Of a DNA stretch of 64,000 nt, positions 1 to 64,000 are shown piece after piece. The position numbers were made by a program, and so were the translations under genes. The notes under the pieces are model-generated. The model worked only from the letters and a program-made list of their open reading frames with translations, searched no databases and was not told the DNA's origin. The DNA is taken from assembly GCA_947465495.1 (NCBI GenBank), contig CANIAS010000006.1, forward strand, positions 1 through 64,000, in the 5' to 3' direction. Within the stretch, counting starts at the first letter, position 1, and each line of letters begins with the position of its first letter. The stretch is from Candidatus Pollutiaquabacter sp. Lineage in GTDB: Bacteria; Bacteroidota; Bacteroidia; AKYH767-A; 2013-40CM-41-45.

Positions 1-543
1 ACAACAGCCAAGTTGGCTATTCGAAATCGAAATATCGGAGAAGTTGGTTTGAGTTATATGACAGGTGTTTACAATAAGTGGAAATTAAACGGAGATGTAA
101 TCGATGCTAAGCGGACCGCCAACGTGATTGCCGTCGATTTCAATCTTTCATTTCTCGCAAATAGGCTGAACATTGTCGGCGAAGTCGCCCGCGTGAATGT
201 CGTTTTGCCTGACTCCGTCGGACAGCAATATGGCAACAAACAATGGGGCGGATACACCGATGTTGTTTTTACGCTTATGCAGCGACGAATTTGCGGCTGG
301 AATAATTCGAAGCTTAATATTGGCACTCGAATTGAATATGACGATTTCAACGAAGGTTACTTCGATGGAACTTCGACAAAGAAGGGTGATGATGTTACGG
401 CGATTGTTCCATTTGTGTCTTTCCGTCCAGCAGGCACCACAGTTATACGACTTAATTATAGAATCGAATCTTATAATAATCTGTACAATACGGAGACGAC
501 GCGTGTAGAAGCGATACAATTTGGACTAAGCACGTATTTTTAA
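1..543 (+). CDS. C-terminal part of an outer-membrane beta-barrel-like protein (partial, 5' end outside window)
   Basis: The reading frame is open from base 1 (TTAKLAIRN...), so the gene begins upstream. The TTG at base 13 listed in the ORF track is not the true start. The visible 180 residues alternate polar and hydrophobic or aromatic residues, as in amphipathic beta strands (GTRIEYDDFNEGYF, TVIRLNYRIESYNN). The protein ends in ...FGLSTYF, a terminal aromatic residue typical of outer-membrane barrels. I infer a porin-like or OprO/P-type barrel that folds in the outer membrane, but no family signature is visible in this fragment and the substrate is unknown. The gene is convergent with the sensor gene that follows, with a hairpin between the two. 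Confidence 0.6.
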   Translation, partial: TTAKLAIRNRNIGEVGLSYMTGVYNKWKLNGDVIDAKRTANVIAVDFNLSFLANRLNIVGEVARVNVVLPDSVGQQYGNKQWGGYTDVVFTLMQRRICGWNNSKLNIGTRIEYDDFNEGYFDGTSTKKGDDVTAIVPFVSFRPAGTTVIRLNYRIESYNNLYNTETTRVEAIQFGLSTYF

Positions 544-546
544 GTT

Positions 547-587
547 CCAATGTTTGTGGAGTTAATTCGAAGAATTAACCATATTGG
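547..587. terminator. Hairpin between convergent genes
   Basis: GTTAATTC-gaa-GAATTAAC is a perfect 8-bp stem with a 3-nt loop (561-579). Flanking bases extend it (TGG/CCA, then CCAAT/ATTGG). It lies between the stop codons of two convergent genes and is a plausible bidirectional terminator, although no T-run follows closely on either side. Confidence 0.5.
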
Positions 588-612
588 CTGCCTGCTGCTT
601 CCCTCTGTTTTT

Positions 613-1815
613 CTATTCCAATTCTTTCCTGGAAATCACCGATGGAATCTGATAGCCTTCTGCTTCCGAATTCATCTTGTTTAGCACCCTGGAAATAAAT
701 TCACCATGGCGCGTGATGCGCTGAAGGTCCTCCTGAATACGATCTGCCAGGTGGCTTCGTTCGTCGGATGAGTTGGATAACTGCATCTCCTTTAGCATTT
801 CACGAGCTACATCTGCAAAACCGATAATTAAGTTAGCAGGCTCCAATAATTCTTTGGATACGTTTTTGGTCATACTTGATAGCGATATGAATTTCTCCCT
901 GCTTCGCTCTAGCTCTTTAACTTTGTTTTGAATTACTTCTTCTTTTAGTAGTTCCAATTGAGTGATGTTTCTAGCGGTTGCATAAATTGTTTTACTGGCA
1001 GAGTGTGGGATAGCATTCCAACTCAATGTTACATAACTACCATCCTTACACCGGTACCGGTTATAAAAGAATGTGACAGATTTTTCGTGCTCCACCAATC
1101 GCTCCATGGCTTTTCGGGTTTCGTCACGGTCTTGCTCGTGTACTAGTTCGATAAATGGTATTTTTTTTAGTTCTGCTTCCGTATAACCTAATTCAGCAAT
1201 AAAGGATCGGCTTACCCGTTTAAAATACCCATCCATGGTTGCTTCGCATAACAAGTCTGGACTTAAAAAAAAGAAATTATCCATTTCCATTCTTTTTTTT
1301 TCGAGCAATAATCGATTCTTAGTATGCACTAAATGTTCAGATACACTTTTAGATAGCGTTCTTAGCAATTCTTTTTGCAGATCTGTTAACACTTTTGGTT
1401 TACTGTCTAAGATGCAAAGCGTGCCTAATTTTAGGCCATCATCATCCACCAACGGAATGCCGGTGTAAAATCGAATCTTCGGATCTGATTGTGCCGATAA
1501 GTTGCTCTTGAATCGCGGGTCTTCAAATACGTCATTAATTTCAAAGACATCTTCCTGTAAAACAGCATGGTTGCAAAATGCAATGGATTTTTCGCTGGTT
1601 TTAACGTCCATGCCGTAGCTTGATTTAAAGCGCTGTCCTTGATTATCCAATATCGATATTGCTGCGATTTCCATTTCGCAGATACGCGCTGCGCAAGCGA
1701 CAATTTCGTCTAAGAAAACATCGGTTGACTCTTCTTTCACTTTAGAGCTCCCTCTTTGGGTAATTAATTGCACCGCATCCAAGTCCTCTTTATTGGAGTG
1801 TATGTTTTTTTTCAT
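613..1815 (-). CDS. GAF-PAS sensor protein with a degenerate histidine-kinase dimerisation domain
   Basis: This 400-residue protein has no signal peptide or membrane segment and should be cytoplasmic. Residues about 35-165 form a GAF domain of the kind seen next to PAS kinases (FCNHAVLQED, FYTGIPLVDDDGLKLGTLCILD). Residues about 180-290 form a PAS/PAC domain (FFFLSPDLLCEATMDGYFKRV ... YRCKDGSYVTLSWNA). Residues about 300-385 look like the two helices of a DHp (HisKA) domain. The H-box that normally reads MSHELRTPLNAIIGF here reads VSKELLEPANLIIGF, with Lys321 in place of the phosphorylated His. No HATPase domain follows; the protein ends at residue 400. It is therefore probably not a kinase. 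It may act as a dimeric sensor or adaptor that binds another kinase, or be a kinase that lost its catalytic half. No response regulator gene is adjacent. Confidence 0.85.
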   Translation of the reverse strand: MKKNIHSNKEDLDAVQLITQRGSSKVKEESTDVFLDEIVACAARICEMEIAAISILDNQGQRFKSSYGMDVKTSEKSIAFCNHAVLQEDVFEINDVFEDPRFKSNLSAQSDPKIRFYTGIPLVDDDGLKLGTLCILDSKPKVLTDLQKELLRTLSKSVSEHLVHTKNRLLLEKKRMEMDNFFFLSPDLLCEATMDGYFKRVSRSFIAELGYTEAELKKIPFIELVHEQDRDETRKAMERLVEHEKSVTFFYNRYRCKDGSYVTLSWNAIPHSASKTIYATARNITQLELLKEEVIQNKVKELERSREKFISLSSMTKNVSKELLEPANLIIGFADVAREMLKEMQLSNSSDERSHLADRIQEDLQRITRHGEFISRVLNKMNSEAEGYQIPSVISRKELE

Positions 1816-2396
1816 GGCGCAATTGATTTCAAGAAGTAAGATACATGGATCAATTGGTGATCAATAGGACAATCGTCACCCGACTATACAAGCTCCTGGC
1901 GCAGCGCGAGGTGATCTAAGTCAACATAATACGTAGAGTAAAAAATGGTGCAGTGTGTTTTTCGTAAAAGCACATCACCTGTCTCTCAGTAAAAATTCTC
2001 TGATTTTATTGCCAACAATTACACCCTGCCTAATTATTTGCAAATAAAGGCGCTCTTTTATTTCCGTTAAAAGTTGCCTTGGCGGGTATTCACGCTGATT
2101 ATGCTTGTAGTTCTAAAACGATACTTCCTGCAAAGTACTCTTCCAGAAAAGGAAGCTTGATGAGCACTTTTTTGAGTGCTGCTATTTGTGATATTACGAA
2201 AAGAAAGACATTTTTCCCCTGAAGTATTAATTTCTTTTTTCAGTTTTCGTATGGTTAATTTACCAATAGTCTTATACATGAATATCATGTTGTTGAGAGC
2301 CTCTGTGGGAAAATCCTTTTGAGCTTTCTGCTTTTCAAGTACTTTAATAATTGTGTTTTCAGAAAAAAGCAAATGAGCCCAAGGAAGCGGTATAGT
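1816..2396. other. Gene-poor intergenic stretch
   Basis: No convincing gene is visible. The 123-residue minus-strand ORF at 2067-2438 has no recognisable domain, is unusually basic with a low-complexity feel, and starts inside the end of the adjoining IS remnant. GATCAAT is repeated directly at 1848-1854 and 1859-1865 just upstream of the sensor gene. A small hairpin, AGCACT-ttttt(g)-AGTGCT, lies near 2162-2180. The stretch may be decayed sequence flanking the element. Confidence 0.5.
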
Positions 2397-2902
2397 GGGA
2401 GTGTAAATGAAACTGTGCTTTTTACTTTGTTGAATCATACTTCAGAGAACTTTAATTTCAATCGATCTCCAAAAATAATTGACAATTGGGTTACTGTTAA
2501 CCCCCAGCTCTGGAGGGGCTGTGTCAATTTCTTGCTGATGTTGCGTTGTGCAAGGTAGATGAGCTTCAGTAGGGCCATATCAGAAGAGAAGGCGGTTTTG
2601 TTCTTGGTCAACTTCCTTACCCGCCGGTGGAAGCCTTCAATGGCGTTGGTGGTATAAATGAGTTTACGGATATATTCGGTGTATTTGAAGTACGTTGATA
2701 GTTTATGCCAGTTGTTGCGACAGGAGCTGATAACAACCGGATATTTCTAGCCCCATTTTTCATCCTGTGCATCCAGATTGTCAATTGCAGATTCTTCGCT
2801 GGAAGCTTTGTAAACTAACTTGAGATCGGCAAGGAACTCTTTCTGATTTTTACTGGCTATATAAAGGAATCTGTCTTTGTATTTCTTGTATTGTAGGCAG
2901 AC
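2397..2902 (-). mobile_element. Right-end remnant of an IS256-family insertion sequence
   Basis: On the minus strand this stretch holds the C-terminal third of an IS256-type (mutator-like, DDE) transposase, followed about 18 bp after its stop by a terminal-repeat-like sequence that reads gggagtgtaaatgaaactgtg on the plus strand (2397-2417). The G-rich start and the tgtaaa core resemble ends of IS256-family elements, as far as I recall them. The left end and the N-terminal two thirds of the transposase, including most of the catalytic DDE residues, are missing. The remnant begins at the stop codon of the TMTC-like gene, so insertion or deletion occurred right at that gene's 3' end. It is not mobile. 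Confidence 0.8.
2435..2902 (-). pseudogene. IS256-family transposase, C-terminal fragment with internal stop
   Basis: The minus-strand translation gives FLYIASKNQKEFLADLKLVYKA, then an in-frame TAG at 2747-2749 (EKWG*KYPVVISS), then KLSTYFKYTEYIRKLIYTTNAIEGFHRRVRKLTKNK and QPLQSWGLTVTQLSIIFGD before a TGA stop. TTNAIEGFHRRVRK is the hallmark C-terminal motif of IS256-type transposases. Upstream of FLYIAS the match breaks down and fits better in another frame (EIQRQI), which suggests small deletions. The ORF track misses this fragment because no ORF long enough starts in this frame. Truncation, the amber codon and probable frameshifts make it non-functional. Confidence 0.88.
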
Positions 2903-4879
2903 TTATTTACCGGGCTCCAGTAGTTTATGAAGTCGTTCCACCTCGGAGTAATTCCCCTTGGCGTAATAGCAGTCGGAGAGCACTCCAAGCATCTGACGGG
3001 TATTCCCGGATAGCATGATGTGTTTTTGGGCGAAGCTGATGGCCTTGTCATAGTCTTTTGCGAGAAACGCAGTAACTGCAACATGTTCGAGCGTGCTACG
3101 GTCCTCACTGTTGATTGCAAGTGCCGCATTGAAATAAATGTATGCACTGTCGTATGCCTGCTTTCGGGCATACAGTTGCCCCAGATTGTCCAATGGCACG
3201 GTGTTACGGTTATCGTACGTCGAACTTTCGAGGTAACGATTGATCGCTTCCCGCTCTTTTCCGGCGATTTCCAGTTGTGCGGCTTTCTTGTTGAGGATGT
3301 TGGAAATGTTGGTTAGCACCACGGGTTGGTCGGAATGCATCGCAAGTGACTGTTCGAAGTATACCCGTGAGGAGTCGAACTCGCCTTTCAAGTCATACAG
3401 GCAACCTAGGTTCGTCATCGCCATGAATTGATCTGGATAAATATCTAGACTTTTTCTCATCTCAGCGATAGCTTTGTTGGCAGTTTCTGAAATAACTGTC
3501 GCGTCAGCGCTCTTTTGCACCTGCTTCCAATACTCGATGCCGAGATTGAAATGCGTCCGCGCACTATTGGGTGAAACCTCCACGCCGTGACTGAACAAGG
3601 TTAAATTGTTTTTCCATTTCGCGGCGGCCTTAATAGTTAAGCTGCTGAAAACCGCGATCAGCGCGATGAAAACACCTCGCATTATTTTGTCGTTCATCGA
3701 CGCTTCTATCCCGGGTTTATGGTTGATCAGCATCAGTGAAATCCCGATGCAGAACCCGAGCGATGGCACAAACAACAGCCGTTCAGCAATAGGTGTGGCA
3801 TTGATGAAAAACAGATTGCTGACCGGTGTAAGTGCAATCAGAAAGAAAAGTATACTAAAAGAAAGAGAAGGTCTTTTTTTGTAATAAGTGATCGATGCCC
3901 CGAAGAGCAAGACATAAGCCGCACCGCCAATCCACGGCAGGAAATCGCTCAATTGGTAGAGCGGTATTTGATGATACGAGTAATCCCAGACCAGTGGCCA
4001 TGGTACGAAAAGTAATTTCAGGTACTGAAAAAGGATGACTAGTCGCGTGGCAATAGCTTCATTGATATTACCTGCTGAAAAAAGGACATTGTCCAGCGAT
4101 TGCATAACCACCTTGCTCTCTTCATGACCAACCACCAGTTGCCTCGCGATCAGGTAAGTGCATGCGGCAGCTAACAACGGTAGTGAAGATTGTATAAGTG
4201 CCCGTGGTTTTTTTCCGAGTAACAACCAACTGCTTAGCGGTATTAGCACAGTGAAGACAATGCTGCTTTCTTTTGCGAACAGAGCCAACGTGAGTAATAT
4301 CGCTGCGGTCCAATGGCTTCTCCAACTTGCTGGTTTTGCAGCATGGGAAATAAATTGACTCCAAGCCATGAATCCAAACAGGGCCGCAAGTATCTCATCC
4401 CGGCTTTTAACACTAGCTACCACTTCCGAATGTACCGGATGCGCCGCAAACAGGAGTGCAATCGCTGCTGATAACGTCGGCGATGAATCCGGAAATAACT
4501 TTCTGAGGAGTGAATACAGCACTTGGATGAGCAACACATACAACAATAGGTTAATCAGGTGTGCGCCACGGCTGGAAGCGTTGAACAGGGATTTGTCCAA
4601 TGCAAACGAAAGCATGGTAATCGGTCGGTAAGGATGGTTTACGGTATTGACGCTTTCTGCTCCCAGGCTGCTCTCGCTGAAGATCCGGCCGATGTTGCCA
4701 ACACCATTCTGGACTAACTCATTGTTTACATAAACGCTTTCGTCATCCAATGTGAAATCGAAAGAGATGGTTTGCACGTAAAGTACTACCACTACGAAAG
4801 CAAGCGTTATTCGGATCCAACCTACAGATGCCGTATTGCCTTTGGTGGCGTTTGAAGTAGGAGCGGGCCTTTTTTTCAT
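2903..4879 (-). CDS. TMTC-like multi-pass membrane protein with C-terminal TPR repeats (putative GT-C glycosyltransferase)
   Basis: The 658-residue protein starts with a short basic tail and a first membrane segment (about 22-40). The luminal/periplasmic loop carries LDDESVYVNNELV, the acidic-pair position used by GT-C glycosyltransferases, and NHPYRPITM. The motif HPVHSEVVASVKSRDEILA (about 145-165) is typical of the TMTC/DUF1736 group. About ten hydrophobic segments fill residues 20-415. Residues about 430-655 are TPR repeats (NLGIEYWKQ, NLGCLYDLKGEFDSS, NLGQLYARKQAYDSA). The family includes protein O-mannosyltransferases, so transfer of a lipid-linked sugar to a protein or envelope acceptor is the likely role; substrate and acceptor are not known. 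It is the last gene of the run that includes glmS, with 46 bp between. The stop codon abuts an IS256 remnant that continues in the same frame, so the native C-terminus could have been altered. A paralogue lies at 15242-17041. Confidence 0.8.
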   Translation of the reverse strand: MKKRPAPTSNATKGNTASVGWIRITLAFVVVVLYVQTISFDFTLDDESVYVNNELVQNGVGNIGRIFSESSLGAESVNTVNHPYRPITMLSFALDKSLFNASSRGAHLINLLLYVLLIQVLYSLLRKLFPDSSPTLSAAIALLFAAHPVHSEVVASVKSRDEILAALFGFMAWSQFISHAAKPASWRSHWTAAILLTLALFAKESSIVFTVLIPLSSWLLLGKKPRALIQSSLPLLAAACTYLIARQLVVGHEESKVVMQSLDNVLFSAGNINEAIATRLVILFQYLKLLFVPWPLVWDYSYHQIPLYQLSDFLPWIGGAAYVLLFGASITYYKKRPSLSFSILFFLIALTPVSNLFFINATPIAERLLFVPSLGFCIGISLMLINHKPGIEASMNDKIMRGVFIALIAVFSSLTIKAAAKWKNNLTLFSHGVEVSPNSARTHFNLGIEYWKQVQKSADATVISETANKAIAEMRKSLDIYPDQFMAMTNLGCLYDLKGEFDSSRVYFEQSLAMHSDQPVVLTNISNILNKKAAQLEIAGKEREAINRYLESSTYDNRNTVPLDNLGQLYARKQAYDSAYIYFNAALAINSEDRSTLEHVAVTAFLAKDYDKAISFAQKHIMLSGNTRQMLGVLSDCYYAKGNYSEVERLHKLLEPGK

Positions 4880-4925
4880 GCGGGAAAATCCAATCAGAAG
4901 AAGATGAAGCCGACTATTGACTAAA

Positions 4926-6767
4926 TCACTCTACCGTCACGCTCTTGGCCAGGTTCCTCGGTTGATCCACATTGCAGCCGCGCATCACAGCGATATGATA
5001 GGAAAGCAACTGCAATGGAATAACAGAAACAATCGGTACTAAGGCGTCATCGGTTTCTGGAATTTCAATCACATAGTCCGCCATCGTTTTGATGGTGGTG
5101 TCACCTTCGGTGACAATGGCTATAATATTCCCTTTACGAGCCTTGACCTCTTGGATGTTGCTGACGACTTTTTCGTAGGTGTCATTTTTGTTGGCAATCA
5201 CCACAACTGGCATTTCTGCATCGATCAGGGCGATCGGACCGTGTTTCATCTCAGCAGCAGGATAACCTTCTGCATGGATATAGGAAATCTCTTTTAGCTT
5301 CAATGCGCCTTCCAGAGCAACCGGGAAGCCGTATCCACGGCCGAGGTAAAGGAAATTACGTGCGTCTTTATATCTCTTTGCGATTTCAATCGTCTGTGCA
5401 TTGGTTTCCAATGCACGTTCAACTTTAGATGGCAAGGCTTCCAGTTCATTTAGTAGTTGGTGGAATCTGGAATCTGTAATGGTGCCGCGGTGCCGCGCAA
5501 TCTGAAGCGCCATCAACGTCAGTACTGTTACTTGTGCGGTGAATGCTTTTGTGGAAGCCACACCAATCTCAGGTCCGGCATGCGTATAAGCGCCAGCGTG
5601 CGTAGCCCGAGGTATAGAAGAACCCACCACGTTGCAAACTCCAAAAATCATGGCCCCTTTCGATTTCGCCAATTCAATTGCTGCTAAGGTGTCGGCGGTT
5701 TCGCCGGATTGTGAAATCGGAATGACTATATCGTCTTCTGTAATGACTGGATTTCGGTAACGGAATTCAGAAGCATATTCTACTTCTACTGGTATACGGG
5801 CAAATTCTTCAAACAAGTATTCAGCGACTAATCCAGCGTGCCAGGAGGTTCCGCAACCAATAATCAGGATTCGCTTCGCATTAGCGAATTTGTTTTCGTA
5901 TTCTGAAATACCTCCCATGCGTAGAAATCCTTTGCTGGCATCTATGCGGCCGCGCATACTGTCCCAAATGGAGCGCGGTTGCTCATAGATTTCCTTGAGC
6001 ATGAAATGTTCGTAGCCGCCTTTCTCCAATTGCTCAATTTTCATTTCGAGTTCCTGGACGTACGGAGTCTTTACTTGATTTTCAATTGTCTTTACCGTCA
6101 GCTCACCATTACGAATCAAGCCGAGTTCTCCATCGTTCAGGTAAACTACGTTGTTCGTGTATTCAATAATCGGCGTAGCATCGGAGGCTACAAAGTACTC
6201 GCCTTTTTCTTTGCCAATACCCATGACAATCGGACTGCCTTTTCGAGCGCAAATCAATTCACCAGGATGATCGTTGGAAAGAATGACAATGGCATAGGCT
6301 CCGATGACTTCACCCAGGGCCAAGCGAACAGCCTCGTCTAAGTCGACATGAGCATTTTCGTATATATCTTCAATCAAATGCACTAATACTTCGGTATCGG
6401 TATCACTCTTGAATTCGTGACCACGCTTTTGCAACTCCGCCTTGATCGATGCATAGTTCTCGATAATACCATTGTGGATAATTGCGAATCGTCCGTTTTG
6501 GGAGTAATGTGGATGGGCATTGCGGTCGTTGGGCTCTCCGTGGGTAGCCCAGCGAGTATGTCCCATGCCAATATGCCCGGAGGTGTCATGGTCCTTGGCG
6601 AAGTTGTGTAAGTCGCTTACTTTTCCGGCTTTCTTATAAACTTTCAAATTGCCGTTCAGAATGGCGATTCCCGCGCTGTCATAGCCACGGTATTCCAAAC
6701 GTTGAAGTCCTTTGATGAGGATAGGGTATACTTCCCTATGTCCGATATAGGCGACAATTCCGCACAT
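4926..6767 (-). CDS. glmS: Glutamine--fructose-6-phosphate aminotransferase (isomerizing)
   Basis: GlmS makes glucosamine-6-phosphate from fructose-6-phosphate and glutamine, the entry step to UDP-GlcNAc for peptidoglycan and lipopolysaccharide. The 613-residue length is normal. The start MCGIVAYIG exposes the nucleophilic Cys2 of the class II glutaminase domain (1-230; also RGYDSAGIA, TRWATHGEP, HNGIIENY). Two SIS isomerase domains follow (about 290-430 and 460-600), with GCGTSWHAG, SQSGETADT and STKAFTAQ. The C-terminus, DQPRNLAKSVTVE, is the conserved family tail. The gene lies 25 bp downstream of the DUF4270 gene and 46 bp upstream of the TMTC-like gene, probably in one transcript. I see no glmS ribozyme, as expected outside Firmicutes. 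Confidence 0.97.
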   Translation of the reverse strand: MCGIVAYIGHREVYPILIKGLQRLEYRGYDSAGIAILNGNLKVYKKAGKVSDLHNFAKDHDTSGHIGMGHTRWATHGEPNDRNAHPHYSQNGRFAIIHNGIIENYASIKAELQKRGHEFKSDTDTEVLVHLIEDIYENAHVDLDEAVRLALGEVIGAYAIVILSNDHPGELICARKGSPIVMGIGKEKGEYFVASDATPIIEYTNNVVYLNDGELGLIRNGELTVKTIENQVKTPYVQELEMKIEQLEKGGYEHFMLKEIYEQPRSIWDSMRGRIDASKGFLRMGGISEYENKFANAKRILIIGCGTSWHAGLVAEYLFEEFARIPVEVEYASEFRYRNPVITEDDIVIPISQSGETADTLAAIELAKSKGAMIFGVCNVVGSSIPRATHAGAYTHAGPEIGVASTKAFTAQVTVLTLMALQIARHRGTITDSRFHQLLNELEALPSKVERALETNAQTIEIAKRYKDARNFLYLGRGYGFPVALEGALKLKEISYIHAEGYPAAEMKHGPIALIDAEMPVVVIANKNDTYEKVVSNIQEVKARKGNIIAIVTEGDTTIKTMADYVIEIPETDDALVPIVSVIPLQLLSYHIAVMRGCNVDQPRNLAKSVTVE

Positions 6768-6792
6768 GGTTCAGTTGATTAAAAAAGTGAGA

Positions 6793-8172
6793 TTACTGGG
6801 AGATACGCGTGTAATAGAGTTCCAACTTAATAGGGTAGTCTGCATTCTTACCACTTCCAAGAATGGCGCGACTAGCCTGAATTGACGAACCTGTTACGAC
6901 AAGATAGTATCCATAGTTACCCTGCGCTCCTGAAAGAATGCGGTTAGCGTGACGGGTTAAGTTAAAGGTGTAAGTGCGGTCTGAAATTGTTCCGCCAAAG
7001 AAACCGGTAGGCTCATAGTAGTCGGCTGGGAATGAGGTAGTTGTTCCGTCAGCATCGATGGCAACAATTAAGAGCGATGTAGGAGCGGCGTACGGGGTGG
7101 TGGAGTTGGCTTGAAGCGTGACTTTTAGCTGAGCACGATTAACCACCACATTTCCAGAATCTTTCAGATGTTCTAAGTACGGAAGGTAGAATTTGGTCTT
7201 AAGTCCAGCCATTCCCTGCAAACAAGTAAGTGTATCTGCATAACTGGAATCTTGCAACTGCAAACCCACCGGAAATCCGGTATAGTCGTGGGTGAAATGG
7301 TTCGACTTGGCTCCAGTCAGGACCCAGGAATAGGATTGTGGTAAATCACTCGTGTCCCGGTAATACAAGGTCATCTTTGCGTTAAACAGATCGAACGCGT
7401 TCACACAGCCTTGTCCAACGGCAGTTGGCTCGTTGATAGCAATTTTAATTCCTTTGAAGTATTCTCGCCAGGCTTCGTTGCTTTGGTAGGTGGCACTGCC
7501 ATTCAGAGCTACCAGACTGTCTGCCAAGATCATGCTAATGGGAATACGAAGTTGAGGTGCTACTGTGTCAGAGTCAATGACCACGGGCGTATTTGGCATA
7601 GGGTAGTAGGTCAAGGTTCCCAATGGATCAACTTCAGTGGTAAATGTTTTGTTGCTGTAATAAATACTATCTGCCGTCATCGACTCCGTCATCCGGTACA
7701 CGTTAATAGTTTGCAAGGTATTGGTGTCGCCATAGTATCCTTTGTAAAAAAGCTTGAGAACCAGCGAGTCGCTAACTTGGAGACTACTAAAACTAGGGGT
7801 GCCCTGCAACAGGACTTCTGAATAGCATTCTGAATTTGATTTCCCAAAATAGGGGTCGATATATCCTCCAATCAACTGTACAGAGAGTTCATCGGTTCGA
7901 AGTGAATCCTCTTTGACCGTAAACGCAACAACACTTGCGGTATCGCTGTATTCCGTTCCCAATAGGTCCGTGGCAGGTAATACCGAAAGACCAAGTTCAT
8001 CAGGGTCTTTACAGCCCGCTGCAGTTAAAATCGAAAGGTAAATAATGGCGGATAAAAAACGATTCCTCCCCGTAATTGACGGGAAGGAATGCTTTAATGT
8101 CTTTCGAATAAACGTCGGAAATTGTTCGGTGAAAATGGCAGGCGTTCCGAAACCTGATTGGAATAATCCCAT
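6793..8172 (-). CDS. DUF4270 family lipoprotein
   Basis: This is a secreted, beta-rich lipoprotein of the Bacteroidota DUF4270 type. A hydrophobic segment ending LSILTAAGC forms a lipobox, followed by KDPDELGLSVLPATD, the typical mature start of the family. The rest is rich in beta-strand patterns (SVQLIGGYIDPYFGKS, DSLVLKLFYKGYYGD) and closes with KLELYYTRISQ. Its function is unknown. The ORF track starts at 8235, but that start overlaps the upstream gene by 59 bp. I chose the ATG at 8172, just after the upstream stop; even so the stretch before the lipobox is about 50 residues, longer than usual, so an unusual start codon further in cannot be excluded. The neighbours, a starch-synthase-like gene upstream and glmS downstream, are common company for this family. 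Confidence 0.8.
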   Translation of the reverse strand: MGLFQSGFGTPAIFTEQFPTFIRKTLKHSFPSITGRNRFLSAIIYLSILTAAGCKDPDELGLSVLPATDLLGTEYSDTASVVAFTVKEDSLRTDELSVQLIGGYIDPYFGKSNSECYSEVLLQGTPSFSSLQVSDSLVLKLFYKGYYGDTNTLQTINVYRMTESMTADSIYYSNKTFTTEVDPLGTLTYYPMPNTPVVIDSDTVAPQLRIPISMILADSLVALNGSATYQSNEAWREYFKGIKIAINEPTAVGQGCVNAFDLFNAKMTLYYRDTSDLPQSYSWVLTGAKSNHFTHDYTGFPVGLQLQDSSYADTLTCLQGMAGLKTKFYLPYLEHLKDSGNVVVNRAQLKVTLQANSTTPYAAPTSLLIVAIDADGTTTSFPADYYEPTGFFGGTISDRTYTFNLTRHANRILSGAQGNYGYYLVVTGSSIQASRAILGSGKNADYPIKLELYYTRISQ

Positions 8173-8176
8173 CGTA

Positions 8177-9013
8177 TCAATCGGCAAGGGCTGGCTCCTG
8201 TTGGAGGATTTCATCATAAAAATCAGAACATGCATTGACGAAATTACCCTCGTCGTCGAATGGTTGGAAGGAAAGTGCCGGCTTAGCGGATTTCTTCAGG
8301 TAGTTTTCAATAGCGGTGTTTTTGGCATCACAACCACGAATGACGCCATCACTTAATTTCATGGCAGCCAAATGGATACCCTCCATCGAGGTGTCCTTGA
8401 ACAGCTTCATGTCATCAGCCGTTACTCCGTCCATTTTCAGTTTTTTAGTGAAATTCGGACTGAAGTTTTCTTCCATATCTTGTAGATACGAAGAATAAAC
8501 TACGCGTGAGTTGCGGAACATCGGATCGTCCTTGTAACCGGTTTTTACAAAAAACGGAATCAATGAAGTCATCCAGCCATGGCAATGAATTACATCCGGA
8601 GACCATCCCAGTTTTTTGACCGTTTCTAATACACCGCGGCAGAAAAACACCATCCGGTCTTCGTTGTCTTTGTAGAATTTTTTCTTGGCATCCCGAAATA
8701 CCATCTTGCGCTGGAAGTACTCCTCATTATCAATGAAATAAACTTGCATCCGCGCACTTTGGATAGAAGCTACTTTGATTATCAATGGATGGTCACTTTC
8801 ATCGATGATGAGATTCATTCCGGAAAGACGGATAACTTCGTGCAATTGATTCCGGCGCTCATTAATTAGACCGAAACGTGGCATGAAAGTCCGAATCTCT
8901 TTGCCTTTATCTTGAATACCTTGAGGCAAACGACGGGCGATGGTAGATACTTCCGTAACTTCTAGAAAGGGAGTGATTTCCTGGGAAACGAATAGTACTT
9001 TAGCGTTCTTCAT
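8177..9013 (-). CDS. Starch/glycogen synthase-like protein, N-terminal GT5 domain only (probable pseudoenzyme)
   Basis: The 278 residues match only the N-terminal half of a GT5 glycogen/starch synthase (family length about 470-530). Visible landmarks are AKVLFVSQEITPF at the start and DVIHCHGWMTSLIPFFVK (about 140-158), equivalent to the DVVHAHDWH stretch of GlgA. The ADP-glucose-binding KTGGL motif that should follow the first strand is replaced (FLEVTEVSTIARRLPQ). The whole C-terminal GT-B domain is missing, with no frameshift or remnant downstream. It is therefore unlikely to make glycogen. Short homologues of this kind next to panC and DUF4270 are frequent in Bacteroidota, so this is a conserved protein rather than a fresh truncation. 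Its role is unknown. It is the first gene of the minus-strand run towards glmS. Confidence 0.82.
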   Translation of the reverse strand: MKNAKVLFVSQEITPFLEVTEVSTIARRLPQGIQDKGKEIRTFMPRFGLINERRNQLHEVIRLSGMNLIIDESDHPLIIKVASIQSARMQVYFIDNEEYFQRKMVFRDAKKKFYKDNEDRMVFFCRGVLETVKKLGWSPDVIHCHGWMTSLIPFFVKTGYKDDPMFRNSRVVYSSYLQDMEENFSPNFTKKLKMDGVTADDMKLFKDTSMEGIHLAAMKLSDGVIRGCDAKNTAIENYLKKSAKPALSFQPFDDEGNFVNACSDFYDEILQQEPALAD

Positions 9014-9042
9014 TCGTCTGGGTGTCTAAGAATTAATATATA

Positions 9043-9074
9043 CAAAGATACATATAATAAAACAATGCTTCAAA
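9043..9074 (-). promoter_or_regulatory. Promoter of the starch-synthase-like/DUF4270/glmS operon
   Basis: On the minus strand TTTG (9074-9071), a 20-nt spacer and TATCTTTG (9050-9043) match the Bacteroidota consensus TTTG-N19-TAnnTTTG. The box lies about 30 bp upstream of the ATG at 9013. It is divergent from the panC promoter. Confidence 0.7.
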
Positions 9075-9092
9075 TCCACCAGGCAATATGGG

Positions 9093-9122
9093 TTTTTACT
9101 AGGACTTTTTACCGTATTTTTG
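9093..9122 (+). promoter_or_regulatory. Promoter of panC
   Basis: TATTTTTG (9115-9122) matches TAnnTTTG, with a T-rich -33 region near 9093-9097. The predicted leader to the panC ATG is about 90 nt. It lies back to back with the divergent promoter at 9043-9074. Confidence 0.55.
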
Positions 9123-9218
9123 CGCCCTGAAAATGGTAAAACACTGATTAGCAGGAATAACTAGAAAATCATCAAAAGATAGCATTAACCCCCAAATTGA
9201 TAGTTTAAAGAGCGTTTT

Positions 9219-10082
9219 ATGGATATATTCGACAATTCTGATTATTTAAAAGAAGAAATTGACTTTCTTAAAGAGGATGGAAAAACCATTGGATTTGTTC
9301 CCACCATGGGTGCTTTGCACGATGGCCACCTTTCCCTGGTACGAAAGTCCAAAGCGGAATGTGACTATACGGTTGCTTCTATCTTCGTTAATCCTACCCA
9401 ATTTGACAATGCGGAGGATCTTTCCAAATATCCCCGTTTCATGGAATCGGACATCCGTCAGTTGACGAAAGAAAATGCGGATTTGTTGTTCGCCCCATCC
9501 GAAAGTGAAATATATCCTGATGCGATTGCACGCCAGGCCATTCCACCCGTCAAACTTGGCGCTCTGGAAAAAGTCATGGAAGGCGCTCGTCGCCCCGGCC
9601 ACTTTCGTGGAGTGGTTCAGGTTGTCCATCGGTTGTTTGACATTGTTAAGCCGGATGTAGCCTACTTCGGTGAAAAGGATTACCAGCAATTGGCGGTTAT
9701 TCGCACCATGGTTCAACAACTTGAGTTGCCCATCCGTATCATTGGATGTCCAACCCGCCGTGAACAGGATGGCTTGGCCATGAGCTCCCGCAACATGCGA
9801 CTGAATAAAAAAGAGCGCAAAGATGCTGCAGTATTGTACCGGGCTCTTCAATTCGTTCGCAATCACTGGCAGAAATATTCTGTGGGTCAATTGACCGACG
9901 AGGCTATCCGAATGATTGAAGCTAATGGAACGGTTAAGGTCGAGTACTTACAGTTGGCCGATGGCGCTACGTTGCAACAAATCGAATCCATGGATGATGC
10001 AAAACACATCCGTTGTTTTGTAGCGGCACGTATTAACAACGTACGTTTGATCGATAACGAACTTGTATTGTTTAAAGGCTGA
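9219..10082 (+). CDS. panC: Pantothenate synthetase
   Basis: PanC condenses D-pantoate and beta-alanine with ATP to give pantothenate, on the way to coenzyme A. The 287 residues are family length. FVPTMGALHDGHLSLVRKS (about 26-44) is the HIGH-type nucleotide-binding motif. FVNPTQF and the YFGEKDYQQLAVIR stretch are standard PanC signatures, and AMSSRNMRLNKKER (about 185-198) contains the SSRN pantoate/ATP-binding motif. The gene is divergent from the starch-synthase-like gene and is followed by a convergent cysteine desulfurase. panD, often next to panC in this phylum, is not here. Confidence 0.97.
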   Translation: MDIFDNSDYLKEEIDFLKEDGKTIGFVPTMGALHDGHLSLVRKSKAECDYTVASIFVNPTQFDNAEDLSKYPRFMESDIRQLTKENADLLFAPSESEIYPDAIARQAIPPVKLGALEKVMEGARRPGHFRGVVQVVHRLFDIVKPDVAYFGEKDYQQLAVIRTMVQQLELPIRIIGCPTRREQDGLAMSSRNMRLNKKERKDAAVLYRALQFVRNHWQKYSVGQLTDEAIRMIEANGTVKVEYLQLADGATLQQIESMDDAKHIRCFVAARINNVRLIDNELVLFKG

Positions 10083-10123
10083 TGAACACTACTGTTGTGC
10101 GTTAGTGTGAATGCACGACCACC

Positions 10124-11263
10124 TCAGTTTTTTAGTGCCCTTTCAAACGCATCTGCTACCAAGGTTATTTCATGGGCTGTGGTGAACTTCCCAATGGATA
10201 TACGAAGCGATGAATTGGCATCTTCGATAGTTCTGCCCATCGCTAATAACACATGAGAAGGATGGCCTAGTGCAGATGCGCAGGCGCTTCCCGTTGATAC
10301 CCCGATGCCCGTTAGTATTCGAAGCAGGGTGGCTGCCGAGAACCCTTGAAAACAAATGTTGCTGGTGTTGGGTAGCCTGAATTTGGTGTTTCCATTTACA
10401 CTTACGTTTCCAAGATCAATCAGATGCTGTTCTAGTTTAGTTCGAAGTACAGACATCCGTTGTGCATCTTCCCACCAATCCCGCATCGCTAATTCAGCTG
10501 CAGCTCCGAGGCCAACGATTCCGGGTACATTCAAGGTGCCACTTCGACGCCCATTTTCATGGCCGCCTCCATCCATTATCGGCGTGAGATTGATACGCGG
10601 GTTTTTACGGCGGACGTAGAGTGCGCCAACTCCTTTTGGGCCGTGCATTTTGTGTGCTGAAATGCAGCAAAGGTCGATACACGCTTCATTGACGTCCAGT
10701 CTTAATTTCCCAATGGCTTGTGTCGTATCAGAAAAGAGGAATGCGCCTTTACCGTGAGCGATAGCTGCGACTTCCTGCAACGGTTGTAGAACCCCCGTTT
10801 CGTTATTCGCCATCATGACGCACACAAGCAATGTTTTTTCGGTTACGGCAGCAGACAGCACGTCGAGATTGATGGTGCCGTCTTGCAATACTGGTACGTA
10901 TGTAATCTGTGCTCCTTGTTTTTGCAAGGCTTGGCAGCTGTCGAGTACGGCAGCATGCTCAGTCGTAATCACCACCAGGTGATTCCGAAAAGCATGGTAC
11001 GTCTCAAACGTTCCTTTCAGTGCGAGGTTGATGGCTTCGGTGGCTCCAGATGTAAAAATAATTTCGGAAGGTTCGGCGCCAATTAATTGTGCTACTTGTT
11101 CTCGTGCGAACGCAACACCTTCGGCGGCATTCCATCCCCACGGATGCGACGTACTCGATGCATTACCAAATCTAATGGTAAAATAAGGAAGCATCTTCTC
11201 TAAAACTTCCGAATGTACAGGCGTAGTGGCGTTGTAGTCTAAATAAATGGACGATGCTGTCAT
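10124..11263 (-). CDS. Cysteine desulfurase (NifS/IscS-type class V aminotransferase)
   Basis: This PLP enzyme removes sulfur from cysteine and passes it on as a persulfide for Fe-S clusters, thiolated tRNA or cofactors. The 379 residues are slightly shorter than IscS. Motifs: IYLDYNATTPVH at the start, SGATEAINLALKG (about 69-81), SAHKMHGPKGVGALYVRR with the PLP lysine (about 203-220), and the active-site loop STGSACAS with the catalytic cysteine (about 323-330). No iscU, iscA or sufE homologue is adjacent, so its sulfur acceptor cannot be read from context. A TACCTTGC box lies about 35 bp upstream of the ATG and may be a weak promoter. Confidence 0.93.
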   Translation of the reverse strand: MTASSIYLDYNATTPVHSEVLEKMLPYFTIRFGNASSTSHPWGWNAAEGVAFAREQVAQLIGAEPSEIIFTSGATEAINLALKGTFETYHAFRNHLVVITTEHAAVLDSCQALQKQGAQITYVPVLQDGTINLDVLSAAVTEKTLLVCVMMANNETGVLQPLQEVAAIAHGKGAFLFSDTTQAIGKLRLDVNEACIDLCCISAHKMHGPKGVGALYVRRKNPRINLTPIMDGGGHENGRRSGTLNVPGIVGLGAAAELAMRDWWEDAQRMSVLRTKLEQHLIDLGNVSVNGNTKFRLPNTSNICFQGFSAATLLRILTGIGVSTGSACASALGHPSHVLLAMGRTIEDANSSLRISIGKFTTAHEITLVADAFERALKN

Positions 11264-11498
11264 GTCTGCGAAATTCCATAGATTCTAGAAATACTGCAAG
11301 GTAAATTCATTGAATAAAATGGGTAGGCAGATCGCTTCGTGACTTTCCCAAGCTGGATTTAGTGGCACACCATCCACTTTGTCAGCAGGTGTCAAACTAC
11401 AATATTCTTTAAATTTTGGAATAATTGTTTACTAACGAAGCTAATTAACTTCTATTTCATGCACAGATTAAAATTAATTGTAACTATGAGTGTATATT

Positions 11499-11522
11499 CA
11501 CGTTTTGATGCACACGTTTTGA
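11499..11522 (+). repeat. Direct repeat CACGTTTTGA x2 upstream of a secreted-protein operon
   Basis: CACGTTTTGA occurs at 11499-11508 and again at 11513-11522, a 14-bp period, ending 17 bp before the ATG at 11540. It could be an operator or part of an untranslated leader. Chance is possible in this AT-rich gap. Confidence 0.45.
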
Positions 11523-11539
11523 ATCTTTAATTAATATTT

Positions 11540-11851
11540 ATGATTAAGTATTTTATCCTGGCAGCTAGTCTGTTGATTAGTACTGCCAACGTTACCGCTG
11601 CCCAATCAGATAGTCTTGTCACCTATGAGATAAAGGGCGATGCTCATGCGTTTATGTGTCCGTTCCTAACGCCTAAGTTCATGGACGCAATCAAAGAAAT
11701 GTGTGATTGTACTGTGAGTAAATCTCCTGACTTGGTGATTCACGTGCAAAGTCGACAGCCTGACGCGTTCAACGAGGAGAAATTACTGTTGAAAGCGGAA
11801 GAAATCGGGTATGAGCCTAAGAACATTCACATTCAAAAGCTCACCCAATGA
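11540..11851 (+). CDS. Small secreted protein, possibly HMA-like fold
   Basis: This 103-residue protein has a clear signal peptide (MIKYFILAASLLISTANVTAAQ). The mature part of about 80 residues has the size and spacing of a ferredoxin-like heavy-metal-associated domain: YEIKGDAHAFMCPFLTPKFMDAIKE, a CDC pair, LVIHVQS and LLLKAEEIGYEP. The usual CxxC metal site is not present. One cysteine sits at the matching loop (MCPF), with a CDC pair further on. The fold assignment is my inference from the pattern. The stop codon overlaps the start of the following PKD protein gene (ATGA), so the two are probably translationally coupled and may act together outside the inner membrane. Confidence 0.7.
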   Translation: MIKYFILAASLLISTANVTAAQSDSLVTYEIKGDAHAFMCPFLTPKFMDAIKEMCDCTVSKSPDLVIHVQSRQPDAFNEEKLLLKAEEIGYEPKNIHIQKLTQ

Positions 11852-14433
11852 AGAAGCTTGGACTTTTAGTGGTGCTTCTTAATTGTTTCTTTGTACTGGC
11901 GTACTCTCAAACAAATACGTTTTATCGTAAATACAATATACCGGGTATGCAAGGTGGATTGGGCGTGGTTAATATGCCGGATGGTGGATTCGTGGGAATC
12001 GGACAACACGAAGGGAGTGGTAGCGCAGGAGATTGTGATGTGTACGCCTACAAAGTAGACGAATGTGGCAACCTCGAGTGGATGAAATTGATGGGAACCA
12101 GCGCACAAGAAGGAGGCAAAAGCATCTATCAACGACGGAATGGGAATTTACTTTTAGTTGGGTTATATAATGCTACAGGTTTCCTGATGGAACTTAATAT
12201 CAATGGAAACCTCATTTGGGAAAAGCGTTATAACGGAATTTCTTGGTCCATTGCCGTTACTGAGGATGCTAACAATCATCTTTACGTAACAGGCACCACC
12301 TCCTCCACGGGTGAGTACGTTGTGATGCATTGCGATCCAACGGGCAATGTCATCTGGTCAAATGTTTATAATTCTCTGGGTCAACTTCCGGCGTCTATCA
12401 TTGGACTGCCTGGAAATCGTTTTATCGTGCTCGCTGCCTATGCAGTTCCTAGCGGTGATTTTGCGCTGAATTGCATTGATAACGCTGGAAATATCCTATG
12501 GTCCAAAACGTACGGAGGAACAGGGTTTTCAGACACTGATCATAATTCGTGGGGTTGCAAGGCCATTCTTGATCACTCCGGTTCAAATGTAATGGTCGTT
12601 TCTCAATCCCAGGTGCTGGGAAGCGATAATATTCTATTATCAAAAATTGAACTTTCCTCTGGTAATGAAGTATGGACGAAAGTCATTGGCGACGGAGGCT
12701 CAGAACAACCTCGTGATATTGTTTTGACTGACGGAGGTTATGCGGTACTTGGGAATACAAATGGTTTTAGTATGGCAGCGGATCCAGCCATCGGATTAAA
12801 TGCGTCGATGGGCGAGCGAGATATTCTTTTAGTCAAAGTAGATGAACAAGGAAGTAAAGTTTGGGCTAGAACATACGGGGCGGAGGAGCGAGATAAAGGT
12901 ATTGGTTTACGCCACAATGATGATGGTTCTTTCCTTATCAGTGCGTACACCTCTTCGCCTTATTTTGGGAATACGGATATTTCAATGGATCCCTTATTTA
13001 TCCGCACAGATACACTTGGTAAGGTTAGTTGCCAGGTCAATACACCCAATATCTCGGTCATTAATTACACGCTCACCACGACCACATCAGGTACGACTAG
13101 TCCTCGTACTGTTTCATCGTTCGCGTGCAATTCGATAGTTTCCAATTATGTTCCCGTTGATGATTATGTTTGTTTGTCCTGTAGAACCTCTCCGATTTTC
13201 GTTCCAAGCGATACGAATGTTTGTGTAAACGATACCGTTTATTTTTACAACACCACAACCATTGGCTTGACCTGCTTTCAGAGTTGGTCGCTCGACGGTG
13301 TTTTAGTGGATGGTTCAGTAGACACTATCAGTTATTCTTTCAGTACGCCTGGTGTTTATCCTATTTTGCTGTATTCGAATTGCGGGACTAATACGGATAC
13401 ATTCAGAATTAATATACGCGTGAATCCTTTTCCTGAGCCTGATTTTTCAGTTGCGGGTAACTGCTTGCGTGACACCACTCGTTTTACGAATCTTACCACC
13501 ATTCCTGCCGGTTCCGTGAGTGCATGGGAATGGATTTTTAGTGATAATACCGTTTCCTCGTCGATGAACCCAACGCATGTTTACAATGCGATAGGAACAT
13601 ATCCAATTACACTATCCGCAGTATCTGATATGGGCTGCCGTATAACTGCCAACGATACGGTTACCATCCATCCGCTTCCTAAACCTTGCTTCAAAATAGC
13701 AGATGTGTGCGATCGTGATACGGCTCATGTTGTTAATATTTCAGGTGGGCCATTCCCGTTATCGCGGTATGATTGGACGTTTAGTGATGGCGCGATCTCT
13801 TCCGAGGATTCACCGGCCCACCTCTTCCCAGGGCCGGGCCATTATTACGTTGGTGTCATGGCCACTGATGTACACGGCTGCAAGGAGAATTATTTCGAGG
13901 AATTGGATGTCCATGAACTTCCTAAACCTTCTTTTAGTACTATTCCCCCTTCTTGTGATTACTATTCGTTTGCTGAATTCGAAAATACTTCTGCAAATTT
14001 TATCTACGTGAAATGGTCCTTTGGAGATGGAGATTCATCCGTGATCGAAAGACCTACGCACCATTACGATACATCCGGCTACTACGAAGTGATGATGCAT
14101 GTCACCTCCGAAAAAGGTTGTATCGACTCCCTTGTTCAGCGTGTTGAAGTCAAAGAGTCGTTTAACATCTGGATTCCGAATGCGTTCACACCGAATGGTG
14201 ATCAGATCAACGATCGATTCATTCCATGGATGAAAGGTGTCGTTGATTTCAACATGGAAATCTACGATCGTTGGGGAGCCATGATTTTTGAAACAGCGAA
14301 TATGGACGGTGGATGGGATGGTGCCTTGCTTAATCAAAAAGTTCAGAACGATGTCTTTAATTACAAGATTTTTGTGACTGATAATTGCAACGACAAGCAC
14401 AGCTATATCGGCAAAGTAACACTGTTGAAATAA
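11848..14433 (+). CDS. Large T9SS-secreted PKD-domain protein with gliding-type C-terminal domain
   Basis: The 861-residue protein begins with a signal peptide (MKKLGLLVVLLNCFFVLAYS). Residues about 30-400 hold repeated propeller-like units (DGGFVGIGQ..., GNLEWMKLMG, NGNLIWEKRYNG, GNILWSKTYGG), as in SBBP/kelch-like secreted proteins. Four PKD-like domains follow (about 450-770), with repeats such as WSFGDGDSSVIERPTHHYDTSG. The last 90 residues (IPNAFTPNGDQINDRF ... YDRWGAMIFE ... YIGKVTLLK) are the CHU_C type B C-terminal signal for export by the type IX system. It should be released or attached at the cell surface; the ligand is unknown. It is coupled to the small secreted protein upstream by an ATGA overlap. 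Confidence 0.9.
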   Translation: MKKLGLLVVLLNCFFVLAYSQTNTFYRKYNIPGMQGGLGVVNMPDGGFVGIGQHEGSGSAGDCDVYAYKVDECGNLEWMKLMGTSAQEGGKSIYQRRNGNLLLVGLYNATGFLMELNINGNLIWEKRYNGISWSIAVTEDANNHLYVTGTTSSTGEYVVMHCDPTGNVIWSNVYNSLGQLPASIIGLPGNRFIVLAAYAVPSGDFALNCIDNAGNILWSKTYGGTGFSDTDHNSWGCKAILDHSGSNVMVVSQSQVLGSDNILLSKIELSSGNEVWTKVIGDGGSEQPRDIVLTDGGYAVLGNTNGFSMAADPAIGLNASMGERDILLVKVDEQGSKVWARTYGAEERDKGIGLRHNDDGSFLISAYTSSPYFGNTDISMDPLFIRTDTLGKVSCQVNTPNISVINYTLTTTTSGTTSPRTVSSFACNSIVSNYVPVDDYVCLSCRTSPIFVPSDTNVCVNDTVYFYNTTTIGLTCFQSWSLDGVLVDGSVDTISYSFSTPGVYPILLYSNCGTNTDTFRINIRVNPFPEPDFSVAGNCLRDTTRFTNLTTIPAGSVSAWEWIFSDNTVSSSMNPTHVYNAIGTYPITLSAVSDMGCRITANDTVTIHPLPKPCFKIADVCDRDTAHVVNISGGPFPLSRYDWTFSDGAISSEDSPAHLFPGPGHYYVGVMATDVHGCKENYFEELDVHELPKPSFSTIPPSCDYYSFAEFENTSANFIYVKWSFGDGDSSVIERPTHHYDTSGYYEVMMHVTSEKGCIDSLVQRVEVKESFNIWIPNAFTPNGDQINDRFIPWMKGVVDFNMEIYDRWGAMIFETANMDGGWDGALLNQKVQNDVFNYKIFVTDNCNDKHSYIGKVTLLK

Positions 14434-14441
14434 TAACCGTG

Positions 14442-14473
14442 TTTGGTGGCTGCGCCAAATCCGCTTATCTTCG
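14442..14473 (+). promoter_or_regulatory. Promoter of the VIT1-type transporter gene
   Basis: TTTG (14442-14445), a 20-nt spacer and TATCTTCG (14466-14473) match the Bacteroidota promoter with one mismatch in the -7 box. The ATG follows at 14496. The spacer includes a small dyad (TTTGGTG-gctg-CGCCAAA). Confidence 0.6.
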
Positions 14474-14495
14474 GTCGACCATAACGTAGTTGACC

Positions 14496-15206
14496 ATGGA
14501 TTTTCACTTACATCATACGCATGGCCATCAGGAAGAGCATTTTCAGCAATCCGAGGCCGTTCGCGATATCGTCATCGGTATGTCCGATGGACTTACTGTT
14601 CCTTTTGCCTTGGCCGCCGGACTTAGCGGTGCTGTTGATAGTAATGCCATCATCCTTACTGCGGGATTTGCGGAGATCATCGCGGGTTCTATTGCGATGG
14701 GGCTTGGCGGTTACCTGGCAGGCAGGACTGAAGTAGAGCATTACGATGCTGAGCTTGCGCGTGAATACAAAGAGACGGTTACGCATTACGAAACCGAACG
14801 CCATGAGGTAATGGCCATTCTTGGACATTATGGACTTTCAAAGGCCTCGCAAGAATTGGTGATGGATGAGATGGAAAAGGATCAGGACAAGTGGGTGGAG
14901 TTCATGATGCGTTTCGAGTTGGGTTTGGAAAAGCCTGATCCTGCTCGTGCACGAAAGAGTGCAATGAACATCGGCTTCGCATACATTGTTGGTGGAATTA
15001 TTCCGTTGACGGCTTATTATTTTACAGAAACACCCCATGAAGGATTGATCGTCTCCAGTATTATTACGGTAATTTGTCTTTTTGTTTTCGGATTTTATAA
15101 GAGTAAAGTGACTGGGCAATTGCCGTTACGTGGAGCTTTGCGCACCACCTTCATTGGAGTTATGGCTGCAGGTGCCGCGTATTTGTTGGCTCGTCTATTT
15201 TCCTAA
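14496..15206 (+). CDS. VIT1/CCC1 family iron/manganese transporter
   Basis: This protein of about 236 residues belongs to the VIT1/CCC1 family of Fe2+/Mn2+ transporters, which usually export metal from the cytoplasm. A His-rich N-terminus (MDFHLHHTHGHQEEH) precedes VRDIVIGMSDGLTVPFALAAGLSGAV, the conserved first membrane segment, and then FAEIIAGSIAMGLGGYLAGRTE. A charged cytoplasmic region (about 75-150, with many Glu and His, such as EREHYETE-like stretches) corresponds to the metal-binding domain. Three hydrophobic segments follow. The ORF track begins at a TTG two codons upstream; I use the ATG, which fits the promoter. Inferred role: protection from excess metal. Confidence 0.9.
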   Translation: MDFHLHHTHGHQEEHFQQSEAVRDIVIGMSDGLTVPFALAAGLSGAVDSNAIILTAGFAEIIAGSIAMGLGGYLAGRTEVEHYDAELAREYKETVTHYETERHEVMAILGHYGLSKASQELVMDEMEKDQDKWVEFMMRFELGLEKPDPARARKSAMNIGFAYIVGGIIPLTAYYFTETPHEGLIVSSIITVICLFVFGFYKSKVTGQLPLRGALRTTFIGVMAAGAAYLLARLFS

Positions 15207-15241
15207 TTCCTCGTTGTAATTTAACCCAGGTAGTTTTGATT

Positions 15242-17041
15242 ATGGCCAAGAAGAACAACCAAAAATTAACCGTCGAAAATAACGCTAAGTTGTCGGTGGT
15301 TTTCTGGGTTGTACTTATACTCGTAGTCGTTCCTGTACTGTCTCGATTGGTTACCGGATTTTTTCTAAATATCGACGACGACCTGTTCTTTACTAATAAT
15401 CCATTTATAAAGTCGATTTCATTTACGAACATTGGTCAAATCTTTACTTCTTATTATGGAGGCAACTATCACCCGATAACAACATTGATTGAAGCGGTTG
15501 AATTCAGCCTCTTCGGCTTGAATCCATCGGCATTTCATGCGGTTAGTCTCTTAGTACATGTATTAAACACCTATTTGGTTTTCTTAGTGGCTGGCAAGTT
15601 CTCGAAGCGTTTCGAGTTCAAAGCAATCGTCACTTTTTTATTTGTGCTTCATCCGATGCACATTGAACCCGTAGCATGGATTGCTGACAAGACGGATCTT
15701 TACTATACGGCTTTTTTTCTGGGAGCTTTATTGAATTACATCAGGTACCTTCAAGATGATCAACGGGTGCGACTGGTATATACTTTCTTGCTGTTCCTCC
15801 TTTCACTTGGTTGTAAACCAGCGGCGATTTGTTTGCCAATGATGCTGCTTTTGTTAGACTATCATTTTGATCGACCCCTTCAAAAAGAGATGTTGTTTAA
15901 ATCGGCAACTATTTTGATCGCTGCTGGATTTGCCCTCGTCACCTTTTATTCGTTGGATGCTGAAAATAAAATTACCAATCTGTTGATGCCAGACTATTCA
16001 CTGGTGCAGCGGTTATTTGTAGTCAACTATACCTTCGCTTATTATATTTTTCGATTCGTTGTTCCAACCAACCTGTCCGTTCTGCATCTTGCTCCTGCTG
16101 AATTGCCGTTCTATTATTACCTCACTCCGCTATTTAATCTCATTGTGATATGGGCGGCATTTCGTGTTAAGCAAAAGGTTAAACTGGTTTGGACAGGCTT
16201 GTTATTCTATGCGATTGCCATCGGCCTTGTCCTGCAATTGCTGCCATCCGGATATAATATTGTTGCGGAAAGGTACACCTACCTCCCATACATTGGATTG
16301 TCGCTGGCATTTGCCGCAATTTATTTTGCGATAGAGAACAACTCGTTGAATCTACCCGATTTTTTTCGTAAGAATCGAATGGCTTTGATGCTGGTTTATT
16401 TTGGCTGCTTGACCGTGCTATCTTATGCTCGGGTGTCTGAATGGAAGGATTTGCTGACGATTAATCGATCTATTGCCGAACGCAATCCGGAATCTTCCTA
16501 CGCTCAATTGTCGGCTGCTTTTCAGGAGATGAGTGCCGGTAATATTGAGAATGCCCGCAACTACGTTGCTGTAGCGGAAGAGGTTGATCCTGATGATGCT
16601 GAGGTCCAGTTTTTTAAGGGCAAACTTTATTACCAATTGAAAGAAAATGAAGTGTCGCTGAATGCGTTTCAGCGTGCTAAGTTGTTGAGTAGTCAGCAAA
16701 AAGAGCTGACCGAGTATCTTGCAATTCTATATTTTGAAAACAGCAAGATGGATTCTGCGGAGTTTTATTTTACGCAGTTGATTACTAGGGATACGACACG
16801 CAATTCTTCATATTATTCTAATCGTGCCATATGTCGTTTCTACTTGACGAAGTATGTGGATGCAATCAAGGATTATGATGCGGCGCTTCAGATAGATCCG
16901 AACATGATGAATGCCGTTGGCGAACGAGGACTTTGTTATGTAAAATTGAACGACAAAGAAAAAGCGTGCAAAGATCTTTCTCAGGCAGTGGCTGCAGGCA
17001 TGGAAGATTATCGCAAAGACCTGGAAGAAAATTGCAGGTGA
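15242..17041 (+). CDS. Second TMTC-like membrane/TPR protein (putative GT-C glycosyltransferase)
   Basis: This protein of about 599 residues shares the plan of the protein at 2903-4879. Its first membrane segment is near 20-42. Next comes the loop IDDDLFFTNNPFI, parallel to LDDESVYVNN in the paralogue, then NYHPITTLIEA, then LHPMHIEPVAWIADKTDLYY, parallel to HPVHSEVVASVKSRDEIL. About ten hydrophobic segments reach residue 395. TPR repeats fill about 410-595, ending YVDAIKDYDAALQIDPNMMNAVGERG. I infer a polyprenyl-sugar-dependent transferase of the TMTC group; the acceptor is unknown. The start is the ATG at 15242, since the upstream in-frame TTG is unlikely. It follows the VIT1-type gene by 35 bp and may share its transcript. 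Confidence 0.8.
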   Translation: MAKKNNQKLTVENNAKLSVVFWVVLILVVVPVLSRLVTGFFLNIDDDLFFTNNPFIKSISFTNIGQIFTSYYGGNYHPITTLIEAVEFSLFGLNPSAFHAVSLLVHVLNTYLVFLVAGKFSKRFEFKAIVTFLFVLHPMHIEPVAWIADKTDLYYTAFFLGALLNYIRYLQDDQRVRLVYTFLLFLLSLGCKPAAICLPMMLLLLDYHFDRPLQKEMLFKSATILIAAGFALVTFYSLDAENKITNLLMPDYSLVQRLFVVNYTFAYYIFRFVVPTNLSVLHLAPAELPFYYYLTPLFNLIVIWAAFRVKQKVKLVWTGLLFYAIAIGLVLQLLPSGYNIVAERYTYLPYIGLSLAFAAIYFAIENNSLNLPDFFRKNRMALMLVYFGCLTVLSYARVSEWKDLLTINRSIAERNPESSYAQLSAAFQEMSAGNIENARNYVAVAEEVDPDDAEVQFFKGKLYYQLKENEVSLNAFQRAKLLSSQQKELTEYLAILYFENSKMDSAEFYFTQLITRDTTRNSSYYSNRAICRFYLTKYVDAIKDYDAALQIDPNMMNAVGERGLCYVKLNDKEKACKDLSQAVAAGMEDYRKDLEENCR

Positions 17042-17127
17042 TGTTATGTTATAATTGTTATGCGTGTTGACGAGATTATTTTATCTTACATCTTAAAAAA
17101 AACCAACTAACATTTAAATCAAATACT

Positions 17128-17601
17128 ATGAATCTCCAAAATGTAAAAACTTCCATACTAGTTTTTCTTCTAAGTCTAGGCTTCGTTTTTTCTTGCAAAA
17201 AGGATGATAATAGCCCTACCAGCAACACTCCGTCAACCATACAAGCAACTATTCAAAGTAATGTTCAAAGTGGAACATGGCGAATCACTAAATTTTTTGA
17301 TTCTGGAATGGATGAAACGAGCCATTTTACCGGGTATAATTTTACCTTTAATAGTGCTAGTGTGTTGAATGCAACGAATGGGATGAATAATTATAATGGC
17401 ACTTGGAGTATAACAGATAGTAACAGCAATGACGATAGTCAAGATGATTTGAACTTTAATATCTATTTCAACTTAACGAATGATTTTTTAGATTTAAATG
17501 ATGATTGGGATTTTGTGTCGCAAACATCTACCAAAATTGAATTAATAGATAGTAGCGGTGGCAATGGCGGGACAGATTATTTAACATTCGAAAGGAATTA
17601 A
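17128..17601 (+). CDS. Small lipocalin-like lipoprotein
   Basis: This 157-residue protein has an N-terminal hydrophobic segment ending in a lipobox (LLSLGFVFSC) and a linker KKDDNSPTSNTPST. The mature part begins SGTWRITKFFDSGMDETSHFTGYNFTF and contains a second YNGTWSI turn and a C-terminal DYLTFERN strand. This resembles the short lipocalin-like lipoproteins common in Bacteroidota. Its role is unknown. It appears to stand alone, with 86 bp upstream and 166 bp downstream free of genes. Confidence 0.75.
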   Translation: MNLQNVKTSILVFLLSLGFVFSCKKDDNSPTSNTPSTIQATIQSNVQSGTWRITKFFDSGMDETSHFTGYNFTFNSASVLNATNGMNNYNGTWSITDSNSNDDSQDDLNFNIYFNLTNDFLDLNDDWDFVSQTSTKIELIDSSGGNGGTDYLTFERN

Positions 17602-17767
17602 AGGACGAGCTCAACAGCATCCTTTTAATTCAATGGTGGGAGTGCTGAAAAATTGATACGTACTTTCAAAATGGTAAGCGCAATTAGTTTCATCGGATAA
17701 TTCATCAAAAGTATATTTCTAGTAGCCCTCCATGAAATACTAATATTGCCACAAGACGCATCACAAA

Positions 17768-18529
17768 ATGATTATTCAATTTACCCGCCACGGCAAAACG
17801 TTTCATGCGGATATGAACCATCCGCATGATATTTCCATAGCACTTATACCGGGCGAAGGTTCAGTTCACGCTTTTTATATTCCATCTGTACGTATTGAGC
17901 CGTTTCGTGCAGGAAACTTTGTGGGAGATGTACTACAGGGTGGAGCTTGTAACGTTAACAATGTATATTTCAATCCACATGGCAATGGTACGCATACCGA
18001 AACCGTCGGGCATATTTCCAGGGAAAAGGAGAGTATTCAGGAGTGCTTGACGACATTTTGGTTCATGGCGACCCTTGTGTCGGTGCAGCCGTCACGAGTA
18101 TTTGATGATTGGGTAATCCTTCCCGATCAATTGATGAAGGCCTTGGCAAGCCATCCAGAAGCTTTGATAATACGGACGCGACCTAATGGTGAGCAGAAGA
18201 AAAAGCATCATTATTCCGGTTCAAATCCGGCGTTTTTGCATGCGGATGCGGCGGCCTTGATTCGCGATGCAGGGGTAAAGCACTTATTGATTGACCTACC
18301 TTCTGTCGATAAAGAGGAGGATCAAGGTGTCTTGGCAGCCCATCATGCCTTTTGGAACTACCCGGACAATACCAGAAAGGATGCAACCATTACCGAATTG
18401 ATTTATGTACCGGATGAACTGAAAGATGGTGATTATTTACTCAACTTACAGACTATCAGCATTATGAACGATGCCAGCCCGTCTAAGCCGGTACTTTACA
18501 AATTATTTCATCAGTCCGGAGATTTCTAA
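17768..18529 (+). CDS. Cyclase-family metal-dependent hydrolase (kynurenine-formamidase-like fold)
   Basis: The 253-residue protein carries HGNGTHTETVGHI (about 77-89), matching the HxGTHxDxPxH metal site of the cyclase/kynurenine formamidase family (PF04199), but with Glu-Thr-Val-Gly in place of Asp-x-Pro-x. The C-terminal half includes HLLIDLPSVDKEEDQGVLAAHHAFW, a family feature that supplies further active-site residues. No tryptophan-degradation gene is nearby, so kynurenine formamidase activity cannot be claimed; other amide or lactone hydrolysis is equally possible. The gene stands alone, with a weak TAATATTG box about 30 bp upstream. Confidence 0.78.
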   Translation: MIIQFTRHGKTFHADMNHPHDISIALIPGEGSVHAFYIPSVRIEPFRAGNFVGDVLQGGACNVNNVYFNPHGNGTHTETVGHISREKESIQECLTTFWFMATLVSVQPSRVFDDWVILPDQLMKALASHPEALIIRTRPNGEQKKKHHYSGSNPAFLHADAAALIRDAGVKHLLIDLPSVDKEEDQGVLAAHHAFWNYPDNTRKDATITELIYVPDELKDGDYLLNLQTISIMNDASPSKPVLYKLFHQSGDF

Positions 18530-18850
18530 TACTCTAGTTTATTGATTGTCAATCACCTGCGTTCAAAGGAATCTGGGTTGCATCTTCATTAATAATAATG
18601 ATTGTAAATTATTAATATTATACAATCATTTGAATAATAACCGATTCAAGGTAATTTCAATCCAAAAGGGACGTTTGTACCTTATCGAAGTTATTAACGC
18701 AATAATTTTAACTTTTTTTTTCAGAATTATGCGATTTAAGCCACTTTCTAATAAATTTGCGGCGACTAAAAATGACTTTTTGGTGACCATGTCCAAAGTC
18801 ATTTGTTCAAACGTCCAAAATCAGGACACCAGATCGCTAACAAAACTGAT
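18530..18850. promoter_or_regulatory. Regulatory gap before the act-cox operon
   Basis: This gap of about 320 bp holds no gene. It contains a perfect 10-bp dyad, AATGATTGTA (18597-18606) and TACAATCATT (18621-18630), with a 14-nt AT-only spacer. A small palindrome, TGATTGtCAATCA, sits next to the cyclase stop. TAAATTTG at 18752-18759 matches the Bacteroidota -7 box; the predicted leader to the actA ATG is about 85 nt. The -33 region is not a clear match. Confidence 0.55.
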
Positions 18851-20107
18851 ATGAGCATTATCGGCCGCATCAAGAAATCAAGTCTAACGTACTCTCTTTT
18901 CATCGTCGCATTTTTTGCTGTCTTGACAGTGTCCGCACAGGATGCTGCTTCAACGCAAGATGGTGAGGCACTCTTCAAAGCCAACTGTGCCAGTTGCCAT
19001 GCGGTGAAGGAAAAAATGATCGGTCCTGCGCTGAAAGGAATTGAAACGCGCCGCTCTGAAGAGTGGATTTTGAAGTGGGTGAAAAATTCATCGGCAGTTA
19101 TCAAATCTGGTGATGACTATGCAGTAAAGCTCTACAACGACAATAACAAAGTTGCCATGCCATCCTTCAATCTGAAGGATGCTGAGATTAATTCCATTCT
19201 CGCGTACATCAAAGTCGAGGCTGCCAAGCCAGATGCAGTTCCTGGTGGTGCAGGTGTTCCTGGTGCAGCTCCTGTTCAGGAAGAAAAGCCTATCGGATTA
19301 TATCTCCTGATTGCGGCCATTGTTCTTTTATTATTAGCTGGCATGCTTGGCCGGGTGCAACAAATTCTTGAGCGTACGGTCCGCCAGCGTGAAGGATTGC
19401 CTGAGCCGGTACCAATGAGTCGTAAAGCAGCGGCCATTCATTGGGCGCGCAACAACAAGAAATTAGTAGCTGTATTGCTTCTCGTCTTTGTAAGTTGGGG
19501 AAGTGTTAAAGGTTGGTATACGTTGAAAAATATTGGCGTTATGCAAGGATACACGCCTGATCAACCAATCAAATATTCACATAAGTTACATGCTGGTGAG
19601 ATGCAGATTCAGTGTATCTACTGCCACAGTGGTGCTGAGCGTGGCAAAGTTGCCGGGATTCCATCTGCCAATGTTTGTATGAACTGTCACAAATATGTTC
19701 GCAAAGGACCTGAAACAGGGACAGAAGAAATTGCTAAAATCTACAAGGCGCTGGACTACGATCCTGATAAAGGCACGTATGGTCCAAACCCTAAACCAAT
19801 TCAATGGGTGCGTGTTCACAACCTTCCTGATCTGGCTTATTTTAACCATGGTCAGCACGTAGCTGTCGGAAAGATTGCTTGTCAAACTTGCCATGGTCCA
19901 GTCCAAGATAGTATGACCGTAGTTGGTCAATATTCACCGCTCACGATGGGTTGGTGTATTGATTGCCATCGCCGTACTGAAGTTAAAATGGCTGGGAATG
20001 CCTATTACAACGATTATCATAAAGAGTTGCTTTCAAAGCCAGGTGCTGATTCCATCATCACCGTCTCTGAAATCGGCGGCTTGGAATGTGCTCGTTGCCA
20101 CTATTAA
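18851..20107 (+). CDS. actA: Alternative complex III multihaem cytochrome c subunit ActA, with an extra N-terminal cytochrome c domain
   Basis: ActA carries electrons out of alternative complex III, a quinol oxidase complex replacing bc1. The protein of about 418 residues has six CXXCH haem motifs. CASCH sits near residue 46 in an N-terminal monohaem cytochrome c domain (HAVKEKMIGPALKG, MPSF as methionine ligand region). CIYCH, CMNCH, CQTCH, CIDCH and CARCH lie in the C-terminal pentahaem part, which is the ActA proper. A signal-anchor segment precedes the first domain and two hydrophobic stretches lie between domains (about 155-180 and 210-230). The start is the ATG at 18851 (MSIIGRIKKS); the ORF track start 48 bp upstream lies in the leader. 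It is the first gene of actABCDEF-coxBA. Confidence 0.93.
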   Translation: MSIIGRIKKSSLTYSLFIVAFFAVLTVSAQDAASTQDGEALFKANCASCHAVKEKMIGPALKGIETRRSEEWILKWVKNSSAVIKSGDDYAVKLYNDNNKVAMPSFNLKDAEINSILAYIKVEAAKPDAVPGGAGVPGAAPVQEEKPIGLYLLIAAIVLLLLAGMLGRVQQILERTVRQREGLPEPVPMSRKAAAIHWARNNKKLVAVLLLVFVSWGSVKGWYTLKNIGVMQGYTPDQPIKYSHKLHAGEMQIQCIYCHSGAERGKVAGIPSANVCMNCHKYVRKGPETGTEEIAKIYKALDYDPDKGTYGPNPKPIQWVRVHNLPDLAYFNHGQHVAVGKIACQTCHGPVQDSMTVVGQYSPLTMGWCIDCHRRTEVKMAGNAYYNDYHKELLSKPGADSIITVSEIGGLECARCHY

Positions 20108-20169
20108 TCGTCCACTGTACGGAATTACCGTTTCAAATACAGTCAAAGCACTTATTATAACACTACCCG

Positions 20170-23100
20170 ATGAGCCAACGCTATTGGAAAGGAATGGAGG
20201 AATTACGGAACGAACCGGAATTCAACCGTCTTAAGAACAACGAGTTTTACGAGAATCTTCCGCTCGATGAAGTGATGCAGAAGAAGTCGGACGATGTCTC
20301 ATTGACGCCGCGCCGCGACTTCCTTAAATTTCTCGGCTTTGGTGTCGCCGCTGCTTCATTGGCAGCTTGCGAAGCGCCAGTTCGTAAAACGATTCCCTAC
20401 CTGATTCGCCCTGATCAGATTACTCCGGGTATCGCTAACTGGTATGCTTCGACCTACTTCGATGGCTACGATTATTGCAGTGTGCTGGTAAAGACCCGCG
20501 ATGGTCGTCCAATCAAGTTAGAAGGAAATACGTTGAGTAGTGTCACCAAAGGCGGTGTCAATGCTCGTGTACAAGCCAGCATTCTTTCATTGTATGATTC
20601 TGTTCGTTATAAGTCTCCGATGATTGGTGGCAAATCTGCCAGTTGGTCGGAAGTTGACGGAGAAGTAGCAGGAAAATTAGCTGGGATTGCTGCTAAAGGC
20701 GGTAAGATTCGCATCCTTTCTTCAACGGTGAACAGTCCTTCTACGTTGAAAGTAATTGGTGATTTTGCGACCAAGTTCCCGACGGCCAAGCACATCCAAT
20801 ACGATGCAGTTTCTGCGTCAGCGATGCGTCAAGCTAATATGGAGAGTTTTGGGGTGAACGCTATTCCTTCCTACAGCCTAGATAAGGCTGAGGTTATCGT
20901 TAGTCTTGGCGCTGACTTCCTGGTAAACTGGATTTCCCCAGTGGAACATTCCAAGCAGTATGCAGCTACGCGAAAACTCGACGATGGTAAAAAGTCCATG
21001 TCGCGACACATTCAATTTGAGTCTGCGCTTTCTGTGACGGGTTCTAATGCTGATCAACGAGTAACAGTTAAGCCTTCTCAGCAGATGGCAGTAGCCACAG
21101 CTCTTTATAATGCGGTTGCTGCTAAATCAGGCGCAACGCCTGTCGCTTCGTCTGCTAGTGGTGAACTTCAAAAAACTGTCAACACAGTAGCGGAAGAATT
21201 ATTGAGTAGTAAAGGTAAATCAGTGGTCCTCTGCGGAATCAATAATGTGGCGCTGCAAAACGTTGTGAACGGAATCAACGCATTGTTGGGCAACTACGGC
21301 AGTACCATCGATCTTGATAATTACAGTAACCTGCGTAATGGATCAGATGCGGATATGGCAGGGTTGATGGACGAACTGTCCAAAGGTGAGGTAGCCGCTT
21401 TGTTGGTATACAATTGCAATCCAGTTTATACTCATCCTAAAGGTGCAGACATTGCCAAGGCGATGAAAAGCATCGAATTGACGGTCGCTTTCTCGGATCG
21501 CCCGGATGAGACAGCTTCCATGTGTGGTTACAATTGTCCAGATTTACACCAACTTGAATCGTGGAATGATTTTGAACCACGCCACGGAGCTTATTCATTA
21601 TCACAACCTACCATTTCTCCACTCTTTGATGCTCGTCAGATGCAAGAGAGTTTGATGAATTGGTCTGGAAATCCAGGTAACTACCACGATTACTTGCGTG
21701 CAAATTGGAGTGCAAAGGCAACTTCTTGGGAAAAAGCATTGCAAGACGGTCTCGTAGAGACCACAGGTGGTACTGTTGCACAACCGTATACCTGTAAGGC
21801 AGATTTATCAGCAGCAGCGAATACTGCTTCAGCCACCTCCGGGATGGAGCTGGTGATTTACGAAAAGACCGGTATCGGAAATGGTGCACAAGCCAATAAT
21901 CCTTGGCTCCAGGAACTTCCTGATCCAATCACCAAGATTACCTGGGATAATTACTTAACTGTTTCTCCTGCGGATGCTCGCGAAAAAGGATGGAAACAAG
22001 GCAATGTTATCACTATTAAAGTAGGAAATTCATCCGTTAAGGCTCCTGTAGTTGTTCAGCCTGGTCAAGCAGTTGGTACGGTTGGTATTGCACTCGGCTA
22101 TGGCCGTACGGTTGCCGGTAAAGTTGCTGACAACCGTGGTGTCAATGCCTACCAATTGGTAGGTATGGAGGGTTCTACGTTGAGCTATAATCTTTCTGGC
22201 GTGTCTATCGATAAGACCACGGACGATGATTACGTACTTGCAGGAACACAGACTCACCATACGATGATGGGTCGTGAGATTGTGAAAGAAACAACTCTCG
22301 GCGCATGGATCAAAAATCCTAAGGCAGGAAATCCTGAGGAGCTTTTCGAAGTACATGTTGGACATGAAAAAACAGAGAAGCCCGCTGAAGAAGTTAGTTT
22401 GTGGGATAATCATGAAGATGGTCACCACCACTGGGGGATGGCTATCGATTTGAATTCCTGTACAGGTTGTGGATCTTGCGTTGTAGCCTGTACTGCTGAG
22501 AACAATGTTCCTGTAGTCGGTAAAGACGAGGTACAGCGCAGTCGTGAAATGCATTGGATGCGAATTGACCGTTATTATTCGAGCGATGCGGATCCAAAAG
22601 AAGGAGAAAGCGGCGACATCAAGTTGATGGAAATTCCGAGCGATAATCCGCGAGTCGTTTTCCAGCCGGTCATGTGTCAGCATTGCGCGCATGCTCCTTG
22701 CGAAACAGTTTGTCCGGTGATCGCTACCAGTCATAGCTCAGAGGGATTGAACCAAATGACGTATAACCGTTGTGTAGGTACCCGTTATTGCGCGAACAAC
22801 TGTCCATACAAAGTACGTCGCTTCAACTGGTTCAAATATTCCGACAACGAGCAATTCGCAACGAATATCTCGATGAACGACGATCTTGGTAAGATGGTCT
22901 TGAATCCGGATGTGACAGTTCGTGCACGTGGTGTCATGGAAAAATGTTCCATGTGCGTGCAACGTATCCAGGAAGGTAAGCTCAATGCGAAGCGTGCCGG
23001 ACAGCCAATTTCAGACGGACAAATTCAAACGGCCTGTGCGCAGTCGTGTCCTACCAATGCCATTACCTTCGGTGATTTCCGTAATAAGGAAAGCCGTTTG

Positions 23101-23217
23101 AATAAGCTTTGGGATCCTAAAGGACGTAGCTACCACTTGCTCGGCGAGTTGAACGTTCAGCCGAACGTCTACTATCAGACCAAGGTTCGTAACATCGAAG
23201 AGGGAAAAGAAGCCTGA
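20170..23217 (+). CDS. actB: Alternative complex III iron-sulfur subunit ActB (molybdopterin-oxidoreductase-like/ferredoxin fusion)
   Basis: ActB is the large periplasmic subunit of alternative complex III. At 1015 residues it fuses a molybdopterin-oxidoreductase-like part (about 70-720), which in this family binds no molybdenum cofactor, to a four-cluster ferredoxin-like part (about 755-1000). Cysteine motifs: CTGCGSCVVAC, CQHCAHAPCETVCP, CVGTRYCANNCP and CSMC...CAQSCP. A twin-arginine signal (TPRRDFLKFLGFG, about 47-59) follows an N-terminal extension of about 45 residues, which is usual for this protein; it implies folded export by Tat. ASLAACEAP after the hydrophobic stretch may be a lipobox. 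Spacing to actA is 62 bp. Confidence 0.95.
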   Translation: MSQRYWKGMEELRNEPEFNRLKNNEFYENLPLDEVMQKKSDDVSLTPRRDFLKFLGFGVAAASLAACEAPVRKTIPYLIRPDQITPGIANWYASTYFDGYDYCSVLVKTRDGRPIKLEGNTLSSVTKGGVNARVQASILSLYDSVRYKSPMIGGKSASWSEVDGEVAGKLAGIAAKGGKIRILSSTVNSPSTLKVIGDFATKFPTAKHIQYDAVSASAMRQANMESFGVNAIPSYSLDKAEVIVSLGADFLVNWISPVEHSKQYAATRKLDDGKKSMSRHIQFESALSVTGSNADQRVTVKPSQQMAVATALYNAVAAKSGATPVASSASGELQKTVNTVAEELLSSKGKSVVLCGINNVALQNVVNGINALLGNYGSTIDLDNYSNLRNGSDADMAGLMDELSKGEVAALLVYNCNPVYTHPKGADIAKAMKSIELTVAFSDRPDETASMCGYNCPDLHQLESWNDFEPRHGAYSLSQPTISPLFDARQMQESLMNWSGNPGNYHDYLRANWSAKATSWEKALQDGLVETTGGTVAQPYTCKADLSAAANTASATSGMELVIYEKTGIGNGAQANNPWLQELPDPITKITWDNYLTVSPADAREKGWKQGNVITIKVGNSSVKAPVVVQPGQAVGTVGIALGYGRTVAGKVADNRGVNAYQLVGMEGSTLSYNLSGVSIDKTTDDDYVLAGTQTHHTMMGREIVKETTLGAWIKNPKAGNPEELFEVHVGHEKTEKPAEEVSLWDNHEDGHHHWGMAIDLNSCTGCGSCVVACTAENNVPVVGKDEVQRSREMHWMRIDRYYSSDADPKEGESGDIKLMEIPSDNPRVVFQPVMCQHCAHAPCETVCPVIATSHSSEGLNQMTYNRCVGTRYCANNCPYKVRRFNWFKYSDNEQFATNISMNDDLGKMVLNPDVTVRARGVMEKCSMCVQRIQEGKLNAKRAGQPISDGQIQTACAQSCPTNAITFGDFRNKESRLNKLWDPKGRSYHLLGELNVQPNVYYQTKVRNIEEGKEA

Positions 23218-23251
23218 TCATTTATACTAGAAAAAGCATTCATTCAGCAAT

Positions 23252-24637
23252 ATGAGCCATGCATCCAACGAATCGGTCGTACGTGACCCTCTTATTCTAG
23301 GGAATAAGACGTATCACCAGATGACCGAAGAGATTTGCCGACCCATCGAAGGCAAAGCGAATAAATATTGGTGGGCCTCATTTATCGTTGCCTTTACGGC
23401 GATGATTTGGGGAATCATTTGTCTTTCCTATACGGTAGGTAACGGTATTGGATCGTGGGGAGCAAACAAGACTGTCGGTTGGGCGTGGGACATCACCAAC
23501 TTCGTTTGGTGGATCGGTATTGGTCACGCCGGCACCTTAATATCTGCGGTACTATTACTTTTCCGTCAGCGTTGGAGAATGTCTATCAACCGCTCAGCGG
23601 AGGCGATGACCATTTTCGCAGTTGTTTGCGCAGGACTTTTCCCCTTGTTCCACACGGGTCGGCCTTGGTTGGATTACTGGATGCTTCCACTTCCTAACCA
23701 GTTTGGTTCGTTGTGGGTGAATTTCAATTCGCCGCTTTTGTGGGACGTTTTCGCCATCTCGACGTACTTTTCGGTATCCTTGGTGTTCTGGTACCTCGGA
23801 CTGTTGCCTGATTTGGCGACGGTTCGTGATCGTTGTGTGAATCCGACCAAACGTTTCATCTATGGTGCACTCTCTTTCGGATGGAAGGGCACTGCACGCG
23901 ACTGGCATCGCTTCGAAGAAGTATCGTTAGTACTTGCTGGTCTTTCTACTCCTTTGGTACTGTCGGTTCACACCATTGTATCCTTTGACTTCGCAACGTC
24001 CATCGTACCGGGCTGGCACACGACCATTTTCCCTCCGTATTTCGTAGCTGGGGCTATCTTTTCTGGTTTTGCCATGGTGTTAACGCTCTTGATTATCGCG
24101 CGCAAGGTGTTGTCGCTGGAGCAATACATCACGATGCAACACATTGAGTTGATGAATAAAATCATCATTCTGACGGGTTCGATTGTTGGTGTAGCCTACA
24201 TCACCGAGTTCTTCATCGCTTGGTACTCAGGAGTAGAGTATGAATCCTACGCGTTTATGAATCGTGCGTTCGGTCCGTATTGGTGGGCCTACTGGAGTAT
24301 GATGACATGCAATGTAATCTCTCCGCAGTTGTTTTGGTTTAAGAAGATTCGTACCAGCATTACAGCAACGTTCTTGTTGTCAATTGTAGTTAACATTGGA
24401 ATGTGGTTTGAGCGCTTCGTAATTATCGTTACCTCGCTACACCGCGACTTCCTGCCATCCAGCTGGACGATGTATTCCCCAACTTATATCGAGGTAGGTA
24501 TTTTTGTCGGAACAATCGGGTTGTTTTTCACCCTGTTCTTAATATTCTCTCGTGTATTCCCTGTGATCGCTCTTGCAGAATTGAAGACGATCCTGAAGAA
24601 GACTGGTAATCAATACAAGAAAAAGAGCGTACTGTAA
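23252..24637 (+). CDS. actC: Alternative complex III NrfD-like membrane subunit ActC
   Basis: The 461-residue integral membrane protein of the NrfD/PsrC type has about ten hydrophobic helices. It binds menaquinol and passes electrons to the Fe-S part of ActB. Conserved stretches include NFVWWIGIGHAGTLISA, FHTGRPWLDYWMLPLPN and HTIVSFDFATSIVPGWHTTIFPPYFVAGAIFSG (quoted in part). It lies 34 bp downstream of actB and 2 bp upstream of actD. ActF is its structural relative in the same operon. Confidence 0.95.
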   Translation: MSHASNESVVRDPLILGNKTYHQMTEEICRPIEGKANKYWWASFIVAFTAMIWGIICLSYTVGNGIGSWGANKTVGWAWDITNFVWWIGIGHAGTLISAVLLLFRQRWRMSINRSAEAMTIFAVVCAGLFPLFHTGRPWLDYWMLPLPNQFGSLWVNFNSPLLWDVFAISTYFSVSLVFWYLGLLPDLATVRDRCVNPTKRFIYGALSFGWKGTARDWHRFEEVSLVLAGLSTPLVLSVHTIVSFDFATSIVPGWHTTIFPPYFVAGAIFSGFAMVLTLLIIARKVLSLEQYITMQHIELMNKIIILTGSIVGVAYITEFFIAWYSGVEYESYAFMNRAFGPYWWAYWSMMTCNVISPQLFWFKKIRTSITATFLLSIVVNIGMWFERFVIIVTSLHRDFLPSSWTMYSPTYIEVGIFVGTIGLFFTLFLIFSRVFPVIALAELKTILKKTGNQYKKKSVL

Positions 24638-24639
24638 AA

Positions 24640-25173
24640 ATGGCTAAACGAATCTACGGCGTCTTCGATGACGAAGAAATCCTGCTGAATGCCATTCCGG
24701 CGTTGAAAGCAAACGGAGTCGTGTGCAAGGATGTTCAAAGTCCTTTCCCGATTCACGGAATTGAAAGCGTAATCGGTGTTCCGCGTACGCGTATCTCCAT
24801 CGCATCCTTTTTGTATGGTATCACCGGAACGTCGTTGGCGTTGCTGATGGTATGGTACATGATGATCTCTGACTGGCCGATTAATATCGGTGGTAAACCT
24901 AATTTCGCCCTCTACTTGAATCTGCCGGCGTTTATTCCGGTCACCTTTGAGTTGACGGTATTCTGTGCCGCTCACGGCATGGCGATAACGTTCTTGCTTC
25001 GAAGCAAATTGCTTCCAGGTGTTACAGCACCAATTCCACATCCACGTGTAACCGATGACAAGTTCATCTTGCACGTAGACGTGAAAGACGAGCACGCCAT
25101 CCAGGCGGTGACCGCCCAGCTGAAAGGCGCAGGCGCATCCGAAGTCCTTACGCAATCTCTCCAATCCGCTTGA
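24640..25173 (+). CDS. actD: Alternative complex III subunit ActD (DUF3341)
   Basis: The 177-residue DUF3341 protein has two membrane helices (about 52-75 and 95-120) between cytoplasmic ends. It is a small structural subunit of alternative complex III. Landmarks: YGVFDDEEILLNAIPALK at the start, PFPIHGIE (about 36-43), and the C-terminal DDKFILHVDVKDE. Two bases separate it from actC; it ends just before the actE start. Confidence 0.92.
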   Translation: MAKRIYGVFDDEEILLNAIPALKANGVVCKDVQSPFPIHGIESVIGVPRTRISIASFLYGITGTSLALLMVWYMMISDWPINIGGKPNFALYLNLPAFIPVTFELTVFCAAHGMAITFLLRSKLLPGVTAPIPHPRVTDDKFILHVDVKDEHAIQAVTAQLKGAGASEVLTQSLQSA

Positions 25174-25181
25174 TCAGTCGC

Positions 25182-25817
25182 ATGAAGAAAGCACTCCTTT
25201 ACCTGTCCTTTTTCGCAGCGGCAGCCTGCAGTTCTCCTTCGGAAGATCCGAAGAGCACTGGAACCGAATACATGCCTGACATGTACCGCGGTCCTGCCTA
25301 CGAAACCTACTCCATGAATCCACTCTATAAGGATAGCATGACATCTCGCCAACCGGTCGCAGGAACGGTTGCACGTGCCAATGCTATTTACTCGGACGTG
25401 GATCGATTGATGAGCAATGATTACATGATTGCGACGTATCCTCCTACTCCGGATGGATATGAAGCAGCCGGAACTTCGCTAAAGAACCCAATTGCCCTTA
25501 CGGATGTAAGTATGGCCGAGGGCAAACGACTTTTTGAGAACTACTGCATGATTTGTCATGGCACTGCCGGTATGGGTGATGGCCCGGTTGTTCAACGTAA
25601 CGGCCCTAAACCTCCAGCATACAGCTCGGAACAGTTGAAAAATCTCCCGGAAGGCAAAATGTTCCATTCCATTCATTATGGAAAGAACATGATGGGTTCT
25701 CATGCCTCCCAGTTGACGGCTACCCAGCGCTGGATGATTATCCACTATGTACAAACCTTGCAAAAAGGCGCAGCTGCTGCGGCAGCTACCGACTCTACTG
25801 CTGCCTCTAAAATGTAA
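25182..25817 (+). CDS. actE: Alternative complex III monohaem cytochrome c lipoprotein ActE
   Basis: The protein of about 211 residues has a lipoprotein signal (MKKALLYLSFFAAAAC) and a single haem motif CMICHGTAGMGDGPV (about 121-135), with a later Met-rich stretch (YGKNMMGSHA) supplying the sixth ligand. ActE is the membrane-anchored cytochrome c of the complex and hands electrons towards the oxidase. The track start at 25170 is a TTG overlapping actD; the ATG at 25182 gives a normal signal peptide. The Ala-rich C-terminal tail (KGAAAAAATDSTAA) is low complexity. Confidence 0.93.
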   Translation: MKKALLYLSFFAAAACSSPSEDPKSTGTEYMPDMYRGPAYETYSMNPLYKDSMTSRQPVAGTVARANAIYSDVDRLMSNDYMIATYPPTPDGYEAAGTSLKNPIALTDVSMAEGKRLFENYCMICHGTAGMGDGPVVQRNGPKPPAYSSEQLKNLPEGKMFHSIHYGKNMMGSHASQLTATQRWMIIHYVQTLQKGAAAAAATDSTAASKM

Positions 25818-25835
25818 TTCCACACATCGAAAGCT

Positions 25836-27017
25836 ATGATGGATCAAAAATTTGAACTCAATCAGAATAACAAGGTACTGCCCTTGGTCATGATCGCCGT
25901 AGGTGTGGCGGCTGTTGCCATTGGTTTTATGAGTGACCCAACTCGTACGTGGGCCTCCTTGTTGATCAATAACTTTTATTTCAACGCCATTGCTTTAGCG
26001 GGAACCTTCTTCGTTGCAGTGCAGCTGATCGCCCAGTCAGGCTGGTCGGTGGCTGTGATTCGTGTTCCAGAAGCGATGGGTGCTTTCATGAAATATGGAA
26101 TGCTTGGAATGATCCTTATTTTCGTTTTCGGTCACCATGATCTTTACCATTGGACACACCCTGAATTGTACGATAAGGCAAGTCCTGAATATGACGCTAT
26201 TCTTGCAGGAAAAAGTGGCTTTTTGAACATCCCTTTCTTTATGGTGCGTATCATTGCTTATGCCTTGATTTGGGTTGGTTTCACGTTTATGATTCGTAAA
26301 CGTTCTTTGGAAGAAGACCAGTTGGGTGGCGTAGATAGCTATCGTCGCAAAGTTACTTTGGGTGCGGTGTTTATCGTGCTATTTGCTGTTACATCTTCTA
26401 CCTCTGCATGGGATTTCTTAATGAGTATCGATGCACATTGGTTCTCCACATTGTTCGGCTGGTATACGTTTGCAGGGCTTTTTGTAAGCGGAATGGCTAT
26501 GATGGCTTTGTTGGTGTTGTACCTGAAGTCGCGTGGCTATATGGATCATGTTAACGAAAGTCACCTGCATGATGTAGGTAAATTCATGTTCGCATTTTCC
26601 ATCTTCTGGACCTACCTGTGGTTTTCTCAATTCATGCTGATTTGGTATGCTAACCTTCCTGAAGAAGTCGTGTATTACCAGATCCGTTGGATTTATTTCA
26701 AGAAACTTTGGGTGGCTAATTTGTTGATCAATTTCATCGCTCCATTCTTGGTATTGATGACACGCGATGCAAAACGCAAAACGCAAGTATTGTGGGTTGC
26801 TGGTTTTATCATTATTGGAGGTCACTGGCTGGATGTTTACCTGATGGTGACACCTGGCACGGTTGGCGCACATTGGCACATCGGATTTGTCGAGATTGGC
26901 ACGTTTATCGGGTATCTCGGTCTCTTCCTGTTCAGCACCTTCCGCGAGCTCTCCAAAGCCGCTATCGTTCCGAAAAATCACCCGATGTTGCCTGAAAGTC
27001 TTGAACATCACATCTGA
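25836..27017 (+). CDS. actF: Alternative complex III membrane subunit ActF
   Basis: The 393-residue protein has about ten membrane helices, is distantly related to ActC and is the second large membrane subunit of alternative complex III. Landmarks: KYGMLGMILIFVFGHHDLYHWTHPE (quoted in part) and TSSTSAWDFLMSIDAHWFST, both conserved in ActF, and GGHWLDVYLMVTPG. It sits between actE (18 bp) and coxB (50 bp). Confidence 0.93.
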   Translation: MMDQKFELNQNNKVLPLVMIAVGVAAVAIGFMSDPTRTWASLLINNFYFNAIALAGTFFVAVQLIAQSGWSVAVIRVPEAMGAFMKYGMLGMILIFVFGHHDLYHWTHPELYDKASPEYDAILAGKSGFLNIPFFMVRIIAYALIWVGFTFMIRKRSLEEDQLGGVDSYRRKVTLGAVFIVLFAVTSSTSAWDFLMSIDAHWFSTLFGWYTFAGLFVSGMAMMALLVLYLKSRGYMDHVNESHLHDVGKFMFAFSIFWTYLWFSQFMLIWYANLPEEVVYYQIRWIYFKKLWVANLLINFIAPFLVLMTRDAKRKTQVLWVAGFIIIGGHWLDVYLMVTPGTVGAHWHIGFVEIGTFIGYLGLFLFSTFRELSKAAIVPKNHPMLPESLEHHI

Positions 27018-27067
27018 TACGCTGAAGGCACCAATCATTTCGTACCAATAATCGAAGAACCACTTCC

Positions 27068-28132
27068 ATGATTAAGCTCCTAGTTCTTATAGTTGTAATT
27101 CTTGCCCTGCTGACCATTTGGCGGATTATCCGTGTCCTTGAATTGGTGCGCGATCTTCGTGGCGAAGAAGATTACATGAACGATAACGATTCCAAGAAGA
27201 ACGGTATTTATTCCATCATCTTCCTAGTGCTCGGTTTATTAGGGATGGTCTACTTTACCTTTGATGCAAAGAAATACTTGCTACCAGTGGCGGCCTCCAA
27301 GCACGGTGTATTGACGGACGACTATCTGTATTTGAACTTTGCCATCATCATAGTAGTATTCATCATTACGCAGATTCTCCTTTTCGGATTTGCTTATAAG
27401 TATCGTCATCGCAAAGGCCAGATGTCTTATTTTTATCCGGATAATCATAAACTGGAGTTGATTTGGACAGCCGTTCCTGCTGTTGTTTTGATGGGCTTGA
27501 TTGTTTATGGTTTGAAGTTATGGACCGACATTACGGGTCCGGCACCTAAAGATGCCATGGTGATTGAAATTTATGGAAAACAATTCGATTGGACGGCGCG
27601 TTATGCCGGTGAGGATAATAAACTCGGCCATTCCAATTTCAAGTTGATTACGGATGAAAATCCGTTGGGCGTGGATGTGAACGATCCAGCTTCGAAAGAT
27701 GATAAAATTACCCGTGACCTCTATCTTCCAGTAAATACACCAGTCCTGCTAAAAATCCATTCGCGTGACATCATTCACTCGGTATACCTTCCGCACCTGC
27801 GTGCTCAAATGAATGCCGTTCCGGGTATGGAGACACAATTCCATTTTGAATCTACGATTACCACAGATAGTATGAAGCAGATTACTGGTAACGATAAGTT
27901 TAGTTACATTTTGCTTTGCAATAAGATCTGTGGTGTGGCTCATTACAATATGCGCATGAATGTGGTGGTTTCTAAAAAGGATGAATTCATGAAATGGTAT
28001 CAAGGACAGTCGCTGGTATTTGCACCGGCAACTCCTGAAGCACCGGCAACTCCTGCAATAATTCCTGCTACAGATTCTACAAAGACCGCTCAAGGCGCCA
28101 ACACTACCTCCAAAGTAATCGCTTCCCGCTAA
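27068..28132 (+). CDS. coxB: Cytochrome c oxidase subunit II
   Basis: The CuA subunit accepts electrons from cytochrome c or the act complex. At 354 residues it has an extra N-terminal membrane segment (1-20) before the usual two (about 52-70 and 92-118). The CuA site is HSVYLPHLRAQMNAVPGM for the first His and CNKICGVAHYNM for the two Cys, second His and Met. The residue between the cysteines that is Glu in many oxidases is Lys here (C-N-K-I-C); that position uses a backbone carbonyl, so copper binding should hold. A Pro/Ala/Thr-rich tail follows. It directly follows actF, which suggests a complex III-oxidase supercomplex. Confidence 0.96.
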   Translation: MIKLLVLIVVILALLTIWRIIRVLELVRDLRGEEDYMNDNDSKKNGIYSIIFLVLGLLGMVYFTFDAKKYLLPVAASKHGVLTDDYLYLNFAIIIVVFIITQILLFGFAYKYRHRKGQMSYFYPDNHKLELIWTAVPAVVLMGLIVYGLKLWTDITGPAPKDAMVIEIYGKQFDWTARYAGEDNKLGHSNFKLITDENPLGVDVNDPASKDDKITRDLYLPVNTPVLLKIHSRDIIHSVYLPHLRAQMNAVPGMETQFHFESTITTDSMKQITGNDKFSYILLCNKICGVAHYNMRMNVVVSKKDEFMKWYQGQSLVFAPATPEAPATPAIIPATDSTKTAQGANTTSKVIASR

Positions 28133-28186
28133 TCATTATCCGGGAAAAAAGTCATATCAGTAACGAATAAATAATAGTCAGCATAC

Positions 28187-29995
28187 ATGTCAACGCATGC
28201 ACACGGTCACGATGACGCTCACGGCGGTCACGACCACCATGAACATCACGATACGTTCTGGAGCAAATACGTCTTCAGTACGGATCATAAAATGATTTCA
28301 AAGCAATTCCTGATCACGGCTATCGTGATGGCTTTCGTGGCCATGACGATGTCTTTGATTTTCCGATTGCAGTTGGGATGGCCGGATCAGAAATTTGGTT
28401 TCCTGGAAAGCATTTTGGGGAAATGGGGAAAAGATGGTAAGCTCGACCCGAGTTTTTACCTCGCTTTGGTTACCATCCACGGTACAATCATGGTCTTCTT
28501 CGTGTTGACCGGAGGTCTTTCAGGTACATTCAGTAACCTGTTGATTCCGCTGCAAGTTGGAGCACGAGATATGGCTTCTGGTTTCCTGAATATGCTATCC
28601 TATTGGTTCTTCTTTGGTTCCTGTACGATAATGACCATATCGTTATTTGTTCAATCCGGTCCCGCATCAGCTGGCTGGACAATATATCCTCCATTAAGTG
28701 CCTTGCCTCAAGCTATTCCTGGTTCAGGGCTGGGTATGACCTTGTGGCTGGTTAGTATGGTGCTCTTCATTGCATCTGCGTTGTTAGGAGGTATTAACTA
28801 TGTTGTTACGATATTGAACATGCGTACCAAGGGAATGAGCATGACCCGTCTGCCATTGACCATCTGGGCGTTCTTTATTACAGCCATTTTGGGTATCCTT
28901 TCTTTCCCAGTGCTATTCGCTGCTGCGCTGTTGCTTTTATTTGACCGCAGTTTCGGCACTAGCTTCTTCCTTTCTGACATTTTCATCGATGGAGCCCCGT
29001 TGCACCATTCAGGCGGTTCACCGGTATTGTTCCAGCACTTATTCTGGTTCCTTGGTCACCCCGAAGTATACATTGTATTATTACCTGCTCTAGGTCTTGC
29101 TTCCGAAGTAATTGCAACTAATTCACGAAAGCCCATATTCGGATATAAAGCGATGATCGGCTCCATGCTGGTAATTGCTTTCCTTTCATTCATCGTATGG
29201 GGTCACCACATGTTTATTACGGGAATGAATCCGTTCATCGGTTCAGTTTTCGTGTTTACAACACTGCTTGTAGCCATTCCATCTGCTGTAAAAGTCTTTA
29301 ACTACTTGGCTACGTTGTGGCGTGGTAATATCGTATTGACTCCAGCCATGATGTTTGCCATCGGTTTGGTTTCTTTCTTTATTTCAGGAGGACTTACCGG
29401 TATTATTCTCGGCGACTCAGCACTTGATATCAACGTGCACGATACGTACTTCGTGGTAGCCCACTTCCACATTGTAATGGGATCTTCTGCCATCTTCGGT
29501 ATGTTTGCGGGTATCTACCACTGGTTCCCGCGTATGTTTGGTCGCATGATGGATAAAAAACTCGGCTATTGGCACTTTTGGCTGACCATTATTGGAGTTT
29601 ATGGAACGTTCTTCCCGATGCACTTCGTCGGATTATCAGGCGCTCCTCGTCGTTATTATGCATACACGGCGTATGAAGGATTCCAAGCTGCGCTCAACAT
29701 CAACGCATTGATTAGTGTATTTGCATTTCTGGGTGGGTTGGCACAGTTGATTTTTGCATTTAATTTCTTCTACAGCATGTATCGTGGTCGTAAGGCGAAG
29801 CAGAATCCATGGGATTCAACTACGTTAGAGTGGACCGCACCAGTTGAACATATCCATGGAAACTGGCCAGGCGAGATTCCTACGGTACACCGTTGGCCGT
29901 ATGATTACGGTAAGCCAGGTGCTTCCGAAGATTTCATCCCTCAAACTACACCATTCTCAGAAACTAAAACATCCAATCTTCCTGGGGAAGAATAA
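28187..29995 (+). CDS. coxA: Cytochrome c oxidase subunit I
   Basis: The catalytic haem-copper subunit reduces oxygen and pumps protons. At 602 residues it has about twelve helices. Ligands and motifs: HGTIMVFF (low-spin haem), WFLGHPEVYIVLLPALG (CuB His with cross-linked Tyr, and the Glu of A1-type oxidases), WGHHMFITGM (two CuB His), and HDTYFVVAHFHIVMG (both haem ligands). The N-terminus is very rich in histidine (THAHGHDDAHGGHDHHEHHD), which could bind metal. A strong terminator follows; no subunit III or assembly genes are in the operon. Confidence 0.97.
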   Translation: MSTHAHGHDDAHGGHDHHEHHDTFWSKYVFSTDHKMISKQFLITAIVMAFVAMTMSLIFRLQLGWPDQKFGFLESILGKWGKDGKLDPSFYLALVTIHGTIMVFFVLTGGLSGTFSNLLIPLQVGARDMASGFLNMLSYWFFFGSCTIMTISLFVQSGPASAGWTIYPPLSALPQAIPGSGLGMTLWLVSMVLFIASALLGGINYVVTILNMRTKGMSMTRLPLTIWAFFITAILGILSFPVLFAAALLLLFDRSFGTSFFLSDIFIDGAPLHHSGGSPVLFQHLFWFLGHPEVYIVLLPALGLASEVIATNSRKPIFGYKAMIGSMLVIAFLSFIVWGHHMFITGMNPFIGSVFVFTTLLVAIPSAVKVFNYLATLWRGNIVLTPAMMFAIGLVSFFISGGLTGIILGDSALDINVHDTYFVVAHFHIVMGSSAIFGMFAGIYHWFPRMFGRMMDKKLGYWHFWLTIIGVYGTFFPMHFVGLSGAPRRYYAYTAYEGFQAALNINALISVFAFLGGLAQLIFAFNFFYSMYRGRKAKQNPWDSTTLEWTAPVEHIHGNWPGEIPTVHRWPYDYGKPGASEDFIPQTTPFSETKTSNLPGEE

Positions 29996-30022
29996 GTTAG
30001 TTTCCTTGAATTGAAATTATTG

Positions 30023-30052
30023 AGGCTGTCTGATAAGGACAGCCTTTTTTTT
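30023..30052 (+). terminator. Rho-independent terminator of the act-cox operon
   Basis: AGGCTGTC-tgataag-GACAGCCT is a perfect 8-bp stem followed by an eight-T run, 28 bp after the coxA stop. Confidence 0.92.
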
Positions 30053-30139
30053 AGGCGTCTCTAAGGTCTATTTAATGTTTGACAAGTTTATTGAGAAGAT
30101 GTTGGGTAGTATCGAATTCTCCAACTTAAAGTCACAGGT

Positions 30140-30167
30140 TTTGAATTAACAGACTAATTGTACCTTG
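30140..30167 (+). promoter_or_regulatory. Promoter of the carbonic anhydrase gene
   Basis: TTTG (30140-30143), 17 nt, then TACCTTG (30161-30167). The box lies so close to the ATG at 30176 that transcription would start almost at the first codon, giving a very short leader or none. Confidence 0.45.
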
Positions 30168-30175
30168 CAGATGCC

Positions 30176-30808
30176 ATGAAACCATATGAAAAACTCTTAA
30201 AGGATAATAGAGCATGGGCCAGTGAGAAAACAAAGGAAGATCCTGAATACTTCTCACGACTTGTTCAACTACAGACTCCTGAATTTCTTTGGATAGGTTG
30301 TAGTGATAGTCGAGTTCCTGCTAATGAAATTACCGGTACTGAGCCTGGTGAAATTTTTGTGCATCGTAACGTCGCCAACATGGTGATCCACACGGATCTT
30401 AATTTACTAACGGTATTGGATTATGCGGTTCGGGTATTAAAGGTTCAGCATATTATTGTTTGTGGTCATCATGGATGCGGTGGAATACGTGCTGCAATGA
30501 CCAATCATGACATGGGTATTGCTAATAAATGGCTGAGAAACATCAAGGATGTTTATCGTTTCCATCGAGATGAGGTGGATGCTATCGAAGAGGAGCAACT
30601 GAAGATTGATAGAATGGTTGAGCTCAATGTTAGAGAGCAAGTCATGAATCTAGCAAAGACCTCTATCATTCAACGTGCTTGGAAGCATGAACAGCGACCA
30701 CATTTACACGGTTGGGTGTACGATCTTAAAGATGGAATAATAGATCCTGTTTGTGAAATGCCTGCAGGTTCGCCGCTGTTAGACATCTATGAATACGATG
30801 ATTTGTAG
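30176..30808 (+). CDS. can: Beta-class carbonic anhydrase
   Basis: This enzyme interconverts CO2 and bicarbonate in the cytoplasm and supplies bicarbonate for carboxylases. The protein of about 210 residues has all zinc-site residues: CSDSRVPANEITG (Cys and the Asp-Arg dyad, about 42-54) and HHGCGGIRAAM (His and Cys, about 99-109). Near the C-terminus HGWVYDLKDGIIDP is a standard family ending. The track start is a TTG six codons upstream inside the predicted promoter; the ATG is preferred. It is flanked by terminators on both sides, so probably monocistronic. Confidence 0.95.
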   Translation: MKPYEKLLKDNRAWASEKTKEDPEYFSRLVQLQTPEFLWIGCSDSRVPANEITGTEPGEIFVHRNVANMVIHTDLNLLTVLDYAVRVLKVQHIIVCGHHGCGGIRAAMTNHDMGIANKWLRNIKDVYRFHRDEVDAIEEEQLKIDRMVELNVREQVMNLAKTSIIQRAWKHEQRPHLHGWVYDLKDGIIDPVCEMPAGSPLLDIYEYDDL

Positions 30809-30830
30809 GCACGTTCATGCCATATAAGTA

Positions 30831-30861
30831 AAAGGGTGAGAACGTATAGTTCCCACCCTTT
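30831..30861. terminator. Terminator after the carbonic anhydrase gene
   Basis: AAAGGGTGAGAAC-gtata-GTTCCCACCCTTT is a 13-bp stem with one G-T pair, 22 bp after the stop. The A- and T-ends let it work in both directions. Confidence 0.8.
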
Positions 30862-30882
30862 GTTATTTACAGGCAATACGGT

Positions 30883-30916
30883 GAAAAAAAAACGCCTCCG
30901 AATTTTGGAGGCGTTT
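30883..30916 (-). terminator. Terminator of the T9SS surface-protein gene
   Basis: On the minus strand AAACGCCTCC-aaaattc-GGAGGCGTTT forms a 10-bp stem followed by a run of T, 22 bp after the stop codon at 30939. Confidence 0.88.
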
Positions 30917-30938
30917 CCACACATGAACACGAAACAAA

Positions 30939-33101
30939 CTAATGAACCACATTGAATTTCTTACGAATCGTTGCGTCTTTTATTTTGATTTCCATGAAAT
31001 AAATACCTGTTGGGAGGGAGGCGGTTGAAATGGATGATCCGGACCACTCGGCATCTGTCTTGAATACTGTTTGTCCATTGAGATCATACACCAAGACCGA
31101 TTGTATCGAACTCGCTCCATGAATACGTACAGCCTTATCAGTTGGGTTTGGGTACAAGTAAACAGATTCTGAAAGTAAAGGAAGAATGCCGGTGGCACCG
31201 GAAATTACATTTACACTATCGTTGATGATATTAAAAAACTTTGCTAGGCCGGTGGCGTCAATGGCACGTACTCCTGCGAGGTCGAAACCAACGACAGTGC
31301 GTGCCGATACGTTATCTACGATTACCACATCGTACGCTGCAATGGTAGAGTCAATGGTTTGTTCGTTTCCATCCATCCGTACTGCCACTGCGTCGATGAC
31401 ACCATTTGTCCAGTCCGTATGCGTAAAGGTCAATAAGTCGTTGGCTGGATTGCCAAGCTGACTGTTGGTGAAATTGAATACAGATGATGACGGATCCAAT
31501 ATCATAGGATTGAAAAGCAACTTGAAGGCAATACCGTAGATGCGGCGTGCAGGATTAGCTACATCGCCCATGCGTACTTCAACAGTCATGTGATCAGTAG
31601 GGCCAACCGTATCGGTGCTTGACACCAGGTACATGTTTCCTACTGTAGACTGATGGTTGCCTGGGTTGGCCATGCGTACAGGGTGGGTTTGGCCGTAGTT
31701 TAGCACGATGGCTGTAGTGTCGTTGTTGTTTATTACACCATCTCCATTACAATCGGCAAATTTGTAATTAGTTCCGGTAAAGAATTGTTGCGTCCAGTCA
31801 GCACATGATTGAGCTGTCCAAGCGATGGAAGCCCCTGGGCGAATAGGACCAGTCGCATTAAATCCTAGTCCAAGAGGAAGGATGTCGTATAGGTCGCATT
31901 GCAAGTCGTTGTTGGCATCGCCAGGCCATACATTGGCACTGCATCCGTTTACATAAATCTGGTAGGCATAGGATTGTTGTCCAACATAAGGGCATGTATT
32001 ATCGCGTACTGTAATGTATAAGGTGTGCGCTAATGGACTGACTAATGATCCATCCGTAATCAGTTCGATATACATAGAATCTTGAGCTCCGCCGAAGGTG
32101 GTGGCGCTGATAATACTTCCGATACCTGAAGATTCGATAGTAAAGAATGTGCTATCATTAACGTCAGCATCCGATGAGTAGATCATAAATCCGATGGTGT
32201 CGCCGGCACATGAATTGATGCTGTATGAAGGTGTTCCGTTAATCCCGCTCAAGGCAGGTAATTGATTTCCGCCAGGCAAAACCGTGATTTGGAAGTCGCG
32301 GGAAGAAGATCCGACCAAAATGCCGTTGCGGTATTCATCGACTCGGTAAACCACCACATCTACTTCTTGTTGTGTTGGACTGATAATTACATTGCCCGTA
32401 GCAGGATCTACAACAATAGGAGCGGAAGCGGTGACCGGTGTATCAAACGTCAATGGACTAGTATAAACAACCGGAGTTCCGGCAGCACTAAGGGCTGGAG
32501 CCAATGAAATTACCAGTGAATCATTCTCTGGATCAAAGGCGCCATTGTTGATGGTGTTGGTAGTTCCAGCATATAAGAAGGGCACTGGGTTGTTTGAAAA
32601 GCGTGCAGATGAATTAAAGGGCGCGTTGAGATTATTCAACAGAGCGCTGAAGTATGCAGCATCGTTGGCTGGATTCTGAATATTGGTGATGGTTCCATTG
32701 CGGCAGCACTCCGTATAATCAAAGGTCCAATCAGCGCAAGCTCCTGGTAGGGTCACGCTCCCGATGTACACCCATTTCTCAATACCATTGATGGTGCCGG
32801 TATTACAATTGGTTAAACCAGCTACTTGTGGACAAACAGGAGCTACTTGTTGTGGTGAAGAAAGTGTTGCATTCAACGTGATGACCTGTGCAATCGGGTT
32901 GCACGAAGAATAATATTGAACGTCAACAGAGACAGGAGCGCTAATCCCCTGGCAGTCTCTATAAAAAGTAAACTGTACCTCGTAGGTGTTTCCGTTTAAC
33001 CAGGTGTAGGTTAATTCACCGCCCATCGCATGAGAAGCAATCATACGCTGAGGCTGCAGAAAGGATACTAGTAATAACAGGTAGAGGCTAAGTTTTTTCA
33101 T
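30939..33101 (-). CDS. T9SS-sorted surface protein with EF-hand/dockerin-like calcium loops
   Basis: This protein of about 720 residues has a signal peptide (MKKLSLYLLLLVSFLQPQRMIASHA). The mature start AMGGELTYTWLNGNTYEVQFTFYRDCQG (quoted in part) is a domain seen at the N-terminus of many secreted Bacteroidota proteins. A cysteine-bearing beta-sandwich region follows. Near residues 390-470 two Asp-rich loops (GDANNDLQCDLYDI and DCNGDGVINNNDT) resemble dockerin/EF-hand calcium sites. The last 80 residues (YLYPNPTDKAVRIHG ... LPTGIYFMEIKIKDATIRKKFNVVH) are a type A T9SS sorting domain. I infer a cell-surface adhesin or structural protein; the ligand is unknown. The start at 33101 is supported by a promoter at 33142-33172, which lies inside the longer track ORF. 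Confidence 0.9.
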   Translation of the reverse strand: MKKLSLYLLLLVSFLQPQRMIASHAMGGELTYTWLNGNTYEVQFTFYRDCQGISAPVSVDVQYYSSCNPIAQVITLNATLSSPQQVAPVCPQVAGLTNCNTGTINGIEKWVYIGSVTLPGACADWTFDYTECCRNGTITNIQNPANDAAYFSALLNNLNAPFNSSARFSNNPVPFLYAGTTNTINNGAFDPENDSLVISLAPALSAAGTPVVYTSPLTFDTPVTASAPIVVDPATGNVIISPTQQEVDVVVYRVDEYRNGILVGSSSRDFQITVLPGGNQLPALSGINGTPSYSINSCAGDTIGFMIYSSDADVNDSTFFTIESSGIGSIISATTFGGAQDSMYIELITDGSLVSPLAHTLYITVRDNTCPYVGQQSYAYQIYVNGCSANVWPGDANNDLQCDLYDILPLGLGFNATGPIRPGASIAWTAQSCADWTQQFFTGTNYKFADCNGDGVINNNDTTAIVLNYGQTHPVRMANPGNHQSTVGNMYLVSSTDTVGPTDHMTVEVRMGDVANPARRIYGIAFKLLFNPMILDPSSSVFNFTNSQLGNPANDLLTFTHTDWTNGVIDAVAVRMDGNEQTIDSTIAAYDVVIVDNVSARTVVGFDLAGVRAIDATGLAKFFNIINDSVNVISGATGILPLLSESVYLYPNPTDKAVRIHGASSIQSVLVYDLNGQTVFKTDAEWSGSSISTASLPTGIYFMEIKIKDATIRKKFNVVH

Positions 33102-33141
33102 AGTGGCTGACGTTATTTTTAATTGGCGGTTTATCACGATA

Positions 33142-33172
33142 CAAACGTACTTCCTAGATGGTGTATCACCAA
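33142..33172 (-). promoter_or_regulatory. Promoter of the T9SS surface-protein gene
   Basis: On the minus strand TTGG (33172-33169), 19 nt, then TACGTTTG (33149-33142) gives a full TAnnTTTG match and a good -33 region. The ATG is 41 bp downstream. Confidence 0.7.
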
Positions 33173-33274
33173 TTACATTTTTGGACATTTGTAGATTCAA
33201 AAATAATACATAAAATTGTATAAATATTTGAAAATTAGAATAATAGTTTGTTTAAAAATAAAATATTGTAAAAA

Positions 33275-34672
33275 ATGGCTTTGAGTAAGCTCGTTTTACT
33301 CTTCCAATCGCTTAGTTTGAAGGAGATGGCAGTGTATCTGCCAACGTCGGATAAAGAGGTTAAAAAGTTATTTGACTACCTCCAAAATCTCCGTCAATCG
33401 ACTGATTTAGAGAGGTATAGTCGAAAAGATGCGTACATAGCGACGTATGGAGTGGCGCCTTATAACGATCAGCGTATGCGGTTGTTGGAGTCGCGTTTAG
33501 TGGCTCAACTGGAGGAAGTGATGTTGAATCAACAGTTACAAGAAACCCCGCTGGTTCAGTCTTCGCTGCGAGTACAGGCATATCATCGGCGCAATCTTTC
33601 TAAGTCGTATCGTTTTGCCTATGCCTTTTTTAATAAGCAGTTAGAAGCAGATGTTCAGCTCGATCGTCATTACTATAAATACCGGTTGGCTCATCAGCAC
33701 CTGGATTATCAAAGTAAGCATGCTGCCGACCGGCAATCTTTGCCGTTTGATCAGGTAGTTGATGCTCTGGATAGTTGGTTTATAGCTGCCAAGCTTAAGC
33801 ACGCGTGTGAAATCATCAATGCGCGAAATGTGATGGAAGTAAAGGCGACCTTGCGGATGATAGATCAGGTAAGAGAATGGGCTGATCAAGAGCCTTTTGC
33901 AACGGATCCTGCGGTGATGGTTTATCGTTGGGTTTATGATTCCCTCACAAAGCCGGAAGACGAAATGCCATTTGAACAACTTAGTACTTTCATGCGATTG
34001 AATGGCCACCGATTTCCGCTCCAGGATCAACGCGAAATCTACCAGTACTTGAAGAACTATTGCATCAAAAAATTAAACACAGGACTCACGACGTTTACTC
34101 GTAAACTCTTTGATATCTACCGTATGACGTTGGATAATGAAACGTTGCTAAAAGAGGAGTACATGTCTCCCTTCGAGTTCAAGAACATTGTTACCATAGG
34201 ATTGCGCTTGGGAGAACACGACTGGGTGTCAGCGTTTATCCCAAGTCATTTGAAATACCTGGATCCTGTTCAACAGAAAAATGCCGAAGTGTACAATTCC
34301 GGTAACCTCTATTTCTTTAGAAAGGAATATAAATCCACGCTTCGGTTATTTCAGCAAGTTGAGTTTACTGACGTTTTCTATGCCTTGGATGTTCGTTCCA
34401 TTATTTTGAAAACCTATTTTGAGCAAGGGGAGGAGGAATTGTTTAACTATCAGGCAGCGGCATTTCGGACCTATCTATCTCGAAACAAGGAAATTTCAGA
34501 ATACCAGCGAACCATTTACCGTAATTTCATCCGGTTTGCGGCGCAACTGGTGAAGTCGGATGGAGATCCGGCTACGTTGGCAAAAATCATTGCTGACATG
34601 GATTCTGTCAAGCAAATCGCCGATTTGCGCTGGCTACGGGAGAAGGCAGATAAATGGCTTCAGGCTGGTTAA
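33275..34672 (+). CDS. Uncharacterised, mostly helical protein
   Basis: I do not recognise this 465-residue protein. It has no signal peptide, membrane segment or cysteine cluster and should be cytoplasmic. It is rich in Leu, Gln, Arg and aromatic residues, in a helical-repeat pattern (KLFDYLQNLRQSTDLERY, YRWVYDSLTKPEDEMPFEQLSTF, YNSGNLYFFRKEYKSTLRLFQQVEF). The last pattern resembles a TPR-like hairpin. It may be a helical scaffold protein. It lies upstream of hemA with 170 bp between, so no operon link is evident. Codon use resembles its neighbours. Confidence 0.75.
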   Translation: MALSKLVLLFQSLSLKEMAVYLPTSDKEVKKLFDYLQNLRQSTDLERYSRKDAYIATYGVAPYNDQRMRLLESRLVAQLEEVMLNQQLQETPLVQSSLRVQAYHRRNLSKSYRFAYAFFNKQLEADVQLDRHYYKYRLAHQHLDYQSKHAADRQSLPFDQVVDALDSWFIAAKLKHACEIINARNVMEVKATLRMIDQVREWADQEPFATDPAVMVYRWVYDSLTKPEDEMPFEQLSTFMRLNGHRFPLQDQREIYQYLKNYCIKKLNTGLTTFTRKLFDIYRMTLDNETLLKEEYMSPFEFKNIVTIGLRLGEHDWVSAFIPSHLKYLDPVQQKNAEVYNSGNLYFFRKEYKSTLRLFQQVEFTDVFYALDVRSIILKTYFEQGEEELFNYQAAAFRTYLSRNKEISEYQRTIYRNFIRFAAQLVKSDGDPATLAKIIADMDSVKQIADLRWLREKADKWLQAG

Positions 34673-34842
34673 TTCAGCATGGGGTTAACCAAGTTTTTGC
34701 GAAGCTGACAAATGTCATATTGCCATCCATTAATTATATGTACAATTACTCGAAATCATTCTAAAAACGAACATTCGTGACAAATACGTGACAGTCGTCC
34801 GTGTTCAATTTAGACCTTTGCTGCCGCTAATTCTGCGTTATT

Positions 34843-36084
34843 TTGTTGCCTCTACGCGTCATCGCCTTTACTCATAAAAGTACTCCACTGACGGAGTTGA
34901 ACCGCTTTTTTTTGGCGGAAGAGGTTCGCTCTGAACGACTTGCAACGCTACGCGAATCCTTGGGGCTTGATGAATTGCTGTACATCCCGACTTGTAACCG
35001 AATTGAGTTTGTTTTTACGACAGCTGTTACCTGTGACGAGGATTTTTTACATCGTTTCTTTACCGTGTTTCAACCTTCTTGGCAATTGGAAGACTTGCAT
35101 TTTGCAACTCGTCATGCCTTGGTTTTTGAAGGAACCAATGCGTTGGATCACTTATTCCGTGTCGCCTCCTCGTTGGATTCATTGGTTGTCGGCGAACGTG
35201 AAATCATCACGCAGGTGCGTAAATCCTACGATGAAGCAAAAGCTGCCGGTCATACGGGTGATGTGATTCGTTTGGTTGTGCAAGCTACCATCCACACTGC
35301 AAAACGAGTGTATACCGATACAAAAATCGCAGCGAATCCGGTTTCTATTGTTTCGCTCGCTGAGCGTAAACTACGTGCACTGCACTTGCCAAAACACGCA
35401 CGTGTTTTGATCATTGGTGCCGGTGAAACCAATACCAATCTATGTAAATACCTGGTAAAGCAGGGATATACTGACTTTACCATTTTCAATCGCACCCTGC
35501 AGAATGCCGAATTATTGGCTACTATGTTGCGTTCGGAAAATGTAAAATCTGCAGCCTATCCTCTGGACGCTTTGTTGGACTATCGCCGTGGATTTGATCT
35601 GCTAGTTACCTGCACCGGTGCTGCTGAGCCCGTGGTTACTTCGTCGAGCTTTGAGGCGCTATTAATGGGTGAAGGAGATCGCAAGGTGTTGGTCGATTTA
35701 GCCATGCCTGCCGACATTCATTCAGACGTTCTTGAAAAATTCAATAACGAGTATATCGGCATCGAAGAATTGCGTTCCATTGCTGAGAAAAATCTTTTCG
35801 AACGCCAGGCCGAACTGACAAGCGCTGAGAGAATCATTGAAGAGCAAATCACGTTTTTTGCAAAAACATATCAGACACGTTCCTTGGAATTGCGCATGCG
35901 TGAAGTTCCTGAAAAGGTGCGTGAAATTAGGGATCGAGCACTTAATGATGTTTTTGCCAGGGATATTGAATCCCTCGATGATCGCTCTAAGGAAGTATTG
36001 GAGAAGGTTATTAGTTACATGGAGAAAAAGTACATTAGCGTGCCAATGGTGATGGCTAAGGAAATTCTCCTGGACAAACGTTGA
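34843..36084 (+). CDS. hemA: Glutamyl-tRNA reductase, probable TTG start
   Basis: HemA reduces glutamyl-tRNA to glutamate-1-semialdehyde, the first committed step of C5-pathway haem synthesis. At 413 residues it is of family length. The start LPLRVIAFTHKSTPLTELNRFF aligns with the known N-terminus (normally LxxGxNHKTAPV). CNRIEFVF contains the catalytic Cys (about 51). GEREIITQVRKSY and GAGETNTNLCKYL (the NADPH-binding glycine motif, about 190) follow, then the dimerisation helices. A stop (34828-34830) lies just upstream and no ATG is available in frame, so initiation must use TTG at 34843 or 34846, or ATT at 34840. It precedes hemCD by 23 bp. Confidence 0.95.
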   Translation: MLPLRVIAFTHKSTPLTELNRFFLAEEVRSERLATLRESLGLDELLYIPTCNRIEFVFTTAVTCDEDFLHRFFTVFQPSWQLEDLHFATRHALVFEGTNALDHLFRVASSLDSLVVGEREIITQVRKSYDEAKAAGHTGDVIRLVVQATIHTAKRVYTDTKIAANPVSIVSLAERKLRALHLPKHARVLIIGAGETNTNLCKYLVKQGYTDFTIFNRTLQNAELLATMLRSENVKSAAYPLDALLDYRRGFDLLVTCTGAAEPVVTSSSFEALLMGEGDRKVLVDLAMPADIHSDVLEKFNNEYIGIEELRSIAEKNLFERQAELTSAERIIEEQITFFAKTYQTRSLELRMREVPEKVREIRDRALNDVFARDIESLDDRSKEVLEKVISYMEKKYISVPMVMAKEILLDKR

Positions 36085-36107
36085 GCATTCAAGCATTTTT
36101 GGTCACC

Positions 36108-37688
36108 ATGAATAAAGTTCGAATCGCCACCCGCGGGAGTGAACTTGCCTTATGGCAAGCACGATACGTGCAACAATTGCTTCAAGATATAGGCGTAGAA
36201 AGTGAGCTGAATATTATCAAGACGCAAGGGGATCGAATTCAAGATCTTTCCTTTGATAAACTGGAAGGCAAAGGTTTTTTTACCAAAGAAATAGAAGAAG
36301 CGTTGCTTCAGGGAACGGCCGACCTTGCTGTGCATTCACACAAAGATTTGCCCACCGAACAACCCGATGGACTTGTGATCGCAGCAGTTTCCGACCGAGA
36401 GGATCCTTCTGAATTGTTGTTGATCCGTAAGGAGGCCTTTGACCGGAAGTGTAAATTTCATGTCAAGCAACAAGCAGTGGTTGGCACATCATCGGCTCGT
36501 CGAAAATCACAACTGCTTTCCTTTCGACCGGATGTCATTTTGCAAGACTTGCGTGGAAACGTACCCACGCGTATTAATAAGTTGCGCGAAGGACAATACG
36601 ATGCAATCCTGTTGGCCGCCGCCGGTGTAGAGCGACTTGAGTTGGACCTGTCGGATTTTATGGTTGAGAAGCTTGATCCACGTGAGTTCATTCCCGCGCC
36701 TGCACAAGGTGTCCTCGCCTTGCAAGTGCGTGCATCAGATGTCGAGTTAGTAAAGGTTGTTTCAAAACTCACTAACCATGAAGTAGCAAACATCATCGGC
36801 CTTGAACGGAAAGTGCTGAATTTGTTTCAGGGGGGCTGTCAAATGCCGGTAGGAGTTTATGCTGAATACGACGACGAGCGGGATGTGTATATCTTACGTG
36901 CATCACGCGCAATTACTTGGGAAGATCGTCCCGTAGCAGTATGTCTGGAGTCAGATAATATTGACACGTTACCCTACCATGCGGTGGAGCGAATAAAGAA
37001 TATTCGTCCTGGCGCCGTGTTTATTACACGAGAAGTAAGTATGAATAGTCATTTCCGTCTCGTGCTAGAAGGGAACGGTTTTTCGGTGAGTGGAACTCCG
37101 CTGATTGAAACTCGTATTATTCCGTTTCGCAATTTGCCCGACCATACTTGGATTTTTTTCGCTAGTAAAAATGCTGTCAAGTATTTTTTTAGGCAACAAC
37201 CTGATGTGAGTGGAAAGAAATTCGGATGTATTGGTAAGTCAACAGCTGATGAGTTGCGTGCCAATGGTTACCGTGCTGAATTTATTGGCTCGCAAGCTGA
37301 TACGCGATTAATTGGAAAGCAATTTGCAGCGCGAGTAGGCAGCGAACGGGTGCTGTTTCCCCAAGCAAAGGGAAGTATGCGTTCGGTTCAATTGCAATTC
37401 GTTAAAAAAGACCAAGCCATCGACTTACCAGTTTACGAAACGCTGGAGCTGGGAGTAGATCAGATTCCAGCTGCCGATATTATGGTGTTTACGTCTCCGT
37501 CAAATGTGGAAGCGTTTTTCGCTAAACATTCAGTTAGCAAACAGCAAGCTATTGTCGCAATGGGTGACGCTACAGCAGCGACCTTGCGAAAATATAACAT
37601 TCATCATCCGGGCATGCCGGACACGTTCGATGAAGCCGGATTGGCGCGAGCGGTTTTCGGTGTTTCTGCCAGGGTCGTACGATTGTAA
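36108..37688 (+). CDS. hemCD: Fused hydroxymethylbilane synthase / uroporphyrinogen-III synthase
   Basis: One protein of about 526 residues joins HemC (about 1-300) and HemD (about 305-526). The HemC part begins KVRIATRGSELALWQARYV, has FFTKEIEEALL, the AVHSHKDLPTE substrate loop, VVGTSSARRKSQL and LRGNVPTRINKL, and carries the dipyrromethane-cofactor Cys in GGCQMPVG (about 233-240). The HemD part is weakly conserved, as usual: VFITREV at its start, IFFASKNAVKYFF, FGCIGKSTADELRANG, VYETLE and MVFTSPSNVEAFF. The enzymes act in sequence on an unstable linear tetrapyrrole, so fusion may channel it. The ATG at 36108 is chosen over the overlapping TTG at 36081. It lies between hemA and hemB. Confidence 0.94.
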   Translation: MNKVRIATRGSELALWQARYVQQLLQDIGVESELNIIKTQGDRIQDLSFDKLEGKGFFTKEIEEALLQGTADLAVHSHKDLPTEQPDGLVIAAVSDREDPSELLLIRKEAFDRKCKFHVKQQAVVGTSSARRKSQLLSFRPDVILQDLRGNVPTRINKLREGQYDAILLAAAGVERLELDLSDFMVEKLDPREFIPAPAQGVLALQVRASDVELVKVVSKLTNHEVANIIGLERKVLNLFQGGCQMPVGVYAEYDDERDVYILRASRAITWEDRPVAVCLESDNIDTLPYHAVERIKNIRPGAVFITREVSMNSHFRLVLEGNGFSVSGTPLIETRIIPFRNLPDHTWIFFASKNAVKYFFRQQPDVSGKKFGCIGKSTADELRANGYRAEFIGSQADTRLIGKQFAARVGSERVLFPQAKGSMRSVQLQFVKKDQAIDLPVYETLELGVDQIPAADIMVFTSPSNVEAFFAKHSVSKQQAIVAMGDATAATLRKYNIHHPGMPDTFDEAGLARAVFGVSARVVRL

Positions 37689-37731
37689 GTTTTAAAGGCC
37701 CGACTATCATTACTTCAAAATCACGTTACAC

Positions 37732-38700
37732 ATGAATATTCGTCCACGTCGACTTCGCAAGCAACCAATCATCCGCGAGATGGTAGCCGAGACGCGCCTT
37801 TCCAAAGACATGTTCATCTATCCATACTTTGTAACAAAAGGCTCGGGCCTCATTCAGTCAATTGAAGCAATGCCAGGCATTCACCGATTCAGTGTTGATA
37901 CCTTGATAAAAGATGTAGAGCAAGGCCTGAAAGTGGGAGTCAACAAGGTGCTATTGTTTGGTGTTGGCGAAGAAAAGTCAGAAGATGCAAGTTCGGCCCA
38001 TCATGATCATTCGGTTGTAGCGGAGGCTGTTCGTCAACTCAAGAAGCAATTCGGCAGCGACTTGTATGTCATCACCGACGTTTGCTTATGTGCGTACACC
38101 ACGCATGGACATTGTGGAGTTATTGAAAACGATTATGTGCAAAACGATCCGTCCGTTGACATTTTGGCAAAAATGGCGTTGACCCACGCTCGGGCTGGCG
38201 CTGATATGGTCGCTCCGAGCGATATGATGGATGGTCGAATAGCTGGTCTGCGAAGTTATTTGGATGACAACGGATACCAAGACACGCCAATCATGTCGTA
38301 TGCCGTTAAATTCGCTTCAGCCTATTATGGCCCTTTTCGTGAGGCTGCTGATTCTGCGCCTGGTAAAGGTGACCGGAAATCCTACCAAATGGACTTTCGA
38401 AATGGCCGGGAAGCCATACGGGAAGCGGCTTTGGATGAAATGGAAGGAGCTGATATAGTGATGGTTAAGCCTGCATTGGCGTATTTGGACATTATCCGTG
38501 ACGTACGGCAGCAAACGGAATTGCCGGTAGCCTGCTACAATGTTTCGGCGGAATATACCATGGTGAAATTGGCGGCTTCGGCTGGACTCATTGATGGTCA
38601 GCGAATCATCATGGAAAACATGCATGCTTTCGCCCGAGCGGGTGCAGACATTGTTATCACCTACCACGCCCGGGAGATTCTGGAACAGCAGTGGCTTTAA
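37732..38700 (+). CDS. hemB: Porphobilinogen synthase (delta-aminolevulinate dehydratase)
   Basis: HemB joins two 5-aminolevulinate molecules into porphobilinogen. The 322 residues are family length. The zinc-type cysteine cluster is intact (DVCLCAYTTHGHCGVI, about 118-133). Both Schiff-base lysines are visible: SYAVKFASAYYGPFR (about 194-208) and MVKPALAYLDII (about 245-256). It follows hemCD by 43 bp. With hemA and hemCD this gives glutamyl-tRNA to uroporphyrinogen III except HemL, which is not in the window. Confidence 0.96.
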   Translation: MNIRPRRLRKQPIIREMVAETRLSKDMFIYPYFVTKGSGLIQSIEAMPGIHRFSVDTLIKDVEQGLKVGVNKVLLFGVGEEKSEDASSAHHDHSVVAEAVRQLKKQFGSDLYVITDVCLCAYTTHGHCGVIENDYVQNDPSVDILAKMALTHARAGADMVAPSDMMDGRIAGLRSYLDDNGYQDTPIMSYAVKFASAYYGPFREAADSAPGKGDRKSYQMDFRNGREAIREAALDEMEGADIVMVKPALAYLDIIRDVRQQTELPVACYNVSAEYTMVKLAASAGLIDGQRIIMENMHAFARAGADIVITYHAREILEQQWL

Positions 38701-38767
38701 CTCGATTTTTTTCGGATTGAAATCCGGGAAACCAAGGGAATCGATTTTAGCGTGATATCCTATCTAT

Positions 38768-38802
38768 TTTCATGGCAGAAAGCCATGAAATCCCTATCTT
38801 TG
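38768..38802 (+). promoter_or_regulatory. kor promoter with a 9-bp palindrome (operator candidate)
   Basis: TTTCATGGC-agaaa-GCCATGAAA (38768-38790) is a perfect 9-bp inverted repeat. Four bases later TATCTTTG (38795-38802) matches the -7 box. The dyad therefore covers the -33/spacer region, where a dimeric regulator would block or aid RNA polymerase. The predicted leader to the korA ATG at 38829 is about 20 nt. Confidence 0.6.
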
Positions 38803-38828
38803 CGCTCCAATTAAGAGCCCTATTTATC

Positions 38829-40667
38829 ATGGCACAACAGCAAGAAGTGATTGATAATGTGATTATCAAATTCGCCGGTGACTCCGGTGATGGAATGCAG
38901 CTGACCGGTACGCAGTTTACCAATACGGCAGCTATGCTTGGAAATGACTTGAGTACATTTCCTGATTTCCCTGCAGAGATTCGCGCCCCACAAGGCACGC
39001 TGGCCGGTGTATCCGGATTCCAGTTGCACTTTGGTAGCGTTGAGATTTTTACACCAGGTGATTTTTGCGATGTGTTAGTCGCCATGAATGCTGCGGCATT
39101 GAAAGCAAACCTTCGTAACATTCGAAAAGGTGGCACCATCATCGTCAACATCGATGGTTTTGATGCCAAAAACCTTCGACTGGCCGGTTATGGTGATGTA
39201 AATCCATTGGAAAATGGATCGGTCGATAATTTCAATGTGGTGAAAATGGATGTCACTAAAATGACACGCGCTGCATTGGATGGAAGTGGTTTGGGAGTCA
39301 AAGAAATCGATCGTGCGAAGAACATGTTCGTACTCGGATATCTCTACTGGATGTACAATCGTTCGATGGATCACACCATCAAATTCATTCAGGAGAAATT
39401 TGACAAGAAACCGGATATCCGCGATGCTAATTTGAAAGTGCTTAGTGCAGGATATAATTTCGGAGAAACCCGCGAAGAAGCTACCTCACGTTTTTCCATT
39501 GGTCCTGCCAAGATTGCTCCTGGAACTTATCGCAACATGATGGGTAATCAGGCGGTGGCAATCGGATTGATTGCAGCTGCACAAAAGGCAGGCCTTCAAT
39601 TGTTCTATGGAACGTATCCTATTACGCCCGCTTCCGATATTCTTCACGAACTTTCACGTCACAAGAATTTTAACGTTAAGACGTTCCAAGCAGAAGATGA
39701 AATCGCTGGAATTTGCTCCGCCATTGGCGCTGCATTCGGTGGTGCATTAGCTGTAACTGGATCTTCAGGTCCCGGTATCGCACTCAAAACGGAAGCCATG
39801 GGTCTTGCACTGATGCTTGAACTTCCGCTGGTAATCGTGAACGTTCAACGCGGAGGTCCTTCTACTGGTCTCCCTACTAAAACAGAACAAAGCGATTTAT
39901 TGCAGGCCGTTTATGGTCGTAACGGAGAATCTCCAATTCCTGTTATCGCTGCCGCTACTCCTTCTGATTGTTTTTACATGGCTTATGAAGCTTGCCGTTT
40001 GGCCATCGACTTTATGACTCCGGTAATGCTCTTGACGGATGGTTATATCGCCAATGGTGCTGAGCCGTGGATGTTCCCGAAAGCAGCAGACCTTCCTGAG
40101 ATCAAAGTAAATTTTGCCAAGTATGTCGAAGGGGAGAAATTCCTTCCGTACAAACGCAATGAAAAATTATCTCGTCCGTGGGCGATTCCTGGCACCAAAG
40201 GCCTTGAACACCGCATTGGTGGTATCGAAAAACAACACGAGACCGGCAACATTAGTTACGAAGCAGCCAACCATGAATTCATGGTGGCCATGCGTGAAGA
40301 CAAGGTTGAAAAGATCGCTGATTATATTCCTGAAATCAAGCCGGAAGTTGGTACCGATAAGGGCAAGCTCTTGGTACTTGGTTGGGGATCTACCTACGGT
40401 GCTATCAAGAGTGCAGTCCTGCAAGCGCGTGAAAAAGGCATTGACGTAACATTCGCGCACATTCGTTACATCCGTCCGTTCCCTAAAAATCTGGGTGAGT
40501 TCCTGAAGAATTACGATCAGGTACTTATTCCTGAAATGAACCGTGGACAGTTAATCAAGATGATTCGTGATAAATACCTGATCCCGGCCATCGCACTCAA
40601 CAAAGTTCAAGGTCTTCCATTCAGTGCTGAAGAAATTCTTTCACGCATCGAATCGTTGTCCAAATAA
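38829..40667 (+). CDS. korA: 2-oxoacid:ferredoxin oxidoreductase alpha subunit (gamma-alpha fusion), probably 2-oxoglutarate-specific
   Basis: With KorB this enzyme converts a 2-oxoacid and CoA to acyl-CoA and CO2 while reducing ferredoxin, replacing 2-oxoglutarate dehydrogenase in many Bacteroidota. The protein of about 612 residues carries the gamma domain first (about 1-190, NVIIKFAGDSGDGMQLTG). The alpha pyrimidine-binding domain follows (about 205-430, with GTYPITPASDILHELS, EDEIAGICSAIGAAFGGALA and TGSSGPGIALKTEAMGLAL quoted in part). The C-terminal domain contains LLVLGWGSTYGAIK and IRYIRPFPK. The ORF track start at 38772 lies upstream of the predicted promoter box, so I use the ATG at 38829. 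The 2-oxoglutarate assignment rests on family resemblance, not on a diagnostic residue. Confidence 0.92.
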   Translation: MAQQQEVIDNVIIKFAGDSGDGMQLTGTQFTNTAAMLGNDLSTFPDFPAEIRAPQGTLAGVSGFQLHFGSVEIFTPGDFCDVLVAMNAAALKANLRNIRKGGTIIVNIDGFDAKNLRLAGYGDVNPLENGSVDNFNVVKMDVTKMTRAALDGSGLGVKEIDRAKNMFVLGYLYWMYNRSMDHTIKFIQEKFDKKPDIRDANLKVLSAGYNFGETREEATSRFSIGPAKIAPGTYRNMMGNQAVAIGLIAAAQKAGLQLFYGTYPITPASDILHELSRHKNFNVKTFQAEDEIAGICSAIGAAFGGALAVTGSSGPGIALKTEAMGLALMLELPLVIVNVQRGGPSTGLPTKTEQSDLLQAVYGRNGESPIPVIAAATPSDCFYMAYEACRLAIDFMTPVMLLTDGYIANGAEPWMFPKAADLPEIKVNFAKYVEGEKFLPYKRNEKLSRPWAIPGTKGLEHRIGGIEKQHETGNISYEAANHEFMVAMREDKVEKIADYIPEIKPEVGTDKGKLLVLGWGSTYGAIKSAVLQAREKGIDVTFAHIRYIRPFPKNLGEFLKNYDQVLIPEMNRGQLIKMIRDKYLIPAIALNKVQGLPFSAEEILSRIESLSK

Positions 40668-40706
40668 TTATTCTCCGATCCATTTCACACTCCATTGATC
40701 CATACT

Positions 40707-41741
40707 ATGGAAAATACTACTGCTGAAAAATTCACCGCCAAAGAACTTGTAACTGACCAGGAAGTCCGTTGGTGCCCTGGTTGTGGTGACTATTCAATCC
40801 TCAAGCAAGCTCAAACTGTTATTCCAGAACTCGGCATTGCCCGTGAAAACATCGTGTTCATCTCCGGTATCGGATGTTCTTCCCGTTTTCCATATTACAT
40901 GGAAACATTCGGAATGCACTCTATCCATGGACGCGCAACTGCCATCGCTAGTGGATTGAAAGCAACTCGTCCGGAACTCAGTATCTGGTTGGTGACAGGT
41001 GACGGCGATGGACTCTCCATCGGCGGCAATCACACGATTCACTTGTTGCGCCGCAATTTCAATTTGAACGTACTCTTGTTCAACAATGAAATTTATGGTC
41101 TGACGAAAGGCCAATATTCACCGACCTCTGAAGAAGGTAAAGTCACAAAATCTACTCCGATGGGTTCGGTAGATCATCCGTTCAATCCAATTGCCTTGTG
41201 CCTTGGAGCAGATGCTACTTTCGTTGCCCGTTCTATGGATCGTGATCCGAAACACTTGCAAGCGATTCTCAAACGCGCTAATGACCATAAAGGTGCTTCC
41301 TTCGTGGAAATTTACCAGAACTGTAACGTCTTCAACGATGGCGCTTTCGAAGTCTTTACCGAAAAATCCAGCAAGAAAAAAGAAACCTTGTTTATGGAAT
41401 CTGGTAAGCCACTCGTGTTTGGAGATAACAATGAACTTGGTATAAAACTCGATGGATTCACCCCGGTTGTTGTTAACCTCACGGAAGGCGCTTCTGAGAA
41501 TGACCTCTGGATTCACGATGATCGTGACCGTGTTAAAGCTGGTATTCTGGCTCGCTTCTTTGATAATCCACGTGCAATGAGCGAACATCATCTACCACGT
41601 CCATTCGGTGTCTTCTATGTGGAAGATCGTCCAGTGTACGAAGAAAAAATGATTGCGCAGTTGGAGAGCATGACAGCGAAGCGTGGTGCCGGCGATCTGG
41701 ACGCGTTGCTCCGTGGTCGTGAGACGTGGACGATTAGCTAA
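40707..41741 (+). CDS. korB: 2-oxoacid:ferredoxin oxidoreductase beta subunit
   Basis: The TPP-binding subunit partners KorA. In about 344 residues it has VRWCPGCGDYSIL (about 22-34), the GIGCSSRFPYYM stretch, the TPP/Mg motif GDGDGLSIGGNH...NLNVLLFNNEIYGLTKGQ (about 92-135), and SFVEIYQNCNVFNDGAF (substrate/cluster region). Cysteines at WCPGC, GIGC and the later QNC are those that bind the single 4Fe-4S cluster. It follows korA by 39 bp and ends with a terminator shared with nadE. The track start is a TTG four codons upstream. Confidence 0.94.
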   Translation: MENTTAEKFTAKELVTDQEVRWCPGCGDYSILKQAQTVIPELGIARENIVFISGIGCSSRFPYYMETFGMHSIHGRATAIASGLKATRPELSIWLVTGDGDGLSIGGNHTIHLLRRNFNLNVLLFNNEIYGLTKGQYSPTSEEGKVTKSTPMGSVDHPFNPIALCLGADATFVARSMDRDPKHLQAILKRANDHKGASFVEIYQNCNVFNDGAFEVFTEKSSKKKETLFMESGKPLVFGDNNELGIKLDGFTPVVVNLTEGASENDLWIHDDRDRVKAGILARFFDNPRAMSEHHLPRPFGVFYVEDRPVYEEKMIAQLESMTAKRGAGDLDALLRGRETWTIS

Positions 41742-41785
41742 ATTTGTACCATCAACGCTGCAGTAAACAGTACTAAAAATTATAG

Positions 41786-41819
41786 ACGGATCGAGCGAAA
41801 GCTTGGTCCGTTTTTTTTA
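41786..41819 (+). terminator. Terminator of korAB, abutting the nadE stop
   Basis: ACGGATCgAGC-gaaa-GCTtGGTCCGT is a long stem with one wobble and a GAAA tetraloop, followed by eight T. The T-run touches the stop codon of the convergent nadE gene. Confidence 0.85.
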
Positions 41820-43469
41820 TGATAAATACTTGGCAACAATTGGCATTCTTCGTCCACTTCCGAATGCTTTTGGCGACACACGTAGAATGGGAGCTGTTTG
41901 ATGGCGTTTATATTCGTTGGTGTTTACCATTTTTAAAACACGTCGAACCAGTGATTCATCGAACCCCATAGCCAACAGGTCATCCGGACCTTTACGTTGT
42001 TCGATGTATTGATAAAGAAGCGTATCAAGGATTTCATAATCAGGCAACGAGTCGGAGTCCTTTTGGTCGGGCCTTAACTCAGCCGATGGAGCTTTGGTGA
42101 TGATGTTAGTAGGTATTATCTCTTGTTCCCGATTGATGTACTTTACGAGTTCGTAAACTTCAGTTTTATAAACATCGCCAATGACGGAAAGCCCCCCGCA
42201 CATATCGCCGTACAATGTCCCGTAGCCGACGGCCATTTCGCTTTTGTTGGTCGTATTGAGCAGGATGGAACCAAACTTATTCGATTGAGCCATCAGTAAA
42301 ATACCTCGTGTCCTTGCTTGCAGATTCTCTTCGGTGATGTTGGCAGGAAGTCCTTCAAAGGCGGGGGAAAGGGCAGATAAGAAGCTATCAAAAACCGGCT
42401 CGATGGGAATGATTTCAGATTCAACACCGAGGGTATTCACCAGTTGTACAGAGTCGTCAATAGAACCTGACGAGGAGTAGCGAGACGGCATCAACAGGAC
42501 CTTGACATTCTGCGGTCCAAGTGCTTTGGCTGCAAGGTAAGTAACGACAGCAGAGTCGATGCCTCCCGAAAGTCCTAGGATGGCTTTCTTGAATTGTTGT
42601 TTGCTGAAATAATCAGAAATGCCAAGAATCAATGCGTCGTGTATGCTTTGATATTTATTGGTGATACTTGGTGTTGATGGAGTGCCCTTTGCCACGTGTA
42701 GGTCACCGTTGGTGAATTCAACCAGGGATAATGATTCTTCAAAAGAAACGGCTTCAGTAATCACGTGGCCACTGCGATTAAAGGCCAGCGATCCGCCGTC
42801 AAAAATTAGTTCGGTTTGTGCGCCAACATGATTTACGTACACCAATGGAAGCTTGTACTTATGTATGTTTTTTTGAAGAATGGATTTTCGTTGCGCGGCG
42901 TGTGCATAATCGAAAGGAGATGCGGCGATGTTGATGATGATCGACGGGTTTTCCTGAATCAATTCATCCATCGGACAACTGGTGTAAAGCGGATCGTCGT
43001 CAATGTTCCAAAGGTCTTCACAAATCGTCAAGGCTATTTTTTCAGACCCGATGGTTACGCAGTGAAAATTTCGGTTTGGTTCAAAATAACGATACTCATC
43101 AAAAATGTCGTAGGTGGGAAGGAGGGCTTTGTGAATCGTATCGGTGATTTTTCCGTTTTGCAATACACACGCCGAGTTGTAGAGGTTTTTCCCTTCCTTT
43201 TTAGGATTCACCGTTGGTAAGCCAACAATTGCTGCGATACCGGTGCATTCGAGGGCTAATTTTTCAACGGAAGCGTGACATTTTTCAATGAAGTGTGAGA
43301 ACTCCAGAAAGTCGCGCGGCGGATAAGCACAGGTGGATAGTTCAGCGAATACAATAAGATCGACACCGGCAGTTTTCGCGGTCCGTAACTGTTGAAGCAT
43401 CTTATTGGTGTTCTGCTCGAAGTCACCAATAATGTAATTCAGTTGGGCTAGTGCGATTTTCATGGACAT
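41817..43469 (-). CDS. nadE: Glutamine-dependent NAD+ synthase
   Basis: NadE makes NAD+ from deamido-NAD+ with glutamine as nitrogen source. At 550 residues it joins an N-terminal nitrilase-type glutaminase to a C-terminal synthetase. In the glutaminase, the Glu lies in FAELSTCAYPPRDFL, the Lys in HKALLPTYDIFDEYRYF and the Cys in LTICEDLWN. In the synthetase, the ATP P-loop is LGLSGGIDSAVV (about 297-308) and MAVGYGTLYGDMCGG follows. Met1 (MSMKIALAQLNY) sits directly after a terminator T-run of the upstream gene; Met3 could also be the start. In other gliding Bacteroidota nadE also lies near gldB and gldC. Confidence 0.96.
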   Translation of the reverse strand: MSMKIALAQLNYIIGDFEQNTNKMLQQLRTAKTAGVDLIVFAELSTCAYPPRDFLEFSHFIEKCHASVEKLALECTGIAAIVGLPTVNPKKEGKNLYNSACVLQNGKITDTIHKALLPTYDIFDEYRYFEPNRNFHCVTIGSEKIALTICEDLWNIDDDPLYTSCPMDELIQENPSIIINIAASPFDYAHAAQRKSILQKNIHKYKLPLVYVNHVGAQTELIFDGGSLAFNRSGHVITEAVSFEESLSLVEFTNGDLHVAKGTPSTPSITNKYQSIHDALILGISDYFSKQQFKKAILGLSGGIDSAVVTYLAAKALGPQNVKVLLMPSRYSSSGSIDDSVQLVNTLGVESEIIPIEPVFDSFLSALSPAFEGLPANITEENLQARTRGILLMAQSNKFGSILLNTTNKSEMAVGYGTLYGDMCGGLSVIGDVYKTEVYELVKYINREQEIIPTNIITKAPSAELRPDQKDSDSLPDYEILDTLLYQYIEQRKGPDDLLAMGFDESLVRRVLKMVNTNEYKRHQTAPILRVSPKAFGSGRRMPIVAKYLS

Positions 43470-43470
43470 A

Positions 43471-43500
43471 AAAAAACCGTATGGCTGGTGGCCATACGGT
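43471..43500 (-). terminator. Terminator of the PorT-like gene
   Basis: On the minus strand ACCGTATGGC-cacca-GCCATACGGT is a 10-bp stem followed by six T, ending just before the nadE ATG. nadE must therefore have its own initiation signal very close by, or depend on read-through. Confidence 0.85.
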
Positions 43501-43525
43501 CGTAAAGGTACAATCTTCCGGAAAT

Positions 43526-44257
43526 CTAGAAGAGGATGCCGACCATCAATCCTAATTGATTGGCGAAAAGTTTGCTGTTTTGTAAGAGAGCATCGTCTGC
43601 ATTCTTATCAGAGATGGTGAGGAAGCCGTTGTTGAAGGTGATTCCGGAGATCAGGTTAGTGGTGCCGGAAAGGTTGTATTCGATACCTGCACCAATAATC
43701 ATGCTCATATTAAAGAAATTAATATCGTTGTTAGTGTCGTCTTTGCTAACGTCTGTAGTTGTGGTGTTATTAAAACCAGGATATTGCGTCTGTGTAGAAT
43801 AAGATCCTTCGTTATAGGCGTTGAAGTTAAAGCCCGGGGCCACACCTACTTGCAGGTAGTACTTTATAAGCCCAATTTGGTTGGTTTTTAAACGCAGGGT
43901 GAGAGGCACTTCAATGTATCGTATTTTTGATTTTTCCTCGTAAACCGTGGTGACAGTTGTGCTGTCGTTCGGCTTACTGGAAGTTTGTTTTTTCAATTGC
44001 CCTCCTTTGTAGCTGATGTCGATACCTGTAGAAAAAGCGTAGTTGTTTGCAAACTTGAAGTCGGCAATGAAACCGTACGAGCAACGTAATAACATGCCAT
44101 CGCTCTCCACATTGGAGTTTCCGCTACGTAGCCAGCATAATGCCGGGTTTATTTTCATGCCAAAGTGGAAGGCGGGATCTACATCTTGGCTGGTAGCTTG
44201 CGCGAAGGTTGAAATGTAACTGAGGGTAAGGATGCTAATTAGGAATATCTTTTTCAT
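43526..44257 (-). CDS. PorT-like outer-membrane beta-barrel protein
   Basis: The 243-residue protein has a signal peptide (MKKIFLISILTLSYISTFAQ) and the strand pattern of the PorT/OMP_b-brl_2 family (PF13568). Typical pieces are FHFGMKINPALCWLRSG, GFIADFKFANNYAFSTGIDIS (quoted in part), KIRYIEVPLTLRLKTN and QVGVAPGFNFNAY. It ends in aromatic Phe (GLMVGILF), the barrel signal. PorT proper is a T9SS component, but this family has many paralogues, so a T9SS role is possible but not shown. It is divergent from gldB with 23 bp between the start codons. A minus-strand TATCATTG box (44279-44286) may be its promoter. Confidence 0.85.
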   Translation of the reverse strand: MKKIFLISILTLSYISTFAQATSQDVDPAFHFGMKINPALCWLRSGNSNVESDGMLLRCSYGFIADFKFANNYAFSTGIDISYKGGQLKKQTSSKPNDSTTVTTVYEEKSKIRYIEVPLTLRLKTNQIGLIKYYLQVGVAPGFNFNAYNEGSYSTQTQYPGFNNTTTTDVSKDDTNNDINFFNMSMIIGAGIEYNLSGTTNLISGITFNNGFLTISDKNADDALLQNSKLFANQLGLMVGILF

Positions 44258-44280
44258 CTTTGCATGGTTTTGTTACCGCA

Positions 44281-45324
44281 ATGATACTAATTAATCGCTC
44301 GAAAATTCCTTTTGTCGCTGGCATCTTGTTGGCTGCGATCACCACGTTATTAACAGGTTGTGGGGGCCGAGAAAAGGACGCCACCGTGGGGGAGGTAAAA
44401 GCGGTTGATGTTTCGGTGAAACGTTTTGAGCAAGATCTTTTTAGTGATAGTCTATTGCATGGTTCACGACATGCTTTTCTGAGAAAAAAGTATGGTTCTT
44501 TCTACGATATTTTTGTTTGGCAACTGACACGATTGGGTGATCGGGATTCTATTCGTATCGATGAGAATCTTCAGGCCTTCGTCAGCGATACCAGTTTCAT
44601 GGCTGTTTATGCAGCCACTCAAAGTAAGTACCAGGATTTTACAGACTATGCTATACGACTTTCGGCTGCTTTCAAACGTTATGAGAAGGCTTTCCCAGGT
44701 AAAACGATTCCGCAACTGCTCACTACGATTTCGGTATTTTCATATCCAGTGATTTGTGATTCACAACATTTAGCGATTGGACTAGACATGTATTTGAATC
44801 CCGGCTCGCGATTTTATCCTACGTTGGAGCCGCCATTGCCTGCATATTTGATGCGGAGGATGCGGGCGGAGTACATCGTTTCAGATGGTATTAAAGGATG
44901 GTTGCAGAGTGATTATGCCGCGGATGAGGCTCAATCTGATTTATTGCAAATGATGGTCTCAGCCGGTCGTGTTCAGTTTTGTCTGAAAGAACTGCTTCCT
45001 GAAGAGGCTGATACCTTGCGATCTGGATTTACAGAAGAGCAAATGATATGGTGTGAAGAAAACGAAGGGAAAGTATGGAGCTATTTCATCGAAAGTCAGT
45101 TGCTGTACAACAAAGACATGAATACGATGATGAAATATGTGGGAGAAGGTCCGACCACGAGTGGATTTCCCAAAGAATCTCCAGGCAATCTGGGTCAATT
45201 CATCGGGTACAAGATTGTACAGGCGTATATGAACAATCATCCAAAATGTACCTTGCAGGAGTTAATGGGAATGACAGACCTGCATCGACTGTTTCTCGAA
45301 TCGCGCTATAAGCCCAAGCGTTAA
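44281..45324 (+). CDS. gldB: Gliding motility lipoprotein GldB
   Basis: GldB is a lipoprotein required for gliding in Flavobacterium; its biochemical role is not known. The protein of about 347 residues has a lipobox (LAAITTLLTGC). Family features are VSVKRFEQDLF near the mature start, RKKYGSFYDIFVWQL, IPQLLTTISVFSYPVICDSQHLAIGLDMYLN (quoted in part) and CEENEGKVWSYFIE. The track start is a TTG; the ATG at 44281 fits the signal peptide. It is followed by gldC after 9 bp. Confidence 0.9.
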   Translation: MILINRSKIPFVAGILLAAITTLLTGCGGREKDATVGEVKAVDVSVKRFEQDLFSDSLLHGSRHAFLRKKYGSFYDIFVWQLTRLGDRDSIRIDENLQAFVSDTSFMAVYAATQSKYQDFTDYAIRLSAAFKRYEKAFPGKTIPQLLTTISVFSYPVICDSQHLAIGLDMYLNPGSRFYPTLEPPLPAYLMRRMRAEYIVSDGIKGWLQSDYAADEAQSDLLQMMVSAGRVQFCLKELLPEEADTLRSGFTEEQMIWCEENEGKVWSYFIESQLLYNKDMNTMMKYVGEGPTTSGFPKESPGNLGQFIGYKIVQAYMNNHPKCTLQELMGMTDLHRLFLESRYKPKR

Positions 45325-45333
45325 TACCTAGTT

Positions 45334-45672
45334 ATGAAGACTTCAGAAATAAAATTTACGGTAACAGTGGATGACGAATTGATCCCGGAAGTCATTCAAT
45401 GGGAAGCGTCCGACAGTGGATTAAGCGGGAAGCGGCCGTGTAAAGCCACGTTGCTTTCGTTGTGGGATCCAACGGAAAACACAACTATGCGCATTGATCT
45501 GTGGACTAAAGAAATGCCTGTGGAAGACATGAAGCGATTCTTCTTTGAGAATTTTGCTTCCCTGGCCGACACGTATTTGCGTGCCACGAATGACGAAGAA
45601 GGAGCTAAGATGGTTCGTAAATTTTCGGATGATTTTGCTCGCGCTACAGGGTTGAAAGGTGAGAAGCGTTAA
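45334..45672 (+). CDS. gldC: Gliding motility protein GldC
   Basis: The 112-residue protein matches GldC in length and sequence: SEIKFTVTVDDELIPEVIQWEASDSG, DLWTKEMPVEDMKRFF and the C-terminal FSDDFARATGLKGEKR (all quoted in part). It has no signal peptide. GldC is associated with GldB and helps gliding efficiency; its mechanism is unknown. Its TAA stop directly touches the stop codon of the convergent engB gene with no spacer. Confidence 0.92.
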   Translation: MKTSEIKFTVTVDDELIPEVIQWEASDSGLSGKRPCKATLLSLWDPTENTTMRIDLWTKEMPVEDMKRFFFENFASLADTYLRATNDEEGAKMVRKFSDDFARATGLKGEKR

Positions 45673-46290
45673 TCAGAATTTTCCAGCGGGCTTCTGGAAT
45701 ATTTTATTGCTTTCTTCGATAAAGAACAATAGTTCGTCGCGACCGGTTTTGTGGTCGGCGGATGTCAAGAAAAGCTGAGGAAGTTCCTCCCAGGTTTCGC
45801 GTAATGTTTTTTTGTAAGCCTCCACCGATCGTACAACTTGTTGTCGCGATATTTTGTCGCATTTCGTAAAAACGATCACGAATGGAATGCGATTACCTCC
45901 GAGCCAGTTGATGAACTCAAGGTCTGATTTTTGAGGGAGATGTCGTACGTCAACTAGCATGAAGACATTCATGAGATTGTCTCGCTTCATCATGTAATCG
46001 CGGATCATCTTTTGCCACTTGATGCGTTCGGTCCAGGAGACTTTAGCGTATCCAAATCCCGGAAGGTCAACGAGGTACCACTGCTTATTGATTAGGAAGT
46101 GGTTAATCAATTGCGTTTTACCAGGATTAGCAGAGGTCTTGGCCAGCGAGTTGTGGCCAGTAATCATGTTAATCAATGATGACTTTCCTACGTTTGATCG
46201 TCCGATAAAAGCATATTCCGGCAGTGCCGGTTCAGGGCATCCCTCGAAAGATGGATTGCTAATGACAAAAGATGCTTCGCGGATGATCAT
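45673..46290 (-). CDS. engB: Ribosome-biogenesis GTPase YihA/EngB
   Basis: This TRAFAC GTPase of the EngB family acts in large ribosomal subunit assembly. In 205 residues it has the P-loop GRSNVGKSSLINMI (about 31-44), the switch I Thr region (TSANPGKTQLINHFL), the G3 motif DLPGFGYAKV, the G4 motif TKCDK and a C-terminal G5-like TSADHKTG. Family length is 200-210. The hydrolase gene upstream lies 53 bp away on the same strand. Confidence 0.96.
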   Translation of the reverse strand: MIIREASFVISNPSFEGCPEPALPEYAFIGRSNVGKSSLINMITGHNSLAKTSANPGKTQLINHFLINKQWYLVDLPGFGYAKVSWTERIKWQKMIRDYMMKRDNLMNVFMLVDVRHLPQKSDLEFINWLGGNRIPFVIVFTKCDKISRQQVVRSVEAYKKTLRETWEELPQLFLTSADHKTGRDELLFFIEESNKIFQKPAGKF

Positions 46291-46343
46291 AAAACGGACG
46301 GCAGTTGGTTGCCGAGAAGGTAAACGTAATTCCTGTAAACAGG

Positions 46344-47117
46344 TTAAACAACAGATGCGCCGAATTGTTTCGTCAGCCAGTCACTTAATAGACGATTGAA
46401 CTGATCGGGTTGCTCCATCATCGGAGCGTGACCACATTGGTCGATCCAGTATAAGCTACTGTTAGGCAATAAGCGATTGAATTCCTCGGCAACATCAGGA
46501 GGTGTGACGGTGTCTTGTTTGCCCCATATTAAACATGCCGGCCACTTCATGTCCTGCAAATCTTCGCTCATGTTGTGTCGAATGGCTGATTTTGCAAGTG
46601 AAAGAATTCGAATGAGTTTTCCTTTGTCGTTGACAATCCCATACACTTCATCGACCAGTTCTTTGGTAGCCGTTTGTGGATCGTAGAAGGTGTATTCTAC
46701 TTTGGTCTTGATGTAGTTGTAGTCTTCTCGCTTGGGGAAAGTGCCGCCCATTGCATTTTCGTAAAGCCCGGAGCTTCCGGTGAGGACAATACCTTTTACG
46801 TTTTCAGGGTGACGTTTTACGTAAACGAGTGTCACGTGGCCACCGAGTGAATTGCCAACAAAGATGATATCCTTTAATGCTTTAAAGGTGACGAAGTCGT
46901 AAACAAATTCAGCGAGTGCTTTCACGTTTGTGTTAAGAACCGGAAGTGTGTAGATCGGCATCAGCGGAATAATAACACGGTAGTTGGGTGAGAAGTGATT
47001 GACTACATCCATCCAGTTGCTCAACGCACCAAATAATCCGTGTAAAAGTATCAGCGGTTGTCCGCTTCCTTCTTCTATGTATTGAAAGTCGCCTTCCGAC
47101 TTGATCTCGTATCCCAT
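46344..47117 (-). CDS. Alpha/beta-fold hydrolase
   Basis: The protein of about 257 residues shows the triad of a serine hydrolase: nucleophile Ser in GNSLGGHVTLVYV (about 89-101), Asp in WGKQDTVTPPD (about 200), and His in DQCGHAPMMEQP (about 230). LLHGLFGALSNWMDV supplies the oxyanion-hole region. The substrate is unknown; it may be an esterase or a C-C hydrolase of the MhpC group. The start at 47117 is supported by a perfect -7 box at 47145-47152, which excludes the track's TTG start. It lies between engB and mraZ. Confidence 0.9.
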   Translation of the reverse strand: MGYEIKSEGDFQYIEEGSGQPLILLHGLFGALSNWMDVVNHFSPNYRVIIPLMPIYTLPVLNTNVKALAEFVYDFVTFKALKDIIFVGNSLGGHVTLVYVKRHPENVKGIVLTGSSGLYENAMGGTFPKREDYNYIKTKVEYTFYDPQTATKELVDEVYGIVNDKGKLIRILSLAKSAIRHNMSEDLQDMKWPACLIWGKQDTVTPPDVAEEFNRLLPNSSLYWIDQCGHAPMMEQPDQFNRLLSDWLTKQFGASVV

Positions 47118-47144
47118 ACAGGAGTTTTTCTCAAAATTAAGTAA

Positions 47145-47152
47145 CAAAGGTA
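47145..47152 (-). promoter_or_regulatory. -7 box of the hydrolase-engB unit
   Basis: TACCTTTG on the minus strand fully matches TAnnTTTG, about 30 bp upstream of the ATG at 47117. A TTTAC about 20 bp further up is a weak -33 match. Confidence 0.6.
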
Positions 47153-47250
47153 CGCGACTTTTCTGGCTTGTGTAAAGAAGTGCGCGTACAGCGTGGTAAA
47201 GATGGGTGAATCAACAAGGCCTTAAACAGCCCAAAAACCAAAAGTTTTCA

Positions 47251-47298
47251 ACAAAGTGGGAGAAAGTGGTAGGAAGTGGTAAAAAAAGGATTACTTTA
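47251..47298 (+). promoter_or_regulatory. MraZ-type operator (three 10-bp tandem repeats) and promoter of the dcw cluster
   Basis: acaAAGTGGG, agaAAGTGGT and aggAAGTGGT stand in tandem with an exact 10-bp period (47251-47280), followed by a -7-like TACTTTAG (47292-47299, one mismatch). In E. coli MraZ binds three TGGGN repeats spaced by 5 nt (a 10-bp period) at its own promoter, and in Mollicutes it binds AAAGTG-type repeats. The match in motif, spacing and place is very good. I infer MraZ autoregulation of this cluster. Confidence 0.85.
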
Positions 47299-47320
47299 GC
47301 ACCACTTAAGAAACAGCAGA

Positions 47321-47785
47321 ATGGCGGGTTTTATCGGAGAATTTCCGTGTACAGTGGATGACAAGGGTCGCTTCCTGCTTCCGTCGGGCCTGAAGAAACA
47401 GGTACCGGCGAAAGAGCAGAAGCGTTTTGTGGTCCATCGCGGTTTTGATAAACACCTGGTGATGTACACTCGTAAAGAGTGGGAGCGAATTTCTGCTGAA
47501 GTGAATTCATTAAATCTTTATGTGCGTAAGAACTTGGAGTTCGTGCGCAAATTCAATCGCGGTGCTTCTGATGTTGAGCTTGACGGTACGAATCGTTTGC
47601 TGTTGCCAAAGACGTTGACGGAATATGCCGGAATCAAAAAGGATATCATCTTATTCGCCTTCGGAACCCGGATCGAGATTTGGTCGGAAGAGGAATATCA
47701 GCGCATGATGAAAGATGATGGCGATGGATTTGCCAAGCTGGCTGAAGATGTGATGGGAGGAGCTAAAAAAAATGACGAAGAGTAA
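47321..47785 (+). CDS. mraZ: Transcriptional regulator MraZ
   Basis: MraZ is a DNA-binding repressor (in some species an activator) of the dcw cluster. In 154 residues it has two SpoVT/AbrB-like halves, each with the DxxxR signature: DDKGRFLLPSGLK (about 13-25) and DGTNRLLLPKTL (about 88-99). The first residues GFIGEFPCTVDDKGR fit the family. It overlaps rsmH by 14 bp. Three tandem repeats that look like its own operator lie 40-70 bp upstream. Confidence 0.96.
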   Translation: MAGFIGEFPCTVDDKGRFLLPSGLKKQVPAKEQKRFVVHRGFDKHLVMYTRKEWERISAEVNSLNLYVRKNLEFVRKFNRGASDVELDGTNRLLLPKTLTEYAGIKKDIILFAFGTRIEIWSEEEYQRMMKDDGDGFAKLAEDVMGGAKKNDEE

Positions 47786-48683
47786 TTATCACGATCCGGT
47801 TTTGCTCCGGGAAAGTGTTGATGCACTCGAAATCATAGAGAATGGCGTTTATGTGGACGTCACCATGGGAGGAGGAGGTCATACGCGGGAAATTCTGCGT
47901 CGACTGGGAGTAGAGGGAACGTTGTTTGGTTTCGATCAGGATGAAGAGGCGGGAGCTAATGCTCCCGATGACAAGCGTTTTACCTGGATTCGTCATAATT
48001 ACCGGTACCTGAAGCATTTCATGAGTTTTTACGAAAAGATGCCGGTACATGGAATCCTTGCGGATCTCGGCGTTTCGTCGCATCAGTTTGACATTGCGGA
48101 TCGTGGGTTTTCCATCCGCTTTGATGGACCATTAGACATGCGCATGAATCGTGCTTCGCAGGTATCTGCTTCCACGGTGGTTAATACCTATAACCAGGAA
48201 GAGTTGATGAGGGTTTTTAGGGACTATGCAGAGTTGCGAAATGCACGTGAATTATCGCTGAGAATTGTTGCTGCACGCGCAGAAACGCAGTTCTCGACCA
48301 CCACACAGTTGCGAGAAATAGCGCAGCCCATCGCTGAGCGTGGTAACGAAGCACAATACATGGCTCGCATCTTTCAGGCACTTCGAATTGAAGTGAATGA
48401 TGAGTTGTCAGCCTTGAAAGAAATGTTGCAGCGGGCTGCTGAAGTGTTAGCTCCAGGTGGACGATTGGTAGTGATTTCGTATCACTCATTAGAAGACAGA
48501 CTGGTCAAGAATTTTATTGCTCACGGCAAATTCGAAGGCGAAGCAGAGAAGGATATTTTCGGAAATACAGCAGCTGTTCCGTTGAAAGCCGTAGTTAAGA
48601 AACCCGTGGAGCCCACACACGAAGAAATTGCACGCAACCCGCGTGCCCGCAGTGCAAAAATGAGAATAGCTGAAAAGCGCTAA
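47772..48683 (+). CDS. rsmH: 16S rRNA (cytosine-1402-N4) methyltransferase RsmH
   Basis: RsmH (MraW) methylates C1402 of 16S rRNA in the ribosomal P site. The 303 residues are family length. Motifs: YHDPVLLRESVDAL at the start, the SAM-binding VDVTMGGGGHTREIL (about 29-43), GILADLGVSSHQFD (about 95-108), FRDYAELRNARELS, and the C-terminal VISYHSLEDRLVKNF and RNPRARSAKMRIAEK. The ATG lies within the 3' end of mraZ. Confidence 0.97.
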   Translation: MTKSNYHDPVLLRESVDALEIIENGVYVDVTMGGGGHTREILRRLGVEGTLFGFDQDEEAGANAPDDKRFTWIRHNYRYLKHFMSFYEKMPVHGILADLGVSSHQFDIADRGFSIRFDGPLDMRMNRASQVSASTVVNTYNQEELMRVFRDYAELRNARELSLRIVAARAETQFSTTTQLREIAQPIAERGNEAQYMARIFQALRIEVNDELSALKEMLQRAAEVLAPGGRLVVISYHSLEDRLVKNFIAHGKFEGEAEKDIFGNTAAVPLKAVVKKPVEPTHEEIARNPRARSAKMRIAEKR

Positions 48684-48690
48684 TTACACT

Positions 48691-49125
48691 ATGTCGCAAA
48701 AAAAAGTGAAGGAGTCAGCGGAAAATGAAGTCGTCGATGTGGCGGCAGAGTCAGCCGCTGAGACGCAGCCCAAACGCAGGTCGTCACGACCAGCGCGTGG
48801 TTTCGTGAAATTCATCAATGTGTTCGATTGGTTCGATAAGAATCACTTTGCGAACAACATGCCGTTCATCCTGTTCTTGACCATGCTCGTAATCGGATAT
48901 ATCGCGAACAGTTATAATGCGGAACGCATCATTCGTAACATCGACAAGACGAAGGTGGAACTTAAAGAAAAGAACGCCGAGTTTATTTCTACACGTTCCC
49001 AATTGATGTTTAAAAGTAAGCAGTCAGAAGTGGCTCGTGCCGTTGCTGCTACCGGAGTATTTGAAAGCAAAGAGCCGCCTAAGAAACTGTTCGTTGTGGA
49101 AACAAAAGAAAATAAGCAGGACTAA
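48691..49125 (+). CDS. FtsL-like cell-division protein
   Basis: At the ftsL position of the dcw cluster, this 144-residue protein has a cytoplasmic basic tail, one membrane helix (about 56-76, NNMPFILFLTMLVIGYIA quoted in part) and a short periplasmic coiled coil (IIRNIDKTKVELKEKNAEFIS). That is the FtsL plan, in the Bacteroidota-specific FtsL family. It should assemble with the divisome and PBP3. The assignment rests on layout and position, since FtsL sequences diverge strongly. Confidence 0.88.
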   Translation: MSQKKVKESAENEVVDVAAESAAETQPKRRSSRPARGFVKFINVFDWFDKNHFANNMPFILFLTMLVIGYIANSYNAERIIRNIDKTKVELKEKNAEFISTRSQLMFKSKQSEVARAVAATGVFESKEPPKKLFVVETKENKQD

Positions 49126-49131
49126 TAAAGC

Positions 49132-51237
49132 ATGGAAGCCCGGAAGTCCATTCTCAAACGTATTTACCTTTCATTCTTCGCTATCTGCTTGTTCGGATGT
49201 GCGATTCTTTTCAAGATAGGGTGGATTCAATTTGTGGAGGGCTCTATGTGGAAACAGCGGGCGGATAGTCTGATGCTTGATTATAAAACAATCGAAGCTT
49301 CCCGCGGCAACATCTTTTCGTCCGATGGTAGCTTGTTAGCCACATCAGTTCCAATTTATGATTTACGGATGGATACCCGTGCAGGCGCCATTACCGATGA
49401 GATTTTTAATTCCAAAGTGGATAGCCTGTCAACCGGATTAGCATTGATTTTTAAAGACAAATCGGAACAGGAATACCGTGAAGAGTTATTCACTGCGCGT
49501 ACTAAGAAAGAACGTTACCACCTGATACACCGGGCTGCCAGTTATCCTGAATTGCTTCAGGTAAAACGCCTTCCGATTTTTAACATGGGGCGTTACAAAG
49601 GTGGACTATTAATCGAACAGAGAAGCAAGCGTGAACTTCCGTTTCGTGAATTGGCGCAGCGTACCATAGGTGTTATGCGCGAAGTTAAACCGGTTGGCAT
49701 AGAAGCCGCCTTTAACGATGACCTTAAAGGAATTAGTGGTAAGAGACTCATGCAAAAGATTTCAGGAAATACCTGGAAACCTGTGAATGACAAGGATGAG
49801 ATTGAGCCTAAAGATGGCAATGATATCGTTACTACTATTGATTTGAATATTCAGGACGTAGCGGAGAGTTCATTGGAGGAACATTTGCGATTGCACAATG
49901 CCGATCATGGATGCGCCGTGTTGATGGAAGTTGCTACAGGTGAAATAAAAGCTATTGCTAATTTATCCCGCGAGGTCGACGGTTCCTACATTGAGAAATT
50001 CAATTATGCGATTGCTGAAGCTACAGAGCCTGGCTCGACGTTCAAGCTGGCTTCGATGTTGGCTGTCATCGACGATGGATTGGCGGACACTTCTGATTTT
50101 GTATTCGTAGGCAATGGGACAACGTTCTACTTCGGGGCAAAAATGGAAGACTCGCACCCGCCACACGCTGCTCGTCTTACCGTCAATGACATCTTTGCTC
50201 ATTCATCCAATGTCGGGACTTCGCGGTTGATTTATCAAAACTACGCCAAGCACCCTCAGACATTCATTGATAAACTACACGGTTTCGGACTAGGTGCCAA
50301 ATTAAATCTTCAGATTGAAGGAGAAGGTAAACCTTTGGTAAAAAACGCTAGCGACAAAGACTGGTCTGCGCTTTCGTTGCCCTGGATCTCCATCGGTTAC
50401 GAATCAAAGATTACTCCGCTTCAGACCCTCACTTTTTATAATGCTGTTGCAAACAATGGCCGGATGGTCCGTCCCAGATTCGTAAAAGAAATTCGTCATC
50501 GTGGTCAGTTGGTGGAATCTTTTCCGACAGAAATCATACGTGATTCAATAGCCTCTCAGGCAGCACTTGCCAAAGCGCGTGCCATGATGGAAGGAGTCGT
50601 TGAACATGGTACAGGATCGGTATTGAATAATTCGCCATATAAAGTCGCCGGGAAAACAGGTACTGCGCGAATTAATAAACCCAACTCAGGATATGAAAAA
50701 GGAGGTGTTTCTTATCAAGCTTCATTCGTTGGTTACTTCCCGGCTGATCATCCTGTTTACAGTTGCATTGTCGTTGTTTACGCACCATCTAATAATGTCT
50801 ATTACGGCGGCGCAGTAGCTGCTCCTGTGTTTAAGGATATTGCAGATAAAGTTTATTCTACGCGCATGGATCTCCATGCTGAACCCTTGGAGAAGGATAC
50901 AACGGTGTCAGATCCGCTGCCAATTACCAAAGCAGGTTATCAGCAGGATATGTTGAATGTACTGGACGAAATGTCCATCGCGCATGCCCCGGCAGCAGAT
51001 CAGGCAGCATGGGTCGCTACTTCAGCCGATAAGCAAAGAGTCTCAATGACTCCTCGTAAGTATAAAGATGGTGTTATCCCTAATGTAGTTGGAATGGGAC
51101 TTCGCGATGCCATGTTTGTATTGGAAAATGAAGGACTTCATGTAAAAGTGACGGGTCGTGGATTGGTTACAAAACAATCAATCACTGCGGGCGCCGCTAT
51201 CTATAAAGGACAAACCATTCAATTGGAATTGAACTGA
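49132..51237 (+). CDS. ftsI: Peptidoglycan D,D-transpeptidase FtsI/PBP3-like, with C-terminal PASTA domain
   Basis: This septal transpeptidase crosslinks peptidoglycan. In 701 residues it has one N-terminal membrane helix (about 12-30), a pedestal/dimerisation domain (ASRGNIFSSDGSLLATS), and a transpeptidase domain with the active serine in EPGSTFKLASM (about 304), SSN in FAHSSNVGTSR and the KTGT box in VAGKTGTARIN. The last 60 residues (DGVIPNVVGMGLRDAMFVLENEG quoted in part) form one PASTA domain. Its TGA stop shares one base with the murE ATG. Confidence 0.95.
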   Translation: MEARKSILKRIYLSFFAICLFGCAILFKIGWIQFVEGSMWKQRADSLMLDYKTIEASRGNIFSSDGSLLATSVPIYDLRMDTRAGAITDEIFNSKVDSLSTGLALIFKDKSEQEYREELFTARTKKERYHLIHRAASYPELLQVKRLPIFNMGRYKGGLLIEQRSKRELPFRELAQRTIGVMREVKPVGIEAAFNDDLKGISGKRLMQKISGNTWKPVNDKDEIEPKDGNDIVTTIDLNIQDVAESSLEEHLRLHNADHGCAVLMEVATGEIKAIANLSREVDGSYIEKFNYAIAEATEPGSTFKLASMLAVIDDGLADTSDFVFVGNGTTFYFGAKMEDSHPPHAARLTVNDIFAHSSNVGTSRLIYQNYAKHPQTFIDKLHGFGLGAKLNLQIEGEGKPLVKNASDKDWSALSLPWISIGYESKITPLQTLTFYNAVANNGRMVRPRFVKEIRHRGQLVESFPTEIIRDSIASQAALAKARAMMEGVVEHGTGSVLNNSPYKVAGKTGTARINKPNSGYEKGGVSYQASFVGYFPADHPVYSCIVVVYAPSNNVYYGGAVAAPVFKDIADKVYSTRMDLHAEPLEKDTTVSDPLPITKAGYQQDMLNVLDEMSIAHAPAADQAAWVATSADKQRVSMTPRKYKDGVIPNVVGMGLRDAMFVLENEGLHVKVTGRGLVTKQSITAGAAIYKGQTIQLELN

Positions 51238-52697
51238 TGAAACAACTCAAGGACATCTTGTATAAAGCAGGCATCCTAGAAGTTGCCGGCACTACCGCTA
51301 TCGGAGTGACGGAGCTTTGTTTTGATTCCCGCAAAGTACGACATGGGTCGCTATTTATTGCGGTGCGTGGAACTCAGTCCGACGGGCATCAATTCATTCA
51401 GCAAGTTGTGCAGAGCGGAGCGCTATCCATTGTGTGTGAGACTTTTCCTGAAGTGCTTCATCCAAGTGTGACTTACGTGCGTGTTCAGGATTCTGGAGCA
51501 GCATTGGGTATCATTGCTTCCAATTTTTATGATAATCCTTCTGAGAAGTTGAAGCTGGTGGGTATCACTGGAACGAATGGAAAAACGACTACTGTTACGC
51601 TGCTTTTTCAATTATACCGTCAGTTAGGTTATTCAGCAGGATTGATTTCAACGGTCCGAAATCAGATAAACGATCAGGTCATTCCAAGTACACACACTAC
51701 TCCCGATCCTATCCAATTGAACGCGTTGCTTTCGGCAATGGTTGATGAGGATTGTCAGTTTGCTTTTATGGAAGTAAGTTCCCACGCAGTCGTTCAAAAA
51801 CGAATCGCTGGGGTTCAGTTCGCTGGTGGTGTATTTACCAACATCACTCACGATCACTTGGATTATCACAAGACGTTCGATGAATACTTGAAAGCTAAGA
51901 AAGGATTTTTTGATAGTCTTACGGCTGGAGCATTTGCATTGACCAATATCGACGACAAAAATGGAATGGTCATGCTTCAGAATACCAAAGCGGATAAACA
52001 TACCTACGCAGTTCGTAGTATGGCTGAATTCAAATGTCGGCTGATAGAAAACCACTTTTCAGGATTGCTGTTGAATTTGGATGGTCAGGATGTGCTGTGT
52101 CGGTTAGTTGGCAGTTTTAACGCCTATAACCTGACCGCTGCCTATGCTACAGCTTTGTTGCTCAATGAGGATAAGCTGAATGTACTTACTGCTTTGAGTT
52201 TGCTGGCCCCGGTTGAAGGCAGATTTGATCATGTGACTTCGTCTAAGCAAGTTATTGGAGTAATCGATTACGCGCATACGCCCGATGCTTTGGAGAATGT
52301 ATTAAATACACTTCATGACGTCTCAGCGGGGAATGGCAAGATCATTACCATCGTAGGTTGTGGTGGCGATCGTGATGCGGCAAAACGTCCGGTCATGGCT
52401 CGTATTGCTTGTGAGTTGAGCGACCGCGTGATACTGACCAGCGACAATCCTCGATCCGAAGATCCCTCAGTGATTATTCAACAGATGGAGAAGGGTGTTC
52501 CGCTGAAAGACCAGCGAAAGACGTTATCGATTGTCGATCGTAAAGAAGCCATTAAGATAGCAATCTCCTTGTCGGCTCCGGGAGACATCATTTTAGTGGC
52601 TGGAAAAGGCCATGAGAAATACCAGGAAGTAAAAGGCGTTCGTCAACCATTTGACGATAAAAAAGTGATCGAAGAACTTTTTAAAATGATGGATTGA
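51237..52697 (+). CDS. murE: UDP-MurNAc-L-Ala-D-Glu:meso-diaminopimelate ligase
   Basis: MurE adds the third residue of the peptidoglycan stem peptide. In 486 residues it has the N-terminal UDP-binding domain ([15 protein letters not shown]), the ATP site [15 protein letters not shown] (about 105-119), the carbamylated-Lys region ([20 protein letters not shown] quoted in part), and [10 protein letters not shown] (about 401-410). DNPR is the motif of ligases that choose meso-diaminopimelate rather than lysine, so I infer a DAP-type wall. Confidence 0.96.
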
Positions 52698-52699
52698 TT

Positions 52700-53959
52700 A
52701 TGCTTTATTACTTGTTCCGATACCTCGATCAATACTACAACATTCCGGGAGCCGGAGTGTTTCAGTATATCTCTTTCCGCGCAGCAATGGCTGTCATTAC
52801 TTCGCTGCTTATTTCGTTAGTGTTTGGAAAAAACATTATCAAGATGCTGCATCGGATGCAAGTAGGTGAGACTGTTCGCGATCTTGGTTTGGAAGGGCAG
52901 AAAGAAAAACAAGGCACTCCAACCATGGGTGGTTTTATCATCCTCTCCGCTATTCTTATTCCAACACTGCTCTTTGCTCGACTTCTGAACGTTTACATCA
53001 TCCTGATGCTGGTTACCACTATTTGGCTGGGATTGATTGGGTTTCTGGACGATTACATCAAGGTGTTCAAAAAAGACAAAGAAGGGTTGGCGGGGCGTTT
53101 CAAAGTACTTGGGCAAATTGGCTTGGGTATTATCGTTGGTGTGACGCTTTATTTCAATAAAAATGTTGTCGTAAAAGAACGGAATACGAAAGACCGAATA
53201 ATGGTTGAACATGTGAACTCTAATGTAATTGAAGATATACGTTTGCACGAAGAAGCACTTTATGCTAAAGAAAGTATTAAGTCAACCCGGACAACAATTC
53301 CGTTTGTCAAAAATCACGAGTTTGATTACGCGTTTCTGATCAAGTGGATCGGAGATGGTTATCGTAGCTGGTCCTGGCTCATCTTCATCCCGATGGTCAT
53401 ATTGATTATTACCGCCGTCTCTAATGGCGCCAATATTACCGACGGAATTGATGGACTGGCAACTGGAACTTCTGCGATTGTCGGAGCTACGCTGGGAATA
53501 CTGGCTTACGTTTCCGGTAATACAGTCTTCGCAAATTATCTCAACATCATGTATATCCCATTCTCTGGAGAGTTGGTGATTTTCATGGCGGCCTTTGTTG
53601 GAGCGTGTGTTGGTTTCTTATGGTACAACGCTTACCCTGCGCAAGTCTTCATGGGCGATACAGGTAGTTTGGCGTTAGGAGGCATAATCGCCACGTTCGC
53701 TATCGCGATTCGAAAGGAGCTGCTTATTCCAATTCTCTGTGGAATTTTTTTCGTGGAAAATCTTTCCGTCGTCATGCAAGTGAGTTATTTCAAATACACC
53801 AAGAAGAAGTACGGCGAAGGAAGACGGATTTTTAAAATGTCTCCGTTGCACCATCACTATCAAAAATCAGGATATCATGAATCGAAGATTGTTTCTCGGT
53901 TCTGGATCATAGGGATTTTTCTCGCGATTGTCACCATTGTAACACTCAAACTAAGGTAG
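52700..53959 (+). CDS. mraY: Phospho-MurNAc-pentapeptide translocase
   Basis: MraY transfers phospho-MurNAc-pentapeptide to undecaprenyl phosphate, making lipid I. The protein of about 419 residues is longer than E. coli MraY (360) because of an insert near residues 155-225 ([15 protein letters not shown]...), which is usual in Bacteroidota. Motifs: [10 protein letters not shown], the DD of [37 protein letters not shown] and the [15 protein letters not shown] histidine stretch. The start is the ATG 2 bp after the murE stop; the overlapping TTG in the track is not needed. Confidence 0.96.
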
Positions 53960-53979
53960 CGATCATCTCACCACCAACC

Positions 53980-55332
53980 ATGAACACACACACCACACCA
54001 TATTTTTTAGTAGTACTCGGCGCAGCGGAAAGCGGCGTTGGTGCTGCTGTATTGGCTGTGAAGCAAGGTTTGAAGGTGCTTGTTTCGGATAGCGGAAAAA
54101 TCAAAGAAGAGTACAAGCAGTTGCTGAATCGTTATGCAATTGAGTGGGAAGAAGATGGCCATTCCATCGATCGTGTTTTAAGCGCCACTGAAGTCGTGAA
54201 GAGTCCTGGCATTCCAGAAAAGGCGCCGTTGGTCAAGCAGTTGACGGCAAAAGGCATACCAGTCATCTCTGAAATAGAATTTGCCGGTCGTTATACCAAG
54301 GCTAAGATTGTTGGCATCACTGGCACCAATGGAAAGACAACTACAACATTGTTGACGTATCACATTCTGCAAAAAGCAGGATTGAACGTTGGGTTGGCTG
54401 GTAATGTTGGAAAGAGTTTCGCCTTGCAAGTGGCCGAGAATCACTTTGACTATTACGTGCTCGAACTCAGCAGTTTTCAACTCGACGGATTGCGCGATTT
54501 CAAATGCGACATCGCTATTCTCACCAATATCACCCCGGATCATTTGGACCGTTATGAATATCAATTAGAGAATTACGTGAAATCAAAGTTCCGTATTACG
54601 CGCAATCAAGGTCCCGACGATCACTTCGTGTATTGCGCGGATGATCCTATCACCGGTGAGAATCTACACTTTATCAGCGGCGCTGCACGACAACTTCCAT
54701 TCTCCATCAAATCCCGCCTTACGGATGGAGCCTACTTAGAACATCAAACACTAACAATACACACCAATCAACAATCCTTCACTATGCTTATTCATGAACT
54801 CGCCTTACAAGGCAAACACAACCTTTACAATTCCATGGCTGCTGGTATCGCTGCCCGCGTATTGGACATTCGTAACGAAGTAATTCGCGAAAGTCTCTCC
54901 GATTTTCGGAATGTTGAACACCGCCTTGAAGTAGTAACTACGGTGCACGGCATCGAATTCATTAACGATTCCAAAGCGACCAACGTGAATTCAACCTGGT
55001 ATGCCCTCGAGAGCATGACGCGTCCTGTTGTATTGATTTTGGGTGGCGTTGATAAAGGAAATGACTATTCTACCTTGGTTGACTTGGCCAAAGACAAGAT
55101 CAAAGCAATCGTTTGCATGGGAACGGACAACCGTAAGATTATACGTGCATTCAAAGACGTAGTCGCTGAAATTGTCGAAACCAAATCTGCCGAAGAAGCT
55201 GTTCAAGAATCCTATCGACTTGGCAAAAAAGGTGATGTAGTCTTATTGTCGCCGGCCTGCGCTAGTTTTGACTTGTTTGAAAACTACGAAGACCGCGGCC
55301 GTCAATTTAAGAAAGCGGTTCGTGCACTGTGA
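53980..55332 (+). CDS. murD: UDP-MurNAc-L-alanine:D-glutamate ligase
   Basis: MurD adds D-glutamate to UDP-MurNAc-L-Ala. The 450 residues are family length. The N-terminal Rossmann domain has VLGAAESGVGAAVLA. The ATP site is [17 protein letters not shown] (about 110-126), with LELSSFQLDG, NITPDHLDRYEY and INDSKATNVNST following (the SKATN motif is typical of MurD). The end has VLLSPACASFDLFENYEDRG quoted in part. It sits 20 bp after mraY. Confidence 0.96.
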   Translation: MNTHTTPYFLVVLGAAESGVGAAVLAVKQGLKVLVSDSGKIKEEYKQLLNRYAIEWEEDGHSIDRVLSATEVVKSPGIPEKAPLVKQLTAKGIPVISEIEFAGRYTKAKIVGITGTNGKTTTTLLTYHILQKAGLNVGLAGNVGKSFALQVAENHFDYYVLELSSFQLDGLRDFKCDIAILTNITPDHLDRYEYQLENYVKSKFRITRNQGPDDHFVYCADDPITGENLHFISGAARQLPFSIKSRLTDGAYLEHQTLTIHTNQQSFTMLIHELALQGKHNLYNSMAAGIAARVLDIRNEVIRESLSDFRNVEHRLEVVTTVHGIEFINDSKATNVNSTWYALESMTRPVVLILGGVDKGNDYSTLVDLAKDKIKAIVCMGTDNRKIIRAFKDVVAEIVETKSAEEAVQESYRLGKKGDVVLLSPACASFDLFENYEDRGRQFKKAVRAL

Positions 55333-55356
55333 TTTGTAGTTCCATCCGTATTTAAA

Positions 55357-56532
55357 ATGTACGTTTCCATGCAAGCTACCTGGCTAGATAAATACTTTAA
55401 AGGCGACCGAACGATCTGGAGGATTGTTTTCATGTTGTCGATTTTTTCGTTGCTAGCCGTTTATAGCAGCACGGGTACGTTGGCCTATAAGTATCAGAAG
55501 GGCAACACCGAATATTATCTTTTAAAGCATCTCATGATCCTTGCATTTGGTTTGGTGCTCATGTATGCGGCGCATCGTGTGAAGTATACATTTTATTTGA
55601 AGCTCTCAGCCATTTTACTTTGGGTCACTATTCCCTTATTGGGGTTGACCTTGGTGTTAGGTACGAATTTAAATGAGGCCAGTCGGTGGTTAACATTGCC
55701 GGGTATTAACATCACCTTCCAGACTTCCGACTTTGCCAAATTAGCACTCGTGATCTATGTAGCCAGGGTGTTGTCTAAAAGGCAGGATGAAGAGATGACG
55801 TTCAAGTCGATCTTTTGGCCACTTCTTTTGCCCGTAATGGCAGTCTGTGCTTTAATTCTCCCTGCTAATTTTTCAACGTCAGCGGTACTCTTTATTTCCT
55901 GTTTATTTTTAATGCTAATAGGTAGAGTTAAGGTGAAGCACATTCTGTCTATGTTTGGCATCGGACTCGTGCTTTTCATGTTTTACATTGGCTATTCATT
56001 TGCTACTGGTAACTTAGGTCGAATTAAGACCTGGCAAGCTCGTATCGAGCGCTTCAAAAGTGCGGAAGCGGAAGATAATTATCAGTCGGATCAGGCAAAG
56101 ATTGCTATCGCTAATGGAGGTTTGATTGGGAAGTTTCCAGGCAATAGCACACAGCGCAATTTTTTACCCCACCCATATTCCGATTTTATCTTCGCCATAA
56201 TTCTGGAAGAGTACGGAATGATAGGCGGAGCTCTTATCCTCTTCTTATACATATTGTTGTTTTACCGTGTGATCCGATTTATCCATCATAGCCCGATGGC
56301 ATTCGGTACGCTCTTGTCGGTTGGATGTACATTCATTCTCATCTTTCAGGCAATGATTAATATGGCGGTGGCGGTTGGATTACTTCCGGTCACTGGTCAG
56401 CCGTTGCCTTTGGTCAGCATGGGCGGCTCCTCCATTTGGTTTACCAGTATCGGTATTGGTATTGTGTTGAGTGTTAGTCGTCAAATTGAAAAAGAAAAGA
56501 AAGAAGGAGGAGGCGAACTTGCAGAAGCGTAA
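55357..56532 (+). CDS. ftsW: Septal peptidoglycan glycosyltransferase FtsW (SEDS family)
   Basis: This SEDS polymerase makes septal glycan with PBP3. In 391 residues it has about ten helices and the family motifs VYSSTGTLAY, NEASRWLTLPGINITFQTSDFAKLAL (quoted in part), FPGNSTQRNFLPHPYSDFIFA and EEYGMIGGALILFLY. Near the C-terminus LPVTGQPLPLVSMGGSS is conserved. It ends in a charged tail EKEKKEGGGELAEA, whose coding sequence overlaps the probable murG start. Confidence 0.95.
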   Translation: MYVSMQATWLDKYFKGDRTIWRIVFMLSIFSLLAVYSSTGTLAYKYQKGNTEYYLLKHLMILAFGLVLMYAAHRVKYTFYLKLSAILLWVTIPLLGLTLVLGTNLNEASRWLTLPGINITFQTSDFAKLALVIYVARVLSKRQDEEMTFKSIFWPLLLPVMAVCALILPANFSTSAVLFISCLFLMLIGRVKVKHILSMFGIGLVLFMFYIGYSFATGNLGRIKTWQARIERFKSAEAEDNYQSDQAKIAIANGGLIGKFPGNSTQRNFLPHPYSDFIFAIILEEYGMIGGALILFLYILLFYRVIRFIHHSPMAFGTLLSVGCTFILIFQAMINMAVAVGLLPVTGQPLPLVSMGGSSIWFTSIGIGIVLSVSRQIEKEKKEGGGELAEA

Positions 56533-57628
56533 GTTGAAAGTCATTATAAGTGGTGGCGGTACGGGTGGACACATCTTCCCGGCGGTAGCCATTGCACAGT
56601 CGTTGATGAAAATGAATCCGGAGAATGAAATTCTATTCGTTGGTGCGAATGGGCGAATGGAAATGGAAAAGGTTCCTGCTGCCGGATTTAACATTGTCGG
56701 ACTTAACATTGCAGGCTTTCAACGTCGACTGACGTTTTCCAATGTATTATTACCATTCAAAATAATAGGCAGTTTACTCAAGGCGCGTTCCATTGTTAAG
56801 ACTTTTCGACCGGATGTTGCGGTTGGGGTTGGCGGCTATGCCAGTGGTCCTATGCTATTCGCTGCGACCTGGTTGAAAATTCCATCCTTGATTCAGGAGC
56901 AAAATTCATTTGCAGGTGTGACTAATCGAATTCTGTCTAAACGGGTTAATCGCATTTGTGTCGCCTATGAAGGAATGGAGCAGTATTTTCCCAAAAATAA
57001 AATCCGATTGACTGGGAATCCGGTTCGTGCGGACCTGCAATATTTAAAAACGAAACGCGAAGAAGCGTTCAATTATTTCGGACTTGACCCTGAAAAATCT
57101 GTAGTGCTAGTCATTGGTGGTAGTTTAGGTGCACGAACCATCAACTTGGCCATGGCAGAAGGTCTTGATCGATTCACCAAAGAGGACATACAAATTGTAT
57201 GGCAAACGGGGAAATCCGGTTTTGCCATTGCTAATGAAAAGACCTCCGGAAAGTCGAATCAAGGAGTCCGTGTTTTTGAATTTATCCAACGTATGGATTT
57301 GGCATATGCTGTTGCAGACGTAGTTGTGTCGCGTGCCGGTGCAAGTTCTGTTTCAGAACTCGCGTTAGCTGAGAAAGCTGCTATCCTGGTCCCTTCGCCG
57401 AATGTGGCAGAGGATCATCAGACCAAGAATGCCATGGCACTGGTCCGAAAGGAAGCGGCTTGGTTAGTATCTGACCGTGATGCTGCCTCTCAGTTGGTTG
57501 ACAAAACAATTTCGCTCATAAAGAATCAGCATAGTAAACAACTTCTTTCAAATAAAATTGCGGCCATGGCATTGCCAGGTGCAGCTGGAATTATTGCAGA
57601 AGAAGTATATCAATTGGCAGGATCATGA
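56519..57628 (+). CDS. murG: MurG N-acetylglucosaminyltransferase, probable TTG start
   Basis: MurG adds GlcNAc to lipid I to form lipid II. The protein of about 369 residues is GT28 family: VIISGGGTGGHIFPAVAIA (glycine-rich loop), VGVGGYASGPMLFAA, QEQNSFAGVTNRIL, RLTGNPVRADL, VIGGSLGARTIN, and ADVVVSRAGASSVSELA with the late PSPNVAEDHQTKNA. No ATG is in frame at the 5' end. Candidates are GTG 56471, TTG 56486, TTG 56519 and TTG 56534. TTG 56519 gives MQKRKLKVIISGGG, the normal family start, and overlaps ftsW by 14 bp. The TGA stop overlaps murC (ATGA). Confidence 0.94.
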   Translation: MQKRKLKVIISGGGTGGHIFPAVAIAQSLMKMNPENEILFVGANGRMEMEKVPAAGFNIVGLNIAGFQRRLTFSNVLLPFKIIGSLLKARSIVKTFRPDVAVGVGGYASGPMLFAATWLKIPSLIQEQNSFAGVTNRILSKRVNRICVAYEGMEQYFPKNKIRLTGNPVRADLQYLKTKREEAFNYFGLDPEKSVVLVIGGSLGARTINLAMAEGLDRFTKEDIQIVWQTGKSGFAIANEKTSGKSNQGVRVFEFIQRMDLAYAVADVVVSRAGASSVSELALAEKAAILVPSPNVAEDHQTKNAMALVRKEAAWLVSDRDAASQLVDKTISLIKNQHSKQLLSNKIAAMALPGAAGIIAEEVYQLAGS

Positions 57629-59016
57629 TGAGGCGTACAATCGATTTCAATCAGATCAATTCGGTCTACTTCTTAGGGATCGGCGGAATAGGCATGTCTG
57701 CCATTGCTCGTTTTTTCAAATCCCAAGGCAAAGTAGTCGCAGGGTATGACAAGACGCGTACGCCGTTGACCGATGAATTGACCGCTGAAGGCATCGACGT
57801 ACGTTATGTAGATGACCCAACGACCATACACGAATTTTTCAGTGATCCGTCTAGTACGTTAGTGGTTTTAACACCCGCAATACCCAAAGATCATCAGGAA
57901 TGGGCTCATTTCCTGAAGAACGATTTTCCCATTCTTAAGCGTTCCGAAGTACTGGGAATTATTACTGCTAATTTTTTTACCATCGCTGTGGCTGGAACTC
58001 ATGGTAAAACCACAACATCAACCTTGATAGCGCACTTGTTAAAGGATGCAGGAATTGACTGTACGGCCTTTCTTGGTGGCATTTCAAAAAATTATAAAAC
58101 CAACCTGTTGTTGGGTAGTGCTCAAGATGGCCGACATATTGTTGTTGTAGAGGCCGACGAATACGACCGCTCCTTTCTGACCCTTTTCCCGGATGTGGCC
58201 ATTATTACCTCCATGGATCCCGATCATTTGGATATTTATGGATCGGAAGAGGAAATGAAAGAAACATACCGTCGGTTCGCTGGTCAAGTAAAAACTTCCG
58301 GACAACTCATTTATAAAAAAGGATTGCCCATCGGCCTAGTACCGGCTCCTGCCATCGATTATTCCTTGTACGGACCGGCTGATCAATACGCTTCCGCTAT
58401 TGTGATTCGTGACCATCAATACCGGTTTGATTGGACGAATGGACAGGATACGTATTTTGATTTGACTACTCAACTTCCTGGTCAGCATAATGTAGAGAAC
58501 GCTATTGCGGCTATTGCAGCGGTAAGGGCTGTCGGTTTAACAGAATCGGCCATACGTAAAGGATTAGCTTCGTATACCGGCGTGCGCCGCCGTTTTGATT
58601 ATCAGGTCCGCAGCGCAGAGCACATATATATAGACGACTACGCGCATCACCCAGAGGAGTTGCGTGCCTGCATTGCCTCTGCTCGAGATTTGTACCCCGG
58701 ACGTGCCATTACTGGTATTTTTCAGCCACACTTATTTACACGCACCAGAGATTTTGTAGATGGTTTTGCTAAGAGCCTTTCGATGTTGGATCGGTTGATC
58801 CTGCTGGATATCTATCCGGCTCGCGAATTACCTATTCCTGGAGTAACGTCCAATATGATCTTCGAAAAAGTAAGTTCACCAACCAAGGTGCTGCTTAAAA
58901 AGGAAGATGTAGTCAATTATTTAAGGAACGAGCCACCTGATGTGTTGCTCACCTTAGGCGCAGGTGATATCGACCAGTTGGTTGATCCGATCCGGGAAAT
59001 GATATCAAATACATAA
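57625..59016 (+). CDS. murC: UDP-N-acetylmuramate:L-alanine ligase
   Basis: MurC adds the first L-alanine to UDP-MurNAc. The 463 residues are family length. Motifs: VYFLGIGGIGMSAIARFF (about 14-31), VAGTHGKTTTSTLIAHLL (ATP site, about 118-135), VVEADEYDRSFLTL, TSMDPDHLDIYG, and YIDDYAHHPEELRA (about 334-347). The start overlaps the end of murG by 4 bp; either of two adjacent ATG codons could be used. Confidence 0.96.
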   Translation: MMRRTIDFNQINSVYFLGIGGIGMSAIARFFKSQGKVVAGYDKTRTPLTDELTAEGIDVRYVDDPTTIHEFFSDPSSTLVVLTPAIPKDHQEWAHFLKNDFPILKRSEVLGIITANFFTIAVAGTHGKTTTSTLIAHLLKDAGIDCTAFLGGISKNYKTNLLLGSAQDGRHIVVVEADEYDRSFLTLFPDVAIITSMDPDHLDIYGSEEEMKETYRRFAGQVKTSGQLIYKKGLPIGLVPAPAIDYSLYGPADQYASAIVIRDHQYRFDWTNGQDTYFDLTTQLPGQHNVENAIAAIAAVRAVGLTESAIRKGLASYTGVRRRFDYQVRSAEHIYIDDYAHHPEELRACIASARDLYPGRAITGIFQPHLFTRTRDFVDGFAKSLSMLDRLILLDIYPARELPIPGVTSNMIFEKVSSPTKVLLKKEDVVNYLRNEPPDVLLTLGAGDIDQLVDPIREMISNT

Positions 59017-59018
59017 AC

Positions 59019-59840
59019 ATGAACAAGCTATTCTCAACCATTGATTGGAGAAAGACTGGCAAAACGGCTGGCTGGATGGCGCTCGTTTTGCTGTTTTTTG
59101 TCACGGTAGGCTTTACCGATTCCAGGATGCGTGAATTGCCATGCGCTGGTTTGGAGACCACGGTACTTGATACTTCCGGCCATGATTTCATTGATGCGCA
59201 GGGTATCGGTCAGTTGGTGCTGGATAAATATGGTGAAGTGGTGGGGAAGCCATTGTCTGCAATTAACATGGCTTTGTTGGAAAAAATCATGCTCAACAAC
59301 CCATTCATTGAAAGCGCAAGGGTATTTTCAACCATTGATGGGAAGCTTCATATTGAGGTAGTTCAACGCGATCCAATTGTTCGCGTGATCAACTTTAGGG
59401 ATGAGAGTTTTTACATGGACGGGAACGGAGTTTATATGCCGGTTTCGGAAAATTACACTGCAAGAGTGCCCGTGGCAAACGGGTTTATATTCAATAGGGA
59501 AGCGGAAGGGAATGTTCGAGCTTATTCTGACGAAGAGTTGAACGATACTACGGTGGCTGTATCAAGAGCCTATCAGGTATTTCAAGTGGCGGAGTATATA
59601 CGTCAGCATGAGTTTTGGAATTCACAGATCGAGCAGATCTATATGAATCTTAACGGTGACATGGAATTGATACCACGTGTGGGTGAGCACAAAATTGTAT
59701 TCGGCGATTCCAGGGATCTGAAAATTAAATTCGAAAAGCTCTACCTGTTTTATCAGGAGGGCCTCAATAATACCGGTTGGAATAAATACACCACCATCAA
59801 TCTTAAGTATCAAAACCAGGTAGTCTGCACCAAGAAATGA
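59019..59840 (+). CDS. ftsQ: Cell-division protein FtsQ
   Basis: FtsQ links early and late divisome parts. The 273-residue protein has a short cytoplasmic tail, one membrane helix (about 16-34, TAGWMALVLLFFVTVGF) and a periplasmic POTRA-like region. Landmarks there are FIDAQGIGQLVLDKYGEVVG, NPFIESARVFSTIDGKLHIEV and the QRDPIVRVIN strand (all quoted in part). The position between murC and ftsA and the layout support the name; the sequence is divergent, as usual. Its stop overlaps the ftsA start (ATGA). Confidence 0.92.
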   Translation: MNKLFSTIDWRKTGKTAGWMALVLLFFVTVGFTDSRMRELPCAGLETTVLDTSGHDFIDAQGIGQLVLDKYGEVVGKPLSAINMALLEKIMLNNPFIESARVFSTIDGKLHIEVVQRDPIVRVINFRDESFYMDGNGVYMPVSENYTARVPVANGFIFNREAEGNVRAYSDEELNDTTVAVSRAYQVFQVAEYIRQHEFWNSQIEQIYMNLNGDMELIPRVGEHKIVFGDSRDLKIKFEKLYLFYQEGLNNTGWNKYTTINLKYQNQVVCTKK

Positions 59841-61147
59841 AAACGGAGAACTCACCCATTGTTGTCGGTCTCGACATCGGAACTACCAAAATCTGCACCA
59901 TCGTCGGTCGTAAAAACGAACATGGTAAGATTGACATCCTAGGATATGGCAAGGCTGAATCCCTCGGCGTTAGCCGTGGCGTTGTCACTAACATCGGCCT
60001 AACCATTGACTCTATCAAGAAGTCGATGCAGGAAGCATCCGCTAAATCCGGCGTCAACATCGCTAAAGTGTTTGTTGGTATCGCAGGCCAACACATTAAG
60101 AGCCTTCAACATCATGGCATGGTGACCCGCCGTTCTAGCGACGATGAAATCACACAGGAAAGCATTGATGCAATCGTTGAAGACATGCACAAATTGGCAA
60201 TGCCTCCTGGCGAACAAATCATCACGGTGATTCCTCAGGAGTACATCGTGGATAATGAGAGTGGGATCAAGAATCCGATTGGTATGGCGGGTGTTCGGCT
60301 GGAAGCCAATTGTCATATCATCACTGGCCAGGTTACCGCGGTGAAAAATATTAATCGTTGTGTGCAACAGGCGGGAATGAGTATCGAAGGTCTTTTCCTG
60401 GAGCCACTTGCCTCTGCAGATTCAGTACTTTCTGCCGAAGAAAAAGAAGCAGGCGTATGTTTGGTGGATATCGGTGGAGGTACCACAGATATCGCCATCT
60501 TCCAAGATGGTGTAATCCGCCACACGGCCGTTATTCCGTTCGGTGGAAATGTCATTACCGAAGACATCAAAGAAGGTTGTTCCATCCTGAAGAACCATGC
60601 TGAAAAATTGAAAATGAAGTTCGGTTCGGCATTATCTTCTGCTGAACAGGATAATGAGATTGTGGCCATTCCTGGTGCTCGCGGAAAAGCTCCGCGTGAA
60701 ATCCGTGTGCGTAATTTGTCCTCGATCATCCAGGCAAGAATGGAAGAGATCATCGATTACGTATTTTACGAAATCGTCCATTCTGGATATGAAAAGAAAT
60801 TAATCGACGGTATCGTAATTACGGGCGGTGGCGCACTGCTCAAGCACCTTCCACAGCTGGTGGAGTACCGCACTGGGAAAGATACCCGTATCGGTTATCC
60901 AAATGAACATTTGGCCAAAGGAGCCGAAGAGGTAAAAAGTCCCATGTTCGCAACCGCCGTCGGATTAGTCATTCAAGGATATCAGCATCTTGAACGTCGT
61001 AATGCCATTGTTGCAGGTGAGCAGAATGTGGAAGCCGAAAAAACGTTGACCGAAAAAGGTAAAATAGCACAACCACAAGATGAAACCAGGTGGTTTGACC
61101 ATTTGAAAAAATTCTTCACGGAAGAGGAAGAAGACACCAAACTTTGA
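59837..61147 (+). CDS. ftsA: Cell-division protein FtsA
   Basis: FtsA is an actin-like ATPase that tethers FtsZ to the membrane. In 436 residues it has VVGLDIGTTKICTIVGRKN (phosphate 1 loop, about 8-26), the inserted 1C domain (about 85-165), VDIGGGTTDIAIF (phosphate 2, about 207-219) and DGIVITGGGALLKHLPQLVE (adenosine motif). The C-terminal tail ends WFDHLKKFFTEEEEDTKL, where the helix FDHLKKFF looks like the amphipathic membrane anchor. Confidence 0.96.
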   Translation: MKTENSPIVVGLDIGTTKICTIVGRKNEHGKIDILGYGKAESLGVSRGVVTNIGLTIDSIKKSMQEASAKSGVNIAKVFVGIAGQHIKSLQHHGMVTRRSSDDEITQESIDAIVEDMHKLAMPPGEQIITVIPQEYIVDNESGIKNPIGMAGVRLEANCHIITGQVTAVKNINRCVQQAGMSIEGLFLEPLASADSVLSAEEKEAGVCLVDIGGGTTDIAIFQDGVIRHTAVIPFGGNVITEDIKEGCSILKNHAEKLKMKFGSALSSAEQDNEIVAIPGARGKAPREIRVRNLSSIIQARMEEIIDYVFYEIVHSGYEKKLIDGIVITGGGALLKHLPQLVEYRTGKDTRIGYPNEHLAKGAEEVKSPMFATAVGLVIQGYQHLERRNAIVAGEQNVEAEKTLTEKGKIAQPQDETRWFDHLKKFFTEEEEDTKL

Positions 61148-61182
61148 TTCATAAATAATATCACTGATAAAATACCCACTCC

Positions 61183-62730
61183 ATGGAATTTGATTTGAAT
61201 CGCGAAAAACCCTCCATCATTAAAGTTATTGGTGTAGGCGGCGGCGGCAGCAACGCTGTGAACCACATGTACCATCAAGGAATCAAAGGTGTTGAGTTCG
61301 TCGTGTGTAATACCGACGATCAGGCATTGAGGATTTCTCCTGTTCCGACAAAGATCCAGTTGGGTGAAAGTCTCACGAACGGCCGCGGCGCAGGCTCCAT
61401 TCCGGAAGTTGGCAAGAATGCCGCTATTGAGACCATCGATGAATTGAAAAAGATTCTGTTAGATAACACGCACATGGTGTTCATCACTGCAGGCATGGGC
61501 GGTGGCACAGGCACAGGTGCAGCACCAGTTATCGCACAGGCAGCGCGCGAACTCGGTATTTTGACAGTGGGTATCGTCACAATGCCATTCGATTTTGAAG
61601 GCAAGAAACGTAAACAGCAAGCCGATGAAGGTATCGAAGCGCTGAAAAAAAATGTGGATTCAATTCTCATCATTCGCAACGAACGCCTTCGTGAGATGTT
61701 TGGAAACCTTAAGCTTTCACAAGCATTCTCTCACGCTGATGACGTTTTGACGATCGCCGCCAAAGGCATCGCTGAAATCATTACAGTTACCGGACATATT
61801 AACGTGGATTTTGAAGACGTTAAAACCGCTGTTCAGAATAGTGGACACGCTATCATGGGTTCCGCTACAGCTGAAGGTGATAATCGTTCCATTCGTGCTG
61901 TTGAACAAGCGCTCGCTTCGCCGTTGTTGCACGATAACAATATTAAAGGGGCACGGTATATCCTGATGAATATTTCTAGCGGCGACAAGGAGGTGACCAT
62001 GGATGAAATCGGAGAAATTACCGACTATATCCAGGATCAAGCAGGTTTGACAGCTGATATTATTTGGGGTAATTGCTTTGATGAAACACTGGGTGACCGC
62101 TTGAGTGTTACGATTATCGCTACCGGATTCAAAACCCGCGCCGAACAAGGGCATGAAGCGGTTCAGAAAGAACGTGCCGGTACTAAAGTGTATGTCATGG
62201 ACGAAGAACCAAAGAAGCCGGTTGTAGTAACTCCTGAACCAGTCGTTGAAAATACCTTGCCCGCCACCTCGGAAGAGTTGTTTGAACCCGTACTAATTAC
62301 TCCGATTCAACCAGTTTCCGAGGTTAAACCTGAATTATCAACTCAGGAGGATAATCAATTTACCTTTGAATTCAACATTGCTCCAACGGGTAAGCCAGCC
62401 GAGCAAAAAGAAGAGGATGCTGCCCTGGAATTCGAAATGCGTAAAGATGTTGAAGTTCATGATCTAAACACCGATGAAGCGGACGAGGACGACTTTTTCC
62501 GTAAATCACGCGAACGCCTGGCTCGACTTAAGTCGTTGAATTATCGCCTGGGTGGAAATAATCTTTCTGAATTAGAGCGTGAGCCTGCCTATAAACGTAA
62601 AAACGTAAAATTGGAATCAGTCGCTCATTCAAGTGAGTCAAACATTTCCCGTTATACATTATCTGCGGAAGACGAAAAAAAGGCACACATTCGTTCCAAT
62701 AATTCCTTCTTGCACGATAACGTAGACTAA
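61183..62730 (+). CDS. ftsZ: Cell-division GTPase FtsZ
   Basis: FtsZ polymerises into the Z ring. In 515 residues it has the N-terminal KVIGVGGGGSNAVNHMY, the tubulin motif AGMGGGTGTGAAPVIA (about 103-118), RNERLREMFG, the T7 loop NVDFEDVKTAVQNSGHAIMG, and the core end near residue 325 (VTIIATGF). A linker of about 190 acidic residues follows (PVVVTPEPVVENTLPATSEEL quoted in part). The tail SNNSFLHDNVD replaces the usual C-terminal peptide and is typical of Bacteroidota. It lies 35 bp after ftsA and is followed by a terminator. Confidence 0.97.
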   Translation: MEFDLNREKPSIIKVIGVGGGGSNAVNHMYHQGIKGVEFVVCNTDDQALRISPVPTKIQLGESLTNGRGAGSIPEVGKNAAIETIDELKKILLDNTHMVFITAGMGGGTGTGAAPVIAQAARELGILTVGIVTMPFDFEGKKRKQQADEGIEALKKNVDSILIIRNERLREMFGNLKLSQAFSHADDVLTIAAKGIAEIITVTGHINVDFEDVKTAVQNSGHAIMGSATAEGDNRSIRAVEQALASPLLHDNNIKGARYILMNISSGDKEVTMDEIGEITDYIQDQAGLTADIIWGNCFDETLGDRLSVTIIATGFKTRAEQGHEAVQKERAGTKVYVMDEEPKKPVVVTPEPVVENTLPATSEELFEPVLITPIQPVSEVKPELSTQEDNQFTFEFNIAPTGKPAEQKEEDAALEFEMRKDVEVHDLNTDEADEDDFFRKSRERLARLKSLNYRLGGNNLSELEREPAYKRKNVKLESVAHSSESNISRYTLSAEDEKKAHIRSNNSFLHDNVD

Positions 62731-62796
62731 TTTTTGCGCCGGCGAACCGACTCATCCCGCTTCCCCAAGTACTGACATCGTTCGTATCGGCATTTC

Positions 62797-62824
62797 AGCC
62801 CTCCTTCATGGAGGGCTTTTTCAT
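62797..62824 (+). terminator. Terminator of the dcw cluster
   Basis: AGCCCTCC-ttcat-GGAGGGCT is an 8-bp perfect stem followed by five T, 67 bp after the ftsZ stop. Confidence 0.9.
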
Positions 62825-62832
62825 TTTGTTTG

Positions 62833-62840
62833 TATTTTTG
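62833..62840 (+). promoter_or_regulatory. -7 box of the yqeY-like gene
   Basis: TATTTTTG matches TAnnTTTG, 20 bp upstream of the ATG at 62860 and just after the ftsZ terminator. The -33 region is not clear. Confidence 0.45.
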
Positions 62841-62859
62841 AATCATTAATAAAACCATC

Positions 62860-63306
62860 ATGAGCTTAGAAGAAACAATTAATGCAGACTTGAAAGCCGC
62901 AATGTTGGCTAAACAAGAAGCCAGTGTGCGCGGCCTACGAGCGATCAAGCAAGCGGTCTTACTTGCCAAAACATCGGGCGGCGGATCTATTTCCCCAGAA
63001 GATGAATTCAAAATGCTTCAGAAGTTGGTAAAACAACGAAGAGAATCTGCCGAAGTGTTCCAACAACAAGGTCGTGCCGACTTGGCAGGGCCGGAGTTGG
63101 AAGAGATAGCAGTCATTGAAAAGTATCTCCCTCAGATGATGAGTGAAGAGGAAGTCCGTGTGGTAGTTAAGGCAGCCATAGCTCAAACCGGCGCATCGTC
63201 AGCCCAAGATATGGGCAAGGTTATGGGTTTGGTAACCAAGCAGTTGGCTGGAAAAGCGGATAATAAACTGGTTTCGCAACTTGTAAAACAATTGTTAGGA
63301 GCGTAA
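62860..63306 (+). CDS. GatB/YqeY domain-containing protein
   Basis: The 148-residue protein is the standalone YqeY-type tail domain of GatB: IKQAVLLAKTSGGGSISPEDEFKMLQKLVKQRRES (quoted in part), IAVIEKYLPQMMSEEEV, SAQDMGKVMGLVTKQLAGKAD. In GatB the domain contacts tRNA; the free form has no settled function. It lies between two transcription signals, so it is probably monocistronic. Confidence 0.92.
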   Translation: MSLEETINADLKAAMLAKQEASVRGLRAIKQAVLLAKTSGGGSISPEDEFKMLQKLVKQRRESAEVFQQQGRADLAGPELEEIAVIEKYLPQMMSEEEVRVVVKAAIAQTGASSAQDMGKVMGLVTKQLAGKADNKLVSQLVKQLLGA

Positions 63307-63326
63307 TTCAGCTTTTTTTCATGAAA

Positions 63327-63357
63327 CTTGTTTTTTTATTGCCGAATACTACCTTTG
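63327..63357 (+). promoter_or_regulatory. Promoter of the cold-shock gene
   Basis: CTTG (63327-63330), exactly 19 nt, then TACCTTTG (63350-63357), a full TAnnTTTG match. The predicted transcription start is about 63364. Confidence 0.7.
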
Positions 63358-63361
63358 AAGT

Positions 63362-63409
63362 GTCACCTGCAGTTATTCATTTAACAACGGGATGCTCCAA
63401 GCAGGTGAC
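63362..63409 (+). promoter_or_regulatory. Hairpin at the 5' end of the cold-shock mRNA leader
   Basis: GTCACCTGC (63362-63370) and GCAGGTGAC (63401-63409) form a perfect 9-bp stem around a 30-nt loop. The stem begins at the predicted transcription start, inside a leader of about 76 nt. Structured leaders control several cold-shock genes, so a temperature-responsive or stability role is plausible. Confidence 0.6.
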
Positions 63410-63439
63410 GAGTGTTCCGTAAATTTAATTTATTACCAC

Positions 63440-63634
63440 ATGAAAACCGGAACTGTAAAGTTCTTCAATGAGTCCAAAGGCTATGGCTTCATTGTATCGG
63501 ACGAAACAAAAAAAGAGGTATTCGTACACCACAGCGGCCTCTTGGAAAAAGTTCGTGAAAACGACAGGGTTGAGTTCGAAGAAATGGAAGGTCGTAAAGG
63601 CGTTAATGCAGTTAACGTTAAGCGAGTCCAGTAA
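63440..63634 (+). CDS. Cold-shock domain protein (CspA family)
   Basis: A 64-residue single CSD protein: MKTGTVKFFNESKGYGFI with RNP1 (KGYGFI, about 13-18) and RNP2 (VFVHHS, about 27-32), closing with VNAVNVKRVQ. It binds single-stranded RNA or DNA as a chaperone. The ORF track starts 48 bp upstream, which would lie in the structured leader; the family start is the ATG at 63440. It has its own promoter and terminator. Confidence 0.96.
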   Translation: MKTGTVKFFNESKGYGFIVSDETKKEVFVHHSGLLEKVRENDRVEFEEMEGRKGVNAVNVKRVQ

Positions 63635-63660
63635 TTCGATTCCACCACACTGGAATTTTC

Positions 63661-63689
63661 GGGAACCGTTCACGGTTCCCGTTTTTTTT
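63661..63689 (+). terminator. Terminator of the cold-shock gene
   Basis: GGGAACCG-ttca-CGGTTCCC is an 8-bp perfect stem followed by G and eight T, 26 bp after the stop. Confidence 0.93.
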
Positions 63690-63774
63690 GCCATAGCTCC
63701 TGACAATTTTATGTACTTTGTAACATTGGAAAATGGTGCCTCTGCTAACGCCTGCACCGCTCCAGTTGTCCTGT

Positions 63775-64000
63775 ATGAATAGCATGGATTTCGCAAAAGT
63801 GGTTGCTGCCGTAGATATCGGCGGAACAAATACAGTTTTCGCATTGGTTGATCGCGCCGGTCGAATTCTGCATAAGGATACAGTACCAACACGTTCTGCC
63901 ATTACTTGCGAAGCACTCGTGCAGGCAGTGTCTGATCGTCTTCGTTTGACTTCGAAAGATTATCAGTTGATGGCTGTCGGAATTGGTGCACCAAACGGCA
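63775..64000 (+). CDS. ROK-family sugar kinase/regulator (partial, 3' end outside window)
   Basis: The ORF track omits this gene because it runs off the window. The frame from the ATG at 63775 reads MNSMDFAKVVAAVDIGGTNTVFALVDRAGRIL, then MAVGIGAPNG at the edge. VAAVDIGGTNTVFALVD is the N-terminal phosphate-binding motif of ROK kinases and GIGAPNG matches the GxGxPG sugar-site motif. A glucokinase is the likeliest reading, since no DNA-binding N-terminal domain precedes the motif. The second Met (63784) could also be the start. Confidence 0.88.
   Translation, partial: MNSMDFAKVVAAVDIGGTNTVFALVDRAGRILHKDTVPTRSAITCEALVQAVSDRLRLTSKDYQLMAVGIGAPNG

Follow-up and report, generated by a model that had tools for sequence, protein, structure and literature searches.

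The closest described counterparts of the locus considered here are the MraZ operators that stand before mraZ in Mollicutes, Burkholderia and E. coli. In Mollicutes, AAAGTG[T/G] repeats are the MraZ site (PMC8475190), which has also been written as (AAAGTGKN3)3 (PMC5282649). MraZ represses its cluster in M. genitalium, where loss of mraZ raised ftsZ (PMC8475190), and it is likewise cited as a repressor in E. coli in the same paper, which also reports that MraZ overexpression in Mycoplasma gallisepticum went with raised FtsZ (PMC8475190). Burkholderia has four 7-nt repeats with 3-nt spacers (PMC7761207), and for the dcw operator of Burkholderia cenocepacia the binding of MraZ was shown; the repeats there overlap the transcription start, past the −10 element. 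E. coli MG1655, scanned in the same way as the loci below, has a GTGG triple at period 10 before mraZ, and in its promoter (TTGACA...TAAACT), which served as a control, the first GTGG follows the −10 by 7 bp. In the literature search, no binding, footprint or expression study of a Bacteroidota MraZ was found, nor any paper joining MraZ to a regulog.

In the window, by which we mean the whole 64,000-nucleotide stretch that was analysed, three boxes precede mraZ on the forward strand: box 1, AAGTGGG (47254..47260), box 2, AAGTGGT (47264..47270), and box 3, AAGTGGT (47274..47280), all called by pattern and conservation. Their starts at 47254, 47264 and 47274 keep the exact 10-bp period that the first-pass annotation had described, and the last GTGG ends about 41 bp before the mraZ ATG at 47321 (the sequence from 47242 on reads AAGTTTTCAACAAAGTGGGAGAAAGTGGTAGGAAGTGGTAAAAAAAGGATTACTTTAGC). 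The array resembles the E. coli operator in its GTGG core, 10-bp period, at least three boxes, forward strand and position directly before mraZ, and the Burkholderia cenocepacia operator in its 7-nt repeats and 3-nt spacers before mraZ, although the latter has four repeats. It also shares the 7 + 3 unit of the Mollicutes: boxes 1 and 2 here can be read as AAAGTGG, in agreement with the mollicute consensus (PMC5282649, PMC8475190), and box 3 as GAAGTGG. When AAGTGGK-N3-AAGTGGK-N3-AAGTGGK was sought in the window with up to 3 mismatches, one exact site and its own register shift were returned, with 0 expected from dinucleotide shuffles of the window. The bare hexamer is only slightly common (37 copies against 29 expected), so the operator claim rests on the tandem. 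The triple is unique in the whole 2.72-Mb assembly, and the sole other exact box pair (C5:59921-59936) sits within a long coding frame; no convincing further MraZ target was found in the genome. By sequence, the three boxes are almost certainly an MraZ operator, to which MraZ would bind.

The candidate binder is encoded by mraZ itself (47321..47785, forward strand), a transcriptional regulator whose product matches PF02381 over two stretches (E = 2.6e-25). Its two MraZ domains carry the conserved D...R...P motifs of the family; the D..K.R...P and D...R...P motifs are invariant among 18 relatives that are 39–88% identical to this MraZ, and the protein matches in sequence the solved MraZ structures 9qlr, 9qlg, 9sx6 and 1n0e. 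A scan of named genomes with the single MraZ protein gave 8 loci, the closest of them in uncultured Bacteroidetes MAGs. About 200 bp separate mraZ from a divergently oriented alpha/beta-hydrolase gene (window 47117-47321), and a similar hydrolase is found upstream of mraZ in same-family relatives.

The operator stands directly before the mraZ that heads the dcw cluster, and the genes proposed to be under its control, rsmH to ftsZ, occupy 47772..62730 on the forward strand by annotation. The order after mraZ is rsmH, ftsL-like, PBP, murE, mraY, murD, ftsW, murG, murC, ftsQ-like, ftsA and ftsZ, with the ftsQ-like frame, which has no Pfam match, assigned by position only. No intergenic gap in this 13-gene cluster exceeds 35 bp and several frames overlap. 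After ftsZ, a terminator-like hairpin (AGCCCTCCTTCATGGAGGGCT) followed by a T-rich tail (TTTTCATTTT) lies at 62797..62817 on the forward strand; the 1-kb stretch at the ftsZ end has 3 terminator-like sites against 1.2 expected in shuffles, and this one has the longest stem. The short gaps, the overlapping frames and the hairpin past ftsZ make a single transcript of about 15.5 kb from mraZ to ftsZ plausible, with internal promoters possible. It is plausible, as the first-pass annotation had proposed, that one protein, MraZ, would tune the whole 15-kb cluster. No Rfam match pointed to a conserved structured RNA in the leader or the cluster.

Of 198 genomes taken from the phylum, 186 gave MraZ-family proteins. 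The upstream regions that were read belong to 30 close loci, from this genome and the rest of its genus, family and order, and to 80 others, hand-picked among the matches listed at one or a few for each genus. After 5 loci with a wrongly assigned start and 1 without a start had been set aside, 104 were left, namely 29 from the same order, 25 from other families of the class and 50 from other classes. A GTGG triple at 10-bp period was counted where it scored at least 11 of 12. Such triples stand before mraZ in 24 of the 29 same-order loci, 20 of the 25 from other families of the class and 23 of the 50 from other classes, in a sample that spans many families but in which close relatives are not independent and the large family f21 contributes only two loci. 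The shuffles gave mean triple counts of 0.00 (order), 0.00 (rest of class) and 0.05 (other classes), and no GTGG triple was seen at periods 6–9 or 11–14, or on the reverse strand, in the 104 upstream regions. These period and strand controls rule out a chance repeat. Among the five same-order loci without a strong triple, one (L019) has GTGC boxes and two (L028, L039) are degenerate or have none. The check put forward in the first-pass annotation, an alignment of the mraZ upstream regions of relatives, thus found the repeats in most of the order, and the call of an MraZ operator at the head of the dcw cluster stands, with a predicted operator conserved before mraZ through most of the phylum. 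In the aligned boxes, conservation is highest in the GTGG core and the spacers vary. Six loci of family f4 (L030-L033, L036 and L037) bear an extra isolated GTGGG box past the −7 element, within the mraZ leader.

Where the array sits relative to the promoter is another matter. The −7 consensus TAnnTTTG has been placed at −12 to −5 in Flavobacterium psychrophilum (PMC9723704) and is also given for Bacteroides (PMC7366714). A predicted −7 element of this type (TACTTTAG) lies at 47292..47299 on the forward strand, 12 nt past the last GTGG, so that the interval 47251-47298 described in the first-pass annotation takes in the three boxes and nearly all of this element. Within the order, TAnnTT[TA][GA] follows 24 of 25 arrays, nearly always at 12 nt (null mean 0.6), and in other families of the class it follows 14 of 24 at 10–12 nt (null 1.5); it is found at that place after 0 of 41 arrays in other classes. 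There, TTGAC-N16-19 promoters that start before box 1 accompany 28 of the 41 arrays, with a −10 that most often ends exactly where box 1 begins, and none of that kind was seen among the arrays of the class. In the order and much of the class, then, the array occupies the −33 region, upstream of the predicted −7 element; arrays in the phylum's other classes are placed downstream of a predicted sigma70-type −10. The geometry does not hold throughout the class, since the boxes of family f7 seem to overlap the −7 region.

At the present locus, the implied transcription start would fall near 47304, leaving a leader of about 17 nt, and the boxes would then reach from about −48 to −25 in the mraZ promoter. 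No TTG or TTTG motif was found at the expected −33 place by reading the window. The arrangement had been likened to that of E. coli, and the MG1655 scan upholds the likeness in repeat unit and period, although not in place: the E. coli boxes run from 7 bp downstream of the −10, whereas those here end 12 bp upstream of the −7, so that the downstream placement of the E. coli and Burkholderia type is not seen. The upstream position is a placement variant, not a bar to binding. The Mollicutes differ in another respect, their cluster being much smaller (four genes in M. genitalium).

How bound MraZ would act at such a promoter can be argued from this geometry. We consider it highly probable that the boxes are the operator of MraZ, likely serving the negative autoregulation of mraZ and its cluster, with the element that abuts them (described below) available to a second factor. 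Multimeric MraZ would place successive DNA-binding units on successive turns of one helix face, and the bound protein would extend from about −48 to −25, a stretch that includes the −33 region for the primary sigma factor of Bacteroidota; it may there interfere with polymerase. The most likely outcome would be negative autoregulation of mraZ, with repression carried by the one long transcript through the division and wall genes to ftsZ. Repression is, in our estimate, the probable sign of MraZ action, in keeping with what is cited for E. coli in PMC8475190 and with the rise of ftsZ on loss of mraZ in M. genitalium (PMC8475190). The main rival accepts the boxes as the MraZ site but has the bound protein activate, aiding polymerase at a promoter without a recognisable −33 motif. 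The tight 12-nt phasing of the array to the −7 element and the missing TTG or TTTG in the window would suit such a role, an array centred near −36 could also activate, and the raised FtsZ of M. gallisepticum (as reported in PMC8475190) points the same way; set against the two repressor precedents, activation seems unlikely to us. It is far less probable that the repeats act without MraZ, as promoter DNA in which 10-bp-phased A-tracts bend the helix or contact polymerase. The spacers are indeed A-rich and phased with the helix, yet it is the GTGG core that is kept and the spacers that vary, the core persists in other classes, on the far side of the promoter, and in E. coli, and the triple is specific to mraZ in this genome.

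When the upstream regions were aligned on box 1, a conserved block that the first-pass annotation had not mentioned was revealed directly upstream of that box. The block (AAGTTTTCAACAAA, 47242..47255, forward strand, called by conservation) begins upstream of 47251-47298 and was missed by those coordinates; it contains the DnaA-box-like 9-mer TTTTCAACA (47245-47253). Its generalised form, TTWTNAACA, is present in 25 of 29 same-order mraZ upstream regions (shuffle mean 0.38, max 3) and in 7 of 25 regions elsewhere in the class (shuffle mean 0.45, max 2), and is near background in other classes. The gap from TTWTNAACA to the first GTGG is mostly 2 nt. Families f10, f13 and f14 keep the boxes without TTWTNAACA, so that the element can be told apart from the MraZ site. 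Within the order, the block can also be read as an inverted repeat, GTTnnnAAC; this palindrome as the true core of the element is weakened by the flavobacterial sites, which keep TTATYAACA and lose the left half.

The same motif recurs at other promoters of this genome. The exact 14-mer AAGTTNTNAACAAA has 4 sites, before the mraZ, HU, dnaE and smc genes; with one mismatch, it is not enriched genome-wide (34 sites against 53 for the reversed control). Among six same-family genomes, four have the exact form before mraZ and five have it before HU, with single cases before dnaE and near gyrA/clpC. Paired TTATNAACA, mostly about 20 bp apart, lies before HU in seven genomes and before dnaB in three, with single pairs before dnaA and smc. 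The genome-wide count of such pairs is only modestly above the control (24 against 18), so the evidence is the set of genes and not the number of sites. That set looks like a chromosome-replication regulon, to judge from the motif's positions, and no description of such a regulon was found in the literature search. Both in this order and in flavobacterial families, TTWTNAACA, often as direct pairs about 20 bp apart, was observed before HU, dnaB, dnaE, smc and dnaA genes (L123, L125, L126, L175, L180, L185, L188, L194, L204, L207-L211, L214, L217, L219, L221 and L222). Upstream of dnaA in this genome (L139:13380-13570), two TTWTNAACA 9-mers stand 24 bp apart, a pair common to the closest relative (L146) and not to farther ones. 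With two sites before dnaA here and in that relative only, DnaA autoregulation through a variant box was rejected as a general feature.

What would bind this second element can be weighed from the same sites. In Bacillus subtilis, DnaA regulates the mraZ-ftsL operon. A fair case can be made that TTWTNAACA (TTTTCAACA/TTATCAACA) is a DnaA site with altered preference that links transcription of the division cluster to replication, although we put its chances at somewhat below even. The element resembles the DnaA box (TTATCCACA and its relatives), agreeing with TTWTNCACA at 8 of 9 positions, including the free fifth position, and it fits the mollicute DnaA consensus TT(A/T)TC(C/A)ACA (PMC3322544). 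The sites that this genome has before replication and chromosome genes (HU, dnaE, smc, dnaA), and the further ones before dnaB, would suit DnaA, and so would the protein itself: DnaA in the motif-carrying families has the recognition helix GGKDHATV or G[DKH]RDHATV, with alanine at the position of E. coli Thr435, and in f6 and f7 it has GGRDHSTV or G[GK]RDHTTV, with serine or threonine there, and these two families have canonical boxes at mraZ. Yet the consensus TTWTNCACA is missed at position 6, where TTTTCAACA has A and not C. Family f8 is an exception that breaks the covariation of helix and box, no canonical box is present at the HU promoters of f6 and f7, conservation of the dnaA promoter sites does not extend to distant relatives, the genome-wide excess of pairs is modest, and the carriers of the alanine form may be one lineage. 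We hold it somewhat more credible that the element serves some other regulator of chromosome genes, or else is an upstream extension contacted by MraZ or polymerase, since position 6 departs from the DnaA consensus at every site of the order, the 2-nt gap to box 1 is fixed, and the block in the order is also an inverted repeat. Contact by MraZ is countered by f10, f13 and f14, whose boxes without the element indicate that MraZ does not need it, and by the motif at HU and dnaB without MraZ boxes; the loss of the left half in flavobacterial sites speaks against the inverted repeat. On any of these readings in which the element is a separate site, the second factor would act with MraZ or compete against it.

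The canonical boxes of f6 and f7 deserve a word of their own. Several f6/f7 mraZ promoters bear them on the opposite strand, as TGTGGATAA, TGTGGAAAA and TGTGCATAA upstream of mraZ at L048, L063, L064, L069, L070, L072 and L073, and in most f7 loci one lies about 36 bp upstream of MraZ box 1. A reversed canonical DnaA box resembles an MraZ box because it contains GTGG; these boxes are off the 10-bp register, and TGTGCATAA (L072) keeps the DnaA consensus and loses GTGG. A class-wide DnaA regulon with box switching at HU is unsupported in f6 and f7. Upstream of the f7 HU genes (L261-L265), several loci share sequences of type GAAACCCTTT and GGATTTCAG. Tandem canonical DnaA boxes gave only 3 pairs as origin markers in 18 genomes.

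Taken at its broadest, the dcw promoter of the order and of flavobacterial families could be a two-input switch, with MraZ at the −33 boxes and DnaA beside it coupling division to replication; we advance this only tentatively. With like reserve, we suggest that DnaA there may prefer TTWTNAACA, have alanine at the Thr435 position and govern a regulon of dcw, HU, dnaB, smc, dnaE and dnaA. The literature search found no paper describing a link of that sort between replication initiation and division in Bacteroidota.

The operator itself is of the expected kind, and it is the flipped placement and the abutting replication-gene motif that set it apart as a variant. MraZ is among the most widespread bacterial regulators, and the studies that were found cover a handful of species whose promoters are of the ordinary sigma70 type. 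Across this phylum the same operator is retained, and the side of the promoter on which it lies is switched in the class with the unusual TAnnTTTG promoter. The flip is a natural experiment on the mode of MraZ action, be it occlusion, blocking of the start or activation, and the abutting motif, if it is a DnaA site, would make a connection between the initiation of replication and division in Bacteroidota open to direct test.
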